Positions 1-64,000 of a DNA stretch of 64,000 nucleotides are shown in pieces. Under the pieces are notes generated by a model. It was not told where the DNA came from and searched no databases. It saw nothing but the letters and a program-made list of their open reading frames with translations. Within the stretch, counting starts at the first letter, position 1; the number at the start of each line of letters is the position of its first letter. The stretch lies in assembly GCA_001725415.1 (NCBI GenBank), contig MEGH01000007.1:20515-84514 (forward strand). The letters run 5' to 3'. Source of the stretch: Pseudonocardia sp. SCN 73-27. Lineage in GTDB: Bacteria > Actinomycetota > Actinomycetes > Mycobacteriales > Pseudonocardiaceae. The position numbers and the translations under genes are program-made.

Positions 1-42
1 GGGGCCGGGGCCGGGGCCGGGGCCGGGGCCGGGGCCGGGGCC
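1..42. repeat. Tandem GGGGCC hexamer, 7 perfect copies
   Basis: The first 42 bases are seven uninterrupted copies of GGGGCC and may continue past the window edge. In the minus-strand synthetase frame they encode alternating Ala and Pro, following a Ser codon, so gain or loss of a unit keeps the frame. The G-rich strand is the template strand of that gene. Confidence 0.95.
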
Positions 43-3000
43 GACGGTGCAGCCGGGAGCGCACCGGCCGGGATGCGGCGCGTCGGCAGCACGACGGTCG
101 CCTCGACGGCGGCCACGTGCCGGGCCGGGCCGGTGAACACCGGGCCGGGCGCCGGACGGTCCAGGTCGAGGTTCGGCACCGAGCCCGCGGCGTAGGCGGC
201 GAGCATGGCGGCCTTGTCGGCGTCCGACCGCGACACCACGACCGGCACGGCCGCGGCCGGTGCGACGGCGACGGGAGCCGGGGCCGGGGTGGCCGGGGTA
301 CGGCGCTCCCGCAGCTCGGTGGCCGGGTTGCCCAGCCACACGGCGTGGGGCTCGACGACCTCGCCCTTCATCAGGAACGCGTCGGCCTCCAGGACCGAGC
401 CCTCCCCCATCGTGACGCCGTAGTGCACGAACGCCTCGACCCCGACGACGACACCCGCGCCGAGCACGGTGGCGTCGGACTTGAACGAGCCGTCCTCCAG
501 CGAGTGGCACTGGATGACGCTGCCGGCGTTGAGGACGACGTCGTCGCCCAGGGTCACCAGCGTCTTCTCCGGGATGGCGCAGCCGTCGTCGAAGACGCGG
601 CGGCCGATGCGCACACCCAGCAGGCGCCAGTTCAGGTTCTTGAACGGGGTGCCGCTGAACAGCGCGCTCGCGCCGAGCTTCCACAGCCGCTCGTGGCGCC
701 AGAAGTACGGGTCGTAGATCGACACGAACCGGGCGCGCAGCGACCGGAAGCCGAGGACGGCCCGCTCGACGAGCGCGGTGAAGAAGATGTTGAACACCAG
801 CGTCCCGACCGTGGCGAGCGCGATGCCCACCTCGGCGAACAGGTAGTAGACGTCGGCCGCGATCGCGAACGTCAGCATGCTGACGAAGAACTGGATGTAG
901 CGGACGCCGAGGAACGCGAGCATCGAGACGACGTTGTGCCGGTTCTTGCGGCGCAGGAGCTTCCGCAGGACGGCCGGGTCCTTCAGGTGGTCGAACTCGG
1001 TGTCGCGGGACACGGTGCGCGGGATCTCGAAGCTCGGCGAGCCGAGCAGGCCGACGTTCTCACGGACCGGGCCGTCCATCGGGACCATGACCTTGGTACC
1101 CAGCAGGACGTTCGTGCCGACCTTGGCGTCGGCGGGGAAGGCGATGTTGTTGCCGATGAAGTTGTCCCGGCCGATCGTGACGTGGGAGAACCGGAACGAC
1201 GAGGCGGAGAAGTCGGCGTTCATGACCGACAGGGCGTCGGACACCATCGTGCCGCGGCCGATCGAGGTGTAGAGCGCGTTGTCCTGTTTGAGCTCCGTGC
1301 CGAAGTTCGAGCCGGTCTGCTCCACCTCACCGAGGTCGTAGCCGATCGCGGCCAGGTAGCCGGTCGCGGCGGAGGCGTCACCGAACAGCGTCATGTAGAA
1401 CGACGAGTTCGTGAGCCGCGTGATCGTCTTGGCGACGGCCCAGCGGATGCCGTGCAGCGGGTAGGTGCGGCCCGGCTTCACGAGCACCGACAGGACGCGC
1501 GGGCCCACGACCATCAGCGCGAGCCCGCCGAGGACGCCGGCGAGGAAGACGCCACCGGTCGCGGCGGCAACCGTCAGGTAGAAGCCGGGGTCGGTGAGCA
1601 GGGCGTGCCCGTCGGCGACGGCGGCGCCGATCGCCGGGACCATCGTGGCGAGGGCCAGCAGCGCGGCACCGGCCAGCGGCAGGATCGCGACGGCCAGCAG
1701 CAGTTGCACGGCGGCGTAGGCGAAGCGGCGCAGCGACCCGCAGGGCAGCGGCTCGACCACGCGGTAGTCGGTCGTCGTCGGCTCGGCGGGGACGCCGTGC
1801 CAGGTCTCGCCCGCCGGGACGTGGGTGCCGGCGTGCACCGAGGACGTGTGCCCGAGCGTCGCGCCGTCGCCGATCGAGGCGCCGATGTCGAGGACGGTCT
1901 TCTCGCCGACGAGCACGTCCGAGCCGATGGAGACGCGGCCGATGCGGATGGCGCCGGAGACGGCGTGGTAGCCGGCGAACGCCGAGTCGCGGCGGATGAC
2001 GGTGTCGGCGCCGATGGTGAGCAGGTCGGTGGCGACGGGCACGGTGCGCGACAGGATCGTCGTGCCCTTGCCGATCTTCGCGCCGAGCGCCCGCAGGTAG
2101 AAGGTGTAGAGGGGGGTGCCGGCGGTGAGCGCCAGCGGGTTGGCCCGGACCAGGGTCTTCACGAGCCAGAACCGGAAGTGCCCGAGGCTCCACAGCCGGA
2201 TCTCGCGTTCGGACCAGCGGCCCACCAGGATCCACTTGGCGGCGATCGGCAGCAGGCACGCGGCGAGGAAGATGCCGGCGTTGTAGAGCGCGGAGCGGCC
2301 GAAGATCGCGAGCGGCGTCGCACCCTCGACCGACCACACGAAGCCCCGCTCGAGCACGAGCGCGGCGAGGTATGTGAAGGCGAGGAACGTGATCAGCTGC
2401 AGGGCGCCCGTCGTCAGGTAGCCGACGGTCGAGCCCTTCACCACGGGCCCGGTGCGGACCGCGGCGGACGCCCCGGGCGCCTCCCCGCCGAGGTGGATCG
2501 CGAGCTCGCGGATCGTCGGGTTGGCGTAGATCTCGCGCATCGACGGCGCCGCCAGCGACGTCTCCTTGCGAAGCGCCGCGGAGAACCGGGCCATGAGCAG
2601 GGAGTTCGCGCCGAGGTCGTCGAAGAAGTTGGAGTCGACGGAGACGGCGTCGAGGCCGATCGTCTTCGCCAGGGTGGCGGCGAGGATCTCCTCGGTCGCG
2701 GTCTCGGCGGCGACCATCTCCCCCGCGGGCCCGCCGGCGCGGCGCATCGTGGGCGGCGGGAGGGCCTTGCGGTCGGCCTTGTCCGACGTCGTCATCGGGA
2801 TGGCGGCGAGGTGCTCCAGGTACGCGGGCACCATGTAGGCGGGCAGCCGCTCACGCAGGTGCGCGTGGATGGCGTCGCTGTCGAGCGGGGCGACGCCCGT
2901 CTTGAGGCTGTAGTAGCCGACGAGCTCGACCTGCCCGGGCGTGGGCTCGAAGGTGTCGACGACGGCCGCCGACACCCCGGGCACCTGCAGCAGCACGGAC

Positions 3001-4370
3001 TCGATCTCGGTCAGCTCGATGCGGTAGCCGCGGATCTTGACCTGCAGGTCGATCCGGCCCATGTACTCGATCTCGCCCTGGTCGTTGACCCGGCCCAGGT
3101 CGCCGGTGCGGTAGATGCGCCCCGACGGGTTGCCGGCGATCCCGAGGAAGTCGGAGATGAACGACTTGTCGGTCAGGTCCTCGCGGTTGAGGTAGCCCGT
3201 GGCCAGGCCGATGCCGGCGATGCCGATCTCGCCGACCTCGCCGTGCGGCAGCGCCCGGTACGGGTTCTCCGGGTCGAGGACGACGGTGGTGTAGGTGGGC
3301 AGCGGCTGGCCGATGGTGACGGGCCGGTCGGGGTGGACCTCGGTCCACGTCGCGGTGACGGTGGCCTCGGTGGGGCCGTAGACGTTGAGGAAGCGGCGGC
3401 CGTCGCGGTGCCAGCGGGCGACGAGGTCCTGCGGGCAGGCCTCGCCCGACACCAGCAGGAAGCGCAGCGCGGGCAGGTCCTCCTCGATCGTCGCGAGCAG
3501 CGTCGGGACGACGCACATCGCGGTGACGCGGCGCTCGGTCAGGAAGGCGTGCAGGTCCATGCCCAGCAGCGACGTGCCGGCGGGCTTGGGCACCAGCGTG
3601 GCACCGGCCATCCACGGCACCCAGATCTCCTCGACGGAGAAGTCGAAGGCGATCGTCATGCCCTGGTAGACGCGGTCGCTGGCGCGCAGGCCGTAGACCT
3701 CGGCGGCGACGCGGACGAAGTTGCAGATGCTCGCGTGCTCGATCGCGACGCCCTTGGGGCGGCCCGTCGTGCCGGAGGTGTAGATCAGGTAGGCGAGGTC
3801 CTCGACGGCCGTGCCGCGCTCGGCCTCGGTCAGCCGGGCACCCGACTGCGCCTCGATCTGCGCGGCGAGCCGGTCGACGTGGATCAGGCCGGGTGCGAAG
3901 TCCTCCAGGCCGACGACGCGCTCGGGCACGTGCGACAGCGACAGCACGGTGCTCACACCGGCGTCGGAGAGGATGTAGGCGATCCGGTCGGCCGGGAACG
4001 CGACGTCCAGCGGCACGTACGCGGCGTTGATCTTCATGACGGCGAGCATGCCGACGTAGGAGTGCACGGCCTGGTCGAACAGCAGCGCGATCCGGTCGCC
4101 CGCGCGGGCACCGGATGCCAGCAGCTGGCGGGCGAGGCGGTTGGCGCGCTCGTCGAGCTCGGAGTAGGTCAGGGCGACGTCGCCGGTGTCGACGGCGAGG
4201 TGGCCGGAGCGCCCGTAGGTGCGCATCCAGTCGGCCTGCTCCTCGAAGACGTGATCGAGGCGCTCACCGGCGCGGGCGCGTGAGCCCTGGGCGTAGTCGG
4301 CGGCCACGAGAAGGGCCGGCGCGTCGGACGCCGCGGTGGGCGGCGCATCGGGTTCCTGCAGCGTGGTCAC
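1..4370 (-). CDS. Pls/PosA-family membrane NRPS (poly-amino-acid synthetase type), C-terminus beyond window
   Basis: Reading from a GTG at 4370 (AGGAG about 7 nt upstream) gives one open frame to the left edge, about 1456 codons, so the end is missing. Order seen: adenylation domain with YTSGTTGRPKG at residues 197-207, the FDFSVEE pocket segment (Asp243), NVYGPTEATVT, and the YRTGDLG and KIRGYRIEL core motifs; a carrier domain with LGANSLL (phosphopantetheine Ser590); then alternating membrane helices and left-handed beta-helix (hexapeptide) segments. There is no ordinary condensation or thioesterase domain. That layout is the Pls (epsilon-poly-lysine synthetase) / PosA family, in which a membrane C-terminal part polymerises one amino acid. 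The monomer cannot be read with confidence. The gene follows an aspartokinase on the same strand, which suggests an aspartate-family monomer such as lysine or diaminobutyrate (inference). The visible C-terminus is an Ala-Pro repeat. Confidence 0.9.
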   Translation of the reverse strand, partial: MTTLQEPDAPPTAASDAPALLVAADYAQGSRARAGERLDHVFEEQADWMRTYGRSGHLAVDTGDVALTYSELDERANRLARQLLASGARAGDRIALLFDQAVHSYVGMLAVMKINAAYVPLDVAFPADRIAYILSDAGVSTVLSLSHVPERVVGLEDFAPGLIHVDRLAAQIEAQSGARLTEAERGTAVEDLAYLIYTSGTTGRPKGVAIEHASICNFVRVAAEVYGLRASDRVYQGMTIAFDFSVEEIWVPWMAGATLVPKPAGTSLLGMDLHAFLTERRVTAMCVVPTLLATIEEDLPALRFLLVSGEACPQDLVARWHRDGRRFLNVYGPTEATVTATWTEVHPDRPVTIGQPLPTYTTVVLDPENPYRALPHGEVGEIGIAGIGLATGYLNREDLTDKSFISDFLGIAGNPSGRIYRTGDLGRVNDQGEIEYMGRIDLQVKIRGYRIELTEIESVLLQVPGVSAAVVDTFEPTPGQVELVGYYSLKTGVAPLDSDAIHAHLRERLPAYMVPAYLEHLAAIPMTTSDKADRKALPPPTMRRAGGPAGEMVAAETATEEILAATLAKTIGLDAVSVDSNFFDDLGANSLLMARFSAALRKETSLAAPSMREIYANPTIRELAIHLGGEAPGASAAVRTGPVVKGSTVGYLTTGALQLITFLAFTYLAALVLERGFVWSVEGATPLAIFGRSALYNAGIFLAACLLPIAAKWILVGRWSEREIRLWSLGHFRFWLVKTLVRANPLALTAGTPLYTFYLRALGAKIGKGTTILSRTVPVATDLLTIGADTVIRRDSAFAGYHAVSGAIRIGRVSIGSDVLVGEKTVLDIGASIGDGATLGHTSSVHAGTHVPAGETWHGVPAEPTTTDYRVVEPLPCGSLRRFAYAAVQLLLAVAILPLAGAALLALATMVPAIGAAVADGHALLTDPGFYLTVAAATGGVFLAGVLGGLALMVVGPRVLSVLVKPGRTYPLHGIRWAVAKTITRLTNSSFYMTLFGDASAATGYLAAIGYDLGEVEQTGSNFGTELKQDNALYTSIGRGTMVSDALSVMNADFSASSFRFSHVTIGRDNFIGNNIAFPADAKVGTNVLLGTKVMVPMDGPVRENVGLLGSPSFEIPRTVSRDTEFDHLKDPAVLRKLLRRKNRHNVVSMLAFLGVRYIQFFVSMLTFAIAADVYYLFAEVGIALATVGTLVFNIFFTALVERAVLGFRSLRARFVSIYDPYFWRHERLWKLGASALFSGTPFKNLNWRLLGVRIGRRVFDDGCAIPEKTLVTLGDDVVLNAGSVIQCHSLEDGSFKSDATVLGAGVVVGVEAFVHYGVTMGEGSVLEADAFLMKGEVVEPHAVWLGNPATELRERRTPATPAPAPVAVAPAAAVPVVVSRSDADKAAMLAAYAAGSVPNLDLDRPAPGPVFTGPARHVAAVEATVVLPTRRIPAGALPAAPSAPAPAPAPAPAPA

Positions 4371-4511
4371 GGTCGGCTCCTGGCTGGAGTTGGGGGCTTT
4401 CTCTGCTGGTCACAAGCCTGCCGACCGCGAATGTCCGATTCGATGGTGTGCTCCCCCGAGCCGGCAGGGCCGCCCCCCGAAGAGGAGTGGGGTTCTCCCC
4501 CCGATACAGCT

Positions 4512-4551
4512 GTGAGTGGCAATAGTCGCTATAGCGACTATTGCCACTCAC
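4512..4551. repeat. 40-bp perfect palindrome between aspartokinase and synthetase genes
   Basis: Two 19-nt arms, the left beginning GTGAGTGGCAATAGTCGCT and the right being its exact reverse complement, flank a central AT, so all 40 bp are self-complementary. It lies 26 bp past the aspartokinase stop and about 140 bp before the synthetase start. It is much less GC-rich than its surroundings. It may be a factor-independent terminator (no T run follows), a cruciform or a copy of a dispersed extragenic palindrome. If it terminates transcription, the synthetase needs its own promoter within 4371-4511. Confidence 0.9.
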
Positions 4552-4577
4552 GAGGTCTGACCTGCGGGAACGCGTGA

Positions 4578-5828
4578 TCAGGCCGCGGTGCGGCGCGCTC
4601 CGGCGGTCTCGCCGCCGACGAGCGCGGCGTGCAGGGCGCGGACCGCGTCGTCGACACGGTCGGCGGCGACGAGCACACCCACCCGCGACGGGGTCGTCGT
4701 CACCAGGCGCGGGGTGATCCCGGCAGCGGCGAGGACGTCGAGCGTCGAGGCCAGGACCTCCGGCGCCCGGGCCAGGCCGAGGCTCACCACGCCGACCGAA
4801 CCGAGGTCCTCCCGGTCGAGCAGCGTGATGCCGGCGGCGTCGAGGGCCGCGGCCACCGCAGCCGGGTCGGCGCCCGGAACGGTCAGGGCCGTCGACGGGG
4901 CGGGGACGACCGCCCCGAGGGCGAGCCCACGGCCCGCCAGCGCGGCGGCGACGGCCGTCATCGGGGCGTCGACGGTGTAGAGGTGCTCGTCGCGGCGGTG
5001 CGCCACCCCGGCCACCGACGCGGTGCCGGCGACCTCGAACTCGCCGCCGCCGCCGCGGATCCAGGTGCCCTCCTCGGTCCCGAAGCTCGACCGCAGGTGG
5101 ATGTCGACGCCGTGCGCCATCGCCAGCTCCACCGACCGCGGCTGCAGCACACCCGCGCCCGCCTCGGCGAGCTCGAGCATCTCCTGCGGACGGATCGTCG
5201 TGCGCCGGCGCGCGTCGGGCACGACCCGCGGGTCGGCGGTGTAGACGGCCGGGACGTCGGTGAAGATCTCGCACTCCCGCGCCCCGAGGGCCGCGGCCAC
5301 GGCGACGGCCGAGGCGTCGGACCCACCGCGGCCCAACGTCGTCGTGTCACCGGTCGGCGACTCGCCCTGGAAGCCGGTGACCAGCACGATCGCGCCCTCG
5401 TCGAGGGCGGCGCGGATGCGGGCCGGGTCGATGCCGAGCATGCGGGCGCTGCCGTGGGTGGCGTCGGTGCGGATGCCGGCCTGCCCCCCGGTGAGCGAGA
5501 CGGCGTGCCCGCCCAGCGACGCGATGGCCATCGCGGTGAGCGCGCAGGAGATCTGCTCACCGACCGAGAGCAGGGCGTCGAGCTCGCGCAGCGGCGGGTT
5601 CGGCGAGATCGCGGCGGCCTGCGTGACGAGCGCGTCGGTCGACTTCCCCATCGCCGACAGCACCGCGACGACCCCGCGTCCGCTGCGCTGGGCGGCCACC
5701 ATGCGTTCGGCGACCGCGCGCACCCGCTCCTGGTCGCCGACGGAGGTGCCGCCGAACTTCCAGACCAGCGGCGCCTGCGGCCCGCTGATGGATCGCGGTG
5801 CCGACTCTCCGCTCCTGCGCCCTGCCAT
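4578..5828 (-). CDS. Aspartokinase, probably a synthetase-dedicated copy
   Basis: 416 aa from ATG 5828 with GAGGAG about 6 nt upstream. It phosphorylates aspartate, the first step to lysine, threonine, methionine and diaminobutyrate. Visible: KFGGTSV at 24-30, VGEQIS, FQG then TTLGRGGSDASA, and TDVPAVYTADPR, all normal kinase-domain motifs, followed by two ACT repeats. The kinase motif is KFGGTSV where the usual actinobacterial LysC has KYGGSSV. The second ACT repeat has APEV (355-358) where family members usually have HPGV, and VTTTPS (376-381) where they have ISTSE. The QNVS segment of the first ACT domain is not recognisable. These are effector-binding elements, so feedback by lysine/threonine is probably altered (inference). 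No asd gene is adjacent, unlike the usual lysC-asd pair. Confidence 0.92.
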   Translation of the reverse strand: MAGRRSGESAPRSISGPQAPLVWKFGGTSVGDQERVRAVAERMVAAQRSGRGVVAVLSAMGKSTDALVTQAAAISPNPPLRELDALLSVGEQISCALTAMAIASLGGHAVSLTGGQAGIRTDATHGSARMLGIDPARIRAALDEGAIVLVTGFQGESPTGDTTTLGRGGSDASAVAVAAALGARECEIFTDVPAVYTADPRVVPDARRRTTIRPQEMLELAEAGAGVLQPRSVELAMAHGVDIHLRSSFGTEEGTWIRGGGGEFEVAGTASVAGVAHRRDEHLYTVDAPMTAVAAALAGRGLALGAVVPAPSTALTVPGADPAAVAAALDAAGITLLDREDLGSVGVVSLGLARAPEVLASTLDVLAAAGITPRLVTTTPSRVGVLVAADRVDDAVRALHAALVGGETAGARRTAA

Positions 5829-5992
5829 GACGTCTCCTCGGTGGTCCCCCCGCCCGGTCTGTCCGGGACTCGGACCGAGACTGCGGCCGGGGCCCGGTCC
5901 GCGGCGATGGTGCGCTCCCCCGGGACCAGGGTGTCCTCCCCCGAGCTGGGGTAGGGCCATCCCTTCGCCCGATCCGCCCGGTTGATCACCGT

Positions 5993-6142
5993 TCAGAGGA
6001 CGTAGGGGTCGGGGCGGGCTGGGCCGCAGGAGTCGAGTCGGCGCAGCTCGGCGCCGTGCGGCAGCAGGTCGGCGCGCACGGCGTCGTCCCACACGTTCTC
6101 CCAGTTGCGGGCGCGCTCGGGCAGGTCGGCGGTCGGGTCCAT
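5993..6142 (-). CDS. Small protein of 49 aa, unrecognised
   Basis: ATG at 6142 with a GGGGGAG ribosome site, TGA at 5993-5995. The protein is acidic in its first half, contains NWENVWDD and ends in GPARPDPYVL. Codon usage is typical of the genome, with third positions almost all G or C, which supports coding. It sits 164 bp upstream of the aspartokinase on the same strand and may be the first gene of the aspartokinase/synthetase transcript. There is no signal peptide, membrane helix or metal motif; it has one Cys. I do not recognise the family. A precursor or accessory peptide is only a speculation. Confidence 0.55.
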   Translation of the reverse strand: MDPTADLPERARNWENVWDDAVRADLLPHGAELRRLDSCGPARPDPYVL

Positions 6143-6261
6143 GGTCGTCTCCCCCGGGTCGGCCCGGGCGCAGGCGGCGGCCCGGGTGTCCGCAGGCTGC
6201 CCCGGCAGGTGCGCGGGCACGAGGGGGTGCGCCCCCGGGCCGCCGGGGCACGCCCCCGGAA

Positions 6262-7434
6262 TCAGATCGACTCGAGGATCTGCTCGAACGCCAGCTCGGC
6301 GGCGCCGACGAGGCGCGCATCGCGGCCCAGCGGCGAGATCGTGATGCGGGTGCCGCCGACGGCGCGGCTCACCAGGCTGCGTTCGTGGACGATCGCGCGC
6401 GCCCGGTCGACGACACGGGGCGGGAGCGCGGTGAGCAGGTCGCCGAGGACGACGAGCTCGGGCGCGAGCATGTTGACCAGCGTGACCAGGCCGGTGGCGA
6501 GCCACTCCGTGAACTCACCGAGCTTGCCGTCGATCTGGTCGGGCGCCGCCGACAGGGACCGCAGCTCGGCGACGAGCGCGCCCCGCGGGGTGTCCTCGGG
6601 CAGCCCGAGGGCCCGGCACAGCGCGGGCTCGCCGACCTCGGTCTCCCAACAGCCCTGGGCACCGCAGAAGCACGCCCGCCCACCGGGGCGGACCTGGATG
6701 TGCCCGATCTCGCCGACGTATCCGCCGGTGCCGCGCAACGGCCGGCCGCCTGCGATGACGCCACCGCCGACGCCGACGTCGGCCGACAGGTAGACGAGGT
6801 CGCTGGACTCCCGCGCGACGCCGCGGACGTGCTCGGCGAGCGCGCCGAGCTCGGCGTCGTTGCCGACGAGGGTGGGCAGCTGCAGCACCGACCCGAGCCG
6901 GCGGCCGAGCGCGACGTCGCGCCAGCCGAGGTTGGGGGCCTCGTGGACGAACCCGTCGGCGCGCCGGACGACCCCGGGCACGGAGACCCCCGCCCCCGAC
7001 ACGACGACCGCGAGCTCGTCGCGTAGCAGCTGGGCCGACTCGACGACGTGGGTGATGACCTCGCCGGGGAGCCGGGTGGTGCGGTGCAGGTTCCAGCTGT
7101 GCCTGCCGAGGATCTGTCCGCCGATGCCGACCATGGCCATGGCGACCTGGTCGACACGGATGTCGACGGCCAGCACGACCGCGGACTGCGGCCGCGGCAG
7201 CACCATCAGGGAGGGCCGTCCCGCCCCGCTGCGTTGGGACGGAACGGCCTCGGTGACGACGCCGGCCTCGGCGAGACCGTCGACCACCGCCTTGATCGTG
7301 CTGCGGTTGAGCCCCAGCTCGGTGGCCAGGGTCGCCCGGGTGCAGGGCCCGTCGACGTGCAGTCGACGCAGCAGCGCCGAGCGATTGTGCCGTCGCGCGT
7401 CGTCGGGCCGGGTACCGGACGTGGGAGCGGTCAC
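6262..7434 (-). CDS. ROK-family transcriptional regulator (xylose-repressor type)
   Basis: 390 aa from GTG 7434, which overlaps the stop of the upstream permease (GTGA). The N-terminal winged helix-turn-helix includes TRATLATELGLNRSTIKAVVDGL. The ROK sugar-binding/kinase-like domain carries the ROK zinc signature CFCGAQGCWE. It is the last gene of a binding protein-ATPase-permease-ROK operon, so it probably senses the imported sugar and represses the operon. The xylose assignment rests on the transporter, not on this protein. Kinase activity is uncertain, because ROK proteins with a DNA-binding domain are usually repressors. Confidence 0.9.
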   Translation of the reverse strand: MTAPTSGTRPDDARRHNRSALLRRLHVDGPCTRATLATELGLNRSTIKAVVDGLAEAGVVTEAVPSQRSGAGRPSLMVLPRPQSAVVLAVDIRVDQVAMAMVGIGGQILGRHSWNLHRTTRLPGEVITHVVESAQLLRDELAVVVSGAGVSVPGVVRRADGFVHEAPNLGWRDVALGRRLGSVLQLPTLVGNDAELGALAEHVRGVARESSDLVYLSADVGVGGGVIAGGRPLRGTGGYVGEIGHIQVRPGGRACFCGAQGCWETEVGEPALCRALGLPEDTPRGALVAELRSLSAAPDQIDGKLGEFTEWLATGLVTLVNMLAPELVVLGDLLTALPPRVVDRARAIVHERSLVSRAVGGTRITISPLGRDARLVGAAELAFEQILESI

Positions 7435-8975
7435 CGGCCGGCGGAGGCCGATCGGCGCCGGGACAGCACGTCGACGCCCGCCGCGACCAGCAGCACGAGG
7501 CCGGTGATCACGAAGACGACGGCCGCGGGCTGCTTGAGCAGACCCAGACCGTTCTCGACGGTCGCGAGGACGGCACCCCCGATGACGGCGTTGCTGATCC
7601 GGCCGCGGCCACCGAACAGCGACGTCCCGCCGATGACGGCCGCACCGACCGCGAACAGCAGCGTGTTGCCGCCACCGGCCGCGGGCGAGACCGACCCGAC
7701 CTTCGACGAGTAGACGATCGCGCCGATGGCGGCGAACGCCGAGCTGATGACGAAGACGCTGGCCCGGATGCGGACCACGTTGATACCGGCGCGGCGCGCG
7801 GCCTCGCGGTTGCCGCCGACGGCATAGACGTGACGGCCGAACCGGGTCCGGTCGAGCACGTAGGTCCCGGCGACGAGTAACACCAACACCACGGGAACGA
7901 CGTATGGCACGCCCGCGATCTCGGTCAGGCCGGCCGATCTGTTGCGCGTCAACAGGTACGTCGCCACCGCGCCGAGGACGACGACGGCGCCGATCTTGAG
8001 CAGCACCAGCCCCGTCGGCTGGGCGACGAGCCCCTTGGCGAGCCGGGTGCGTTGCCGGTTGAGCAGGACGGCCGCGTAGCCGCCTGCCCCGACGACGAAC
8101 AGGATCCAGCTGCCGAGCGTCGACAGGTTGCCGTTGGCGACCGCGTTGATGACGGGGTCGCGCAGGCCGAGGGTGCCGCCGTCGCCGATCAGCTGCAGGA
8201 TGACGCCCTGCCAGGTGATGAACAGCGCCAGGGTCACGACGAACGAGGGCATCCCGACCTTGGCGACGAGGAACCCGGTGAGCACGCCGATGACGACGCC
8301 GACGCACACCGCCAGCAACATCTCCAGCCAGGGATTCTGCGGGAACCCGACCACGAGCAGCAGTGCGGCCAGCACGCTCAAGGCGACTGCCCACCACATC
8401 CGCAGGTACGCGGCGAGCGCGGCCGCGAGCAGCATGACGACGACGAACAGGATGAACACGGTCGTGCCCATCGCGCCGAGCATGTTGCCGCCCGACACGA
8501 GGTGCAGCGCCATGAGCGAGGCGGCGAGGCCGGACGCGGTGCCGGCGGCGAGGTCGATCTCGCCCGTCAGCAGCACGAACACCAGGCCCATCGCGATGAT
8601 GGTGCGGCCGGCGCCCTGCTGGAGGAGGTTCGCGAGGTTCAGCAGGCTGGGGAAGACGCCGGCGCGGTCGAGGGCGGTGAACAGGATGAACAGGGCCAGC
8701 AGGCCGAGCAGCGCCGGCAGCGAGCCGAGCTCGCCGGAGCGCAGCCGCGTGCCGTAGTCGCGCAGCGCCTGGCCGGTGGTGCGGGCGGTGGTGTCGATGC
8801 CGAAGTCGCCCTGGCGGCCGCCGGGCCCGGCCCGCTCGGCCGCGCCGGGCGGGTGCTCGGTCGAGGTCGAGGTCGAGGTCGCCGTGGCGGTCGGCGCGGC
8901 GTCGCCGGTCGTGGCCTCGGACTTGCTGACGTCGACGGGTACGTCGCCGCCGGAGTGGTCGCCGTGGTCGCTCAC
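7431..8975 (-). CDS. Sugar ABC transporter permease (XylH-like)
   Basis: 514 aa from GTG 8975, overlapping the ATPase stop by four bases. A hydrophilic N-terminal tail of about 75 residues rich in Thr, Ser and Pro (with an STSTSTE run) precedes about 10-12 predicted membrane helices of the ribose/xylose permease family. Motifs include GEIDLAAGT near the second helix and VYAVGGNREAARRAGI in the cytoplasmic loop that contacts the ATPase. The length and the central extra helices fit the XylH branch better than RbsC (about 320 aa). It works with the adjacent ATPase and binding protein as one importer. Confidence 0.9.
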   Translation of the reverse strand: MSDHGDHSGGDVPVDVSKSEATTGDAAPTATATSTSTSTEHPPGAAERAGPGGRQGDFGIDTTARTTGQALRDYGTRLRSGELGSLPALLGLLALFILFTALDRAGVFPSLLNLANLLQQGAGRTIIAMGLVFVLLTGEIDLAAGTASGLAASLMALHLVSGGNMLGAMGTTVFILFVVVMLLAAALAAYLRMWWAVALSVLAALLLVVGFPQNPWLEMLLAVCVGVVIGVLTGFLVAKVGMPSFVVTLALFITWQGVILQLIGDGGTLGLRDPVINAVANGNLSTLGSWILFVVGAGGYAAVLLNRQRTRLAKGLVAQPTGLVLLKIGAVVVLGAVATYLLTRNRSAGLTEIAGVPYVVPVVLVLLVAGTYVLDRTRFGRHVYAVGGNREAARRAGINVVRIRASVFVISSAFAAIGAIVYSSKVGSVSPAAGGGNTLLFAVGAAVIGGTSLFGGRGRISNAVIGGAVLATVENGLGLLKQPAAVVFVITGLVLLVAAGVDVLSRRRSASAGR

Positions 8976-9751
8976 TGGGTCACCCCCGCTGCCTCGGGCC
9001 GGGCGAGGCCCAGATCGCCGGAGCGTCCGGCGGTGATGAGCTCGACGACCTGGCCGTGCGTGACGTCCTTCGTCGGGACCTCGGCGACCATGCGGCCGAG
9101 GTAGAGGGTCGCGATGCGGTCGGCGACCTCGAAGACGTCGGCCATGTTGTGGCTGATGAGTACGACGCCGAGGCCCTGCTCGGCGAGGCGGCGGACGAGG
9201 TCGAGGACCTGGCGGGTCTGCGCGACTCCGAGGGCCGCGGTCGGCTCGTCGAGGAGCACGACCTTCGAGTCCCAGAGGACGGCCTTGGCGATGGCGACGG
9301 TCTGGCGCTGCCCACCGGACAGGGACGCGACGGGCATCCGGACCGATGTCACGGTGCGCACCGACAGCGACGCCAGCGTGCGGCGGGCGGCCTGCTCCAT
9401 GTCGGACTCGTCGAGCAGCCAGGGCTTGCCGCGCTCGCGGCCGAGGAACATGTTCTGGACGATGTCGAGGTTGTCGGCCAGCGCGAGATCCTGGTAGACG
9501 ACCTCGATGCCGAGCGCGGAGGCGTCGGCGGGTGCGTGGATCGCGACGGGCTCCCCGTTGAACAGGATCTCGCCGCCGTCGATGGGGTGGATGCCGGCGA
9601 CGCACTTGACCAGCGTGGACTTGCCGGCGCCGTTGTCGCCGACGAGCGCGGTGACCTCGCCGGCCCGCACGGTGAAGTCGACGTCGTGCAGTACCCGCAC
9701 GGCGCCGAAGCTCTTGGAGACCGCCCGCAGCTGCAGGATCGGTTCGGACAA
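8972..9751 (-). CDS. Sugar ABC transporter ATP-binding protein (single-domain, XylG/FrcA-like)
   Basis: About 259 aa. Walker A GDNGAGKST, signature LSGGQRQ, Walker B VVLLDEPT and switch His in VVLISHN are all present. I place the start at TTG 9751, giving LSEPILQLRAVSKSF, because GAGGAG lies 6 nt upstream; an in-frame GTG at 9769 is the alternative but has that ribosome site inside the coding region. It has one ATPase domain, whereas RbsA/XylG are usually double, so it should act as a homodimer as FrcA does. It is coupled to the permease by a GTGA overlap. Confidence 0.9.
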   Translation of the reverse strand: MSEPILQLRAVSKSFGAVRVLHDVDFTVRAGEVTALVGDNGAGKSTLVKCVAGIHPIDGGEILFNGEPVAIHAPADASALGIEVVYQDLALADNLDIVQNMFLGRERGKPWLLDESDMEQAARRTLASLSVRTVTSVRMPVASLSGGQRQTVAIAKAVLWDSKVVLLDEPTAALGVAQTRQVLDLVRRLAEQGLGVVLISHNMADVFEVADRIATLYLGRMVAEVPTKDVTHGQVVELITAGRSGDLGLARPEAAGVTQ

Positions 9752-9783
9752 CTCGCGCTCCTCTCTCACGATCGTGGGCCGGG

Positions 9784-9822
9784 ACGCGGCGCCGGCGTCG
9801 GGTCTCGACGCCGGCGCCGCGT
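9784..9822. terminator. 17-bp perfect hairpin inside the sugar importer operon
   Basis: ACGCGGCGCCGGCGTCG pairs perfectly with its complement across a 5-nt loop (GGTCT), between the binding-protein stop (9846) and the ATPase start. There is no T run. In sugar ABC operons such a stem usually reduces read-through or protects the 5' mRNA, so that the binding protein is made in excess of the membrane parts. Confidence 0.75.
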
Positions 9823-9845
9823 GCTCGGCCGGACGGGTCAGGGGG

Positions 9846-10970
9846 TCACTTGATCCCGAGCTGCGTGCAGGCGGCCTGCGTCGCGGCGACGCAGATCTCG
9901 CTGGCCTTCACGTAGCCGGCGTCGGTGACGACCTTGACGTTGTCCTTGGTGATCAGCTGCGGGGTGAGCAGGACGGACTTGACCTGGCGGTTCCCCTTCG
10001 GGTCGTCCGTGTTCTGCGTCGCCACGGCGTTGGCCGCCGCGGTGTCACCCTTGGCCAGTGCCGCCGCGAGCTTGGCGGTGGCGTCGGCCTCCTCCTGGAT
10101 CGGCTTGAAGACCGTCATGTACTGGTCCCCGCGGAGGATGGCCTGCAGGCCGTCGGCCGTGGCGTCCTGGCCGGTGACCGGGACCTTGCCGTTGAGGCCG
10201 TTCTTGGTGAGAACGGTGATGATCGCGCCGGCGAGGCCGTCGTTGGCGGCGACGACGCCGTCGACCTTGCCGCCGTTGGCGGTCAGGATCTGCTCGAACG
10301 TGGTGCCGCCGACCTGGTTGTCCCACTTGTCGATCGGCTGGTTGCGGACGAGCTTGTAGGCACCCGAGTCGTACTTCGGCTGCAGGACGGTCATCTGACC
10401 GTTGTAGAACAGCGTCGCGTTGTTGTCGGTCGGGGCGCCCTCGATCTGGATGATCTGCGCGCCCGCCTTGTCGCCGACACCCTGGACGAGGCCCTGGCCC
10501 TGCAGCGCGCCGACCTTCACGTTGTCGAAGGACACGTAGTAGTCGCTGGTGCCGCCGAGGTTGAGCCGGTCGTAGTCGATGACCGGGATGCCCTGGGCCT
10601 TGGCCTTGGCGGCGACGGCGGCGCCGCCGTCGGACGAGATCGAGGCGATGACCAGGACCTTGACGCCACTGGAGATCATCCCGTCGGCGAGGGTGGAGAA
10701 CTTCTGCTCGTCACCCTGGGCGTTCTGGATGTCGGGGTCGAGCCCCTGGGCCCGCATGGCCTTGTCGAGCATCGGCTTGTCGAAGCCTTCCCAGCGGGCC
10801 GACGAGTCGGTCTCCGGGAGGATCACGCCGACCTTCACACCGCCTGCCGCGGGAGCGGTGCTGCCCCCGGTGCTGCCCCCGGTCGAGGGCGCGGCGTTCT
10901 GGCCGCATGCCGCCAGCGCGAACGCCAGGCCCGCACTGACGACGGCAAGGGCCGTTCTCCGTATGCGCAT
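9846..10970 (-). CDS. Xylose-type sugar-binding lipoprotein (XylF-like)
   Basis: 374 aa from ATG 10970 with GGAAGGA upstream. Basic start, hydrophobic segment and lipobox LAAC (Cys22), so it should be a membrane-anchored lipoprotein. A Gly/Ser/Thr-rich linker precedes a periplasmic-binding fold of type I with VGVILPETDSSARW, DYDRLNLGG and AANDGLAGAII, all typical of the D-xylose-binding branch. It is the first gene of the four-gene operon ending in ROK. Substrate could also be another pentose or a related monosaccharide. Confidence 0.9.
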   Translation of the reverse strand: MRIRRTALAVVSAGLAFALAACGQNAAPSTGGSTGGSTAPAAGGVKVGVILPETDSSARWEGFDKPMLDKAMRAQGLDPDIQNAQGDEQKFSTLADGMISSGVKVLVIASISSDGGAAVAAKAKAQGIPVIDYDRLNLGGTSDYYVSFDNVKVGALQGQGLVQGVGDKAGAQIIQIEGAPTDNNATLFYNGQMTVLQPKYDSGAYKLVRNQPIDKWDNQVGGTTFEQILTANGGKVDGVVAANDGLAGAIITVLTKNGLNGKVPVTGQDATADGLQAILRGDQYMTVFKPIQEEADATAKLAAALAKGDTAAANAVATQNTDDPKGNRQVKSVLLTPQLITKDNVKVVTDAGYVKASEICVAATQAACTQLGIK

Positions 10971-11431
10971 CGATGTCCTTCCACGTCGTCGTGGGCCGCC
11001 GTCGCGGCGCCCGAATGTTGCGAGCGACAACGTATGACTCGACCCCACGTGACCGGAAGCACACTGGATCGGTCCAGGTGCCTCCGGAACATCACATTTG
11101 GGTCACGCACCGGGGAATTTGTTGTCGACGTCAGCCGAACAACGCGCAGCGGTCACCGAGCGGCGCCGCAGCGCGACACGCCCGAACGGTCCGGAGCCGA
11201 CAGTGTGGTTCCGGGCCGTGCACGTGCCGTTCGGCGACCAGCTTCCCGGACACCCCCGGCTTGAGCCGATCGCGCAGTCGCAACGGCCCGCATTTCTCTC
11301 TCGATGTCCCAGAAACGCGACAAACAGCGCCTTATCGGACGCCCGCAGTCCGGGGAATCACCCGTTCGCGCAGCTGTCGGTCACGCGACGTCACACGTTG
11401 GGCTATCACTGTGCGTAGCCGGCCGGGCCGC
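10971..11431. other. 461-bp gene-free region upstream of the sugar importer
   Basis: No convincing ORF. It must hold the minus-strand operon promoter. Weak candidates for a ROK operator are GTTGCGAGCGACAAC near 11016-11030 and a TTGTT/AACAA inverted pair at 11119-11123 and 11138-11142; neither is strong enough to call. Confidence 0.5.
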
Positions 11432-12349
11432 TCAGGAGGGGGTCATCGCCTCCGGGACCGGCTCGTCGCCGTCCCGCGACCGCAAGGCGACCGCCGCCAC
11501 GACGGCCACGATCCCCACCCCTTCCAGGACCCCGGGAACCTGCCCCAGGAACACCAGACCGATCACCGTCGCCGTCACCGGGAGGAGCGCGAGCAGCACC
11601 GCGAAGCGGGCCCGGCCGAGCCGGCGCAGCACCACCTGATCGAGTGCATACGGCACGACGCTCGACAGCACACCGACCCCGACGGCGAGCGCCACGACCG
11701 TGGGCGAGGACAGCGCGCCGACGCCGCCGCGGTCGGCGACGAGCACCCCGACGAGCGGCACCGAGACGATCGTGAAGCCCACCGCCATGTCGTCCAGGCC
11801 GTTCCCGGCGACCGCCACCCGCTTCCCCACGACGATGTAGGCCGCCCACAGCGCCGCCGCCGCGAGCCCCCACGCCACGCCGGCCGGACTTCCTGACCAG
11901 CGCACATCGGCGATGCACGCGACTCCGGCAGCCGCGAGCACCACCGCCGCCACGTCCCGGGGGCGCCGGGAGGCCAGAGCCGCGACTGCCACGGGGCCGC
12001 AGAACTCGACCGCCACCGCGGTACCCAGGGGCAGCCGCGCGACCGCCTCGTAGAAGGCGACGTTCATGCCCGCCGTCGCGAGCCCGAAGACCCCCGCCCA
12101 CACCACCCGGCGACCCCGCCACGCCTCGCGTCCGGGCCGTCGCCACGCCAGCAGGACCAGCGCCGCCGCCATGATCCGTAACGCGGCGGCCACGGCCGGC
12201 GAGAGATCATCGAACAGGCCGACGGCGACGGCCGCCCCGACGTACATCGAGGCGCCGCCGACGACGAACAGGACAGGCGCCGGGACCCGGCGCACGCCCG
12301 CCCGGGTCACGCCGAAAGCCCGTTCACCATGACTGCGAAGAGTAGTCAT
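11432..12349 (-). CDS. DMT-superfamily EamA transporter (RhtA-like exporter)
   Basis: 305 aa from ATG 12349, giving MTTLRSHGERAFG before the first helix. About ten predicted membrane helices form two EamA repeats, the first with VEFCGPVAVA and the second with SSVVPYALDQVVLRRL. This pattern is that of the RhtA/YedA branch that exports amino acids such as threonine and homoserine. An upstream in-frame start would add an unlikely basic leader. It stands alone, convergent with nothing and divergent from the DUF7455 gene. Substrate is inferred from the subfamily only. Confidence 0.88.
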   Translation of the reverse strand: MTTLRSHGERAFGVTRAGVRRVPAPVLFVVGGASMYVGAAVAVGLFDDLSPAVAAALRIMAAALVLLAWRRPGREAWRGRRVVWAGVFGLATAGMNVAFYEAVARLPLGTAVAVEFCGPVAVAALASRRPRDVAAVVLAAAGVACIADVRWSGSPAGVAWGLAAAALWAAYIVVGKRVAVAGNGLDDMAVGFTIVSVPLVGVLVADRGGVGALSSPTVVALAVGVGVLSSVVPYALDQVVLRRLGRARFAVLLALLPVTATVIGLVFLGQVPGVLEGVGIVAVVAAVALRSRDGDEPVPEAMTPS

Positions 12350-12619
12350 GACCCGACGAGAGTTAACGCACCTGACCTTGCGAGCCCACCAGCGGCACCG
12401 CATCATTCACTCGTCGTCAACTGAATGCGCAGAGGTTCTCCGGCGTACACCGGAACGACGTCTCACCGACCCCGAGTGGTCGAACGTGACGGTCGTCGCC
12501 CCCGGGCCGGGAACACGTACAGGGGTTCTGTACGTCTGCAAGAGTGGGCGCACCGCGCAGGCGGTCGTCCAGTGCACAGGGCACCGGATGTTCCGGTGTC
12601 GAGACGGAGGGAGACCGCC

Positions 12620-12805
12620 ATGCAGCCCGGAACCCTTACCCGCCCCGAGTTGACCGCCGCCGACCGTTGTGACCGTTGCGGAGCGGCAGCCAAGGTCCGC
12701 GCCGTACTTCCCACCGGCGGAGAGCTCCTCTTCTGCGGGCACCACGCCCGGGCCCACGCCGACAAGCTGCGCGAGCTCGAGGTGGACGTCCAGTCCGGCA
12801 GTTGA
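12620..12805 (+). CDS. DUF7455-type small zinc-binding protein
   Basis: 61 aa, ATG 12620 behind GGAGGGAG. CDRCGAA and later LLFCGHHAR supply a Cys/Cys/Cys/His/His set typical of this small actinobacterial family, whose role is unknown. Short and probably cytosolic. It follows a gene-free stretch (12350-12619) in which I see only the expected promoters of this gene and of the divergent transporter. Confidence 0.85.
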   Translation: MQPGTLTRPELTAADRCDRCGAAAKVRAVLPTGGELLFCGHHARAHADKLRELEVDVQSGS

Positions 12806-12840
12806 CACACCGGCGGCAGTAGCCGGTCACCCAGTCGTCC

Positions 12841-12879
12841 GACGCAGGGCGGGAACCACCTCGGTTCCCGCCCTGCGTC
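12841..12879. terminator. Bidirectional hairpin terminator
   Basis: A 16-bp perfect stem starting GACGCAGGGCGGGAAC with a 7-nt loop lies between the ends of two convergent genes (12805 and 12910). It can serve both. Confidence 0.85.
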
Positions 12880-12909
12880 ATATCCGGGACCGGGTGTGGG
12901 GCGACGGGG

Positions 12910-14112
12910 TCAGAGCGCGAGCGCGCCCAGCACGTCGAGCGCCCTGTCGACCTCCCACGCGCGGGAGTAGTGGTTCGGACTCAGCCGAACGAGCCCGCCG
13001 TCGTCCCGCACGCCCAGCGCTCCGGCCGTGCCCCAGGCGTACGCCCAGCCGGCCCACGCGTTGACACCCGCCGCGTCCAGCGCGGCGACCACCTCGGCAG
13101 GAGTCCGCCCGGCGACGCGGAACGCCGCCACCGGGGTCCGCACGTCGGCCGGCCCGTCGGGTCCGTACCGCCGCACGTGCGCCATCCCGCCCAGCGCCGA
13201 CCACAGCCGCGCCCCCAGCGCCGCCGTGTGCGCGGCGGCTGCCTGCTGAGCGGCGCGCAGATCGTCGTCGTCGGTCATCCCTGACCAGTGCGCGACCGCC
13301 GCCGCCACGCCGGCCATCGCTGCGAACGGGTTGGTGCCCTGCTCGAACCGGGCAGGCCCCGACGCGGGCGCCCCGGCCGGGCGCGGCGGGTCGATCGCCT
13401 CGAGGACCGCCGGGTGGGCCGCCACCAGCGCGGAGACGTGCGGGCCCGCCCATTTGTGCGCGCTCGTCGCGTACAGGTCGGCGCCGAGGGCCCGGACGTC
13501 GACGCGGGAGTAGGCGGCGTGGTGCACCCCGTCGACGACGCTCAAGGCCCCGGCCTCGCGGGCCGCGGACGCGACGGCGGCGACATCGACGCGCGCCCCG
13601 GTGAGGTTCGACGCCGCCGTGACGGCCACCAGCCGCGTCCGCGACCCGATCAGCGACGTCACCGCCCCGGCGGGCAGCCCGCCGTCGGCGCCCAACCGTG
13701 CGGTGCGGACCGTGGCGCCCGCGCGGGCGGCGGCGTGCGTCCACGGGGCGACGTTCGCCTCGTGGTCGGCCTCGGTCACGACGATCTCGTCGCCGGACCC
13801 CCACGTCGGCTCCAGGGCCGCGGCGAGCCGCACGAACAACGCCGTCGCCGTCGGGCCGAGGACGACGCCCGCCGGGTCGGGCGCGCCGGTGAACGCGGCG
13901 AACGCCCGCCGGGCGGCGTCGACGAGCGCGTCGGCACGCCGGGCCGCGGGGAACACCCCGCCCTGGTTGGCGAGCCCACCCCGCATCGCCGCCGTGACGG
14001 CCTCGATCACCTGCTCCGGGACCTGGGTCCCGGCGGCGCCGTCGAGCCAGGCCCGCCCGTCGCCCAGCGCCGGGTACTGGGCCCGGACGCGGGTGACGTC
14101 GAAACCCGTCAC
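12910..14112 (-). CDS. Cysteine-desulfurase-like class V aminotransferase
   Basis: 400 aa from GTG 14112, 4 nt after the helicase stop. PLP-dependent fold: NQGGVFPAARRAD near the start, EADHEANVAPW, VDGVHHAAY with the PLP-binding Asp, and ATSAHKWAGPH with the Schiff-base Lys. The SufS/NifS active-site Cys loop (RxGHHCA) is absent; the corresponding region reads LGGMAHVRRYG, so classical desulfurase activity is doubtful. It belongs to the actinobacterial 'cysteine desulfurase-like' subfamily. The tight spacing to the helicase gene suggests co-transcription, not a known pathway. Confidence 0.85.
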   Translation of the reverse strand: MTGFDVTRVRAQYPALGDGRAWLDGAAGTQVPEQVIEAVTAAMRGGLANQGGVFPAARRADALVDAARRAFAAFTGAPDPAGVVLGPTATALFVRLAAALEPTWGSGDEIVVTEADHEANVAPWTHAAARAGATVRTARLGADGGLPAGAVTSLIGSRTRLVAVTAASNLTGARVDVAAVASAAREAGALSVVDGVHHAAYSRVDVRALGADLYATSAHKWAGPHVSALVAAHPAVLEAIDPPRPAGAPASGPARFEQGTNPFAAMAGVAAAVAHWSGMTDDDDLRAAQQAAAAHTAALGARLWSALGGMAHVRRYGPDGPADVRTPVAAFRVAGRTPAEVVAALDAAGVNAWAGWAYAWGTAGALGVRDDGGLVRLSPNHYSRAWEVDRALDVLGALAL

Positions 14113-14116
14113 ACGC

Positions 14117-15850
14117 TCACCGCCAGGAGCGCAGCGTCGCGATGCGCTCCTCCAGCTGCTCGATCGTCGCCATCGCGGTGACCGGGCCACCGCAGGCGCG
14201 GCGCAGCTCGCTGTGGATGGCGCCGTGCGGCTTGTTCGTGCGGTGGTGGTACATCGCCACCAGGGTGTTGAGCTCCTTGCGCAGCCCGTTGAGCTGCTCG
14301 CGCACCGACAGCTGCGGCCGCTCGGCCGGGGGCTCCGGCGGCGCCGGGGTGGCGCGGGCCTGCGCGCCCGACCGGCTCTTGCCGCGCTGCATCCAGTCCT
14401 GCTGGCGCTGGTTGAGCAGCGTGCGCACCTGGTCGGGGTCGAGCAGCCCTGGCAGGCCGAGGTAGTCCTCCTCGTCGGCGGAGAACGAGGTGCCCTCGTA
14501 GATGAGCTGGTCGAGCTCGGCGTCGGCGTGCAACGCGGTGAACGCCTTCTCGTCCTCACCCGGCTCGTCCTCGACGCGCTGCGCGGCGGCGAGCTCCTCG
14601 TCGTTCCACGTCTCCGCGGCCCGGTGGGGCTTGCCGAGGACGTGGTCGCGCTGGGCCTCCAGCTCGCTGGCCAGCCCCAGCAGCACCGGGACGCTGGGCA
14701 GGAACACCGACGCCGTCTCGCCCTGGCGCCGTGACCGCACGAACCGGCCGATGGCCTGCGCGAAGTACAGCGGGGTCGACGCGCTCGTGGCGTAGACGCC
14801 GACGGCGAGGCGCGGGACGTCGACGCCCTCGGACACCATGCGGACCGCGACCATCCAGCGGGCGTCCGAGGCGGAGAAGTCGGCGATGCGCTTCGACGAG
14901 CCCTTCTCGTCGGACAGGACGACCGCGGGCGCGGTGCCGGTGATCTTCTCCAGGATCGCGGCGTAGGCGCGGGCCGCGGTCTGGTCGGATGCGATGACGA
15001 GGCCGCCGGCGTCGGGCATGCCACCGGCCCGGTGCCCGGTGAGCCGCTTGTCGGCGGCCGCGAGGACCGCGGGGATCCACTCGCCGCCCGGGTCGAGCGC
15101 GGTCCGCCACGCCCGGGCGGTGTGCTCGGCCGTCATCGGCTCGCCGAGGCGCGCGGTCATCTCCTCCCCCGCGCTGGTCCGCCAGCTCGACGTGCCCGAG
15201 TAGGCCAGGAACACCACGGGCCGGACGACACCGTCGGCCAGCGCCTCGGCGTAGCCGTAGGCGTGGTCGGCGCGGCTGCGCAGCGCACCCTCGGCGTCGG
15301 GCAGGTAGTCCACGAACGGGATCGGGTTGTCGTCGGAGCGGAACGGCGTCCCGGTGAGGGTGAGCCGGCGCGCCGCCGGGTCGAACGCCTCCTTGACCGC
15401 GTCGCCCCACGACCTCGCGTCGCCCGCGTGGTGGATCTCGTCGAGGATCACCAGCGTGCGACGGGTCTCGGTGCGGGCCCGGTGCAGCATCGGGTGGGCC
15501 GCCACACCGGCGTAGGTGACGGCGATGCCCGTGTAGTCCGACGACGTGCCACCGGTCGAGTTGCGGAAGTCCGGGTCGAGCGGGATGCCGGACTGCGCAG
15601 CCGACTCCGCCCACTGGTACTTCAGGTGCTCCGTCGGCGTGACGACGGTGACCCGGTCGATCCTGCGGTCGCGCAGCAGCTCCGCGGCCACCCGCAGGGC
15701 GAACGTCGTCTTGCCCGCGCCGGGCGTCGCGACCGCGAGGAAGTCCTGCGGCGATCCGGCGAGGTAGCGGGCGAGCGCGCTGCGCTGCCAGGCCCGCAGG
15801 GGACGCTGCTCGAGGGGGATCCCGGGGCTGCGTTCAACTGCCTGCGACAC
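14117..15850 (-). CDS. DEAD/DEAH-box superfamily 2 helicase
   Basis: 577 aa from GTG 15850 (VSQAVERSPG), preceded by GGGAG; an in-frame ATG at 15874 is possible. Motif I ATPGAGKTT, motif II DEIH, motif III TGTPFRSD, and motif VI QAIGRFVRSRR are intact, so it should be an active ATPase/translocase. The C-terminal 200 residues include acidic and basic helical parts and NKPHGAIHSELRRACGG, a conserved tail of this actinobacterial family. Likely role is DNA or RNA remodelling, perhaps repair; no nuclease or restriction domain is seen and there are no defence genes nearby. Confidence 0.9.
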   Translation of the reverse strand: MSQAVERSPGIPLEQRPLRAWQRSALARYLAGSPQDFLAVATPGAGKTTFALRVAAELLRDRRIDRVTVVTPTEHLKYQWAESAAQSGIPLDPDFRNSTGGTSSDYTGIAVTYAGVAAHPMLHRARTETRRTLVILDEIHHAGDARSWGDAVKEAFDPAARRLTLTGTPFRSDDNPIPFVDYLPDAEGALRSRADHAYGYAEALADGVVRPVVFLAYSGTSSWRTSAGEEMTARLGEPMTAEHTARAWRTALDPGGEWIPAVLAAADKRLTGHRAGGMPDAGGLVIASDQTAARAYAAILEKITGTAPAVVLSDEKGSSKRIADFSASDARWMVAVRMVSEGVDVPRLAVGVYATSASTPLYFAQAIGRFVRSRRQGETASVFLPSVPVLLGLASELEAQRDHVLGKPHRAAETWNDEELAAAQRVEDEPGEDEKAFTALHADAELDQLIYEGTSFSADEEDYLGLPGLLDPDQVRTLLNQRQQDWMQRGKSRSGAQARATPAPPEPPAERPQLSVREQLNGLRKELNTLVAMYHHRTNKPHGAIHSELRRACGGPVTAMATIEQLEERIATLRSWR

Positions 15851-16005
15851 ACAACTCCCTGGTCGGACGGTCATTCCGGGTCCGCGTCGGGGATGGGACG
15901 GGGTCGGGGCCCCCGCGCTCGCGGACCACGACGAGGGTAGCCCGCGCGGATCCGGCGGCGCGTCGTGACCCGCCGTCGGAGGCCCGCGGGCCATGCTGAG
16001 CGGCG

Positions 16006-17220
16006 ATGACGTCCGACGACCCGCCCGGCGACTCCCCCGCCGGCGACTCCCCCGCCGACGCCCGCGATGCCGACGCGCCCCGGCGCCGCCGCCTCGTGCG
16101 CCGCGTGGCCGGCCGGACGCTCGTCAAGGCGTGGGACGACGGCATCTTCTCCATGTCGGCGCAGGCCGCGTTCTGGCAGGCGTTGTCGATGCCGCCGCTG
16201 CTGCTCGCGCTGCTCGGCTCGCTGGGCTACGTCGGGGACTGGTTCGGGCCGCGGACGGTCGACAGTGTCGAGGTGGCGATCGTCGGCTTCTCCCGGACGG
16301 TGTTCACCCCCGAGGTGGTCGAGGAGATCATCGCGCCCACGGCCGAGGCGATCCTCACCCGCGGCCGCGCCGACGTCGTGTCCCTCGGGTTCCTCATCGC
16401 CCTGTGGGCGGGCTCGTCGGCGGTGGCGTCGATCGTCGACTCGGTCACCGAGGCCCACGGCCAGTACGGGGTCCGCAACCCGGTGTGGCAGCGCCTCGTC
16501 GCCCTCGGGGTGTACCTGGTGGCGCTGGTGGTGGCGGTGTTCGCGCTGCCCGTCGTCGCGCTCGGTCCCGATCTGCTGCCGCGGGTGTTTCCCGCCGCGT
16601 GGCAGCCCGCGGTGACCTCGGCCGTCGACGCCTTCTACTACCCGGCCGTCGGGCTCGTGCTGGTCGTCGGCCTGACGACGCTCTACAAGGTGGCGCTGCC
16701 GCACAGCCCGCCGTGGCGGCGGCTGCTGCCCGGGGCGCTGCTGGCGGGGGTCGTGTTCGTGGTGTCGACGACCGGGCTGCGCGTCTACCTCACCCTCGTC
16801 ACCGCGACCGGCTACACCTACGGCGCGCTGGCGACGCCCATCGCGTTCCTGCTGTTCGGGTTCCTGCTCGGCTTCGCGATCGTGCTCGGGGCGCAGCTCA
16901 ACAACGCAGTGGAGGAGACGTGGCCGGCCCGCCCGACCCGGCGCCAGCGCAGGCTGCGGCGGCTGCGGGCGATGCGCGCGGCCGCGGCGCGGCGGGCGGC
17001 ACGCGCCGCGGCGGCGGGGAAGGATGCGGCCCGGGACGCGGGGGCGCGCGCCGTCGCGGCGGTGCGGCAGTCGGCGACCGTCCCCGCACAGGCGCGCCTG
17101 CGTGACGTCGACGTGCGTGAGTTGCCCGCCCCCGAGCCGCCCGAGGATGCTGGCGGAGGACGATCACACCGGCCGGCCGTGACGGCGGGCGGTGACCGAG
17201 CACGTCAGGAGATCATGTGA
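16006..17220 (+). CDS. YihY/BrkB-family membrane protein
   Basis: 404 aa from ATG 16006. A charged N-terminus is followed by the BrkB core (about 40-320) with six predicted helices, including SMSAQAAFWQALSMPPLLLAL and GATY-like VTATGYTYGALATPIAFLLF. A basic Ala/Arg-rich tail completes it. The family was once called ribonuclease BN but is now seen as membrane proteins of unknown function. The last four bases overlap the GTG of the PHA-synthase-like gene, so the two are translationally coupled. Confidence 0.9.
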   Translation: MTSDDPPGDSPAGDSPADARDADAPRRRRLVRRVAGRTLVKAWDDGIFSMSAQAAFWQALSMPPLLLALLGSLGYVGDWFGPRTVDSVEVAIVGFSRTVFTPEVVEEIIAPTAEAILTRGRADVVSLGFLIALWAGSSAVASIVDSVTEAHGQYGVRNPVWQRLVALGVYLVALVVAVFALPVVALGPDLLPRVFPAAWQPAVTSAVDAFYYPAVGLVLVVGLTTLYKVALPHSPPWRRLLPGALLAGVVFVVSTTGLRVYLTLVTATGYTYGALATPIAFLLFGFLLGFAIVLGAQLNNAVEETWPARPTRRQRRLRRLRAMRAAAARRAARAAAAGKDAARDAGARAVAAVRQSATVPAQARLRDVDVRELPAPEPPEDAGGGRSHRPAVTAGGDRARQEIM

Positions 17221-18503
17221 GCAGCGAGCAGAGGGCCGACCGGGCCGACCCCGGTGCCCCGACACTTGCCGCCGCCGGGACGCGGCTGGCGTCGGCCCTC
17301 ATGTCCCGGCCGGCCGACGTCGCCCGTCACACCGTCGCCCTGGCCGGCGAGCTCGCCCGCATCGGCCTCGGCAGCTCCGCGCTCTCCCCCGACCCCGCCG
17401 ACGACCGGTTCGCCGCGCCCGCGTGGTCGGCCGACCCGGTGCTGCGCCGCGCCGTCCAGACCCATCTGGCGACGACGGGCGCCGCCGCCGCGATGCTCGA
17501 CGACGCCGGCCTCGACCCGGCCGACGACGCGCTGCTGCGTATCGTCGTGGAGTCGGTCGCCGACATTGTGGCGCCCAGCAACAACCCGGTGCTGCGAGCG
17601 CTGGCGACCCGCCGCGCCACGGCAGGCTCGGAGGAGCCGGGCGAGGTCGAGATCCCGCTGCCCACCCACGCGGCCCCGGCCGCACGGCGGCTCGCGTTCG
17701 GCGACGACGTCGCCGCCTCCCCCGGCGCCGTCGTACTGCGCACCGATGCGTTCGAGCTGGTGCACTACCTGCCGCAGACCCGGGAGGTCCACGCGCTGCC
17801 CGTCCTCGTCGTGCCCGCGCCCGGCCTGCCCGGCTACCTGGCCGACCTGTCGCCGGGCCGCAGCCTCGTCGAGCACCTGGTCCGCGGCGGCACGCAGGTG
17901 CTGCTGGTGAGCTGGCACCCCGCGGTCGGCGGCGCCGACGCCCAGGGGCAGGCGCTGCTCGACGCCCTCGACGCCGTCGAGCGCATCTCCCGGACCGGGT
18001 CGACGGTGGTCCTCGGGATCGGTGACGGCGCCGTCCTCACCGCCGCGGTGCTGGCGCACCTCGCCGCGGTGGGCCTGCAGGAGCGGGTCGCGGGCGCGGT
18101 GCTCGTCGGGGTCGACCCGCGCGACGCCGACCCCGAGGTGCGTGTGCCGCGCGACCTGCGTCAGTGGCTGGCCGACGCGCCCGACGGTGCCCCCGCCGCT
18201 CCGGTGGAGCTGCCCGGCGAGCTGCTCGGCACTCCGCTCGACCCCGCGGTCGTCGACCGCGACACCCTCGTCGTTGCGTCGTCGGACGCCGGTGCGTGGG
18301 CCGGACTCGCCGGCAAGGGCGCCGTCGAGGTCGTCGACGCCCCTCCCGGGGCGTTCGTCGCGGCCCCGGACTCCTGGTGGGCCGCGCTCTCGGAGTGGCT
18401 CGAGGTCCGCACCGGCGAGCGCTGCGAGGCCCCCGCCGAGCTGGGCGGGCGCGGCATGCACGCGCTCGCGCCGTCGCCCGGCGAGTACGTCTCGGCCCGG
18501 TGA
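17217..18503 (+). CDS. PHA-synthase-like protein lacking the catalytic Cys
   Basis: 428 aa from GTG 17217 (overlap with the BrkB stop). The N-terminal part matches PhaC_N: DDRFAAPAWSADPVLRR, then VAPSNNPVLRAL. The alpha/beta-hydrolase part has PAPGLPGYLADLSPGRS, where true synthases have the [12 protein letters not shown] pattern. The lipase-like box of class I synthases, GxCxG, here reads GIGDG with Gly269 in place of the nucleophile Cys. It is also shorter than the usual 560-600 aa. It should therefore be inactive as a polymerase by the known mechanism. Translational coupling to BrkB and to the PhaZ-like hydrolase suggests a granule-binding or regulatory partner (inference). A normal phaC lies at 24626-26329. 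Confidence 0.8.
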   Translation: MSSEQRADRADPGAPTLAAAGTRLASALMSRPADVARHTVALAGELARIGLGSSALSPDPADDRFAAPAWSADPVLRRAVQTHLATTGAAAAMLDDAGLDPADDALLRIVVESVADIVAPSNNPVLRALATRRATAGSEEPGEVEIPLPTHAAPAARRLAFGDDVAASPGAVVLRTDAFELVHYLPQTREVHALPVLVVPAPGLPGYLADLSPGRSLVEHLVRGGTQVLLVSWHPAVGGADAQGQALLDALDAVERISRTGSTVVLGIGDGAVLTAAVLAHLAAVGLQERVAGAVLVGVDPRDADPEVRVPRDLRQWLADAPDGAPAAPVELPGELLGTPLDPAVVDRDTLVVASSDAGAWAGLAGKGAVEVVDAPPGAFVAAPDSWWAALSEWLEVRTGERCEAPAELGGRGMHALAPSPGEYVSAR

Positions 18504-19360
18504 GCGCCCCGACCGGCGGACCCGAGCACGTCGCCGACGTCGCCGTCGCCGGGCTGACGCTGCGCGTGTCGGTGCGCCACGCCGGCGCAGGGTCGCGGCG
18601 CACCCCGCTGCTGCTGGTCAACGGCATCGGTGCGGAACTGGGGCTGCTCGACCCGTTCGTCGCCGCCCTGCCTGCCGCACTGGAGACGGTCCGGTTCGAC
18701 CCCCCGGGCGTCGGCGGCTCCCCCGCGCCCGTGCTGCCCTACCCGCTCGCGGGGCTCGCCACGGTCGTCGACGACCTGCTCGCCCGGCTCGGCCACGGAC
18801 GCGTCGACGTGCTCGGGTTCTCCTGGGGTGGCGCGCTCGCGCAGCAGCTGGCGCTGTCGGCGCGGCACCGGGTCCGGCGTCTCGTGCTGGTGGCGACGGG
18901 AGCCGGCGCGCTGATGGTGCCGGGGCCGCCGTCGGTGCTGGCGCGGATGCTGACGGGCCGGCGCTACCGCGACCCCGACCACGCGCGGGAGGTCGCCGGC
19001 CGCATCTACGGGGGCACGATGCGCACCCGGCCGGAGCAGGCCGCCGACGTCCTGGGCGCCGGACGATCGGCAGGCCCGGGCGACCGCGGCTACCGCTACC
19101 AGCTGCTGGCCGCGGCGAGCTGGACGAGCCTGCCGTTCCTGCCGCTGCTGCGGGTGCCGACGCTCGTCGTCGCCGGCGAGGACGACCCGATCGTGCCGCT
19201 GGTCAACGCGCGCATCCTGCACCGCGGCATCGCCGGGTCACGGCTGCACGTGCACCCGGGCGGGCACCTGGCGCTGCTGACCGAGGCGCACGAGCTGGCA
19301 CCGGTCGTCGACGAGTTCCTGGCCTCGCCCGACCAGGGCGAGACCGGGAACTCGGACTGA
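18500..19360 (+). CDS. Alpha/beta hydrolase, intracellular PHA depolymerase (PhaZ)-like
   Basis: 286 aa from GTG 18500, overlapping the previous stop. Oxyanion segment VNGIGAELGLLDPF, nucleophile elbow GFSWGGAL, acid residue in AGEDDPIVPL and His in HPGGHLAL give a complete triad. The pattern fits the medium-chain-length PhaZ group that degrades PHA granules inside the cell. The coupling to a PHA-synthase-like gene supports a PHA role. Other ester substrates remain possible. Confidence 0.82.
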   Translation: MSAPTGGPEHVADVAVAGLTLRVSVRHAGAGSRRTPLLLVNGIGAELGLLDPFVAALPAALETVRFDPPGVGGSPAPVLPYPLAGLATVVDDLLARLGHGRVDVLGFSWGGALAQQLALSARHRVRRLVLVATGAGALMVPGPPSVLARMLTGRRYRDPDHAREVAGRIYGGTMRTRPEQAADVLGAGRSAGPGDRGYRYQLLAAASWTSLPFLPLLRVPTLVVAGEDDPIVPLVNARILHRGIAGSRLHVHPGGHLALLTEAHELAPVVDEFLASPDQGETGNSD

Positions 19361-19365
19361 TCTGC

Positions 19366-19614
19366 TCAGTCGTCGCCGCCGGGCGGCAGCGACTCGAAGA
19401 TCTTCTTGCAGTCGGGGCACACCGGCGACCCGGGCTTGGGCGACTTGGTGACGGGGAACGTCTCACCGCACAGCGCCACCACGAGGTTGCCCATGACCGC
19501 GCTCTCGGCGATCTTGGCCTTCTTCACGTAGTGGAACATCTTCGGCTCGTCGTTACCCGTGGAGTCGGTGCCCTCCGGGCGGGTGTCGACCTCGGGCAGC
19601 GTCTGGGTGGCCAT
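19366..19614 (-). CDS. DUF3039 protein
   Basis: 82 aa from ATG 19614 (GGAGG just upstream). MFHYVKKAKIAESAVMG and CGETFPVTKSPKPGSPVCPDC are the family marks; the three Cys probably bind zinc. Function unknown; common in actinobacteria. Its start lies only 7 bp from the assigned start of psuG on the other strand. Confidence 0.88.
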   Translation of the reverse strand: MATQTLPEVDTRPEGTDSTGNDEPKMFHYVKKAKIAESAVMGNLVVALCGETFPVTKSPKPGSPVCPDCKKIFESLPPGGDD

Positions 19615-19621
19615 GTCCTCC

Positions 19622-20575
19622 ATGATGCCGCACGTGACCCAGCACGTCGTCCCCCGTTCCCCTCTGGCTCCTGTCGTGTCGGAGGAGGTGGCCGACGCTC
19701 TCGCCGAGGGGCGGGCCGTCGTCGCGCTGGAGAGCACGTTGCTCGCCCACGGGCTGCCGGCGCCGCGCAACCGCGAGACCGCCGACGTGCTGGAACGCGC
19801 GATCCGCGAGCGCGGCGCGGTCCCGGCGACGGTCGCGGTGCTCGACGGCCGGCCCCGGGTCGGTCTCGGCGCCGCCGGGCTGGACCGGGTGTGCGCAGGC
19901 GACCTCGTGAAGCTGTCGGTGCGCGACCTCGGTGCCGCCGCCGGGCTGGGCCGCGACGGTGCCACCACGGTCGCGGCGACGGCATGGCTCGCCGCGGCGG
20001 CGGGCATCGCACTGTTCGCGACGGGTGGGCTCGGCGGGGTGCACCGCGGCGCCCGGGAGTCGTGGGACGTCTCCCCGGACCTCGGGGTGCTGGCCCGCAC
20101 CCCGGTGGCGGTCGTGTGCTCGGGGGTGAAGTCGATCCTCGACGTCGGCGCCACCCTGGAGGTGCTGGAGACGGACTCGGTCGGCGTCCTCGGCTACGGC
20201 ACCGACACCTTCCCCGGCTTCTACCGCCGCGACTCCGGGCATCCCGTGCCGTGGCGCGCCGACACCCCGGTGCAGGTGGCGGCGGTGTGGGCGGCGCACC
20301 GTGCGACCGGGTCGGGGCTCGTCGTCGCCCAGCCCGTCCCGGTGGCCGACGAGCTCGACGAGACGCTGCACGACCGGCTGCTCGCCGAGGGGCTGGCGAT
20401 GGTGGCCGCGCGCGGGATCGTCGGCAAGGACGTGACGCCGGCGCTGCTGGAGTACTTCCACACCGGGAGCGGCGGGGCGAGCCTTGCGGCGAACGTCGCG
20501 CTGGTGACGGCCAACGCCGAGCTGGCCGCCGACGTCGCGGTCGCGCTGGCGGAGGAGGGGGTCAGCCCTCGATGA
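19622..20575 (+). CDS. psuG: Pseudouridine-5'-phosphate glycosidase
   Basis: 317 aa if it begins at ATG 19622; GTG 19634 is also possible and neither has a clear ribosome site, so the start is uncertain. It cleaves pseudouridine 5'-phosphate to uracil and ribose 5-phosphate (reversible) in RNA modification salvage. VVALESTLLAHG, GATTVAATAWLAA, ATGGLGGVHRGA and the catalytic Lys in CSGVKSILD are present. No psuK kinase or transporter is adjacent. The end overlaps the convergent DUF3099 gene by 14 bp. Confidence 0.93.
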   Translation: MMPHVTQHVVPRSPLAPVVSEEVADALAEGRAVVALESTLLAHGLPAPRNRETADVLERAIRERGAVPATVAVLDGRPRVGLGAAGLDRVCAGDLVKLSVRDLGAAAGLGRDGATTVAATAWLAAAAGIALFATGGLGGVHRGARESWDVSPDLGVLARTPVAVVCSGVKSILDVGATLEVLETDSVGVLGYGTDTFPGFYRRDSGHPVPWRADTPVQVAAVWAAHRATGSGLVVAQPVPVADELDETLHDRLLAEGLAMVAARGIVGKDVTPALLEYFHTGSGGASLAANVALVTANAELAADVAVALAEEGVSPR

Positions 20576-20882
20576 CGGGGCGCTCGCCCGGCTCGATGGC
20601 GCGCCGGTCGGCCTGGTACCGGTTGGGGGACTCGGCCTTGCGGGGCAGCCGGTCGTTGGCGACGAGGACGGCCATCCACGGCAGCGGGATCGACAGCACG
20701 AGCAGGCCGACGGCGAGCCACGGGATCTGGTAGCAGGCGGCTGCGGCGATCATGCAGGGGATCCGCATGAGCATCATGACCTTGTAGCGGCGCTTGCGGA
20801 CGGCGAGCTCCTGCTCGTACGACATCGCTGCGTCGGTGATGAGTACCGGCTGGTCCTGGCTGCTCCGCTGCGGCTCGGTCAC
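20562..20882 (-). CDS. DUF3099 membrane protein
   Basis: 106 aa from GTG 20882 with GAGGGAG upstream. A cytosolic N-terminus with SYEQELAVRKRRYKVMMLMR leads into two helices split by a short turn, followed by a conserved VLVANDRLPRK. Function unknown; conserved in actinobacteria. A second, shorter family member lies at 41046-41330. Confidence 0.88.
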   Translation of the reverse strand: MTEPQRSSQDQPVLITDAAMSYEQELAVRKRRYKVMMLMRIPCMIAAAACYQIPWLAVGLLVLSIPLPWMAVLVANDRLPRKAESPNRYQADRRAIEPGERPVIEG

Positions 20883-21061
20883 GACACATCTCCCTCGCTG
20901 TCACCGGGGAAGTTCTCCGGCGACCTGCACCATGGTTGCACCGCGACGGCGTCAACGCGCGTCCGTCCGCAGATACGACCGGGATCTTCGCACGAGCGCA
21001 TGGACGAACCGCCCGGCGGCGCGTGAACCGGACACGCCCCGACGCGGTCCGGGAGGGCGTG

Positions 21062-21478
21062 TCAGCGGGTGACGGCGTCCTGCGGGTCGGCGTGGCCGTG
21101 CGCGTGCAGCTTCACGGGCGCGACCGCCTCCTCGGAGACCACCTCGAGGAGCTTGCGGGCCGTGCCCTCCGCGACGCGGTACCGGACGAGCCGGCCCTCG
21201 CGGTGCGCCGTGACGATGCCGTGGGCCCGCAGGAGCCGCAGGGCGTGGGACACCGCGCTGTCGCTCATGCCGACCGAGACGGCGAGGTCGGACACGCAGA
21301 GGTCGCCCGCGTGGAACAGCGCGAGCAGGATGCTCAGCCGGTTGACCTCGCCCAACGCGTCGAGGACGGTGGCTGCGCGGATGAGCTCGTCGTGGTCGGC
21401 GAGGACTGCTGTCGCGTCACAGACCTGGTCCGGGTCGACGACGCGCAGGCCCTGACGATCGTTCGGGACCTTGTGCAC
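21062..21478 (-). CDS. ArsR-family transcriptional regulator
   Basis: 138 aa from GTG 21478; the ribosome site is weak. Winged helix with VNRLSILLALFHAGDLCVSDLAVSVGMSDSAVSHALRLLR. The classical metal motif CVCD reads CVSD, leaving one Cys, while the C-terminus carries HAHGHADP and there are His/Asp residues near the start. This resembles the nickel/cobalt/zinc-sensing branches more than ArsR itself (inference). No metal transporter is next to it, so the regulated gene is elsewhere or unknown. Confidence 0.87.
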   Translation of the reverse strand: MHKVPNDRQGLRVVDPDQVCDATAVLADHDELIRAATVLDALGEVNRLSILLALFHAGDLCVSDLAVSVGMSDSAVSHALRLLRAHGIVTAHREGRLVRYRVAEGTARKLLEVVSEEAVAPVKLHAHGHADPQDAVTR

Positions 21479-21587
21479 GTCGCCGATGCTAGTCGGTCGA
21501 CTTGAATGTATGCGCACACCTGCGGTGTGGCGCTCGTCCGATTCGGCCACCCCGGACATCGGGGCGCAGGCCGGGCGACCTGGGCGT

Positions 21588-22166
21588 TCAGCCCGTCGCG
21601 GCCTTCTTCGCCGCCTTCGCGGCCTGCTTGTAGTCGCGGACCCTGCCCAGCGACGCGGCGTCGACGACGTCGGCGACCGACTTGTGGACGCCGTCCTCCC
21701 CGTAGCCGCCGGCGGCCTCGCGCCAGCCGTCCGGGGTGACGCCGCGCTGCTTGCCCAGCAGCGCGGTGAAGATCTGTGCCTTCTGGGTGCCGAAGCCGGG
21801 CAGCCCGGACAGCCGGGTGAACAGCTCCTTGCCGGTGGCGGCGTCGGACCAGATGGCGGTGACGTCGCCGTCGTAGCGGTCGACGATCGTCGCCGCGAGC
21901 GACTGCACGCGCTGCGCCATCGACTTCGGGTAGCGGTGCACCGCGGGCGGGCCGGTGAACAGCGCGACGAGTGCATCGGGGTCGTGCTCGGCCAGCTCAC
22001 GGGCGTCGAGCCGGTCGACGCCCAGGCGCTGGGCGACCAGGGCGGGCCCGGCGAACGCGCGCTCCATGGGGAACTGCTGGTCGAGCAGCATCCCGATCAG
22101 CAGCGCGAGCGGGTCGCGGTCGAGCAGCGCGTCGGCGTCGGTGTCCTGGGCCAGGCAGATCGTCAC
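21588..22166 (-). CDS. HhH-GPD-type base-excision repair protein
   Basis: 192 aa from GTG 22166, giving VTICLAQDTDADALL. LLIGMLLDQQFPMERAF and the helix-hairpin-helix LSGLPGFGTQKAQIFTALLG match the short actinobacterial HhH-GPD family. The catalytic Asp position after the HhH is not obvious in this short form, so glycosylase chemistry is assumed, not shown. It diverges from the methyltransferase gene. Confidence 0.88.
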   Translation of the reverse strand: MTICLAQDTDADALLDRDPLALLIGMLLDQQFPMERAFAGPALVAQRLGVDRLDARELAEHDPDALVALFTGPPAVHRYPKSMAQRVQSLAATIVDRYDGDVTAIWSDAATGKELFTRLSGLPGFGTQKAQIFTALLGKQRGVTPDGWREAAGGYGEDGVHKSVADVVDAASLGRVRDYKQAAKAAKKAATG

Positions 22167-22250
22167 ACGGGCGAGCCTAGCGCCGACCCGGCCTGCACCG
22201 ACCCGACCTGCGCCGACCGGCCCGGACGGGAGGGGAGGAAGGATGGGCGG

Positions 22251-23750
22251 GTGCTCCCCGATCTCGTCCCGGCGGCGCCGGGCCTGCGTGCGGCGTTCCT
22301 GACCCACGGCTACACCGTCGACGGTGTGCGTGACCTGCTCGGCAATGCCGCGCACGACGCACTCACCCGTGGCGAGCCGGAGGCCGCGTACCGCGCGAGC
22401 CGTGACGGCGGCGAGCTGGGTGTGGTGCTGCGGCTGCTGCTGCTCGGCGGCACCGAGCCGGACCCGGCGGTGCGGGCCGCGCTGGGCGACCCGGAAGGGC
22501 TGGTCGCGGGTGGGTTGTTGCGCCGTGACGGCGACGGGTTCGCCGCCGCGCTCGACGTCCGTCCCTACGCCGACGACGCCGGGTCCGGCGACCCCGACGA
22601 CGCCTGGTGGGTGGTGTCCGACCTCGACACCCCGGCGGCGCGGCAGGACCGCGACCACGTCACCGGCGTCGGTGGGGCGTCGCTGACGCTGGCGGCGGCC
22701 GCGATCCGGCGCCCGGCGGCGTCGACGCTCGACATGGGCACCGGCTGCGGGGTACAGGCGCTGCACGCCAGCCGGCACTCGGGCCACGTCGTCGGCACCG
22801 ACCTGGCGCCACGGGCGCTGGCGATGGCCGCGGCGACGCTCGCCCTGTCCGGAGTGCGCGCCGAGCTGCTCGCGGGGCCGTGGCTCGAGCCGGTGGCGGG
22901 CAGGCGGTTCTCCCACGTCGTGTCCAACCCGCCGTTCGTGCCGGGCCCGGCGCGGGTCGACTACGTCTACCGCGACTCCGGTGCCGACGGCGACGACGCC
23001 CTGGCCGCGCTGCTGGCCGACCTGCCGTCGGTGCTGGAGCCGGGCGGGGTGGCGCAGCTGCTGGGGTCGTGGCTGCACGTGCGCGGCGAGGACTGGCCCG
23101 ACCGCGTCCGGAGCTGGCTGCCGCCGGGGTGCGACGCCTGGATCCTGCAGCGGGAGGCGGTGGACCCGGCGATGCACGTCGGCACCTGGCAGCGCGACGC
23201 CGGGCTCGACCTGACCTCGCCCGCCGCCCGCGCACAGGCCGGCGAATGGCTCGACTGGGCCGAGCAGCGCGACGTCGAGGGCATCGGTTTCGGGCACCTG
23301 CTGCTGCGGCGCACCGACGCCGAGCCGACCGTGGTCGTCGAGGACCTCGTCGGTGAGGCGGGCGGTCCGCTCGGGCCGGAGGCCGACGGCTGGCTCGACC
23401 GCATCGACTGGCTGCGGGCCCACGTCCGCGACGAGGCACTGCTCGGCGCGACACTACGACTCAGCCCGGCCGCGACGCTGGAGCGCTACGCGGTGCCGGG
23501 TGCCGAGGGCTGGGAGGACGCCGGGGCGGCGGTCAGCCGTCGCGACGGGCCACCGTGGCGTCACGAGGTCGACGAGCCCGCCGCCGCGCTGCTCGCGGGC
23601 TGCCGCGGTGAGCTGCCGCTCGACGAGCTGCTGTACCTGCTGTCCTACGCCCACGACCGCCCGTACGAGGCGTTGGTCGACGCCACCCTGCCGGCGGTGC
23701 GCGAGCTGGTGCGTCACGGCCTGCTGCTGCCGGTCGGGACGCAGACGTGA
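22251..23750 (+). CDS. SAM-dependent methyltransferase with NPPF motif and extra terminal domains
   Basis: 499 aa from GTG 22251 with GGAGGAAGG upstream. An N-terminal domain of about 150 residues precedes the methyltransferase core: [11 protein letters not shown] (SAM loop), GTDLAPRAL, and SNPPFVPGP, the NPPF/Y motif of enzymes that modify amide or ring nitrogens (PrmC, RlmG, RsmC). A further 200-residue C-terminal domain is specific to actinobacterial members (I believe DUF7059 and DUF7782 name these flanks). Substrate unknown, probably rRNA or protein. Its stop overlaps the dtd start. Confidence 0.85.
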
Positions 23751-24169
23751 AGGCCGTCGCCGCGCGCGTGACCCGGGCGGCGGTGCGTGTCGAGGGTGGG
23801 ACGGTCGGCGAGATCGGCGCCGGCCTGCTGGTGCTGCTCGGGGTGCACCACGACGACACCACCGAGCACGCCGCGACCATGGCCCGCAAGCTGCACGAGC
23901 TGCGGATCCTGCGTGACGAGCAGTCGTGCGCGACGACGGGGGCGCCGCTGCTCGTCGTCAGCCAGTTCACGCTCTACGGCGACACCCGCAAGGGCCGCCG
24001 CCCGTCGTGGCAGGCCGCGGCCCGCCCGGACCTCGCCGCGCCGCTGGTGGAAGCCGTCGTCGCGCAGCTGCGGGGGCGTGGCGCGACCGTCGAGACCGGG
24101 GTGTTCCGGGCGCCGATGGAGGTCGAGTCGGTCAACGACGGCCCGTTCACGGTGCTGGTGGAGGTCTAA
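23747..24169 (+). CDS. dtd: D-aminoacyl-tRNA deacylase
   Basis: 140 aa from GTG 23747, overlapping the methyltransferase stop. It removes D-amino acids mischarged on t[20 protein letters not shown] carries the catalytic SQFT motif and NDGPFTV is the C-terminal cross-subunit motif; both are intact and length is normal. Its end overlaps the end of the convergent XRE gene by 4 bp. Confidence 0.96.
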
Positions 24170-24573
24170 CGGGCGGGGGCCGCGCCCTCGACGAAGCTGC
24201 GCAGCACCCCGAGCAGGGCGGCCTTCTGGTCGTCGGTGAGCCGGGGGTCGGCGCGGATGGCGTCCTCGGTGCCGGCCACGGCTGGTTCCGGCTCCGGTGC
24301 CGGGTCCGCAGGCTCGGCCGTCGACCACCCGGCCTGGGACAGCAGCTGCTCGGTGGACAGCTGCAACGCGTCGGCGATCGAGCGCAGCACCTTGAGCGAC
24401 GGCTGGTGCAGGCCGCGCTCGACCTGAGACAGGTAGGCGTTGGAGACGCTGGTCAGCGACGCCATCTCCCGCAGCGACAGGTTCGCGAGCTGGCGCTGGG
24501 CACGGATGAAGTCGCCGAGCGCGTTGACCTGCTCGGTCCACGGCCCGCTTTCCGTTCGCTCGCCTGCGCTCAT
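24166..24573 (-). CDS. XRE-family helix-turn-helix regulator
   Basis: 135 aa from ATG 24573 with GGGAGAG upstream. HTH_3 domain at about 20-75: [36 protein letters not shown] Pro/Glu/Ala-rich linker and a small helical C-terminus ([16 protein letters not shown]) follow. It lies 52 bp downstream of phaC on the same strand, so it is a plausible regulator of PHA genes. Its homologues near phaC in other actinobacteria may support this, but that cannot be checked here. Confidence 0.88.
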
Positions 24574-24625
24574 CACTCTCCCGGTGTCGCGCCCCATTGT
24601 CCCTGATCGTCGTCCCCGGCCGCCG

Positions 24626-26329
24626 TCACGCCTCGCGGACGTACCGCCCCGGGGCGTCGTCGAGCGGCGGATGGTCGGCGCTGCCCATCGGGGGCGGCGG
24701 GCGCATCGGGCCGGCCCGCTCCCTCGCCCACGCCGCCCAGTCCACCCACCAGCTGCCCTGCCGCTGTGGGGTCGCGGCGCGCCAGGCGTCGGGGTCGGCC
24801 GGCACGGGCCCGGTGCCGACGCGGTGGCCCGCACGCGGCGACGGCGGGTTCACCACGCCCGCGATGTGACCCGACGTCGTCAGCACGAAACGGACGTCGC
24901 CGCCCAGCAGCCGGGCCCCGGCGTGGACCGAACGCCACGGCGCGATGTGGTCTGCCTCGGCGGCGACGACGTAGGTGTCGTGGCGGACCGCGCCGAGGTC
25001 GAGCCGCTCTCCGGCGAGCTCCATCCGGCCGGTGGCCAGCCGGTTCTCGACGTAGAGGCCGGTGAGGTACTCCATCTGCATCGCCGCGGGCATGCGGGTG
25101 GAGTCGGCGTTCCAGACGAGCAGGTCGAACACCGGCGGCTGCCTGCCCAGCCACCAGCCCTCGACGACGTAGCGCCACACCAGGTCGTCGGGGCGCAGCG
25201 CGTCGAAGGTGGCACGCATGGCCGAGCCGGGCAGGTAGCCGGGGCCCCGCATGCGGCGTTCGAGACGTTCGACGGAGCGGGCGTCGGTGAAGACGCCGAG
25301 CGGGCCGGGGTCGCGGTAGTCGAGCATGGTGTTGAGCAGGGTGAGGGTGCCGATGCGGCGGTCGCCGCGGGCGGCGAGCCAGGCCGCCGCGGCGGTGGCG
25401 AGGGTGCCGCCCAGGCAGAGGGCGGCGACGTCGGCGCGCGACTCCCCTGTGATGTCCTCGACGACGTCGAGCGCGGCGAGCAGGCCGGAGTCGAGGTAGT
25501 CGGCCATGGTGAGGTCGCGGTGCTCGGGCCCGGGGTTGCGGTAGCTCAGCGCGAAGACGGTGCGCCCGTGCTCGACGGCCCACTGCGCGAAGCTGCGCCC
25601 CGGCGCGAGGTCCATGACGTAGTACTTGTTGATCCACGGCGGCGACAGCAGCAGGGGCGTGCGGTGCACCGTGCCGGTCGTCGGCGCGTACTGGACGAGC
25701 TCGACGAGGTCGTTGCGGTACACCACTTTCCCGGGGGTGGCGGCGACGTCGCGGCCGACGACGAGCGCGTCGCGCGGCACCTGCAGCGGTGCCCCGCCGT
25801 TGGTGGCGACGTCGCGGGCGAGGTTGCGCAGCCCCCGCATCAGACTGCGCCCGCCGGTGCGGCGCGCGGTGGCGGGGACCTCGGGGTTCGTGAGGGGCCA
25901 GTTGGCCGGGTCGGTCGCGGCGACGACCTGGTCGACGACGAACGCGAGCTTGCGGGTGGCGACCGGCCCCAGCTCGGCGCTGCCGGCGACGGCCCGGGCC
26001 CACTCGGCCAGCAGCGCGTGCTCGCGACGGCACAGCGCGAACCAGGCGTTGGTGTCCCACGCGGGATGGGAGTGACGGCGGTCGGACAGTGCGGGCGCCT
26101 CGTCCGCCTCCGGGGCGACGCCGGTGGCCGCGGCCAGGGCGTGCAGGCTCCCGGTCGCGAGCCGTGCCGTCGCCGCGGCCGCCGCAGCGGGGTCGGCCGC
26201 GACCGAGCGCGCGGCCTCGGCGAGCGTGCCGACGACGTCGACGGGGTCGAGCCGGGCGACGAGCCACGACGGGGAGAGCACGTCGCGCAACTTCCCCACC
26301 CGCGCCCCCGATGCTTCCCCGGCCACCAC
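24626..26329 (-). CDS. phaC: Poly(3-hydroxyalkanoate) synthase, class I type
   Basis: 567 aa from GTG 26329 (GTG 26326 is the next codon; no clear ribosome site). It polymerises hydroxyacyl-CoA at the granule surface. [17 protein letters not shown] is the PhaC_N entry; [21 protein letters not shown] is split here over the conserved region; the box ALCLGGTL holds nucleophile Cys305, with Asp409 in WNADSTRMP and His488 in [11 protein letters not shown]. Triad and length are normal. Divergent from the sigma factor gene. Granule proteins (phasins) are not seen nearby. Confidence 0.93.
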
Positions 26330-26398
26330 GGGAGGTTTCCGGACGTTCCCAGAGTGACGAGACGCACGTTGTCACCCGCACGGCGGATGCGCCGGGCC

Positions 26399-26427
26399 GG
26401 GAACGATTGTCCACGACCTTGCGTTGG
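26399..26427 (+). promoter_or_regulatory. ECF sigma (SigH/SigR/SigE-type) promoter upstream of the sigma gene
   Basis: GGAAC at 26400-26404, 18 bases, then GTT at 26423-26425 (GGGAACG ... GCGTTGG). This matches the stress ECF consensus GGAAY-N18-GTT. It lies about 70 bp upstream of the sigma factor start, as for sigB of mycobacteria. Confidence 0.7.
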
Positions 26428-26494
26428 AACGGTCAGAAGCCGGGGCGGCAGACGCCACAGCGTACCCCCCGGCAGCGCAGGGAGGGATTCCACG

Positions 26495-27541
26495 ATGACC
26501 GCAGCCACCGCCCGTAAGCCGAAGGCAGTTCCGTCGCAGCGTACCGCTCCCGAGCGGGAGGTGTGGGACACCGAGCCGACCGTGGCCACTCCGAGTGTCG
26601 ACGAGCTCGACGCGCAGAGCCCCGCGGCCGACCTCGTCCGCGTCTACCTCAACGGGATCGGCAAGACCGCGCTGCTCACGGCGGCCCAGGAGGTCGACCT
26701 CGCCAAGCGCATCGAGGCCGGCGTCTTCGCCCGTCACGTGCTCGACACCGCCGCCGCCGAGGGCCGCGAGCTCGACCCCGACTACGCGCGCGACCTGCGG
26801 GCCGTGGGCCGCGACGGCGCCCGCGCCCGCAACCACCTCCTCGAGGCCAACCTGCGCCTCGTGGTGAGCCTGGCCAAGCGCTACACCGGCCGCGGCATGC
26901 CGCTGCTCGACCTGATCCAGGAGGGCAACCTCGGCCTGATCCGGGCCGTGGAGAAGTTCGACTACGCCAAGGGCTTCAAGTTCTCGACCTACGCGACGTG
27001 GTGGATCCGCCAGGCCATCACCCGCGGCATGGCCGACCAGGCCCGCACGATCCGGCTCCCCGTGCACCTCGTGGAGCAGGTCAACAAGCTGGCGCGGATC
27101 AAGCGCGACATGCACCAGCGGCTGGGTCGGGAGGCCACGCACGCCGAGCTGGCCGAGGAGTCGGGCCTGCCCGAGGAGAAGATCGCCGACCTCCTCGACC
27201 ACGCCCGCGACCCGGTGAGCCTCGACATGCCGGTCGGTGCCGAGGAGGAGGCCCCGCTCGGGGACTTCATCGAGGACGCCGAGGCCGCCGACGCCGAGAA
27301 CACCGTGATCTCGCACCTGCTCCACGACGATCTGCGTCGCGTGCTCGCGACGCTCGACGAGCGGGAGCAGAACGTGATCCGGATGCGCTACGGCCTCGAC
27401 GACGGGCAGCCGCGCACGCTCGACCAGATCGGCCGCCGGTTCGGCCTGTCGCGCGAGCGGGTCCGGCAGATCGAGCGCGAGGTCATGGGCAAGCTGCGGG
27501 TCGGTGAGCGCGCCGACCGGTTGCGCGCCTACGCGAGCTGA
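26495..27541 (+). CDS. sigB: Primary-like sigma-70 factor (SigB / HrdB-related, group 2)
   Basis: 348 aa from ATG 26495 behind GGGAGGG. Region 1.2 ([21 protein letters not shown]), region 2 ([49 protein letters not shown] in overlapping pieces, then [12 protein letters not shown]), region 3, and region 4 ([28 protein letters not shown]) are complete. It lacks the long acidic region 1.1 of the principal sigma and its length matches mycobacterial SigB (about 320 aa). The ECF-type promoter suggests a general-stress role, placing it in a SigH/SigE cascade (inference). Confidence 0.93.
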
Positions 27542-27589
27542 CCGCTCGTACCTGCGGCGCGACCCCGAGGACCTCTCGAGACGAGGCCG

Positions 27590-27621
27590 CGGTCGGCGAC
27601 CGGGACACCGGTCGCCGACCG
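27590..27621. terminator. Hairpin after the sigma factor gene
   Basis: GGTCGGCGACCG pairs with CGGTCGCCGACC across a 6-nt loop, about 50 bp past the sigma stop. It probably ends that transcript. No other feature is seen in 27622-27751. Confidence 0.75.
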
Positions 27622-27751
27622 TCGGGTCGCCGCCGCCCACCGGGCTCCCCACGAGTGACGGGCGACGACTTCCGGCGTCTTTGTACCGTGCGGCGTCCGG
27701 CCACCGGTGGGCGACAGGCACCCCGTTCGAGTGACGGAGGGTAACCGGGAG

Positions 27752-29227
27752 TCAGCCGAGCGTGAACGGATCCCGGGTGCCGCCGGACAGCTCGACCCAC
27801 ACCGACTTGTTCTCGGTGTACTCGTTCACGGCGTCGATGCCGTTCTCACGGCCGAGCCCCGAGCTCTTGAAGCCCCCGAACGGCACGCTGGGTGCGACGA
27901 CGCGGTAGGCGTTGATCCACACCGACCCGGCCCGGATCCTCGCCGCGACCCGGTGGGCACGGTGCACGTCCTTGGTCCAGACCGCGCCGGCCAGGCCGTA
28001 CTGCGTGTCGTTGGCCAGCTTGATCGCCTCGTCCTCGGTGGTGAACGTGTAGGCCGACAGGACCGGCCCGAACACCTCCTCGCGCACGATGGTCGACTCC
28101 GGCCCGACGCCGGTCAGCACGGTGGGCTGGACGAACAGCCCGCCCATCCCGGTGTCGGCGGCGCCGCCGTAGGCGACCGTCGCGCCCTCGCCCTTGGCCG
28201 TCTCCAGGTAGCCGAGGACCTTCTCGTACTGCGGCCGGTTCGCGACCGGACCCATCTCGGTGTCCGGGTCGTTGGGGTCGCCGAGCCGGATCCGCGACGC
28301 CCGCTCCGCGACCAGCCGTACCAGCTCGTCGTGCACCGACTCGTGCACGATCAGCCGCGAACCCGCCATGCAGGTCTGGCCCGTCGCCGCGAAGACGCCC
28401 GCGACCAGCCCGTTGGACGCCGCCTCGAGGTCGGCGTCGGGGAACACGACCTGCGGCGACTTGCCGCCCAGCTCCAGGGTGACCTTGTTGAGGTTCTCCG
28501 CGGCCGCGTGCGCGACCGCCCGGCCGGTGGCCGTCGAGCCCGTGAACGCCACCTTGTCGACGCCGGGGTGCCCTGCCAGGTGCGCCCCTACCTCACGCGA
28601 GTTGCCCGTCACGACGTTGACCACGCCCGGCGGGAACCCGGCATTCTCGAACAGCTCCGCCAGCCCCAGCGACGACGACGGCGCGTGCTCCGACGGCTTC
28701 ACCACGACCGTGCAGCCGGCGGCCAGCGCGGGCGCGACCTTCCACGTCAGCAGCAGCAGCGGCGAGTTCCACGGCGTGATGGCCGCGACGACACCGACCG
28801 GCTCGCGGCGGGTGTAGACGAGGAAGTTCGGGTTGGGCGAGGGGATCTGGCGCCCCTCGAGCTTGTCGGCGATCCCCGCGTAGTAGTGGAACCAGCCGCC
28901 GAGGCCGTTGAGCTGGCCGATCATCTCCCGGTAGAGCTTGCCGGAGTCGTTGACCTCCAGCCGCGCCAGCCGTTCGGCGTTCTCCGCGATCAGGTCGCCG
29001 AGACGGCGCATCAACGCCGCGCGGGCGAACCCGGTCAGCTCACCCCACTCGCCGTCCAGCGCGGCCCGCGCCGCGCCGACCGCGGCGTCGATGTCGTCGG
29101 GACCGCCGTCGGGGAGCACCGCCCACGGCTTTCCGGTGTACGGGTTCTCCGACTCGAACGTCTTCCCCGAGATCGCGTCGACGGCCTTGCCGCCGATCAC
29201 CATCCGGAAGTGCTCGAGATCCGCCAT
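27752..29227 (-). CDS. NAD(P)-dependent aldehyde dehydrogenase
   Basis: 491 aa from ATG 29227 (MADLEHFRM) with GAGGAGGA upstream. NAD-binding TPWNSPLLLLTWKVAPALAAG, Glu in LELGGKSPQVVF, catalytic Cys in TGQTCMAGSR, and PFGGFKSSGLGRE near the C-terminus are complete. The general class is betaine/succinate-semialdehyde-like; the substrate is not predictable. It diverges from a flavin reductase and an FMN reductase, which may belong to the same pathway. Confidence 0.93.
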   Translation of the reverse strand: MADLEHFRMVIGGKAVDAISGKTFESENPYTGKPWAVLPDGGPDDIDAAVGAARAALDGEWGELTGFARAALMRRLGDLIAENAERLARLEVNDSGKLYREMIGQLNGLGGWFHYYAGIADKLEGRQIPSPNPNFLVYTRREPVGVVAAITPWNSPLLLLTWKVAPALAAGCTVVVKPSEHAPSSSLGLAELFENAGFPPGVVNVVTGNSREVGAHLAGHPGVDKVAFTGSTATGRAVAHAAAENLNKVTLELGGKSPQVVFPDADLEAASNGLVAGVFAATGQTCMAGSRLIVHESVHDELVRLVAERASRIRLGDPNDPDTEMGPVANRPQYEKVLGYLETAKGEGATVAYGGAADTGMGGLFVQPTVLTGVGPESTIVREEVFGPVLSAYTFTTEDEAIKLANDTQYGLAGAVWTKDVHRAHRVAARIRAGSVWINAYRVVAPSVPFGGFKSSGLGRENGIDAVNEYTENKSVWVELSGGTRDPFTLG

Positions 29228-29340
29228 CGCACCGTCCTCCTCGACGTCGCCGGGGCCGTTCGGCGGCAACGCTACGAGACCGCAGCGGGCACGGCCACGC
29301 CTGCGAGGGACCGACCCCGGGTCGGGTCGCCATGACCGCC

Positions 29341-29369
29341 GTCACACATCGGAGATCGTCGGTTGTGAC
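29341..29369. promoter_or_regulatory. Inverted repeat in the divergent ALDH/flavin reductase promoter region
   Basis: GTCACA and TGTGAC, 17 bp apart, lie in the 187-bp gap between the two divergent starts. The half-sites face the wrong way for a Crp site. It may be an operator for an unidentified regulator. Confidence 0.35.
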
Positions 29370-29414
29370 ACTCAGCCATGGTCGCGATCCGAAGGGCCAC
29401 CTAAGGTTGGCAGG

Positions 29415-29951
29415 GTGACGGACTCGCAGCCGAGTACAGGTCGGTCCCCCGACGCGGTCGATGCCGCGACCATGCGTGACGTGCTGGGACACTTCGTGTC
29501 CGGCATCGTCGTCGTGACCGCTGCAGGTCCCGACGGACCACTCGGGTTCACCTGTCAGTCGTTCGCGTCGCTGTCGCTCGACCCCCCGTTGGTGAACTTC
29601 TCCCCGGCCCGCTCCTCGTCGACCTGGCCGCGGATCCGCGAGGTCGGCACCTTCTGCGTCAACATCCTCGCCGCGGACCACCAGCACTACAGCGCCGGCT
29701 TCGCCCGCTCGGGCGTCGACAAGTTCGAGGGCGTCCGCTGGGGTGCCGCGCCGTCCGGCGCACCGGTGCTCGACGGTGTGAACGCCTGGATCGACTGCTC
29801 CCTGGAGAACGAGTACGACGGCGGCGACCACACGATCGTCGTCGGCCGGGTCCGCGCACTGGGCGCCGACACCTCGCGCTCACCGCTGCTGTTCCACCGC
29901 GGCGCCTACACCCTCGTCGCGCCGATCGTCGAGACGGAGCAGGCCCGATGA
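29415..29951 (+). CDS. Flavin reductase family protein
   Basis: 178 aa from GTG 29415. Flavin-reductase-like split barrel: FVSGIVVVTAAGPDGPLGFTCQSFASLSLDPPLVNFSPA, FCVNILAADHQHYS, and HTIVVGRVRAL. The group supplies reduced flavin to two-component monooxygenases (for example HsaB/HpaC type). The downstream FMN reductase gene overlaps by ATGA, so the pair is translationally coupled. No partner oxygenase lies next to it. Confidence 0.9.
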   Translation: MTDSQPSTGRSPDAVDAATMRDVLGHFVSGIVVVTAAGPDGPLGFTCQSFASLSLDPPLVNFSPARSSSTWPRIREVGTFCVNILAADHQHYSAGFARSGVDKFEGVRWGAAPSGAPVLDGVNAWIDCSLENEYDGGDHTIVVGRVRALGADTSRSPLLFHRGAYTLVAPIVETEQAR

Positions 29952-30493
29952 GCCCGACGCTGGTGGGGCTCGTCGGCGGCCCCGACGTCGGCGGCCGCAC
30001 CACCACCGCGGTCGAGGGCGTCCTCGCCGGGGCGGCGAAGGCCGGGGCGACGACGTCACTGCTCGAGATCAGCCAGGTCTCGCAGGAGGAGATCGCGGCG
30101 GCGTTCGACGCCGCCGACGGTGTCGTGCTGGGCAGCCCGGTGTACCGGGCGTCGTTCAGTGCGCTGCTGCGCACGGCGCTGGAGGGCACCGAGCGCGGGC
30201 GCTGGGGCGAGAAGACGGCGCCGCTGCAGGGCAAGGTCGCCGCGACGGTGCTGACGGGCGCGAGCGCGCACCACTTCCTCGCGGTGAACGACCTGCGCAA
30301 CGTGTTGGCGTCGTTCTTCGCGGTGCAGGTGCTCTCCCCCGGGCTGTACCTCGACCACGCCGGCTACGCCGACCGGACGACGCTGACCGAGGACAGCACG
30401 ACGCTCGCCGCCGCCCATGGGGCGGCGCTGGCCGACCTGGCCCGCGCGGTCCGCGGATCATCGGCGCTGCAGGCGATCACCCCGCAGGTCTGA
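29948..30493 (+). CDS. NAD(P)H-dependent FMN reductase
   Basis: 181 aa from ATG 29948 (ATGA overlap). Flavodoxin-like fold with LVGGPDVGGRTTTAVEGVL near the N-terminus and DGVVLGSPVYRASFSALLRTALEG, the FMN-binding loop of the SsuE/MsuE group. Together with the preceding reductase it may feed an FMNH2-dependent monooxygenase coded elsewhere, possibly for sulfonate or a similar carbon/sulfur source (inference). Confidence 0.88.
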   Translation: MSPTLVGLVGGPDVGGRTTTAVEGVLAGAAKAGATTSLLEISQVSQEEIAAAFDAADGVVLGSPVYRASFSALLRTALEGTERGRWGEKTAPLQGKVAATVLTGASAHHFLAVNDLRNVLASFFAVQVLSPGLYLDHAGYADRTTLTEDSTTLAAAHGAALADLARAVRGSSALQAITPQV

Positions 30494-30501
30494 GCCCCAC
30501 C

Positions 30502-30560
30502 CCCGCGCGCAACCTCGCTGTCGTTGCGGCCGCTCCCACAGCCGTGAGGTCGCGCGCGGG
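30502..30560. terminator. Inverted repeat between convergent genes
   Basis: CCCGCGCGCAACCTC (30502-30516) pairs with GAGGTCGCGCGCGGG (30546-30560) with one mismatch, across a 29-nt loop. It sits between the FMN reductase and dhaM ends and may terminate both. Confidence 0.6.
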
Positions 30561-30565
30561 ATCTG

Positions 30566-33037
30566 TCAGCCCGCGGTCAGGGCCCTGACCGTGTCGGCGT
30601 CGGGTGCGCGCAGTGCCTGGTCCGCCAGCGCTGCGGCTGCGGCCAGGTCGATGTCCCGGACCGACTGCTTCACCCCCGCGACGGCCGGTGCGGCGACGCT
30701 GAGCTCGCGCACCCCCAGCCCGACCAGCAGCGCCGCGGCGGCGTCGTCGGCGGCGACCTCCCCGCAGACGGCGACGAGGACGTCGTCGCCCGCGCCGCGA
30801 CAGGTCGCCGCGACCAGGGCGAGCACCGCCGGGTCGAGGGGGTCGGCCAGGGCGGCGACCGCGTCGTTGCCGCGTTCGGCGGCGAGCGCGTACTGGGTGA
30901 GGTCGTTGGTGCCGATGGACAGGAAATCGACGTGCGGGGCGAAGGCCGCGGCCCGCAGCGCCGCCGCGGGGACCTCGACCATCATCCCGACCTGCAGCTC
31001 CGCCGGGACTCCCCTGCCCTCGGCGGCGATCGCCGCGTCGAGGGCGGCGCGGGCGGCGGCGAGCTCGGCGACCGTCGAGACCATGGGGAACATGACGCTC
31101 ACCGGCGTCGCGTGCGCGGTGCGGACGATGGCGCGCAGCTGCGTCGCGAACAGGTCCGGCGCCCGCAGCGCGAGGCGGAGGCCGCGCACCCCGAGGAAGG
31201 GGTTGGCCTCGACGGGTGCGGGCACGTAGGGCAGCGGTTTGTCCCCGCCGACATCGAGGGTGCGCAGCGTGATGCGGCGCCCGCCGAGCGCGGCGGCGAC
31301 CTCGCGGTAGGCGGCCTCCTGCTCGTCGACGCCGGGTGCGTCGTCGCGGCCGAGGAAGAGGAACTCGGTGCGGACCAGCCCGGCGAGGTCGGCACCCGTC
31401 GCCGCGGCGGCGTCGGCGGCGGAGCCGGCGTTGACGCCGACGAGGACGGTCGTGCCGTCGCGGGTCGTCGCGGGTTCCGACGCGCGGGCGCGGGCGGCGC
31501 GGTCGCGGTCGGCCCGCTCGGCAGCGCGGCCGGCGAACCGGTCGGCCTGCTCGGGCGTGGGGTCGAGGAGGACCTCGCCGGTGGCACCGTCGACGGCGAC
31601 GACGGTCCCGGCGGCGACGTCGAGGACGTGCGCCCCGGCGCCGACGACGGCCGGGATTCCCTTGGCGCGCAGCAGGATCGCGGCGTGCGCGGTCGGGCTG
31701 CCGGCGGCGAGGACGACCCCGGTGACGGTGGCGGGGTCGAGCCCGGCGGCGTCGGCGGGGGTGAGGTCGGCAGCGACGAGCACACCGTCACCGGGTGCGG
31801 CGGCGGGTGCGCCTGCGCCGGTGAGGGCGCGCAGCACCTCGTCGCCGACGGCGCGGACGTCGGCGGCGCGGGCGCGCAGGTACTCCCCGGGCAGCGCGGC
31901 GAACCGGGCGGCGGCGATGTCGACGGCGTCGGCCCAGGCCCGGCCGGCGGCGCTGCCTGCGGCGATGCGGGCGTGGGCGTCGCCGGCGAGGTCGGGGTCG
32001 TCGAGCAGCGCGAGGTGGGCGTCGAAGATCGCGGCCTCGTCGGCGCCCGCAGTGGCGACGGTGTGGTCGCGGACGGCCTCGATGGCATGGGCGGCATCGG
32101 CGCGGGCGCGGTCGAGCCGAGCCTGTTCGTCCGAGGGGTCGTCGGCAGGGGTGTCGTCGAAGTCGAACGCCGCCGCGCGCAGCGGGCGGGCGGGGCCGAC
32201 GGCGATCCCGGGTGAGGCGCCGAGGGGGCGGACGGGCGCGTCCTGCGCCCAGACCTGCTGCGGCGCACCAGAAACGGGACGAACAGCCCTGGTCAGGCCC
32301 GAGTCCGCCGCGGCGGCGGCGAGCTGGTCGAGGGCTGTGGTGGCGTCGGGGCCGGTCGCACGGATCTCGATGACGTGGCCGACGAGACCGCCGAGCGTCG
32401 CCAGCCGCGACAGGCTGGCGACCGGCGCCCAGTCCGATCCGGTGGAGGTGTTGCGCGCCTGCACGTCGGCGTCGAGCCCGCGCACGGCGCCGACGAGCCG
32501 CGACGCCGGGCGGGCGTGCAGGCCGTGCGGGTCGGCGAGGGTGAGCGTGATCGTGGGGCCGTCGGCGGCGGGCCCGGCCGGGGCCTCCGATGCTGCCGTG
32601 GCGCCGCCGAGCTGGGTGGACTTCGCGGTCAGGGCGTCGGTCGCCTCGGCGGCGACGGCCGCGCTGTCCGCGCCGCCCGCCGCGGTGACGACGGCAGCGA
32701 CCAGCCCTTCGACGAGCGGCGCCGCGCAGAGCACGACACGGCCGGCCAGGTCGGGGTCGAGCATCTCCAACGCCAGCTCGGCGGAGAGCACGGCGCTGCC
32801 CAGGTCCATGAGCACGACGACGCCGGCGCCGTCGTCGGCGGCCGCGACCGCCGTCATGATCGCGGCGGCGTCGGTGCCGAAGGTGGTCTCGTCGAGACCC
32901 GCGGCGACCTCGATCCGCGGGCCGCCCTCGTGCACCATCTCCCGGGCCAGCGCGACGGCGGCGTCGGCCAGCGCCCGGGAGTGCGAGACGACGACGATCC
33001 CGACGAGCGTGCCGACCGTGTCGACGGGAGCGGTCAC
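30566..33037 (-). CDS. dhaM: DhaM phosphotransfer protein: EIIA(Man)-HPr-enzyme I fusion
   Basis: 823 aa from GTG 33037, overlapping the dhaL stop. Three parts: an EIIA-Man-like domain (VVVSHSRALADAAVALA, phospho-His near residue 19), an HPr domain (DPHGLHARPASRLV, phospho-His), and a complete PTS enzyme I with GSPTAHAAILLRAKGIPAVVG (phospho-His), the PEP-binding region TLDVGGDKPLPY, and the C-terminal active Cys in VAVCGEVAAD. E. coli DhaM (about 470 aa) has only a shortened enzyme I part. The full-length fusion can take phosphate straight from PEP and pass it to the ADP bound in DhaL without separate PTS proteins (known mechanism plus inference). Confidence 0.93.
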   Translation of the reverse strand: MTAPVDTVGTLVGIVVVSHSRALADAAVALAREMVHEGGPRIEVAAGLDETTFGTDAAAIMTAVAAADDGAGVVVLMDLGSAVLSAELALEMLDPDLAGRVVLCAAPLVEGLVAAVVTAAGGADSAAVAAEATDALTAKSTQLGGATAASEAPAGPAADGPTITLTLADPHGLHARPASRLVGAVRGLDADVQARNTSTGSDWAPVASLSRLATLGGLVGHVIEIRATGPDATTALDQLAAAAADSGLTRAVRPVSGAPQQVWAQDAPVRPLGASPGIAVGPARPLRAAAFDFDDTPADDPSDEQARLDRARADAAHAIEAVRDHTVATAGADEAAIFDAHLALLDDPDLAGDAHARIAAGSAAGRAWADAVDIAAARFAALPGEYLRARAADVRAVGDEVLRALTGAGAPAAAPGDGVLVAADLTPADAAGLDPATVTGVVLAAGSPTAHAAILLRAKGIPAVVGAGAHVLDVAAGTVVAVDGATGEVLLDPTPEQADRFAGRAAERADRDRAARARASEPATTRDGTTVLVGVNAGSAADAAAATGADLAGLVRTEFLFLGRDDAPGVDEQEAAYREVAAALGGRRITLRTLDVGGDKPLPYVPAPVEANPFLGVRGLRLALRAPDLFATQLRAIVRTAHATPVSVMFPMVSTVAELAAARAALDAAIAAEGRGVPAELQVGMMVEVPAAALRAAAFAPHVDFLSIGTNDLTQYALAAERGNDAVAALADPLDPAVLALVAATCRGAGDDVLVAVCGEVAADDAAAALLVGLGVRELSVAAPAVAGVKQSVRDIDLAAAAALADQALRAPDADTVRALTAG

Positions 33038-33659
33038 GCCAGTGCGTCGGCGGCAGCCGCCACGAGCATGGTGACCGACGTGGCGCCGGGGTCCTGGTGT
33101 CCGACGCTGCGTTCGCCCAGGTAGCTGGCACGGCCCTTGCGGGCGACGAGCGGGATCGTCGCGTCCCGACCCGCCTCGGCGGCCGCGGTGGCGGTCCGCA
33201 GCGACTCCGCCAGCGGGTCGCCGTCGGCCAGCGCGGCGTCGAGCGCGTCGACGGCCGGGGCGAGGGCGTCGAACATCGTCTTGTCGCCCGCCTCGGCCTT
33301 CCCGCGGGCGACGACGCCCTCCAGACCGGCACGCAGCGCCTTGGCGAACGCGGGCCCGTCGAGCTCGGTGACCTCGCCCGACGCGGTCGCGACGCGCAGG
33401 AAGAACGTCCCGTACAACGGTCCGCTCGCCCCGCCGACGGTGCTGACCAGCGTCATCCCGACCTTCTTGAACAGCGCTGCGGCCGTGGGCTGCGACTCGG
33501 CGTCGAGGGCGGCGACGACCGCGGTCATGCCACGGTCGAGGTTGATGCCGTGGTCGGCGTCGCCGATCGCGGCATCGAGCCGGGTCAGCTCGTCACGGTT
33601 CTCGCGCACCGCGACGGCGAAGCGTCGTACCCAGTCCGTGAGCTGGTCGAGTGCCGCGC

Positions 33660-33663
<4 letters not shown>
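33034..33663 (-). CDS. dhaL: Dihydroxyacetone kinase ADP-binding subunit DhaL
   Basis: 209 aa from ATG 33663, overlapping the dhaK stop (ATGA). The Mg-ADP site [17 protein letters not shown] carries the Asp cluster; [11 protein letters not shown] and [11 protein letters not shown] are further marks. In PTS-type kinases the ADP stays bound and is rephosphorylated by DhaM. Middle gene of the dhaKLM operon. Confidence 0.95.
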
Positions 33664-34661
<998 letters not shown>

Positions 34662-34830
34662 CGTGGGCCCTCCGTTGGGCGCGACCGTGGTCTGGCGGCA
34701 CGTGCAGACGAGCTGAACGCGTTTCGACTATGCCGAACGTGCATCGGAAGCTACGCTCACCCGGGGGGCAGGGCAAGACCCGTCCGACACCGCAACGACA
34801 TCCGCAACGACGTGGCAGGAGGAGGCCGGC
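34662..34830. promoter_or_regulatory. Divergent dhaK/IclR control region
   Basis: It holds an imperfect inverted repeat CGTTTCG-N7-CGAACG (34720-34739) and a 10-bp direct repeat CCGCAACGAC at 34790-34799 and 34802-34811. Either may be the IclR operator. GGAGGAGG precedes the regulator GTG. Confidence 0.4.
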
Positions 34831-35625
34831 GTGATCCAGTCCGTGGACCGCGCGGTGCGCATCCTCACCGCGCTGCAGGGTGCCCGCCGGATGGGCCTCG
34901 GCGAGCTCGCCGCCCAGCTCGAGCTCGCACCGTCGACGGTGCACGGAATCGTCCGCACCCTGCTCGACCACGGGATGATCGCCCAGGAGCGCGACTCCGG
35001 CCGCTACCGGCTCGGCCCCGCCACGCTGCGCCTGGGCAACGTCTACCTCGACACCCTGGAGCTGCGCTCGCGCTCGGTGCCGTGGGCCGAGGACCTGGCC
35101 GCCCGCACCGGGATGGCGGTACGCACCGCCGTGCTGCTGGCCGGTGTCGACCGTGACCTGCCCGAACGCGACGTCATCGTCGTCGCCCACGAGCCCCGCC
35201 CCCGCGGCGGGCGCCAGATGAACGAGGTCGGCATCGTCGTCCCCGCCCACGCGTGCGCGCTCGGCAAAGCGCTGCTGGCCTTCGACGACACGGCACTCCC
35301 GGAGACGGATACGTTGCGCAGCATGACCGGCGAGACCATCACCGACCCGGCGCGGCTGCGCGCCGAGCTGGCCGCCGTGCGTGCGGCCGGCATCGCCACC
35401 GAGTCCGAGGAGGCCGTCCTCGGCGAGTACGGCGTCGCCGCCCCGGTCGGCGACCACAGCGGGGCCGTGGCCGGCGCGATCGGGCTCGTGGTGCCGCAGA
35501 CCGACTGGCCGCTCGACCCCGTCGCCGCCGACGCGCTGCGCGCCGCCGCCCGCAGCATCTCCCGCGAGCTCGGCGCCGCGTCGTGGCCGCCCGCGGTCAC
35601 CGAGCGCCCGGCGGCGAGCGCATGA
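34831..35625 (+). CDS. IclR-family transcriptional regulator
   Basis: 264 aa from GTG 34831. N-terminal winged helix (SVDRAVRILTALQ then LELAPSTVHGIVRTLLDHG) and C-terminal ligand domain (PAHACALGKALLAF, and VAAPVGDHSGAVAGAIGL). Divergent from dhaKLM, so the expected target is that operon, with dihydroxyacetone or glycerol-related molecules as effector (inference). The stop overlaps the next gene's ATG. Confidence 0.92.
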   Translation: MIQSVDRAVRILTALQGARRMGLGELAAQLELAPSTVHGIVRTLLDHGMIAQERDSGRYRLGPATLRLGNVYLDTLELRSRSVPWAEDLAARTGMAVRTAVLLAGVDRDLPERDVIVVAHEPRPRGGRQMNEVGIVVPAHACALGKALLAFDDTALPETDTLRSMTGETITDPARLRAELAAVRAAGIATESEEAVLGEYGVAAPVGDHSGAVAGAIGLVVPQTDWPLDPVAADALRAAARSISRELGAASWPPAVTERPAASA

Positions 35626-36581
35626 GCGCGAAGCTGGGCATCGGGCTGGCCGCCGTCGCGCGGCCCGCCTACATCACGTCGGGCCGCGCGCACGACCTCG
35701 GCTCGGAACGCAGCGTGGAGTCGCTGCGCGACCGCACGTGGGAGGTCCTCGACGCCGCGGTCGCGTGCGGGGTCGACTACATCGACGTCGCCCGCTCCTA
35801 CGGGCGCGCCGAGGAGTTCCTCGCGGGCTGGCTCGACGCCCACCCCGGCGTGCGGGTCGAGGTCGGGTCGAAGTGGGGCTACCGCTACGTGGGCGACTGG
35901 CGCACCGATGCCGCCGTCCACGAGGTCAAGGACCACTCGATCACCGCGTTCACCGAGCAGCTCGCGCTCACCCGCGCCACGCTGGGCAACCGGTTCGGCG
36001 TCTACCACGTGCACTCGGCCACGCTCGACACCGGAGTCCTCGCCGACACGTCCCTGCACAACCAGCTGGCGGCACTGCGCGACGAGGGTGTCCGCGTCGG
36101 CATCTCGACGTCGGGCCCGCGTCAGACCGAGGCGATCCGGCGCGCCCTGGAGATCCAGGTCAACGGGCGGCCGCTGTTCACGTCCATCCAGTCGACGTGG
36201 AACGTGCTGGAGCCGTCGGCGGGCCCGGCGCTGGCCGAGGCCGCCGCCACGGGCGCGCGGGTGATCGTCAAGGAGCCGGTGGCCAACGGACTGCTCGCCC
36301 CCGGCGGTCAGGACGGCTCCCCCGTCGCGACGAAGGCGGCGGCACTCGCCGACGAGGCCGGCGTCGGCATCGACAAGCTCGCGATCGCGGTGGCGCTGGC
36401 CCGGCCGTGGGCGTGGCGGGTGCTCTCCGGCGGTGTCGACGGCGCGCAGGTCCGCAGCAACGCGGCCGCGGCCGACGTCGACCTGCGGGGCATCGACACG
36501 GCCCTGCTCGAAGAGCTCTCCGACCTCGCCCGGCCGCCCGAGGAGTACTGGGCGACCCGCTCGGCGCGCGCCTGGAGCTGA
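35622..36581 (+). CDS. Aldo/keto reductase
   Basis: 319 aa from ATG 35622 (ATGA overlap with IclR). TIM-barrel oxidoreductase: catalytic set Asp/Tyr in YIDVARSYGRAEEFL, Lys in GSKWGY and His in VYHVHSA. The C-terminal NADPH-binding part reads WRVLSGGVDGAQVRSN. Co-transcribed with the DHA-kinase regulator, it may interconvert a ketose/aldose or glycerol and dihydroxyacetone (inference). Confidence 0.9.
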   Translation: MSAKLGIGLAAVARPAYITSGRAHDLGSERSVESLRDRTWEVLDAAVACGVDYIDVARSYGRAEEFLAGWLDAHPGVRVEVGSKWGYRYVGDWRTDAAVHEVKDHSITAFTEQLALTRATLGNRFGVYHVHSATLDTGVLADTSLHNQLAALRDEGVRVGISTSGPRQTEAIRRALEIQVNGRPLFTSIQSTWNVLEPSAGPALAEAAATGARVIVKEPVANGLLAPGGQDGSPVATKAAALADEAGVGIDKLAIAVALARPWAWRVLSGGVDGAQVRSNAAAADVDLRGIDTALLEELSDLARPPEEYWATRSARAWS

Positions 36582-36662
36582 GCCGGCGGGCGATGAGCCC
36601 GGGCGTGCGCCGGTCGGGATCTTCGGGCGGGACCGTCGGTGCGGCGTGATGGACTGTCGGAC

Positions 36663-37829
36663 GTGGAACCGATCACCGTCGCCGCCCGCCGGGCGCGGCT
36701 CGTCGCCCGGCACCGGCTGGGCACGGCGACCCGGGCGTCCGGCGACCCGGCCGGTGTCGTCGCGGCGGCGTCGGCGGTGCTCGGCCTGCACGCCACCGAC
36801 CCGGCCACGGTGCACCTGGCTGCCCTGGCCCGCACCGACGGCGCGGGCGTCGCCGACGTCGAGCACGCCCTCTACACGCAGCGCTCCCTCGTCCGCATGC
36901 TCGGCATGCGCCGCACGGTGTGGGTGCTCGACCGGGAGACGGCGGCGCTGGTCCAGCACGGGTGCGCGCACACCGTCGCCGCGACCCAGCGGAAACGGCT
37001 GGTCTCCCACCTCGACGGGTCCGGGATCGGCGACGCCGGGGCCTGGCTCGCCGAGGTCGAGGCCGAGACGCTGGCCGCGCTGCACGCGCGCGGGGAGGCG
37101 TTCGCCGCCGACCTGGCCGCCGACGTCCCGCGGCTGCGTACCCGGATCGCCGCCACCGAGCAGAACGCCACGGCCCGGGTCCTGCTGCAGCTGGCCGTCG
37201 ACGGGCACATCGTCCGGGGCAGGCCGCGCGGGTCGTGGACGTCCACGCAGTACCGCTGGTCACCGGCCGCGACGTGGCTGGGCGACCCGCTCGCCGCGCT
37301 GCCGGTCGAGGCCGCACAGGCGGGGTTGGCCGCGCGCTGGCTGCGCGTCTTCGGTCCCGCGCCGGTGTCGGACCTGCGCTGGTTCACCGGCTGGACCGCG
37401 CGTGAGACCTCCCGGGCGCTCGCGGCGCTCGACGTCGTCGACGTCGACCTCGACGGCACGCCCGGCATCCGGCTCGCCGACGACCCCGTCGATCCCGTCG
37501 AGCCGCCCGCCGAGGCGGTGCTGCTGCCCGCGCTCGACCCGACGCCGATGGGCTGGCAGGCGCGCGACTGGTTCCTCGGCCCGCACCGCGACCTGCTGTT
37601 CGACCGGACCGGCAACATCGGGCCGACGGTGTGGTGGGAGGGCCGGGTCGTCGGCGGCTGGGCGCAGCGCCAGGACGCGGAGGTCGTCGTCCGGGTGCTG
37701 GAGGACGTGGGCGCGGAGGCGACCGATGCCGTCGAGGCGGCGGCGCACCGGGTCGCGACGCACGTCGGCAGCACCCGCGTCGTACCGCGGTTCCGGACGC
37801 CGCTCGAGAAGGAACTGGCGTCGAGCTGA
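36663..37829 (+). CDS. AlkZ-like winged-helix protein (HTH_42 family)
   Basis: 388 aa from GTG 36663; an in-frame GTG at 36639 could add 8 residues. LGLHATDPATVHLAAL, LVRMLGMRRTVWVL and the RWFTGWT region match the AlkX/AlkZ-type 'winged helix DNA-binding domain' family, some members of which are DNA glycosylases that unhook crosslinks. The QxQ motif of crosslink-acting AlkZ is replaced (LHATDP), so that activity is doubtful. Unlinked to its neighbours. Confidence 0.85.
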   Translation: MEPITVAARRARLVARHRLGTATRASGDPAGVVAAASAVLGLHATDPATVHLAALARTDGAGVADVEHALYTQRSLVRMLGMRRTVWVLDRETAALVQHGCAHTVAATQRKRLVSHLDGSGIGDAGAWLAEVEAETLAALHARGEAFAADLAADVPRLRTRIAATEQNATARVLLQLAVDGHIVRGRPRGSWTSTQYRWSPAATWLGDPLAALPVEAAQAGLAARWLRVFGPAPVSDLRWFTGWTARETSRALAALDVVDVDLDGTPGIRLADDPVDPVEPPAEAVLLPALDPTPMGWQARDWFLGPHRDLLFDRTGNIGPTVWWEGRVVGGWAQRQDAEVVVRVLEDVGAEATDAVEAAAHRVATHVGSTRVVPRFRTPLEKELASS

Positions 37830-37887
37830 TCGCTTGTCCGGGGCGCCGTCCGGGGAGCATCCTCGACCCGGCACCCCGGGAGGTGGC

Positions 37888-38841
37888 ATGCCGGTCTGGG
37901 ACATCGCGCGGCGCCCGCCCGCGGAGCAGTTCGCGATGTGGCACGACGTCATCTGCCGCGCCTTCGTGCCGCTCACCCCGACCCGCACCGCGTCGGACGC
38001 GCGCGGGTTCCCGGCGCGTGTGGAGACCCGCGAGCTGGGCGCGGTCAACCGGGCCCGCATCGACTCCCAGCCCCAGCTGACCGTGCACGGCCCCCGCGAG
38101 GTGGCCCGCTCGGACGGCGAGTACGTGTTCGTCAACCTGCAGGTCCACGGCCGCTGCCACGTCCGGCACCGGGTCGGGTCCGACGAGGTCGACGCCGTCG
38201 TGGCCCCGGGCCAGTTCGTCGTGCTCGACACGACCGAGCCCTATCACCTGCGGTTCGACGAGCCCTGGCGGATGTTGTCGTTCCGTGTGCCCCACCGCGG
38301 GCTCGGCGGACGGCCTCGGCCGGCTTTGCTGGGCCGGGCCGTCGACGGCGGCTCCGGCACCGGGCACGTCGTCGCGACGCTCGTGCAGTCGTTGTGGCGC
38401 ATGGACGATCATGCCGGCGCCCAGCCGGCAGCACCCGGTTCCGGGGCGCTCGACGATCTCGAGCGGTCCTTCGCCGCGGCCGTCGCCGCACTGCTCGGCA
38501 CCCCGGGCGAGGAACCGGGGCACGACGCGCTGCGGGCCGCCGTGCTGCGCCACGTCGCCGCGAACCTCGGCGACCCCGGGCTGTCGGTCGCGGCGGTGGC
38601 GCGGCGGTTCGCGGTTTCCCCGCGCACGCTGCACGCGGCTTTCGCCGAGCACGACACGACGTTCGCCGCCGCCGTGCGGACGATGCGGCTGCAGCGCTGC
38701 TCCCGTGCCTTGCGCGACCCGGCCGAGACCGCGACGGTCACCGCGATCGCCGCCCGGTTCGGCTACCTCGACCCGTCGGCGTTCAGCCGGGCCTTCCGCC
38801 GCGAGTACGGGATCGCGCCGCGCGACCTGCGCCGGAGCTGA
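37888..38841 (+). CDS. AraC-family regulator with cupin-like sensor domain
   Basis: 317 aa from ATG 37888 behind GGGAGGTGG. The N-terminal 170 residues form the AraC-binding-like domain (EQFAMWHDVICRAFVPL, then GQFVVLDTTEPYHL), as in NphR-type activators. The C-terminal double HTH contains LSVAAVARRFAVSPRTLHAAF and VTAIAARFGYLDPSAFSRAFRREYG. The acyl-CoA dehydrogenase gene starts 100 bp downstream in the same direction and is the obvious candidate target. Confidence 0.9.
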   Translation: MPVWDIARRPPAEQFAMWHDVICRAFVPLTPTRTASDARGFPARVETRELGAVNRARIDSQPQLTVHGPREVARSDGEYVFVNLQVHGRCHVRHRVGSDEVDAVVAPGQFVVLDTTEPYHLRFDEPWRMLSFRVPHRGLGGRPRPALLGRAVDGGSGTGHVVATLVQSLWRMDDHAGAQPAAPGSGALDDLERSFAAAVAALLGTPGEEPGHDALRAAVLRHVAANLGDPGLSVAAVARRFAVSPRTLHAAFAEHDTTFAAAVRTMRLQRCSRALRDPAETATVTAIAARFGYLDPSAFSRAFRREYGIAPRDLRRS

Positions 38842-38941
38842 CCCGCGCACGTTCTGCACGGTCCATGTGCACGTCCGGCCGGGACGCGGGCCCGGCGTCC
38901 GTCGGACTCTGGGTGCTCACGCCGACGCAAGGGAGCCTCCC

Positions 38942-40177
38942 ATGGCCGTCTCCTTCACCCTGTCCCCCGCCCAGCAGCAGCTCAAGAAGGCCGCGCGCCA
39001 GTTCGCCGAGGAGCAGCTGGTCCCGCTCGCCGACGCCGTGCGTGCCGAGCCCGACCCGCTGCGCCGCGCCCTGCTCGCGCGACCGGTGTTCGAGAACGCC
39101 GTCGCCGCCGGGTTCCTGAAAGGGCTCGTCCCGGCACCGTTCGGCGGTGCCGCGGGCGACGGCGTCGACGCCGCGATCCTCGTCGAGGAGTGGGCCGCGA
39201 AGAGCCCCGACTTCGTCATCTCCATGGCCGGGCCGCTCATCGCGCTCGTCCCCGTCTACGAGGTGGGCACACCCGAGCAGATCCAGCGGTTCGTCGCACC
39301 GTTCCTCGCCGACTCCGGGGCGCCCGTCGCGGCGATGGCGTTCTCCGAGCCCGACGGCAGCGCCAACTTCGACGCCCCGCCCCCGGCCGCGGGCACGCTG
39401 ACCGTCGCGGTCCCCGACGGCGACCACTACGTCGTCGACGGTCGCAAGCAGTGGGCGTCGCACCTGCCCGGATGGGACGGCGACGGCCCCGACGTCATGA
39501 CGATCGTGTGCCGCACACCCGGCGGCATCTCGCTGCTGGTCGCCGAGCGCGAGCACCTGGCCGGGCACGTCGAGGTCGAGGAGTACATGGACCTGCCCGG
39601 GCTCGCCGGGTGCATGACCGCCCGGGTCCGGCTGCACGGCGTCCGTGTCCCGCGGGCCAACCTGCTCGGCGAGGAGGGACAGGGCGCGGCCTTGACGCGC
39701 AACGCGTTCGTCGCCAGCGGGGCGTCGATCGGCACCTTCGCGACGGCGGCCATGCGGGAGGCGTTCGCGGTCGCGCACCGGTTCGCGACGACACAGACCC
39801 GCGGCGGCGCCGTCCCGATCATCGAGCACCAGGCCGTCGCCGATCTGCTCGCCGACGCGAAGGGCCGCATCGAGGCCGTCCGGCTGCTGTCGTGGCGGGC
39901 GCTCGACGCCGCCCTGTCCGGCGACCCGGCCGGGCCGGAGCTCGCGTTGCACGCCAAGATCTTCGGCTCGGAGACCGCCGTCGCGGTGATCAACGACCTG
40001 GTACAGGTCGTCGGCGTCACCGCCTACGACACGGCGTTCCCGCTGCTGCGCCGGCTGCACGAGGCGCTCGCGTACCCGGTGATCGAGGGCAGCAACGTCG
40101 GCGTGCGGCGCCGACAGCTGCAGGCGATGCTCGCCGCCCCCGGCTACGACCCGCTCGCCGCGTCGGGGATGAGCTGA
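38942..40177 (+). CDS. Acyl-CoA dehydrogenase-like flavoprotein
   Basis: 411 aa from ATG 38942 behind GGGAG. FAD-dependent ACAD fold: AFSEPDGSANF (FAD/substrate loop), YVVDGRKQWASHLPG, GCMTARVRLHGVRVPRANLLG, and the C-terminal VIEGSNVGVRRRQLQAML. The usual catalytic Glu position after the EGT/EGS segment is not certain from sequence alone. The next gene upstream is AraC. Substrate unknown; it may act on an acyl-CoA or as a flavin oxidase/monooxygenase of the same fold. Confidence 0.88.
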   Translation: MAVSFTLSPAQQQLKKAARQFAEEQLVPLADAVRAEPDPLRRALLARPVFENAVAAGFLKGLVPAPFGGAAGDGVDAAILVEEWAAKSPDFVISMAGPLIALVPVYEVGTPEQIQRFVAPFLADSGAPVAAMAFSEPDGSANFDAPPPAAGTLTVAVPDGDHYVVDGRKQWASHLPGWDGDGPDVMTIVCRTPGGISLLVAEREHLAGHVEVEEYMDLPGLAGCMTARVRLHGVRVPRANLLGEEGQGAALTRNAFVASGASIGTFATAAMREAFAVAHRFATTQTRGGAVPIIEHQAVADLLADAKGRIEAVRLLSWRALDAALSGDPAGPELALHAKIFGSETAVAVINDLVQVVGVTAYDTAFPLLRRLHEALAYPVIEGSNVGVRRRQLQAMLAAPGYDPLAASGMS

Positions 40178-40190
40178 CCGGGACAAGGGA

Positions 40191-40871
40191 TCAGGACGGC
40201 AGGCCGAGCAGGGCGGGGAGGTCGGCGACGGAGTCGACGATCGCGTCGGCACCGGCGGCGCGCAGCGGCGCCGCCCGGTGCGCACCCGACAGCACGCCGA
40301 CGGTCAGCCCCGCCCCGGCCCGGCGCCCGGCCACCATCGCCGACGTCGCGTCCCCCGCGGTCACGACGTCGGCGGGCTCGGCGTCGAGCCGCGCGGCCGC
40401 GGTCAGCAGCATCGCGGGGTCGGGCAGGCCGCGGCCGTCGACGTCGGCCGGGCACACGGTGAGGTCGACGAGGTCGGTCCACCCGAGCGCGTCGACGATC
40501 TCGGTGTGCAGCGACGGCTGGAACCCGCTGGCCAGGCCGACGGAGATACCGGCCTCCCGCAGCAGCGTCATCGTCGTCGTCGCGCCGGGCACCTCGCGCA
40601 GCAGCCCCGCGGCGAGCCGGACGCGCAGCCGGGCGGCGAACGCCGCGTCGGCGTGGCGGGCCCGGCACATGTCGCCGTCGAGCAGATCGCCGAACACCGA
40701 GAGCGACGCCCGGTCCATCGTGGCCTCGGCCTGCCGGCGCAACGCCGGGAACCGCGGGCCCGCGCTGGGCACCCGGACCGCGCCCAGGCCGGCGAGGACC
40801 GCGTCGAGGACCATCCCGTCGTCACACACCGTCGTGCCCGCCAGGTCGAGCAGCGCCAACCGCAGCGTCAC
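40191..40871 (-). CDS. Phosphonatase-like HAD hydrolase
   Basis: 226 aa from GTG 40871 (GTG 40877 also in frame). HAD motif I is DLAGTT, the form typical of phosphonoacetaldehyde-hydrolase-like enzymes. Motif II lies in GLASGFQ, motif III/IV in LPDPAMLL and AGDATSAMVAG. The catalytic cap Lys of true PhnX is not seen, so it may be a general phosphatase. No phosphonate uptake genes adjoin. Convergent with the ACAD gene (13 bp). Confidence 0.85.
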   Translation of the reverse strand: MTLRLALLDLAGTTVCDDGMVLDAVLAGLGAVRVPSAGPRFPALRRQAEATMDRASLSVFGDLLDGDMCRARHADAAFAARLRVRLAAGLLREVPGATTTMTLLREAGISVGLASGFQPSLHTEIVDALGWTDLVDLTVCPADVDGRGLPDPAMLLTAAARLDAEPADVVTAGDATSAMVAGRRAGAGLTVGVLSGAHRAAPLRAAGADAIVDSVADLPALLGLPS

Positions 40872-41045
40872 CAGCACCCCTGCGAGCCGTCGAGCACCAT
40901 GCGGAGAACCTCACCGTCCGGTCATGACCGTTCGCCGACGAGCCGGTGTCGGCGAGGTGAACGACGGGCGGCCGCACGGCCCCGGTCGCGCATCGCCCGT
41001 CCGGGGCGTTCACTCGGGGCCGGCGACGGGCGTGTGGGAGGCGGG

Positions 41046-41330
41046 ATGAGGCTGCGACGACGCCGCGACGCCGTCCCCGTGGTGACGGACGCGCCACCCT
41101 CGGCCGAGGCGGGCAGGCGACGCCGGCAACGCACCTACGCCGTCGTGATGGTGATCCATCTCGTCGGGCTGGCGGTCGGTGGCTCGCTGTACCGCAGCGC
41201 CTTCTGGGTCGGGCTGGTCATCCTGGTGGTGACGGGCCCTCTCCCCTGGGTGGCCGTCGTCCTCGCCAACGACGGCCCGCCGCGGCGCCGGCCGGGCCGC
41301 GAGGATCCGGACCGCCCGCGCGGCCGGTGA
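41046..41330 (+). CDS. DUF3099-like membrane protein (second copy)
   Basis: 94 aa from ATG 41046 behind GGGAGGCGGG. Two helices (YAVVMVIHLVGLAVGG and FWVGLVILVVTGPLPWVAV) then VVLANDGPPRRRPG, the DUF3099 tail. It is shorter and more basic than the copy at 20562-20882. Function unknown. Confidence 0.8.
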   Translation: MRLRRRRDAVPVVTDAPPSAEAGRRRRQRTYAVVMVIHLVGLAVGGSLYRSAFWVGLVILVVTGPLPWVAVVLANDGPPRRRPGREDPDRPRGR

Positions 41331-41430
41331 CGAGCTTCACCCTGTGCGCCAAGGGGTGACGGACCGGGGTCGCGTCACGCATGCTGGGGCGAGCCGCACG
41401 AGCCGACACCGCGGGGGGTCCCGGTCCGAG

Positions 41431-42978
41431 ATGGCGCCACCGGTAGAGCAGCGCGCACGCACCGCTCCGACCGCGACCCGTCGACGGCGGATGCTGCCCG
41501 CGTTGTGGCGGGAGCTGCGGTCGTGGCCGACGTTGCTGGTGCTGGCCGTCTGTCTGGTCGGCGGCCTGCCCGCGACGATCGCGCTCACCCCGTCGCAGGA
41601 CGTCACCGTCCTCGGTCAGCACGTCGAGCTCGGGGCGCGCACTCCGACGCCGTCGGTGTCGGGGCCGGCCCAACTGGTGCAGATCGGCAACACCCGTCTC
41701 GACATCGCGCCGCTGCAGGTGTGGGGGCCGATGCGCCCGCAGATCACCCTCGGCCCGGTGCAGCGCAACGCCGCCGCGGCGCAGGTGCTCGACCCGGAGC
41801 AGACCGTCGCCGCCCGCGCGCAGGCCGCCGACACCCTGACCTCGGGTTTCGTGCGCTGGTACCTGTGGGGCGCGCTGGGGCTGGTCGGGGTGTGTGTCGC
41901 GATCTGCGCCGTCGCCGGCTGCGTGCGGACGCTCGCACTGCTGCGCCGGGAGAGCCGCAGCGCCCACACCGGGCACGTCACCGTCGCCGACCTGTGGCAC
42001 CGCGGCGCCGGCACCGTCGGCCGCACGACGGTCCTCGCGCTGACGGCGTCGTTGCTGGCCTGGGCGGTGTGCGGGGCGCTCGCGTACTCGGGCGCGACGC
42101 GGGGGCTGTCGGACATCCGCTCGCTCACCCAGCTCGTCGGCTCCTACCACCTGTCGCCGTCGCCGGAGGGGCCGACGGTGTTCGGCTACACCGGAGCGGT
42201 CATCGGTGACTCCCGCGCCGCCCGCGTCGGCGGCCCGCCGGTACCCGACGCGACGCCCGAGGACACCGCCTGCGAGCGCAGCGCCGACTCGCTGGCCTCG
42301 GAGCTGACGCTGGTCACGGGCGCGCCGGTGCGGAACCTCGCGTGCTCGGGAGCGAGCATCTCCCAGGGGCTGCGCGGACCGCAGGCCCGCGGCGGGGACA
42401 CCTCGGTACCGGCGCAGGTCGGGCTGCTCAAGCAGATCGCGGGGCTGCGCTACGTGGTCGTCGCGATCGGGCCCAACGATCTCGGCTGGAGCGACTTCCT
42501 CGCCTACTGCTACGGCGTCCCCGACTGCGCCGACCGGTTCACCGCGGGCGAGTTCGACTACCGCCTCGCCGCGTTCGACCGCGACTACGGCGACCTGCTG
42601 CAGGACCTGACGTCGCTGCCCGGGCGCCCGCAGATCGTCATCGCGACGTCCTACGACGTGTTCGCCCCCGGCCGCGAAGCCGGTGACTGCGCCGACGCCC
42701 GCGGCCCGGCGGGCGTCCCCGGGCTCGACGCGGCCAAGACCGAGCTCATGCACGAACGCAACCAGGCCCTCAACGACGTGCTCCGCGCCGGCGCAGCCAA
42801 GTACGACCTGACCGTCGTCGATCCCCCGCTGGCGCCGCTGTGCAGCCCGCCGTCGTCCGACGGGCTCGGCGCCGACCTGCAGGGGCTCGGCGACCGCTAC
42901 CCGTTCCACCCGACGGGCATCGGGTCGCTGCGGGTGGCAGCGGCCACCGCGCGGCTCCTCGACCGGGAACCGTCCTGA
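41431..42978 (+). CDS. SGNH/GDSL-type hydrolase with N-terminal membrane helices
   Basis: 515 aa if started at ATG 41431 (MAPPVEQRARTAP). Helices near residues 30-50, 145-170 and 205-225 precede an extracytoplasmic SGNH domain: GDSRAARVG (Ser nucleophile), ACSGASISQG (oxyanion Gly), AIGPNDLGWSD (Asn), and PFHPTGIGSLR (His). The Cys pairs in the domain suggest a secreted fold. Likely acts as an esterase or acyl-transfer enzyme on envelope glycans or lipids. The start is uncertain. Confidence 0.85.
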   Translation: MAPPVEQRARTAPTATRRRRMLPALWRELRSWPTLLVLAVCLVGGLPATIALTPSQDVTVLGQHVELGARTPTPSVSGPAQLVQIGNTRLDIAPLQVWGPMRPQITLGPVQRNAAAAQVLDPEQTVAARAQAADTLTSGFVRWYLWGALGLVGVCVAICAVAGCVRTLALLRRESRSAHTGHVTVADLWHRGAGTVGRTTVLALTASLLAWAVCGALAYSGATRGLSDIRSLTQLVGSYHLSPSPEGPTVFGYTGAVIGDSRAARVGGPPVPDATPEDTACERSADSLASELTLVTGAPVRNLACSGASISQGLRGPQARGGDTSVPAQVGLLKQIAGLRYVVVAIGPNDLGWSDFLAYCYGVPDCADRFTAGEFDYRLAAFDRDYGDLLQDLTSLPGRPQIVIATSYDVFAPGREAGDCADARGPAGVPGLDAAKTELMHERNQALNDVLRAGAAKYDLTVVDPPLAPLCSPPSSDGLGADLQGLGDRYPFHPTGIGSLRVAAATARLLDREPS

Positions 42979-42981
42979 CCG

Positions 42982-45660
42982 TCACTCCTCGACAGGGGTG
43001 ACCGTGCCCGCGGCGCCGTCGACGCGCACGACCTGACCCGTTCGCAGCCGGGTCGTGGCCGCCGCCACCCCGACGACGGCCGGGATGCCGTACTCGCGGG
43101 CGACCACGGCGCCGTGGGAGTTCGAGCCGCCCATCTCCATCACGAGTGCGCCCGCGGTGAGGAACAGCGGCGTCCAGCCCGGGTCGGTGGAGGGCACGAC
43201 GAGCACCTCCCCCGGGTGCAGCGCGGCGTCGGCGGGATCGAACACGACCCGCACCGGACCCTCCACGACTCCGGCCGACGCCGCCGTCCCGGTCAGCGAC
43301 CCGTCGGCACCGACCGCCGTGGGCGGGGCGGCAGCCTCCGGCTCGGTCCCGTCGGCCAGCACGATCCGCGGGACGTGGCGGCGGCGCAGCTCACGGTCGT
43401 GGTCGTCGCGGCGGCGGGCGACGAGCATCCGCTGGTCGGCGCCCGCCACGGCCGCGGCGATCTCGGTGAGGTCGAGGAGCACGACGTCGCCGGCCGACTC
43501 GACCAGGCCGCGGCGCGCGAGATCGGCGCCGACGAGCAGCAGGTTCGCCCGGGCCGCGGCGAGCACCCGCACCAGGAGGTCCTTGTGCTCCTCGCGCAGC
43601 CCGGCGAGCGCCCGGGCGCGGCCCAGCGCCGCCCGCACGAGCACCGCACGCACCCGGGAGCGTTTCCGGACGCGGGCCGCGACCGCCGCCACGGCCTGCT
43701 CGGCGGCCCGGGCACCACGGGCGAACTGGGCGTCCGGGGCGACGTCGGGTCGCTCGTCGACGGGCAGCCGCTGGTAGCCGGCCAGCACGGCGAGGACGGG
43801 CGTCGGGTCGTCGGACCAGCGCGCGACGCCGAGGTCGATCTCCGCCGCGGCACGGTGCCCGTGGTCGCGCAGGAACGCGGCGAGCCCGGCCTGCAGGGTC
43901 GCGGGCAGCATGCCCGCGGCGAACGCCGCGGCCAGCTCCGCCGGCTCCCGGTCGACCAGCGCCGCCGTCGACGCCGGGTCGGTCCGCAACCGGGCCGCGA
44001 GCGCCCACAACCGCAGGTCCATTTCGGTGGTGACGTTGTGCGGCAACGACCGCAGCACCTCGTGGACGTCCGCACCCGGCAGGTCGGGGCCCGCGAGCAG
44101 CCGGGCCACCCCCAGCGCGACGAAGCCCGCTCCGGCGACGGGCGCGGTCGTCGGCAGCACGGGGAAGACGGCGGCGACGATCTCCTCCGCGCGCCGCAGC
44201 CGCACGTCCGCGGGCAGGTCGGGGGTGACGACGCACAGCGGCGCGATGTCGGCCCGGACCCGCTCGACGTGGCGCAGCGCGTAGCGCGGGGACAGCAGCG
44301 AGCCGACCAGCCGCACCGGCACCCGGAACCGGACGGCGATCCGCCCGATCCCCCGCAGGAACGGCAGCCACGAGCGTCTGGACGCCGGACCGTCGAGCAC
44401 GTGCCGGCCGTGCAGCTCCCCGGCCAGCAGGCCCCGCAGGACGACGGACGACCGTGCCTCCATCACGTCCAGGACCCGTGGCAGCAGGGCACGGCCCGGA
44501 GCGCTGCGCAGCGGCGTCGTGAGGTCGACGAACGGGCGTCCCGCCGCCACCGCGAAGCCGCGTGGACCGCGTCGCGGATCGGCGGCCGGCCTGCCGGTCA
44601 TCGCCCCGACACCGGTCGCCGCGATGACGCGCGCCGCGGAGATGCCGAGCGGGGTCATCGGCCGCACCAGCCCCTGCGCGAGGCTGACGCACAGGTAGAC
44701 GTGCCCCGGCTCGGCCGGTTCGACCAGCGGGAACAGCGTCGTCACCGGGCGGGACTGGGTGAGCGCGACCGTCCCGTCGGCGGCGACGGCCCACTCGACG
44801 TCCTGCGGTGCACCGAAGTGCGCGGCCGCCCGCAGCCCGAGCGCGACGATCTCCGCGACCTGGGCGTCGGTCAGGCAGCGCGTGCGTTCCCCGGCATGCT
44901 GCTCGTGCACGGTGCCACCGCCCGCGACGGTCCGGACCGCGACGCCGGCGTGGCCGACCCGGTAGTCGAGGACGCGTCCGTGGTGGTCGGCGACGACATG
45001 GTCGGGATCGACGGCCCCGGAGACGACGGACTCCCCGAGCCCCGGGGCGGCGTCGAGCACCGCGCGGTCCCGGGCGCCGGTGAGCGGGTCGGCGGTGAAG
45101 AGCACACCCGCCGCCGCGGCGTCGACCATGCGCTGCACGACGACCGCGAGCCGCACCGTCGACGGGTCGATCCCGGCGGTCTCGCGGTAGGCGACGGCGC
45201 GGTCGGTCCACAACGACGCCCAACAGCGGCGTACCGCGTCGACGACCGCGTCGGGGCCGACGACGTTGAGGTAGCTGTCCTGCTGGCCGGCGAAGCTGGA
45301 CTCCGGAAGGTCCTCGGCGGTGGCCGAGGAGCGGACGGCGACCGGCGCCTGCCCGAGTGCCCGGTAGGCGGCGCGGACGGCGTCGGCGATCCCGGCGGGG
45401 ACGGGTGCCTCCCGTAATCGCGCCCGCAGGGCCGCCGGGTCCTCCCCCGCGGCGAGTGCCGCCGGCAGGCCCGCCACCTCGGCCGCCGCGGCGTAGGCGT
45501 CGGTGGTGACGCAGAACCCGTCGGGAACCGGGATGCCGGCGGCGAGCAGTTCCCCCAGGTTGGCCGCCTTGCCTCCCGCGATCGTCAGGGACCCGCGGCC
45601 GAGCCCGGCGAGTCCGACGACGAACGTCCCGGCTGGTGCGGTGACAGCGGCATCGGTCAT
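42982..45660 (-). CDS. PEP-utilising enzyme, rifampicin phosphotransferase-like
   Basis: 892 aa from ATG 45660. Order: PPDK-type ATP-grasp (GGKAANLGELLAAGIPVPDGF, AVRSSATAEDLPESSFAGQQDSYLNVVG), a central helical domain, and a C-terminal swivelling domain GGSNSHGAVVAREYGIPAVVGV with the phospho-His at about 849. Length and motif wording match the rifampicin phosphotransferase (Rph) branch better than PEP synthase (about 790 aa with a TIM barrel at the end, which is absent here). Rph uses ATP to phosphorylate and inactivate rifamycins; activity on another compound is possible. The usual rifamycin-associated element is not seen upstream. Confidence 0.75.
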   Translation of the reverse strand: MTDAAVTAPAGTFVVGLAGLGRGSLTIAGGKAANLGELLAAGIPVPDGFCVTTDAYAAAAEVAGLPAALAAGEDPAALRARLREAPVPAGIADAVRAAYRALGQAPVAVRSSATAEDLPESSFAGQQDSYLNVVGPDAVVDAVRRCWASLWTDRAVAYRETAGIDPSTVRLAVVVQRMVDAAAAGVLFTADPLTGARDRAVLDAAPGLGESVVSGAVDPDHVVADHHGRVLDYRVGHAGVAVRTVAGGGTVHEQHAGERTRCLTDAQVAEIVALGLRAAAHFGAPQDVEWAVAADGTVALTQSRPVTTLFPLVEPAEPGHVYLCVSLAQGLVRPMTPLGISAARVIAATGVGAMTGRPAADPRRGPRGFAVAAGRPFVDLTTPLRSAPGRALLPRVLDVMEARSSVVLRGLLAGELHGRHVLDGPASRRSWLPFLRGIGRIAVRFRVPVRLVGSLLSPRYALRHVERVRADIAPLCVVTPDLPADVRLRRAEEIVAAVFPVLPTTAPVAGAGFVALGVARLLAGPDLPGADVHEVLRSLPHNVTTEMDLRLWALAARLRTDPASTAALVDREPAELAAAFAAGMLPATLQAGLAAFLRDHGHRAAAEIDLGVARWSDDPTPVLAVLAGYQRLPVDERPDVAPDAQFARGARAAEQAVAAVAARVRKRSRVRAVLVRAALGRARALAGLREEHKDLLVRVLAAARANLLLVGADLARRGLVESAGDVVLLDLTEIAAAVAGADQRMLVARRRDDHDRELRRRHVPRIVLADGTEPEAAAPPTAVGADGSLTGTAASAGVVEGPVRVVFDPADAALHPGEVLVVPSTDPGWTPLFLTAGALVMEMGGSNSHGAVVAREYGIPAVVGVAAATTRLRTGQVVRVDGAAGTVTPVEE

Positions 45661-45727
45661 TCCGGGACGGTAGCGCCGCGCACGACGTCAACTCAACAAC
45701 TGATGAATAAAATGTGTGACGCTTCCG

Positions 45728-46942
45728 TCACGACCGCAGTGCGGCGGGCCGGAGCCCGTCGTAGGCGGGCAGGTCGACGCCGTCGGCGGCGGCGAACATC
45801 CGTGCCGCGACCAGCCGCAGCGGCCACCGCGTCATCCACCGCATCGACGCCCGCCCCATCGCGATCGCCGCCCGGCTCGTCGGCGCGAACCCGCGCGTCC
45901 CGCCGGGCGGCAGCTGCCGCGCCCGCTCCGCGTAGGGACGCACGACCCGCTCGTACGCGGCGAACGCCGCGACGTGGTCACCACGGGCCGCCGCCAGCTC
46001 GCCCGCCAGGACGTACGCGCCGACCAGCGCGAGGCTCGTCCCCATCCCGGTCAGCGGCGACGGGCACGCCGCGGCGTCACCGAGCAGCACGACCCGTCCG
46101 CGCGACCACGAGTCCACCTGGACCTGCCCGATGCTCTCGACGTAGAAATCGTCGGCACGGTCCATGGCGTCGAGGATCCGGGGCGTCCGCCACCCGGCGC
46201 CGGACAGCGCGTCGCGCAGCAGCGCACGGGACCGGTCGCGCGGCAGCCGGTGCACCGGCTCCTCGGTGTGCGTCGCGAGCAACGCCTTCGCCCGACCGGC
46301 CACGCGATCGGGGCGGAGCCCGGCCACCGCACCCGGGACGTGGTGCATCGTGCAGCGGCCGTCGAGGCCGACCGCGTCGGGCACGGTGAAGAACGCCATC
46401 GCCATGCCGAGCGGCTGCACGAAGTCCGGTTCGGGCCCGAACGCCAGCGCCCGCACACCCGAGTGCAGCCCGTCGGCGCCGACCACGAGACCGAACCGCC
46501 GGCGCAGCCCGCTCGCGAACCGGACGTCCACGCCGTCGGCGCCCTCGTCCATGGCGACGATCCGGTCGCCGAAGAGGTACTCGACGTCGTCGCGCGTCGC
46601 GTCGTACAGCACCTCGGCGAGGTCGCCGCGCAGGATCTCGATCTCGGCGACGATCCCTTCGCCCCCGAAGGCCTCGGCAGGCACCTCCGCCACCCGCCGG
46701 CCCTGCGCGTCGACATAGGCGAGCCCGCGCTCGTGCACGCATCGTGCGCGGACGGTGTCGAGCAGGCCCATCCGCTCGACGACGGTGCGGCCCGCGCCGC
46801 GCAGGTCGACCGTCTGCCCGCCCGGGCGCAGCGCGGGTGCGCGCTCGACGACCGTCACGCGGCGTCCGGCCCGGCGCAGCCAGAACGCCAGGGCCGGTCC
46901 GGCGATGCTCGCTCCGGAGATCAGGACGCCGTTGTCGTACAT
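45728..46942 (-). CDS. FAD-dependent monooxygenase (aromatic hydroxylase family)
   Basis: 404 aa from ATG 46942 behind GAGGAGG. Rossmann GASIAGPALAFWLRRAGRRVTVVERAP, the DG motif in VVGADGLHSGVR, and GDAAACPSPLTGMGTSLALVGA for FAD ribose binding. The family includes PHBH, tetracycline and anthracycline hydroxylases. Divergent from a dedicated GntR-TetR regulator, a layout common for inducible drug- or aromatic-modifying enzymes. It ends 67 bp from the rph-like start on the same strand and so may be transcribed through into it. Confidence 0.88.
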   Translation of the reverse strand: MYDNGVLISGASIAGPALAFWLRRAGRRVTVVERAPALRPGGQTVDLRGAGRTVVERMGLLDTVRARCVHERGLAYVDAQGRRVAEVPAEAFGGEGIVAEIEILRGDLAEVLYDATRDDVEYLFGDRIVAMDEGADGVDVRFASGLRRRFGLVVGADGLHSGVRALAFGPEPDFVQPLGMAMAFFTVPDAVGLDGRCTMHHVPGAVAGLRPDRVAGRAKALLATHTEEPVHRLPRDRSRALLRDALSGAGWRTPRILDAMDRADDFYVESIGQVQVDSWSRGRVVLLGDAAACPSPLTGMGTSLALVGAYVLAGELAAARGDHVAAFAAYERVVRPYAERARQLPPGGTRGFAPTSRAAIAMGRASMRWMTRWPLRLVAARMFAAADGVDLPAYDGLRPAALRS

Positions 46943-47042
46943 CGTTGCCTCCTCGTTCGGCGGGCCGTGATGGCCCCTCACGAGTGGCGAACGTACGCCG
47001 TACACATGCACTGCTCAAGCGATCTGCACTGGAAAACAGCAT

Positions 47043-47107
47043 CGTACTAGTGCACTATTTCTGCGACGGGGCGTCGACCGGCGCCTCGAGCGGGCGTACT
47101 AGTGCAC
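47043..47107. promoter_or_regulatory. 13-bp direct repeats upstream of the GntR-TetR regulator
   Basis: CGTACTAGTGCAC occurs at 47043-47055 and 47095-47107, 52 bp apart. The first copy contains the palindrome TAGTGCACTA, a GntR-type TNGTNNNACNA pattern. Likely operators of the regulator starting at 47121. Confidence 0.6.
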
Positions 47108-47120
47108 CTCGGGGGCCGCA

Positions 47121-48047
47121 GTGGCCGCGTCGTCGGCGGAGATCACCGCAGAGCTGCGTGCACGCATCCGCTCGGGCGAGCTCGCAGCCGGGGCGCGGGT
47201 GCCGTCGACGCGCGAGATCGTCCGGCGCCACGGCGTCGCGATGGCCACCGCCACGAAGGTCCTCACCGCGCTGCGCCAGGAAGGGCTCGTGGTCGCGCGA
47301 CCCGGGGTCGGAACGGTCGTCGCCGGTGGCCCTGCTTCCGGGCGGGGAACGCGGGACACCGTCGGAACCCCGCGGGCGATCGACGGGACGCTCGACCGTG
47401 CGGCGGTCGTCGCCGCCGCCGTCGCCGTGGCCGACGCCGAGGGGCTGGAGGCGCTGTCGATGCGTCGGGTCGCCGCCACTCTCGGGGTGGCGACGATGTC
47501 GCTCTACCACCACGTCACCGACAAGGACGATCTCGTCGTCGGGATGCTCGACGAGGCGCTCGGCGAGATCGAGGTCCCCGCGACGGTGCCGCGCGACCTG
47601 CGCTCCGGCCTGGAGGCAGCGGCCCGTCTGATGTGGGCCGCGTTCCGACGGCACCCCTGGGCCGCGCCGGCGATGTCGCTGACCCGGCCGCAGGCGATCC
47701 CGAGCGGGCTGCGCTACACGGAGTGGATGCTCGGGGTGCTCGACGGCCGCGGCCTCGACCGCTGCACGGCCTTCACCGCGCACCTGACGTTGTTCAACTA
47801 CGTCCGCGGCACCGCCGTCAACCTCGAGCCGGAGCGGACCGCCCAGGCCGAGACCGGCCTCGACAGCGACGCGTGGATACATGCCAATGTGGACTCCCTG
47901 CACGCCCTCCTGCGCCGGGGCGACTACCCGCTGTTCGCGCGGATGCTCGACGACGAGTACGACCTCGATCTCGACGAGCTGTTCGAGTTCGGCCTGCAGC
48001 CGCTGCTCGACGGCCTGGTGCCACGGCTGGAACGCCGCGGGTCATGA
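47121..48047 (+). CDS. Chimeric regulator: GntR-type HTH fused to TetR-type domains
   Basis: 308 aa from GTG 47121. Residues 1-70 are a GntR winged helix (AELRARIRSGELAAGARVPSTREIVRRHGV). A linker follows, then a complete TetR HTH (GLEALSMRRVAATLGVATMSLYHHVTDKDDLV) with a TetR_C_2-like ligand-binding part. Two DNA-binding domains in one chain are known in a subset of actinobacterial TetR proteins. The gene faces the FAD monooxygenase gene, which it probably represses until a substrate binds. Confidence 0.88.
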   Translation: MAASSAEITAELRARIRSGELAAGARVPSTREIVRRHGVAMATATKVLTALRQEGLVVARPGVGTVVAGGPASGRGTRDTVGTPRAIDGTLDRAAVVAAAVAVADAEGLEALSMRRVAATLGVATMSLYHHVTDKDDLVVGMLDEALGEIEVPATVPRDLRSGLEAAARLMWAAFRRHPWAAPAMSLTRPQAIPSGLRYTEWMLGVLDGRGLDRCTAFTAHLTLFNYVRGTAVNLEPERTAQAETGLDSDAWIHANVDSLHALLRRGDYPLFARMLDDEYDLDLDELFEFGLQPLLDGLVPRLERRGS

Positions 48048-48055
48048 CGGACCCA

Positions 48056-48083
48056 CCGGCCGGGGCACGACGGCGCCGGCCGG
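48056..48083. terminator. Hairpin between convergent genes
   Basis: CCGGCCGG at 48056-48063 and 48076-48083 form an 8-bp stem with a 12-nt loop between the GntR-TetR and MarR ends. Confidence 0.55.
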
Positions 48084-48085
48084 CA

Positions 48086-48685
48086 TCAGCGGTCGCGGAC
48101 CGGCGCCGCGCGGCGCCGCTTGCCCTCGTCGGAGTCGAGCTGCTGCTGGACCGAACGCAGCGAGTTGCCCAGGCGCCGCATCGAGTCGGGGCTCAGCGAG
48201 CCGACGACGAACGCCTCCTCGGCACCGAAGCGCGGGAACAGCTTGTCGATGAGCGCGCCGCCTTCCGGCGTGAGCTCGACCAGCACCAGCCGGCCCTCGG
48301 ACTCGTGACCGCGGCGCGTGAGCAGGCCGCGGCGCTCGAGCGTGGCGAGGACACCGCTGAGTGTGCTGCGGTTGACCCCGACCTCCTCGGCCAGGTACCG
48401 CGTCTGCATCTCGCCGAAGAGCCAGAGGACCCAGAGGACGAGGAAGCCCGTCCAGGTCAGCTCGCTGTCCTTGAGGACGCCTTGTTCGAGGTGGTGCCGG
48501 ATGCGCATCGCGACACGCTGGATCGACGCGATCGTCGTCATCGCCGCGACGGTCTCGGGAGAGGTCTCGCGCTCGCTGAGGATGTCCGCCGCCGACCTGT
48601 CCGCGGGAGGTTCCCCCGCGAGCACAGGACCCGTCCTGGAATCCGACCCGGGCCTCGCCCGCCGTGGAGAAGAACTGCCCGCCAT
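48086..48685 (-). CDS. MarR-family transcriptional regulator
   Basis: 199 aa from ATG 48685. A 45-residue hydrophilic N-terminal extension precedes the winged helix: SELTWTGFLVLWVLWLFGE, RYLAEEVGVNRSTLSGVLATLERRGLLTRR, and the wing GRLVLVELTPEG. The C-terminal dimerisation helices are normal. No divergent target gene is next to it. Three related operator-like repeats lie just upstream, so autoregulation is likely. Confidence 0.88.
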   Translation of the reverse strand: MAGSSSPRRARPGSDSRTGPVLAGEPPADRSAADILSERETSPETVAAMTTIASIQRVAMRIRHHLEQGVLKDSELTWTGFLVLWVLWLFGEMQTRYLAEEVGVNRSTLSGVLATLERRGLLTRRGHESEGRLVLVELTPEGGALIDKLFPRFGAEEAFVVGSLSPDSMRRLGNSLRSVQQQLDSDEGKRRRAAPVRDR

Positions 48686-49520
48686 GCCCCGAATAGTAAC
48701 CACGAATCGTGTGGGTACGGTCGACCCGTCCCCACAAGCGCACCCGATTCGTGACGAAGGGCTCAGGACGTGCGACGCTGTTCCCGGGCCCCGGCACGAA
48801 TCGGGGGCCGGCGGAACTGGCAAGGAATGGACTGGACGGTCGTCCAGCTATTGTGCGCGCATTCCCGATGCTCGTGACGGCCCGTGAGGGGGCCCTCACG
48901 GATGGCACGATCGTGCGCAACTTGCTGAGCTCCGAGCACGCAGTGTCACGTCGTTGTCTCCTCGGTCGCAGCCCGTTGCCACCGACGACGCCGGCGTTCG
49001 CGGACGATCACACACGCACCGGTCCGGCCGGATGTCTGCGCGACGACGTGAACACGGTGGCAGCGGAGCACGTGAGGTGGGGCCGTCCGGCCGCCTGATG
49101 CACCCGAACGGTCCAGGCCGTCCGGTGAGGCCGCGACACAGGCGCCGTGATCGTCCGGATCGTACCGTCCGGTCGCGCTACGCAATCGTTCTTGCATACC
49201 TTTCGACCGGAGCACCCGGTAGCCCGGCCCGGATCCGACCACCCCCCGATTGCCCCGGCGCGCCCGCGGCCCTTCGCCCGGCCCGACCGCCGGCCGGGGG
49301 AATCACCTCCGCCGCCCGCGAGGTAGTCCCGATCGGTGACCGACGATTCACAATTCGCCGACGATTCCATGCCGCACTCCCTGAGAATTTGATTAACGCG
49401 TCCGCGTGCGGGGGGCGCAACCATTGATGAAGTGCGTGATCATCGTGGCGCCGCAGATACCGCGAGCGGCCGGTCGTGGTCCCGCGCCTGCGTCGCGCCG
49501 GCGGGTCGTAGCCTGCCGCA
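48686..49520. other. 835-bp region without a convincing gene
   Basis: Besides the three repeats, it holds CCGTGAGGG-GG-CCCTCACGG (48882-48901) and the 12-bp palindrome GCACGATCGTGC (48905-48916), and several AT-richer patches (for example 49370-49430). A minus-strand ORF from ATG 49375 has a GGGAG site but unusual codon use (many non-GC third positions); I do not call it. Confidence 0.5.
48701..48805. promoter_or_regulatory. Three phased operator-like repeats upstream of marR
   Basis: CACGAATCGTG at 48701-48711 (perfect 5+1+5 inverted repeat), CCCGATTCGTG at 48743-48753 and CACGAATCGGG at 48795-48805 (one mismatch each). Centres are 42 and 52 bp apart, close to 4 and 5 turns of DNA. The first lies 16 bp upstream of the marR start. 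Confidence 0.65.
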
Positions 49521-50183
49521 GTGCCGATCACGCTCGACGTCCTGCCCGCACGGACGTTCGCCGCCGTACTGTTCGACATGGACGGCACCCTCGTCGACTC
49601 CACCCCAGCCGTCGTCCGCTGCTGGGCCCGGTGGGCCGATGAGCACCACGTACCCGCCACGGCGCTCGTCAACACCCACGGCCGGCCCGCCGCCGAGATC
49701 ATCGCCGACGTGCTGCCCGCCGAGCAGGTGCCCGCGGCGCTCGCCCGCATCGTCGCGCTCGAGCTCGCCGACACCGACGGCGTCGTCCCCCTGCCCGGCG
49801 CGCTCGACGCCCTGCGCGCCACCGCCCCCGCCGCGATCGTCACCTCCTGCACCCGCGACCTGGCACTCGCCCGTATCGCCGCTGCCGGCCTTCCCGCTCC
49901 CGCGGTGCTCGTCACCGCCGACGACGTCCGCGTCGGCAAGCCCGACCCCGAGCCCTTCCTCCTCGCCGCCGCCCACCTCGACGTCGCCCCCGACCGGTGC
50001 CTCGTCGTCGAGGACGCGCCGGCCGGGCTCGCCGCAGGCCGTGCCGCCGGGGCGACCACCCTCGCCGTCGCCGGCACCCACGACCTCCCGGGTCTCGTCG
50101 CCGACGCCCACGCCCCTGACCTCTCTCATGTCCACTTCGTGAGGTCCCCCACCGGGATCCGGGTCGCACCCCGCGCCTGCTGA
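49521..50183 (+). CDS. HAD-superfamily hydrolase (subfamily IA phosphatase)
   Basis: 220 aa from GTG 49521. Motif I FDMDGTLVDS, motif II TSCTRDLALA, motif III RVGKPDPEPFLLAA and motif IV VVEDAPAGLAAGRAAGATT are intact. Similar to sugar-phosphate phosphatases such as phosphoglycolate or 2-deoxyglucose-6-phosphate phosphatase; substrate unknown. Stands alone. Confidence 0.9.
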   Translation: MPITLDVLPARTFAAVLFDMDGTLVDSTPAVVRCWARWADEHHVPATALVNTHGRPAAEIIADVLPAEQVPAALARIVALELADTDGVVPLPGALDALRATAPAAIVTSCTRDLALARIAAAGLPAPAVLVTADDVRVGKPDPEPFLLAAAHLDVAPDRCLVVEDAPAGLAAGRAAGATTLAVAGTHDLPGLVADAHAPDLSHVHFVRSPTGIRVAPRAC

Positions 50184-50256
50184 CCGTCGGCAGGCTCGAC
50201 ACGGAGATCATCCGCAGGTCAGACGGCGGTCCCGGTGTCGGAGCCGCACCGTCGAC

Positions 50257-50994
50257 ATGGTGAAATCGACGACGATGCTCCCCAAGCTCCGGCCCGGCCC
50301 CGCGGTCGTCGGGGCGACCGCGCTGGCCTCGGCGGTCGTCGCCGTCGGCGGCCTCATCGTGGCTGCATCGTTCTCTCCTGCGCCGCCCGCGCAGCTCCCG
50401 CCCGCCGCGGCCGCCGTCTCGACCGCCCCGGCCACCACGGAGGCGCCCCCCACCACGTCGGACCCGGTGGCGGCGACCACCGACGCCCCCGCCACCGAGG
50501 ACGCCCCCGACCGCAGCCGCGCCACCGGCCCGATCCTCGTCGTCGGCGACTCCATCTCCCTGGGCAGCACCGCGGCGATCAAGGCCGCCCTGGGCCCCGA
50601 CACCACCGTCGACGCCGAGGTGGGCAGGCAGTTCTCCACCGCACCCGCCAAGGTCCGGGCCTGGGCGGCCCGCAACCCCGGCCCGATCGTCGTCGACCTC
50701 GGCGCCAACGGCACCGTCGCCGCCGCCGACGTCGACGCCGTCCTCACCGCGGCGGGCGACCGGCCCGTCGTGCTCGTCGGCACCTTCGTGCCGAGGGCGT
50801 GGCAGAACCCCAACAACGCGATCCTCAAGACCGCCGCCGCCCGGCACGGCTCCAACGTCGTGTTCCTCGACTGGGCCGCCGCCGTCCGCGCCGCCGGCGC
50901 CGGTGTCCTGGGCGCCGACCGGATCCACCCCACCCCGGCCGGCCGGACCGTCCTGGCTACCGCGATCCGCGAGGCCTTGTCGCGCGTCGCGTGA
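50257..50994 (+). CDS. Exported SGNH-hydrolase domain protein
   Basis: 245 aa from ATG 50257 (ATG 50275 possible). One N-terminal helix (PAVVGATALASAVVAVGGLIVAA, split here) acts as signal anchor, then a Thr/Pro/Ala-rich linker to about residue 88, then VVGDSISLGS (Ser block), VDLGANGTV (Asn), and ADRIHPTPAGRTVLA (Asp/His block). Resembles the soluble SGNH part of OafA/PatB-like acyltransferase systems, but no membrane acyltransferase is adjacent. Confidence 0.85.
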   Translation: MVKSTTMLPKLRPGPAVVGATALASAVVAVGGLIVAASFSPAPPAQLPPAAAAVSTAPATTEAPPTTSDPVAATTDAPATEDAPDRSRATGPILVVGDSISLGSTAAIKAALGPDTTVDAEVGRQFSTAPAKVRAWAARNPGPIVVDLGANGTVAAADVDAVLTAAGDRPVVLVGTFVPRAWQNPNNAILKTAAARHGSNVVFLDWAAAVRAAGAGVLGADRIHPTPAGRTVLATAIREALSRVA

Positions 50995-51171
50995 GCGTCA
51001 GCTCCACGTGATGGCGTCGAAGAGCGTCCTCAGTCGAGTTGCTCACCGAGCGGCCGGTGTGACCCAGGTCCCTCGGGTCGTTGACCCAGCTGTGGCCCGG
51101 CCGATGTCATCGCTGCACGACGCGGTGGGTGTGCAGGACTCCCGCGCCGACATGACGAGGAGGTCATCAGG

Positions 51172-52179
51172 GTGCGAGTTCTCCTGACCGGCGGATTGGG
51201 TGTGAACGGCTCGTGGGTCGTCCGCCGGCTCGTCGAAACCGGGCACGACGTCGTCGTCCTCGACAACCGGGACGACCGGTCACTGGTGCCGGACCTGGCC
51301 GACGATCTCACCGTTGCGGTCGCCGACGTCTCCGACAGTGTGCAGGTCAGAGCGGTGTTCGAGCAGTACCGACCCGAGACCGTCGTGCACATGGCGGCGA
51401 TCATCGGGGCGGACCGGCACCCGGTGGCGGCGGTGCAGGTCAACATCGCGGGCACCGCAGCGGTGTGCGAGGCCGCGGCCGTGACCGGGGTGGGCCGGGT
51501 CGTCTACACCAGCTCGCGCGCCGCGTACGGCGCGCTGACCGGCCCGCACGGCCACCCCGACTACGTGCCGATCACCGAGGACCATCCACTGAATCCGGTG
51601 GCGCTCTACGACGTCACGAAGATGTCCTGCGAGGAGATCGGCCGCTGGTACGCGCGCAACCGCGGGATCGAGTACGTGTCGCTGCGGTTCGCGACGATCT
51701 TCGGCCCCGGCAAGCTGGCGCGCCACGGCGGGTTCTCCGCCTACAGCTCCATGATCGAGCTGCCCGCCGCAGGCGAGGCGGCGCACCTGGGGCAGGGCGG
51801 GGACCAGCGCGACGACGCGATCTACGTCGCCGACATCGCCGACGCGGTGATCGCGGCAACGCTGGCACCGGGCCGGCTGCCGCACGACGTCTACAACATC
51901 GGTACCGGGCGGACGGTGTCGCTGCACGAACTCGCCGAGGCCGTCAGGGACGCGATCCCGGGCGCGACGATCGAGATCGGTCCCGGTCTGGACCCGATGG
52001 GCATGGGCATCAGTTACTACGGCGCCCTGGACAGCAGCCGGGCACACGCCGACCTGGGCTGGAAGCCGCGGTTCGACGTCCGCGACGCCGTCGGGCACTA
52101 CCTGGCGACGCTCGACCGGCTCGACCTGGCGCCCCACCGGACCGCTGCGGGCCAGGACGAAGGACACCACTCGTGCTGA
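51172..52179 (+). CDS. NAD-dependent epimerase/dehydratase (extended SDR)
   Basis: 335 aa from GTG 51172 behind GAGGAGG. Rossmann TGGLGVNGSWVVRRL (GGxxxxG pattern), AAIIGAD, catalytic YxxxK in YDVTKMSCEE with Ser in YTSSRAAYG, and IYVADIADAVIAA. First gene of a five-gene string reading to 55714. Substrate may be a nucleotide sugar or a hydroxy/keto intermediate of the pathway. Confidence 0.9.
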   Translation: MRVLLTGGLGVNGSWVVRRLVETGHDVVVLDNRDDRSLVPDLADDLTVAVADVSDSVQVRAVFEQYRPETVVHMAAIIGADRHPVAAVQVNIAGTAAVCEAAAVTGVGRVVYTSSRAAYGALTGPHGHPDYVPITEDHPLNPVALYDVTKMSCEEIGRWYARNRGIEYVSLRFATIFGPGKLARHGGFSAYSSMIELPAAGEAAHLGQGGDQRDDAIYVADIADAVIAATLAPGRLPHDVYNIGTGRTVSLHELAEAVRDAIPGATIEIGPGLDPMGMGISYYGALDSSRAHADLGWKPRFDVRDAVGHYLATLDRLDLAPHRTAAGQDEGHHSC

Positions 52180-52973
52180 CCCTCGTCGACTCCACCACCG
52201 GAACGGTCGTCGGGCGCGCCGAGGGTGAGGACGTCGTGCTCGACGTCGCGACCACCGGCGCCGGGCCCACGCTGCTGATGCTGCACGGCGCCGAGGGCCG
52301 CGAGGCCGACACGGCGTTCGTCGACGCCCTGGCCGGGCGGTTCACCGTCGTCGCGCCGAGCCATCCGGGTTTCGGTCTGTCGCCCCGTCCCGACTGGTGC
52401 GACACCGTCGAGGACCTCGCCTACCTGTACCTGGACTGGATCGAGCGCCAGGACCTGCGTGACGTCGTACTCGTCGGGTTGCAGTTCGGTGGGTGGCTCG
52501 CCGCCGAGATGGCGGTACGGGACTGCTCGCGGCTGGGTCGGCTCGTCCTCGTGGACCCGGTCGGGATCAAGGTGGGCGGCCGGGAGGACCGCGACATCGT
52601 CGACGTCTTCGCCATTCCCCGCGGCGAACTGGACGCCCGCAACTACGCCGACCCTGCCGCCGGCCCCGGTGACCTGACGCTCGCGTCGGTCGAGGACACC
52701 GAGCACATCGCCCGCAACGAGGAGGCGCTCGCCCTCTACGGCTGGGAGCCCTACCTGCACAACCCGCGGCTGCGCCGGTGGCTGCCCCGCATCCACGTCC
52801 CGACGCTGGTCGCGTGGGGCGCGCACGACGGCATCGTCTCGCCCGGGTACGGCCGCGCATACGCCGACGCGATCCCCGGCGCGCGGTTCGAGATCGTCGA
52901 CGGGGCGGGTCATCGCGCCCAGGTCGAGCAACCGGCCACCCTCGCGGCGCTCGTCGCCGACCACACGGTCTGA
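52173..52973 (+). CDS. Alpha/beta-hydrolase-fold protein with Gln at the nucleophile position
   Basis: 266 aa from GTG 52173, overlapping the epimerase stop. HGAEGREADTAFVDALAG and PSHPGFGLS match the hydrolase fold. The nucleophile elbow GxSxG reads GLQFGG, with Gln104 (codon CAG at 52482) instead of Ser. Asp in WGAHDGIVSP and His in GAGHRAQVEQP are kept. It cannot work by the classical Ser mechanism; it may be a non-hydrolytic member of the fold, or a partner of the LLM enzyme next door. Confidence 0.85.
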   Translation: MLTLVDSTTGTVVGRAEGEDVVLDVATTGAGPTLLMLHGAEGREADTAFVDALAGRFTVVAPSHPGFGLSPRPDWCDTVEDLAYLYLDWIERQDLRDVVLVGLQFGGWLAAEMAVRDCSRLGRLVLVDPVGIKVGGREDRDIVDVFAIPRGELDARNYADPAAGPGDLTLASVEDTEHIARNEEALALYGWEPYLHNPRLRRWLPRIHVPTLVAWGAHDGIVSPGYGRAYADAIPGARFEIVDGAGHRAQVEQPATLAALVADHTV

Positions 52974-52984
52974 CGGGAGATCCC

Positions 52985-54139
52985 ATGCAGTACTGGCACT
53001 TCAGCGAAACCGCCTACCCGTACCTGCCGCCCCCGGAGACGATCGACTCCATCCGCGTCACCCTGCCCAACGGCGTCATCGACCCCGAGCGCGCGGCGGC
53101 GCTGTGGGACCGCTACCTGCTCGAATGGCAGGTCGCCGACGAGTGCGGCATCAACCTCATGATGAACGAGCACCACGCCACCGCGACCTGTATGGACCCT
53201 GCCGCGCCGGTGATCGCCGGGATCCTGGGCCGGATCACGACGAAGGCCCGCATCCTGATCCTGGGCAATCCGGTCGCGAACCGGAAGGACCCGGTGCGCG
53301 TCGCCGAGGAGACCGCGCTGGTCGACCTGCTCAGCCACGGCCGTCTCGACGTGGGGTTCGTCCGTGGGGTGCCCTACGAGGTATCGGCGGTCAACAGCAA
53401 GCCGGTCCAGATGAGCGAGCGGATGTGGGAGGCCATCGACCTGATCAAGAAGGCGTGGACCACCCACGACGGCCCGTTCAACTGGGAGGGTCGCTTCTTC
53501 CACCAGCGCCACGTCAACATCTGGCCCCGGCCGCTGCAGCAGCCGCACCCGCCGGTGTGGGTGACTGCGATGACCCCTGGCAGCGCGGGCCGCATCGCCG
53601 ACAACGGCGACATCGTCGCCTCCTTCCTGACCGGTTACGAGGGCACCCGGAAGGTGTTCCAGGCCTACCGGGACCGCCTCGCCGAGACGGGCCGGCCCGC
53701 GCCCGCCGACGACCGGTTCGCCTACGCCGCACTCGTCTACACGGGCCGGACCGACGAGGAAGGCCTGGAGGGCGCGCGCAAACTCATGTGGTACGTCAAG
53801 GCCAACAAGGTGCCGTTCGAGTTCGTCCAGCCGCCGGGCTACACGCCCTACTTCGTCCGCGCTGCAGGCCTTCGGGGGGAACGGTCCGCGTACGACTTCA
53901 AGTCGCTGACGCTGGAGAACCTGATCGACGAGGGCATCGTGTTCGCGGGCAGCCCGTCGACGGTGCGCGGCCAGATCGAGAAGTTCCACGAGCGGGTCGG
54001 CGGCTTCGGACATCTGCTGCTCATGGGCCAGGCGGGTTTCCTCGAGCACGACGAGACGGTCGCCGGGATCCGGACGTTCGCCGAGCACGTCAAACCGGCG
54101 CTCGACCGCCAGTTCACGCCGCGGCCGGTCACGGTCTGA
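52985..54139 (+). CDS. LLM-class flavin-dependent monooxygenase
   Basis: 384 aa from ATG 52985 behind GGGAGA. Bacterial luciferase-like TIM barrel: LMMNEHHATATCMDPAAP, ILGNPVANRKDPVRVAEE, GRLDVGFVRGVPYEVS, and PPVWVTAMTPGS. It probably uses reduced FMN or F420 to oxygenate a carbonyl or alkane-type compound. It lies between two alpha/beta hydrolases, as expected if an ester or lactone product is then opened (inference). Confidence 0.9.
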   Translation: MQYWHFSETAYPYLPPPETIDSIRVTLPNGVIDPERAAALWDRYLLEWQVADECGINLMMNEHHATATCMDPAAPVIAGILGRITTKARILILGNPVANRKDPVRVAEETALVDLLSHGRLDVGFVRGVPYEVSAVNSKPVQMSERMWEAIDLIKKAWTTHDGPFNWEGRFFHQRHVNIWPRPLQQPHPPVWVTAMTPGSAGRIADNGDIVASFLTGYEGTRKVFQAYRDRLAETGRPAPADDRFAYAALVYTGRTDEEGLEGARKLMWYVKANKVPFEFVQPPGYTPYFVRAAGLRGERSAYDFKSLTLENLIDEGIVFAGSPSTVRGQIEKFHERVGGFGHLLLMGQAGFLEHDETVAGIRTFAEHVKPALDRQFTPRPVTV

Positions 54140-54147
54140 GCGGCGCC

Positions 54148-54984
54148 GTGTTCCTCACCGTCGACGGCATGCGGACGCACGTGCTGGAGGAGGGCTCGGG
54201 TCCGCCGGTCGTGCTGCTGCACTCCGGCGAGTACGGGGCGTGCGCCGAGAGCTCGTGGTCGCACCTGGTGCCCGAGCTGGCGGCGGCCGGCTATCACGTC
54301 GTGGCACCGGACTGGCTGGGGTTCGGGCTCAGCGACAAGGTCGTCGACTTCGCCGACCCGGCCGGACGGCGGATGCGGCACATGGCGGCCACGATCGCGG
54401 CACTCGACCTCGGGCCCGCCGCGGTGGTCGGCAACTCGATGGGCGGCACCTACCTCGCCATGGACATCGCCGCCGCCGAGCCCACGTTGGGCGCGGTCGC
54501 GGCGGTCCTGGTCAGCGGCGGCGGCTTCGTGCCCGACAACGACGCCCGGCACGCCATCCTCGACTACGACCTCACCGAGGAAGGGATGGCCCGCATCCTG
54601 CGCGTGCTCATGCACGCGTCACGGCACGCCGAGGACCCGCGGTACGTCGCATGGCGGCATCGGCTCAGCCTGGAGCCCGGGGCGTGGCAGTGCGCGGCCT
54701 CGGCACGGTTGCGTCCACCCACCAGCACACGCGGAGGTGAGTTCGGGAGGGCCGACACCACCCCGTACGAGAACATCAAGGTGCCGACGTTGATCGTCGC
54801 CGGGGCCGACGACCCGCTGCGGCTGCCCGGCTACGCCGACGAGGTCGCGGCGCGGGTGCCCGACGTCGAGCTGCTCGTGTACCCGGAGTGCGGGCACGTC
54901 CCGAACATCGAGCACCCCGACCGGTTCCGCGACGACCTGCTGTCGTTCCTGGACCGTCGCTACCGCTACGAGCGGGACAGGTGA
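54148..54984 (+). CDS. Alpha/beta hydrolase (complete triad)
   Basis: 278 aa from GTG 54148, 8 nt after the LLM stop. HSGEYGACAESSW after the first strand, nucleophile elbow GNSMGGTYLA, Asp in AGADDPLRLPG and His in CGHVPNIEHPD. Similar to C-C-bond (meta-cleavage) hydrolases and lactonases. Follows the LLM gene and precedes a Crp/Fnr regulator in the same direction. Confidence 0.9.
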   Translation: MFLTVDGMRTHVLEEGSGPPVVLLHSGEYGACAESSWSHLVPELAAAGYHVVAPDWLGFGLSDKVVDFADPAGRRMRHMAATIAALDLGPAAVVGNSMGGTYLAMDIAAAEPTLGAVAAVLVSGGGFVPDNDARHAILDYDLTEEGMARILRVLMHASRHAEDPRYVAWRHRLSLEPGAWQCAASARLRPPTSTRGGEFGRADTTPYENIKVPTLIVAGADDPLRLPGYADEVAARVPDVELLVYPECGHVPNIEHPDRFRDDLLSFLDRRYRYERDR

Positions 54985-55021
54985 GCGCAATAACCTGGGA
55001 TCGCGACGAAGGGGGCCGACG

Positions 55022-55714
55022 ATGACAGCTGTGCGCTCCGGCCTGCACGCCCGTTCCCTCGCGGCCTGGGAGAGCAGCTACTTCGCCGAGCTCGCGCCCC
55101 CGATCCGGCACGCCATGCTGCGCGACGCCGTCGTCGTGACGGTGCCCGCCGCGCAGCCGATCTACGAGGCGTTCGGCCCGCCCCGGCTGGCTCTGCTGCA
55201 TCACGGCCAGGCCCGGGTCAAGGTCGTCTCCCGCGACGGGCGCGTCGCCACCGTCCGGTACGCGGGCCCGGGCCAGGTGATCGGGCTGCCGTCGGCGATC
55301 GCGCAGGGCTCCCCCGTCGGCGCCGACGCGATCACCGACTGCGAGGTGTCGATGCTCAACGTGGCGACCCTGCGCCGGCTCGCCGTCGCCGACGCCGACC
55401 TGTCCTGGCTCCTTGCGCAGCAGGCCTGCCAGATCGTGTTCGAGACCGTGGAGTTCCTGGGGGACAACCTCTTCGGCACCGTGCAGCAGCGTGTCAGCCG
55501 GCACCTGCTCGACCTGGCGTCCAACGCCCCCGAAGGACTGATCGTCAGGGTCGAGCAACAGGAGCTCGCCGACGCGATCGGCTCGGTCCGCGAGGTCGTG
55601 GCCCGCGCCCTGCGCAAGCTGCGGGAGGCGGGGTTCGTCGAGCGGCATCCGTCGGGCATCCGGATCACCGACCCCAGCGGTCTGCATCGCCTGGCCTCGG
55701 GGTCCGCTCCCTAG
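55022..55714 (+). CDS. Crp/Fnr-family transcriptional regulator
   Basis: 230 aa from ATG 55022 behind GGGGG. Cyclic-nucleotide-type beta barrel (LLHHGQARVKVVSRDGRVATVRYAGPGQVIGLPSA, in pieces) and C-terminal winged helix with QQELADAIGSVREVVARALRKLREAG. The cAMP-binding Arg/Ser motif is not clear and there is no Cys set for an iron-sulfur cluster, so the signal is unknown. Last gene of the 51172-55714 string; probably controls it. Confidence 0.9.
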   Translation: MTAVRSGLHARSLAAWESSYFAELAPPIRHAMLRDAVVVTVPAAQPIYEAFGPPRLALLHHGQARVKVVSRDGRVATVRYAGPGQVIGLPSAIAQGSPVGADAITDCEVSMLNVATLRRLAVADADLSWLLAQQACQIVFETVEFLGDNLFGTVQQRVSRHLLDLASNAPEGLIVRVEQQELADAIGSVREVVARALRKLREAGFVERHPSGIRITDPSGLHRLASGSAP

Positions 55715-55783
55715 CGGCCTCCGCGGTCGGCGGACTGCCACACACCGGACAGCCCGTCCGAGCGACGAGCAGGTGCAGGGGCG

Positions 55784-56186
55784 CGGACGAGTCGGTCTGT
55801 AAGCCGGATCCTGTTCCCGGGGGCCTCGCGACCCTCCGTTCGGCGACCATCCATCTCGGTCCGCCGTCACCAACGCACTCCTGCGGCCTACCCGCAGACT
55901 CGGACGGGCCGCCCTCGGACGTCTGCGCAGCTCCCTCGCGGGAGCCTCTTGGCCTTGCTCCGGGTGGGGTTTACCTAGCCACCCCGGTCACCCGGGGTGC
56001 TGGTGGTCTCTTACACCACCGTTTCACCCTTACCCCCGATTCTCACCGGAGGCGGTCTGTTCTCTGTGGCACTGTCCCGCGGGTCGCCCCGGGTTGCCGT
56101 TGACAACCACCCTGCCCTGCGGAGTCCGGACTTTCCTCGGCGACGACCCGGAGGTCGTCGACGCGGTCGCCCGACCGACTCGTCCG
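55784..56186 (-). ncRNA. rnpB: RNase P RNA, bacterial type A
   Basis: On the minus strand the conserved parts are plain: the P1 helix (GGACGAGTCGGTC at the start pairs with GACCGACTCGTCC at the end), GAGGAAAGTCCGGACTCC of P4/CR-I, ACAGTGCCACAGAGAACAGAC, GGTAAGGGTGAAACGGTG, and near the end ACAGGATCCGGCTTACAGACC. About 403 nt. It is the catalytic part of RNase P, which trims the 5' ends of tRNA precursors. The ends are set by the P1 helix and may be off by a few bases. Confidence 0.95.
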
Positions 56187-56194
56187 CTCCGCGA

Positions 56195-56224
56195 ACTCTA
56201 CGGGCCCGGGGTGTGTCGCGGTCA
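56195..56224 (-). promoter_or_regulatory. rnpB promoter
   Basis: Minus-strand -35 TGACCG (56219-56224) and -10 TAGAGT (56195-56200), 18 bp apart, end about 8 bp before the rnpB 5' end, as expected for a housekeeping sigma-70 promoter. Confidence 0.65.
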
Positions 56225-56272
56225 CCACGGGGTGGGCGCGCCGGGCGCGGTGACGCCGATTAGCGTCGGGCC

Positions 56273-57034
56273 GTGCTGCACGTGACCCCCGGGAGCCTGA
56301 CGTTCCTCCTCATCGCCGGGCTCGTCGCCGGTGCGGTGAACGCGATCGCGGGTGGTGGCTCGCTGCTGGTGTTCCCGGCGTTGCTGGCGGTGGGGCTGCC
56401 GCCGTTGAACGCGAACGTCACGAACTCGATCGCGCAGTGGCCGGGCTATCTGGGCAACGTGGTCGGGCAACGGACGGAGCTGGTCGGGCAGGGGCGCCGG
56501 ATCGCGTTCACATCCGTGGCGGCGGTGGCCGGCGCGGCGGTCGGGTGTGTGCTGCTGTTGTTGTTGCCGCAGAGCGTGTTCGACGCGGTGGTGCCGGTCC
56601 TCGTGCTGCTGGCGAGCCTGGTGATGGCGGTGGGGCCGTGGCTGAAGAAGAAGATCGGCACCCCTGAGGCCGACGCGCCGGACCGGATGGCGGTGCTGCT
56701 GCCCGCGGTGTTCGTGGCCGCGGTGTACGGCGGTTACTTCGGCGGTGCGCTTGGCGTCATCCTGATCTCGACGTTGTCGTTGCTGGCCAACGACCGGCTG
56801 GTGCGGTTGAACGCGTTGAAGGGTCTGTTGTCGCTGATCGTGGCGACGGTGACGGTGCTGATCTTCTCGCTGCGCGCGCCGGTGGAGTGGCTCGCGGTGG
56901 CGCTGCTCGCGCCGGCGACGTTGGTCGGCGGGTTCCTGGGCGCGCGGATCGCGCGGCGGATGCCGGAGAACGTGCTGCGCTGGTGCGTCGTCCTGCTGGG
57001 TGTGGGCGTCTCGATCTGGCTGTTCCTGACGTAG
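56273..57034 (+). CDS. TauE/SafE-family (TSUP) membrane permease
   Basis: 253 aa from GTG 56273. About eight helices; AGAVNAIAGGGSLLVFPALLA and LNANVTNSIAQWPGYLG are the first-repeat marks, and GGYFGGALGVILISTLS with LNALKGLLS the second. The family moves sulfonates, sulfite or other organic anions. Divergent from rnpB; the next gene begins 16 bp downstream, so the two transporters may be co-transcribed. Confidence 0.9.
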   Translation: MLHVTPGSLTFLLIAGLVAGAVNAIAGGGSLLVFPALLAVGLPPLNANVTNSIAQWPGYLGNVVGQRTELVGQGRRIAFTSVAAVAGAAVGCVLLLLLPQSVFDAVVPVLVLLASLVMAVGPWLKKKIGTPEADAPDRMAVLLPAVFVAAVYGGYFGGALGVILISTLSLLANDRLVRLNALKGLLSLIVATVTVLIFSLRAPVEWLAVALLAPATLVGGFLGARIARRMPENVLRWCVVLLGVGVSIWLFLT

Positions 57035-57049
57035 ATGGCCGCCCGCTAG

Positions 57050-58318
57050 ATGGCCGCCGCGGTCTCGGCGCTGCTGCTCGTCGTGGTCCTGGTGGTCGCG
57101 GCGGTGCGGCCGCGTGGGCTGCCCGAGGCGGTGGCGGCGGTGCCGGCGGCGGCGATCGTCGTCGCGGTGGGGCTCTTGCCGGTGCCGGCGGCGCTGGCCG
57201 AGGTGTCGGCGTTGGGGCCGACGGTCGGGTTCCTGGCGGCGATCCTGCTGCTGGGCCGGCTCGCGGAGGCGGAGGGCGTCTTCGAGTGGCTGGGGGCGCG
57301 GCTGGCGGCGGGGTCGCGGGGGCGGCCGGTCCGGTTGCTGGGTCTGGTGTTCGCGGCGGCGTCAGCGACGACGGTCGTGCTGAGCCTCGACGCGACGGTC
57401 GTGTTGCTGACGCCGGTGGTGCTGCTGACGGCGCGGCGGCTCGCGGTCCCGGCGCGGGCGCACGCCTATGCGTGCGGGCACCTGTCGAACTCGGCGTCGC
57501 TGCTGTTGCCGGTGTCGAACCTGACGAACCTGCTGGCGTTCAGTGCGGCGGGGGTGTCGTTCCTGGGGTTCGCGGGTGTGATGGCGCTGCCGTGGCTGGT
57601 GGCGATCGCCGTCGAGTACGTGGTGCTGCGGCTGTTCTTCCGGGCCGACCTGCCCGAGCCGACGCCGACATCGCCGCCGGCGCCGGCGCCGGCCAACGGA
57701 GCTGCACCACCACGGTTCGCGCTGGTCGTGCTGGGGCTGACGCTGGTCGGGTTCGGGGTGTCGTCGACGATCGGGCTGGAGCCGGTGTGGGTCGCGGCCG
57801 CGGGTGCGGTGGTGCTGGCGGCCCGCTCGCTGGCGATGCGGCGCATCGACGTCACCGGCGTCGTGCGGGCGGTCGATCCGCTGTTCTGCCTGTTCGTGCT
57901 GGCCCTGGGGATCGTGGTCGCGGCGGTGAGCGCCCACGGGCTGACAGACCTGCTCCGGATGCTCGTCCCGACCCAGGACGCCACGTCGCTGCTCATGTTG
58001 CTGGCGGTGGCGGGGATCGCGGCGGTGCTGGCGAACGTCGTCAACAACATCCCGGCGACGCTGGTGCTGCTCGACGTGGTCGCGACCGCTCCCCCGGACG
58101 TCCACACCGGGCTGGTGCTGGCCGTGCTGCTCGGGGTGAACATCGGCCCGAACCTGACGTTCGTCGGCTCGCTGGCGACGCTGCTGTGGCGGCAGGTGCT
58201 GGGCGCGCGCGGCACCCGGGTCGCGGCGGGCGAGTTCACAAGGCTCGGTCTGCTGACCGTCCCTGCTGCGCTCGCCGCCGCGACCTGCGCGCTGTGGCTG
58301 GGTCTGCAGGTGCTCTGA
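57050..58318 (+). CDS. ArsB/NhaD/SLC13-type (ion transporter superfamily) permease
   Basis: 422 aa from ATG 57050. About 11-12 helices; two hairpin-like motifs SATTVVLSLDATVVLLTPVV and NVVNNIPATLVLLDV, typical of the IT superfamily (ArsB, SLC13). Asp and Asn in these loops fit an arsenite or dicarboxylate/Na+ transporter. No ars genes adjoin. Convergent with groEL (3 bp). Confidence 0.85.
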   Translation: MAAAVSALLLVVVLVVAAVRPRGLPEAVAAVPAAAIVVAVGLLPVPAALAEVSALGPTVGFLAAILLLGRLAEAEGVFEWLGARLAAGSRGRPVRLLGLVFAAASATTVVLSLDATVVLLTPVVLLTARRLAVPARAHAYACGHLSNSASLLLPVSNLTNLLAFSAAGVSFLGFAGVMALPWLVAIAVEYVVLRLFFRADLPEPTPTSPPAPAPANGAAPPRFALVVLGLTLVGFGVSSTIGLEPVWVAAAGAVVLAARSLAMRRIDVTGVVRAVDPLFCLFVLALGIVVAAVSAHGLTDLLRMLVPTQDATSLLMLLAVAGIAAVLANVVNNIPATLVLLDVVATAPPDVHTGLVLAVLLGVNIGPNLTFVGSLATLLWRQVLGARGTRVAAGEFTRLGLLTVPAALAAATCALWLGLQVL

Positions 58319-58321
58319 GCG

Positions 58322-60672
<2,351 letters not shown>

Positions 60673-60679
60673 ACGGCGG

Positions 60680-61345
60680 TTAGGACGGCAGGTGCGAGGT
60701 GTCGTTGACCAGCCGGACCGAGGTCCCGCCGTCGGGGTAGAAGTCGGCGATCGAGAGCGACGCGGTGTCGAGGTGCAGCCGGTAGAGGATCGACGGGCCC
60801 GCGCCCAGCGCCTGCTGCAGCAGCAGCTTGATCGGCGTCACGTGGCTGACCACGACGACCGTCGACGCCGGGTACTCGGCCAGGATCGCGTCGCGCTCGA
60901 TCATCACCCGGGCTCCGACCTGCGCAAAGCTCTCCCCGCCGGGCGGGGCGACGTCCTGGCTGCCCAACCAGCGGGCGTGGGCATCGGGATCGAGCTCGCG
61001 GGCCTCGGCGAAGGTGAGCCCGTCCCAGGTGCCGAAGTTCGTCTCGATCAGACCGTCACGCACGACGAGCGGCGCACCGGTCGCGTCGGCGACCGCCTCG
61101 GCGGTGGCGCGGGTGCGTCGCAGCGGCGAGGTGAGGACAGCCGCGATCCCGGTGACACCGCCGAGCCGGGCGGCGGCGCCGGCGGCCTGGGCGCGGCCGA
61201 GGTCGGTGAGCTCGGGGTCGCCGTGCCCGGAGTAGCGGCGCTCGACCGACAGCGGTGTCTGGCCGTGGCGCAGCAGCAGCAGCCGGGTGGGCGCACCGAT
61301 CTGGCCGGTCCAGGCGGCGCTGGCCGCCGGGGCGGACGAGGTCAC
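60680..61345 (-). CDS. Histidine phosphatase (Rv2228c-like, without the RNase H domain)
   Basis: 221 aa from GTG 61345, overlapping the zinc-ribbon gene's stop (GTGA). RHGQTPLSVERRYSGHGD has the catalytic RHG, then SPLRRTRATAE, ETNFGTWDGLTF and VVSHVTPIK (second His). In mycobacteria and many actinomycetes the gene at this place codes for an RNase HI fused to this phosphatase; here only the phosphatase half remains and the overlap leaves no room for the other. Substrate may be an alpha-ribazole phosphate or another phosphomonoester. Confidence 0.9.
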   Translation of the reverse strand: MTSSAPAASAAWTGQIGAPTRLLLLRHGQTPLSVERRYSGHGDPELTDLGRAQAAGAAARLGGVTGIAAVLTSPLRRTRATAEAVADATGAPLVVRDGLIETNFGTWDGLTFAEARELDPDAHARWLGSQDVAPPGGESFAQVGARVMIERDAILAEYPASTVVVVSHVTPIKLLLQQALGAGPSILYRLHLDTASLSIADFYPDGGTSVRLVNDTSHLPS

Positions 61346-62082
61346 AGACCCGACTCCGAGGTGCGGACCAGGATGGCGCCGCACTCCTCGCAGTGGACGA
61401 CGTCGTCGGCGGCAGCGGCGCGGAGCTGGCCGATGAAGGTGCGGTCGAGCTCGAGGCGGCATGCGCTGCAGCGGCGTTCGCGCAGCAGCCCGGCCCCGAC
61501 CCGCCCCTGGGACAGGCGGGTCTCGTAGGCGGCGAGCAGGTCGGCGGCGCCGATCGCGGCGACGGCGTCGGCGCGGGCGCGGTGGCGGCCCGCCTCGGAG
61601 GCGGTGATGTCGGCGAGGGCGGAGTCACGGCGGGCGCCGACGTCGGTCAGCGTCTCCTCGGCGGTGGCGAGCTCGCCGCGGGCGTGGTCGAGGTCGATGC
61701 CGACGGCCTCGCGCTGCTCCATGATCTCGAGCTGCTCGTCCTCGAGGACGCCCTGGCGGCGGGCGAGGGTCTCCAGCTCGTGCTGCAGGTCGGCGGCCTG
61801 CTTGGCGCCGACGCCCGCCGAGGCGAGCATCTGCTGGTCGCGGACGGTGCGGGCACGCACGCCCTCGACGTCGCGCTCGATGCGGCGGATGTCGCGGTCG
61901 AGGTCGCCCGCGGAGGTCTCGATGCCGACCAGCTTGTCCTTGGCCGCCTGCACGGCCTTCTCGGCGGCGGCGTGCTCGCCGTCCTCGGGGAGGGTGCGGC
62001 GGCGGTGTGCGAGCCGGGCCAGCTCGGCGTCGACCTCCGCGAGGTCCAGCAGCCGGCGTTGGTCGGCCGGGTCGGCCTTCAT
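61342..62082 (-). CDS. C4-type zinc-ribbon, coiled-coil protein (Rv2229c-like)
   Basis: 246 aa from ATG 62082 with GGAAGGA upstream. A long coiled coil (about 15-180) is followed by a C4 zinc ribbon, CSAC then CEEC. The family is conserved beside nif3; a role in RNA or protein interactions is proposed for relatives but not settled. ATGA overlap with nif3. Confidence 0.92.
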
Positions 62083-63227
62083 GTGGGGTTCCTTCCGATG
62101 GTCCACGGGTCGGTCCGCAACCGCGAGACGTGGACGTCGACGCTACCGCCTGTCGCGGCGCGGACGACGTCGGCAGCCTGCGCGCACCACGGCCACTCCG
62201 ACGCCCAATGTGCGACGTCGACGAGCGCCGGCCGCGGCGGGCGGGGCCCGGTCCCCGCGAGGACGTGTTCGGAGGCGGGATGGTGGCGCAGGTCGGCGGT
62301 GACGTAGGCGTCGACGCCGGCGGCCGCGGCGGCCTCGAGGGCCGAGTCGCCGGCGCCTCCGCAGACGGCGACGCGGCGGATCATCCGGTCGGGGTCGCCT
62401 GCGGCGCGCACGCCCCACGCGGTGGCGGGCAGTCCGGCGGCGACGCGGTCGGCGAACGCGGACAACGGTTCCGCGGCATCCAGCGTCCCGATCCGGCCGA
62501 GCCCGAGGTCGGACGGCAGCTCGGCGAGCTCGAGGACGTCGTAGGCGGGTTCCTCGTAGGGGTGGGAGGCCAGGAGCGCGGCGACGACGGCGGCGCGGCG
62601 GTGCCGGGGCAGGACCATCTCGATGCGGGTCTCGGCGACGCGTTCGAGCTTGCCGACGGCGCCGATGGTCGGCGAGGCACCCTCGTGGGGCAGGAACTGG
62701 CCGGTACCGGCCGTCGCGAAGGAGCAGTGGCTGTAGTCGCCGATCTGCCCGGCGCCGGCGTCGGAGAGGGCCTCGTGGACGGTGGAGAGCGCGGGCCCGG
62801 TGGGGACGAACGCGATGATCTTGTCCAGCGGTCGGGCGGGCGCGGCCTGCAGCGGGCCCTCGACGGTGAGCCCGATCGCGGCGGCGAGCGCGTCGGACAC
62901 CCCGGGAGCGGCCGAGTCGGCGTTGGTGTGGGCGGTGAACAGCCCGGCGCCGCCGCGGATCAGCCTGTGCAGCAAGGCCCCCTTGGGGGTGTCGGCGCCG
63001 ACGCCGTGGACGCCGCGCAGCAGCAGCGGGTGGTGGGTGACGAGGAGGTCGGCACCGGCGGCGAGGGCCTCGTCGACGGTCTCGACGACCGGGTCGACCG
63101 CGAAATGGACGCGGCGGACCTCGTCGTCGGGGTCACCGCAGACGAGGCCGACGGCGTCCCAGTCGGCGGCGAGCCGTGGCGGGTAGGCGGCCTCGAGGGC
63201 GGCGACGACGTCGCGCAGTGCGGTCAT
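62079..63227 (-). CDS. Nif3-like / DUF34 dinuclear metal protein (Rv2230c-like)
   Basis: 382 aa from ATG 63227. [11 protein letters not shown] and [18 protein letters not shown] are the metal-site halves; the family's inserted PII-like domain is present ([35 protein letters not shown], in pieces), and the end holds [17 protein letters not shown] cyclohydrolase I type 2 is the common but unproven annotation. Overlaps both neighbours by ATGA. Confidence 0.93.
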
Positions 63228-64000
63228 GCGGCGGCCTCCCGGGTGATGTCGGCGAGGGCGGCGCGCAGGGCGTCGGCGAGGCGGGCGGCGACGTGCGGTT
63301 CGCGGACGGCGACGCGGACGTGGTCGGGCCCGAGGCCGGGGAAGGTGTCGCCGCGGCGGACGGCGATCCCCGTGGCGCGCAGGCGGTCGCGCACCGCCGG
63401 GCCGGCGCCGGCGGGCAGGGCGAGCAGCAGGTAGGGCGCGACGCCGGGGGCCACCTGCACGCCGGGGACGGCGGCCAGTGCGGTGGCCTGCGTGGCACGC
63501 CAGGCAGCGAGTCGAACGGCGGCGTCGGCGGCCGCGGCAACCGCGGCAGGTTCGCTGCACGCCTTCACAGCCTCCAGCACGAGGGTGCCGACGGGCCAGT
63601 GCGGCCGCCCGACCGCAAGGCGCGCAAGCAGTTTCGGGGCGCCGAGAGCGTACCCGGCGCGGAGTCCGGCCAGCGCCCACGTCTTGGTGAGGCTGCGCAG
63701 CACGAGCAGCCCCGGGACACCGGCGTCACCCGCGAGTGACTCGGGCTCGCCGGGGACGGCGTCGGCGAACGCCTCGTCGACGACCAGCGTCCGTCCTGGC
63801 CGGGCCAGCGCACGCAGCGTGGCTGCGGGGTGGAGCACGCCCGTCGGATTGGTGGGGTTGCCGACGACGACGAGGTCCGCGTCGGCGGGCACGGCGGCCG
63901 GGTCGAGGCGGTGCCCGTCGGCGGCGTCGGTGAGGACCCGTGCGACGGGGACGCCGGCGTCGCGCAGCACGGCCTCGGGCTCGGTGAACCCGGGGTGCAC
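63224..64000 (-). CDS. cobC: CobC-like class I/II aminotransferase, N-terminus beyond window
   Basis: 258 residues visible. PLP-binding NPTNPTG, DEAFAD and the Schiff-base Lys in [16 protein letters not shown] are there, and the C-terminal Arg in VRVAVRE. Homologues (Rv2231c) are called CobC, threonine-phosphate decarboxylase-like enzymes that make aminopropanol phosphate for cobalamin; the reaction is not proved here. First gene of the conserved four-gene block. Confidence 0.88.

Follow-up and report, generated by a model that had tools for sequence, protein, structure and literature searches.

The window, by which we mean the whole stretch of 64,000 nucleotides analysed here, corresponds to bases 20515-84514 of contig 7 in the 6.95-Mb genome of a Pseudonocardia, a soil-type actinobacterium, and its left end carries two neighbouring minus-strand genes, one for an aspartokinase with a decayed ACT region (ask, 4578-5828) and one for a synthetase of the Pls/PosA family, of which the 5' part of the frame (3-4370) is present. 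The order along the minus strand is ask, synthetase, dat, with ask upstream and dat, the gene of a diaminobutyrate transaminase, lying past the left window edge (minus strand, contig 7 18701-20263, or 5702-7264 of the fetched locus L011). The ask gene starts at an ATG behind GAGGAG, while the synthetase starts at a GTG at 4370 and its frame meets no stop as far as window base 3, continuing past the edge, so that its share inside the window is the first 1456 residues. An assembly gap of 32 Ns, located in an Ala-Pro repeat, abuts the first base of the window. Dat scores 451 bits against the diaminobutyrate-2-oxoglutarate transaminase profile TIGR00709 (curated cut-off 401.6), and the locus holds both this transaminase and a pathway-specific aspartokinase, the latter in addition to the housekeeping kinase found elsewhere in the genome. 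The initial annotation of this DNA had described a membrane NRPS of the Pls/PosA family adjoining an aspartokinase on the same strand, which open reading frames and matches to TIGR02353 and TIGR00657 bear out, and had expected the remainder of the locus to the left, where dat indeed lies past the 32-N gap; its span of 1-6142 does contain the kinase and the in-window synthetase, but its right end passes the kinase start into leader DNA. Among 80 loci found by Dat, some of them cut by contig ends, a kinase match is present in 52, a synthetase A-domain match in 60 and both in 43; in the more distant ones, the synthetase, dat and kinase genes lie apart or are ordered differently. Named relatives retrieved through Dat place the locus in Pseudonocardia: L117 (Pseudonocardia sp. 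N23), L118 (P. dioxanivorans CB1190) and L119 (P. xinjiangensis), which are copies of L078, L073 and L080, respectively.

The synthetase is composed of a single AMP-binding adenylation (A) domain (2760-4205, from domain match and motif alignment), a single PP-binding carrier domain (2490-2684), a terminal domain with membrane segments and hexapeptide-type repeats (321-2411) and an Ala/Pro-rich tail towards Dat (3-320, from the open reading frame and alignments of relatives), all on the minus strand. Its terminal domain matches TIGR02353 ('Pls/PosA family') with 646.9 bits (cut-off 423.1), seven segments exceed 1.6 in a hydropathy scan between residues 654 and 1206, and the hexapeptide repeats are matched by one Pfam model above its cut-off, with Hexapep_2 just below. 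The same family, and the same layout of A-T part and membrane-embedded terminal domain, includes PosA of Acinetobacter, which makes delta-poly-L-ornithine, and Pls, which makes epsilon-poly-L-lysine.

We read the substrate pocket as the usual ten-residue code, with columns positioned through alignment of the PheA motifs. The window synthetase carries DFECLSVVTK, a code common to 44 of 63 coded A domains (the window and three duplicates counted), which matches that of S. celluloflavus (L131, DFECLSAVTK) at 9 of 10 residues and resembles that of S. hindustanus (L170, DFECLSCVSK). L131 is, we assume, the published S. celluloflavus producer strain, and the pldA gene of the poly-L-Dab set is presumably from this species as well. 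According to excerpts of PMC10522769, position 2 is Phe in the synthetases of poly-diaminopropionate and poly-diaminobutyrate (PDAP/PDAB), Met in PosA (Orn) and Ala in Pls (Lys), and the Phe of the window pocket thus fits an aspartate-derived diamino acid of the Dab/Dap kind, in keeping with the aspartate-family monomer that the initial annotation had envisaged. In a survey of 55 loci, 50 of which yielded a code, 31 codes begin with DFE; among these loci, a Dat match reaches 66% identity or more over 300 residues in 18 and 39-41% in two, and no Dat was seen in the fetched stretch of the other 11 (e.g., L099, L106, L258 and L260). All 18 loci with the closer Dat match carry a DFE code, and Dat was absent from the fetched stretches of all non-DFE loci, including eight with DAESIGTVV, an Ala-type pocket that we read as that of putative Lys-type synthetases, and six with DIWQSTADD. 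These counts imply that Dat predicts DFE, but that DFE does not predict a Dat nearby.

Taken as a whole, the locus is best explained as a biosynthesis locus for gamma-poly-L-2,4-diaminobutyrate (poly-Dab), a reading to which we assign a probability of about 0.8; the product is very probably poly-diaminobutyric acid, a polymer already known, whose identity, L configuration and linkage are predicted here from the genes. The 'undescribed polymer' of the initial annotation thereby gives way to a known one, given the Dab/Dap pocket, the adjoining Dat and the published poly-Dab loci with synthetase, dat and ask, and its 'lysine-tailed product' is disfavoured by the same pocket and by the eight Ala-type DAESIGTVV synthetases, which have no Dat in their fetched stretches. 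We consider it quite improbable that the synthetase polymerises another diamino acid, such as diaminopropionate or lysine, with Dat and Ask serving some other need for Dab or aspartate-family compounds. The pocket by itself would suit diaminopropionate too, Dat being the sole argument for Dab; Phe at position 2 is common to Dap and Dab synthetases (PMC10522769, in excerpts), the A domain of the PDAP synthetase is described as accepting some Dab, and Dat was not seen in the fetched stretches of the 11 DFE loci mentioned above. Against this, the synthetase shares one reading frame with Dat in four relatives, its pocket differs from that of S. celluloflavus at one residue, and the Ala-type pocket is clearly unlike it. 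A lysine or ornithine polymer was dropped, as pocket and Dat point away from it, and so was a role in ectoine supply, no ectoine genes having been noticed in the neighbourhood read.

The poly-Dab reading places the locus next to two published gene sets. The poly-L-Dab set, named pldA, dat and ask in a figure legend of PMC8117764, comprises the same three genes as the window locus. In the S. celluloflavus locus L131, however, the genes are separate and ordered synthetase-dat-ask, the terminal domain is 30% identical over 305 aligned residues, and the kinase has a recognisable ACT region, whereas that of the window kinase is decayed. The poly-D-Dab set of Streptoalloteichus hindustanus consists of PddA, PddB, PddC (a Dat) and the 'pathway-specific aspartate kinase' PddD (excerpts of PMC8225329), so that kinase and transaminase are found as in the window locus; the ACT region of its kinase (L170) is decayed like that of the window kinase, and the terminal domain is 27% identical over 755 aligned residues. 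It differs in that the gene of PddB, a DapF-like racemase, separates those of the synthetase and Dat. When S. hindustanus PddB was searched by tblastn against the window, L010-L012 and the relatives included, only L170 and L176 were matched; given this result for the stretches searched, we favour an L polymer, and poly-D-Dab was dropped.

The window kinase scores 310 bits against TIGR00657 (cut-off 208.7) and falls below every listed equivalog cut-off, two of them narrowly (365 against 376 and 345 against 346). Its catalytic motifs are intact and an ACT_9 match is retained, but motif and alignment comparisons show the loss of effector-site motifs: the second ACT repeat reads APEV and VTTTPS, and QNVS is lacking, all as the initial annotation had described. 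A normal housekeeping lysC-asd pair, whose existence elsewhere in the genome that annotation had left to be checked, lies on contig 11. Each of 12 genomes of the genus that we searched has one LysC (384-450 bits), and five of them carry extra kinases (G217, G234, G169, G212 with two, and G104), in every case with at least one at a Dat-linked synthetase. Measured against the LysC of the window's genome, identity in the catalytic part is 87-100% for 12 housekeeping LysCs and 50-53% for the extra kinases, and identity in the ACT part is 78-96% and 27-35%, respectively; the ACT region thus diverges faster in housekeeping enzymes as well.

For a broader comparison, we assembled 50 Dat-linked kinases, some without a synthetase match in their stretch, from the Dat-found loci and five further genome loci, less the duplicates L117-L119 and four rows set aside because their sequences were broken, too short or aberrant (L136, L162, L169 and L175). 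QN[IV]S occurs in none of the 50, seven of which have Ser at its last place, whereas all 13 housekeeping LysCs carry QN[IV]S, HPGV and TSE[IL]RIS together; HPGV is found in one and TSE[IL]RIS in nine of the Dat-linked kinases. The C. glutamicum kinase entries 3aaw and 3ab4, the latter of which we take to be a feedback-resistant mutant, differ in alignments at the Ser of QNVS (Ser and Phe, respectively). By thresholds of our own choosing, the ACT region is largely kept in 17 of these kinases, eroded in 24 and wholly or half lost in nine. Particularly reduced are L177, L179, L184 and L186, which are 62-65% identical in the catalytic part with only 12-18 ACT residues aligned, followed by L160, L161, L185, L188 and L191, with 77-109 of 165 ACT residues aligned. 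On a quick tree of the catalytic domains (58 rows, the 50 plus eight housekeeping enzymes), in which several forks are weak and long branches may join falsely, the three labels require six changes, which suggests that ACT decay arose several times.

The pathway-linked second aspartokinase with a decayed regulatory region, as originally proposed, is thus supported, and the effector-blind character suggested for it gains comparative support from the motif loss, with the kinase appearing to be insensitive to feedback. The idea of a feedback-altered kinase adjoining a Dab-making enzyme is not new: in excerpts of PMC5924519, Ask_Ect of ectoine clusters is described as an extra aspartokinase next to a Dab-making transaminase whose feedback residues are not conserved, like those of the window kinase, although it feeds ectoine, is found primarily in Alpha- and Gammaproteobacteria and may still respond to threonine; the likeness is one of description. 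Further literature on aspartokinase regulation, likewise consulted in excerpts, includes PMC10464499 and PMC8690038. We regard it as unlikely that the window kinase is an ordinary regulated isoenzyme which has merely diverged and which, despite its altered motifs, uses them to bind an effector, with Dab as one candidate. The retained ACT_9 match would accord with such an enzyme, as would the 17 of 50 Dat-linked kinases that keep much of the region by our threshold and the threonine inhibition retained by Ask_Ect of P. stutzeri (PMC5924519, in excerpts), and since the catalytic part is itself only about 53% identical to LysC, the lower ACT identity partly reflects general divergence. The complete absence of QN[IV]S from the Dat-linked kinases, the 12-18 aligned ACT residues of L177, L179, L184 and L186 behind catalytic parts of 62-65% identity, and the several origins of decay on the quick tree speak for a deregulated kinase instead.

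In four of the five closest loci (L077, L078, L073 and L080), synthetase and Dat are encoded in a single uninterrupted frame, in which a Pro/Ala linker joins the two. Counted from the homologous start, the fused frames comprise 1995, 1988, 2056 and 1910 residues, and the in-frame stretches that separate the matched parts are 618, 588, 804 and 363 bases long, respectively. L121 is unfused, the synthetase stop overlapping the dat start as ATGA, and its Dat has an apparent frame break; L147, considered as a second fusion, was rejected, as a stop precedes Dat. The 32-N gap makes the fusion unreadable in the genome of the window itself: the sequence on either side encodes Ala-Pro in a frame of its own, and the 32 Ns place the two sides out of frame, but we treat the number of Ns as an estimate and, from the relatives, would expect the fusion here as well.

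Translation of the synthetase should therefore yield a fusion in this Pseudonocardia group, since no stop precedes Dat in L077, L078, L073 and L080 and their linker lengths differ by whole codons, so that a ribosome reaching the end of the synthetase should read on into Dat without a frame change. Both features run counter to the notion that synthetase and Dat are two proteins, with Dat translated solely from the ATG behind its AGGAG and the missing stop an accident of GC-rich DNA, which we find somewhat unlikely. An AGGAG does precede the internal ATG of Dat in all five loci compared (L011, L077, L078, L073 and L080), the ATGA overlap in L121 agrees with separate proteins, and the linker codons lack third-position bias, as an untranslated spacer would: substitutions at codon positions 1/2/3 number 8/4/4, 13/18/16, 16/14/13 and 18/18/15, with no third-position excess. 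Such an excess is seen in the tail before the linker in all four comparisons, and in the stretch after the internal Met in the three comparisons among L077, L078 and L073. With the fusion preferred, the conserved internal ribosome site would probably also yield free Dat, and a tether between monomer maker and polymer maker would be the predicted state in the cell.

The terminal domain of the synthetase has been exchanged as a cassette. Relative to the sister genome G217, the exchanged segment spans approximately 387-2450 of the minus strand (residues ~641 to ~1328), as delimited by identity and synonymous distance, with breakpoints between the carrier and the terminal domain and near the end of the latter. 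Between L011 and L077, identity is about 98% over residues 1-640, about 60-61% over residues 641-1328 and about 96% in Dat; it recovers in the tail after residue 1328 and falls again in the linker. Put differently, the two genomes are 95-98% alike in kinase, A-T part and Dat, and 61% alike in the terminal domain. Fast but ordinary evolution was rejected as the cause, as the synonymous distance is 0.480 in the terminal domain, against 0.097 in housekeeping lysC, 0.098 in the A-T part, 0.182 in Dat and 0.234 in the kinase, and the non-synonymous distance is 0.324, against 0.011 in the A-T part. The synonymous distance of the terminal domain is ordinary for L011-L078 (0.225) and L077-L073 (0.297), which indicates that loci otherwise in agreement carry one or the other of two versions of the domain; the DNA around them is for the most part collinear across L011, L077, L078 and L073.

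As a control, we compared best local matches in 29 locus pairs with an A-T identity of at least 85%. In the 23 pairs outside the Pseudonocardia group, the terminal domains are 79.6-93.8% identical, while in the six pairs inside it they are 61.7-62.2% identical in four and 86-88% in two. Like drops from A-T part to terminal domain are found between L144 and four Catellatospora loci (~79 against 54%), L080 and L121 (85 against 58%) and L155 and L159 (76 against 52%), which are weaker cases because the loci are more distant. Across 62 genomes of the genus, the A-T DNA of the window is matched at 91% or more, besides its own genome, only by G217, G234 and G169, and among the fetched loci we found no near donor for either version of the terminal domain.

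The leaders of ask and of the synthetase share a repeated G-rich element. A genome motif search located the 18-bp elements CGGGGGAGCACACCATCG upstream of the synthetase (4441-4458) and CGGGGGAGCGCACCATCG upstream of ask (5905-5922), both on the minus strand; the 18-mer CGGGGGAGCRCACCATCG has exactly two copies in the genome, before these two genes, and nine further places match at two mismatches. L077, L078 and L073 carry a slightly relaxed form of the element before both genes, and L080 and L121 carry it at one place each. Leader comparison adds, on the same strand, a looser copy 21 bp further upstream of the ask element (5926-5943) and a further G-run about 21 bp upstream of the synthetase element (starting at 4478). 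In ten leaders (five genomes, two genes each), a second G-run starts 21 bp from the matching run, or 20 or 21 bp where the run has six Gs (three of the synthetase leaders), a spacing that is a raw observation in DNA where G-runs are common. Between the two genes, at 4512-4551, lies a perfect 40-bp palindrome. L077 has the identical sequence, L073 has changes on both arms that preserve the pairing, and in L078 a different hairpin takes its place. A relaxed Rfam search of 4300-6300 returned four matches, none reaching its gathering score; one of these below-threshold hits, a microRNA model on the palindrome, was taken as chance. The arrangement is probably one of two transcripts, ask and the synthetase-Dat unit, under one regulator and with a terminator-like hairpin between them, which would be switched on together through the shared G-box element.

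In the pathway that we propose, Ask would phosphorylate aspartate, freed by ACT decay from inhibition by Lys and Thr, the housekeeping Asd encoded on contig 11 would provide aspartate semialdehyde and Dat would aminate it to L-Dab. The A domain would then adenylate L-Dab, the carrier domain would hold it and the membrane-bound terminal domain would couple Dab units via the side-chain amine. Gene sets for poly-Dab that combine synthetase, dat and ask have been published before (PMC8225329 and PMC8117764, in excerpts), and it is the synthetase-Dat frame and the exchanged polymer-forming half that look new. In excerpts of the open-licence literature, including PMC10522769, PMC9606270, PMC4668381, PMC8225329 and PMC8117764, we found no account of a synthetase-Dat fusion, of the exchanged domain, of ACT loss seen by comparison or of the element shared by the two leaders, which does not establish priority.

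We tentatively propose, as a possibility rather than an expectation, that transaminase, A domain and polymerising domain form a tethered line on one polypeptide, fed by a feedback-freed kinase, in which the polymerising domain is exchanged whole while monomer choice and supply stay fixed. If so, strains would share their chemistry but differ in chain length, export or target, and would constitute a natural domain-swap series. To our knowledge, how enzymes of the Pls type set chain length is still open, and two genomes that are alike but for the terminal domain offer a natural experiment on it. Naturally decayed or ACT-less aspartokinases would be useful for the study of allostery and for the production of aspartate-family compounds, and the fused frame, if it is expressed as one working protein, would couple the synthesis of a non-protein monomer directly to its polymerisation.

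On the right, the predicted poly-Dab locus is followed on the minus strand (6262-11048) by a gene for a ROK-family regulator, matched by PF00480, and then by what look, from translations judged by eye, like the permease, ATPase and binding-protein genes of ABC sugar transport. In the sister genome G217, the ROK gene is separated from ask, the aspartokinase gene, by about 970 bases (∼3906-4882 of the corresponding locus, L077) for which the window's genome has no aligning sequence. On the left, beyond the diaminobutyrate transaminase gene dat and outside the window, a minus-strand stretch (∼5090-5397 of L011, the part of the same genome that covers dat) looks by eye like the N-terminal region of ATP synthase subunit a and is apparently a fragment; an NCBIfam profile search of this frame returned no match. 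The locus also lies between two small proteins (12425-12805 in the window and ∼4750-5001 in L011) that are alike by eye and have the motif DRCD.CGAAA.V..VLPT.GELLFCGHHAR in common.

Three loci found by the Dat search, L120, L122 (P. acaciae) and L148, encode a Dat of the locus type, and no synthetase match was found within the DNA stretches compared, that of L120 starting at a contig end. Across the genus, the Pls/PosA terminal-domain model TIGR02353 scores above its curated cut-off (423.1 bits) in 53 of 60 genomes, some with at least 15 matches, 15 being the most candidates scored per genome. Many of the matches sit in open frames just ∼850-1000 residues long and may be terminal domains that lack an A domain.
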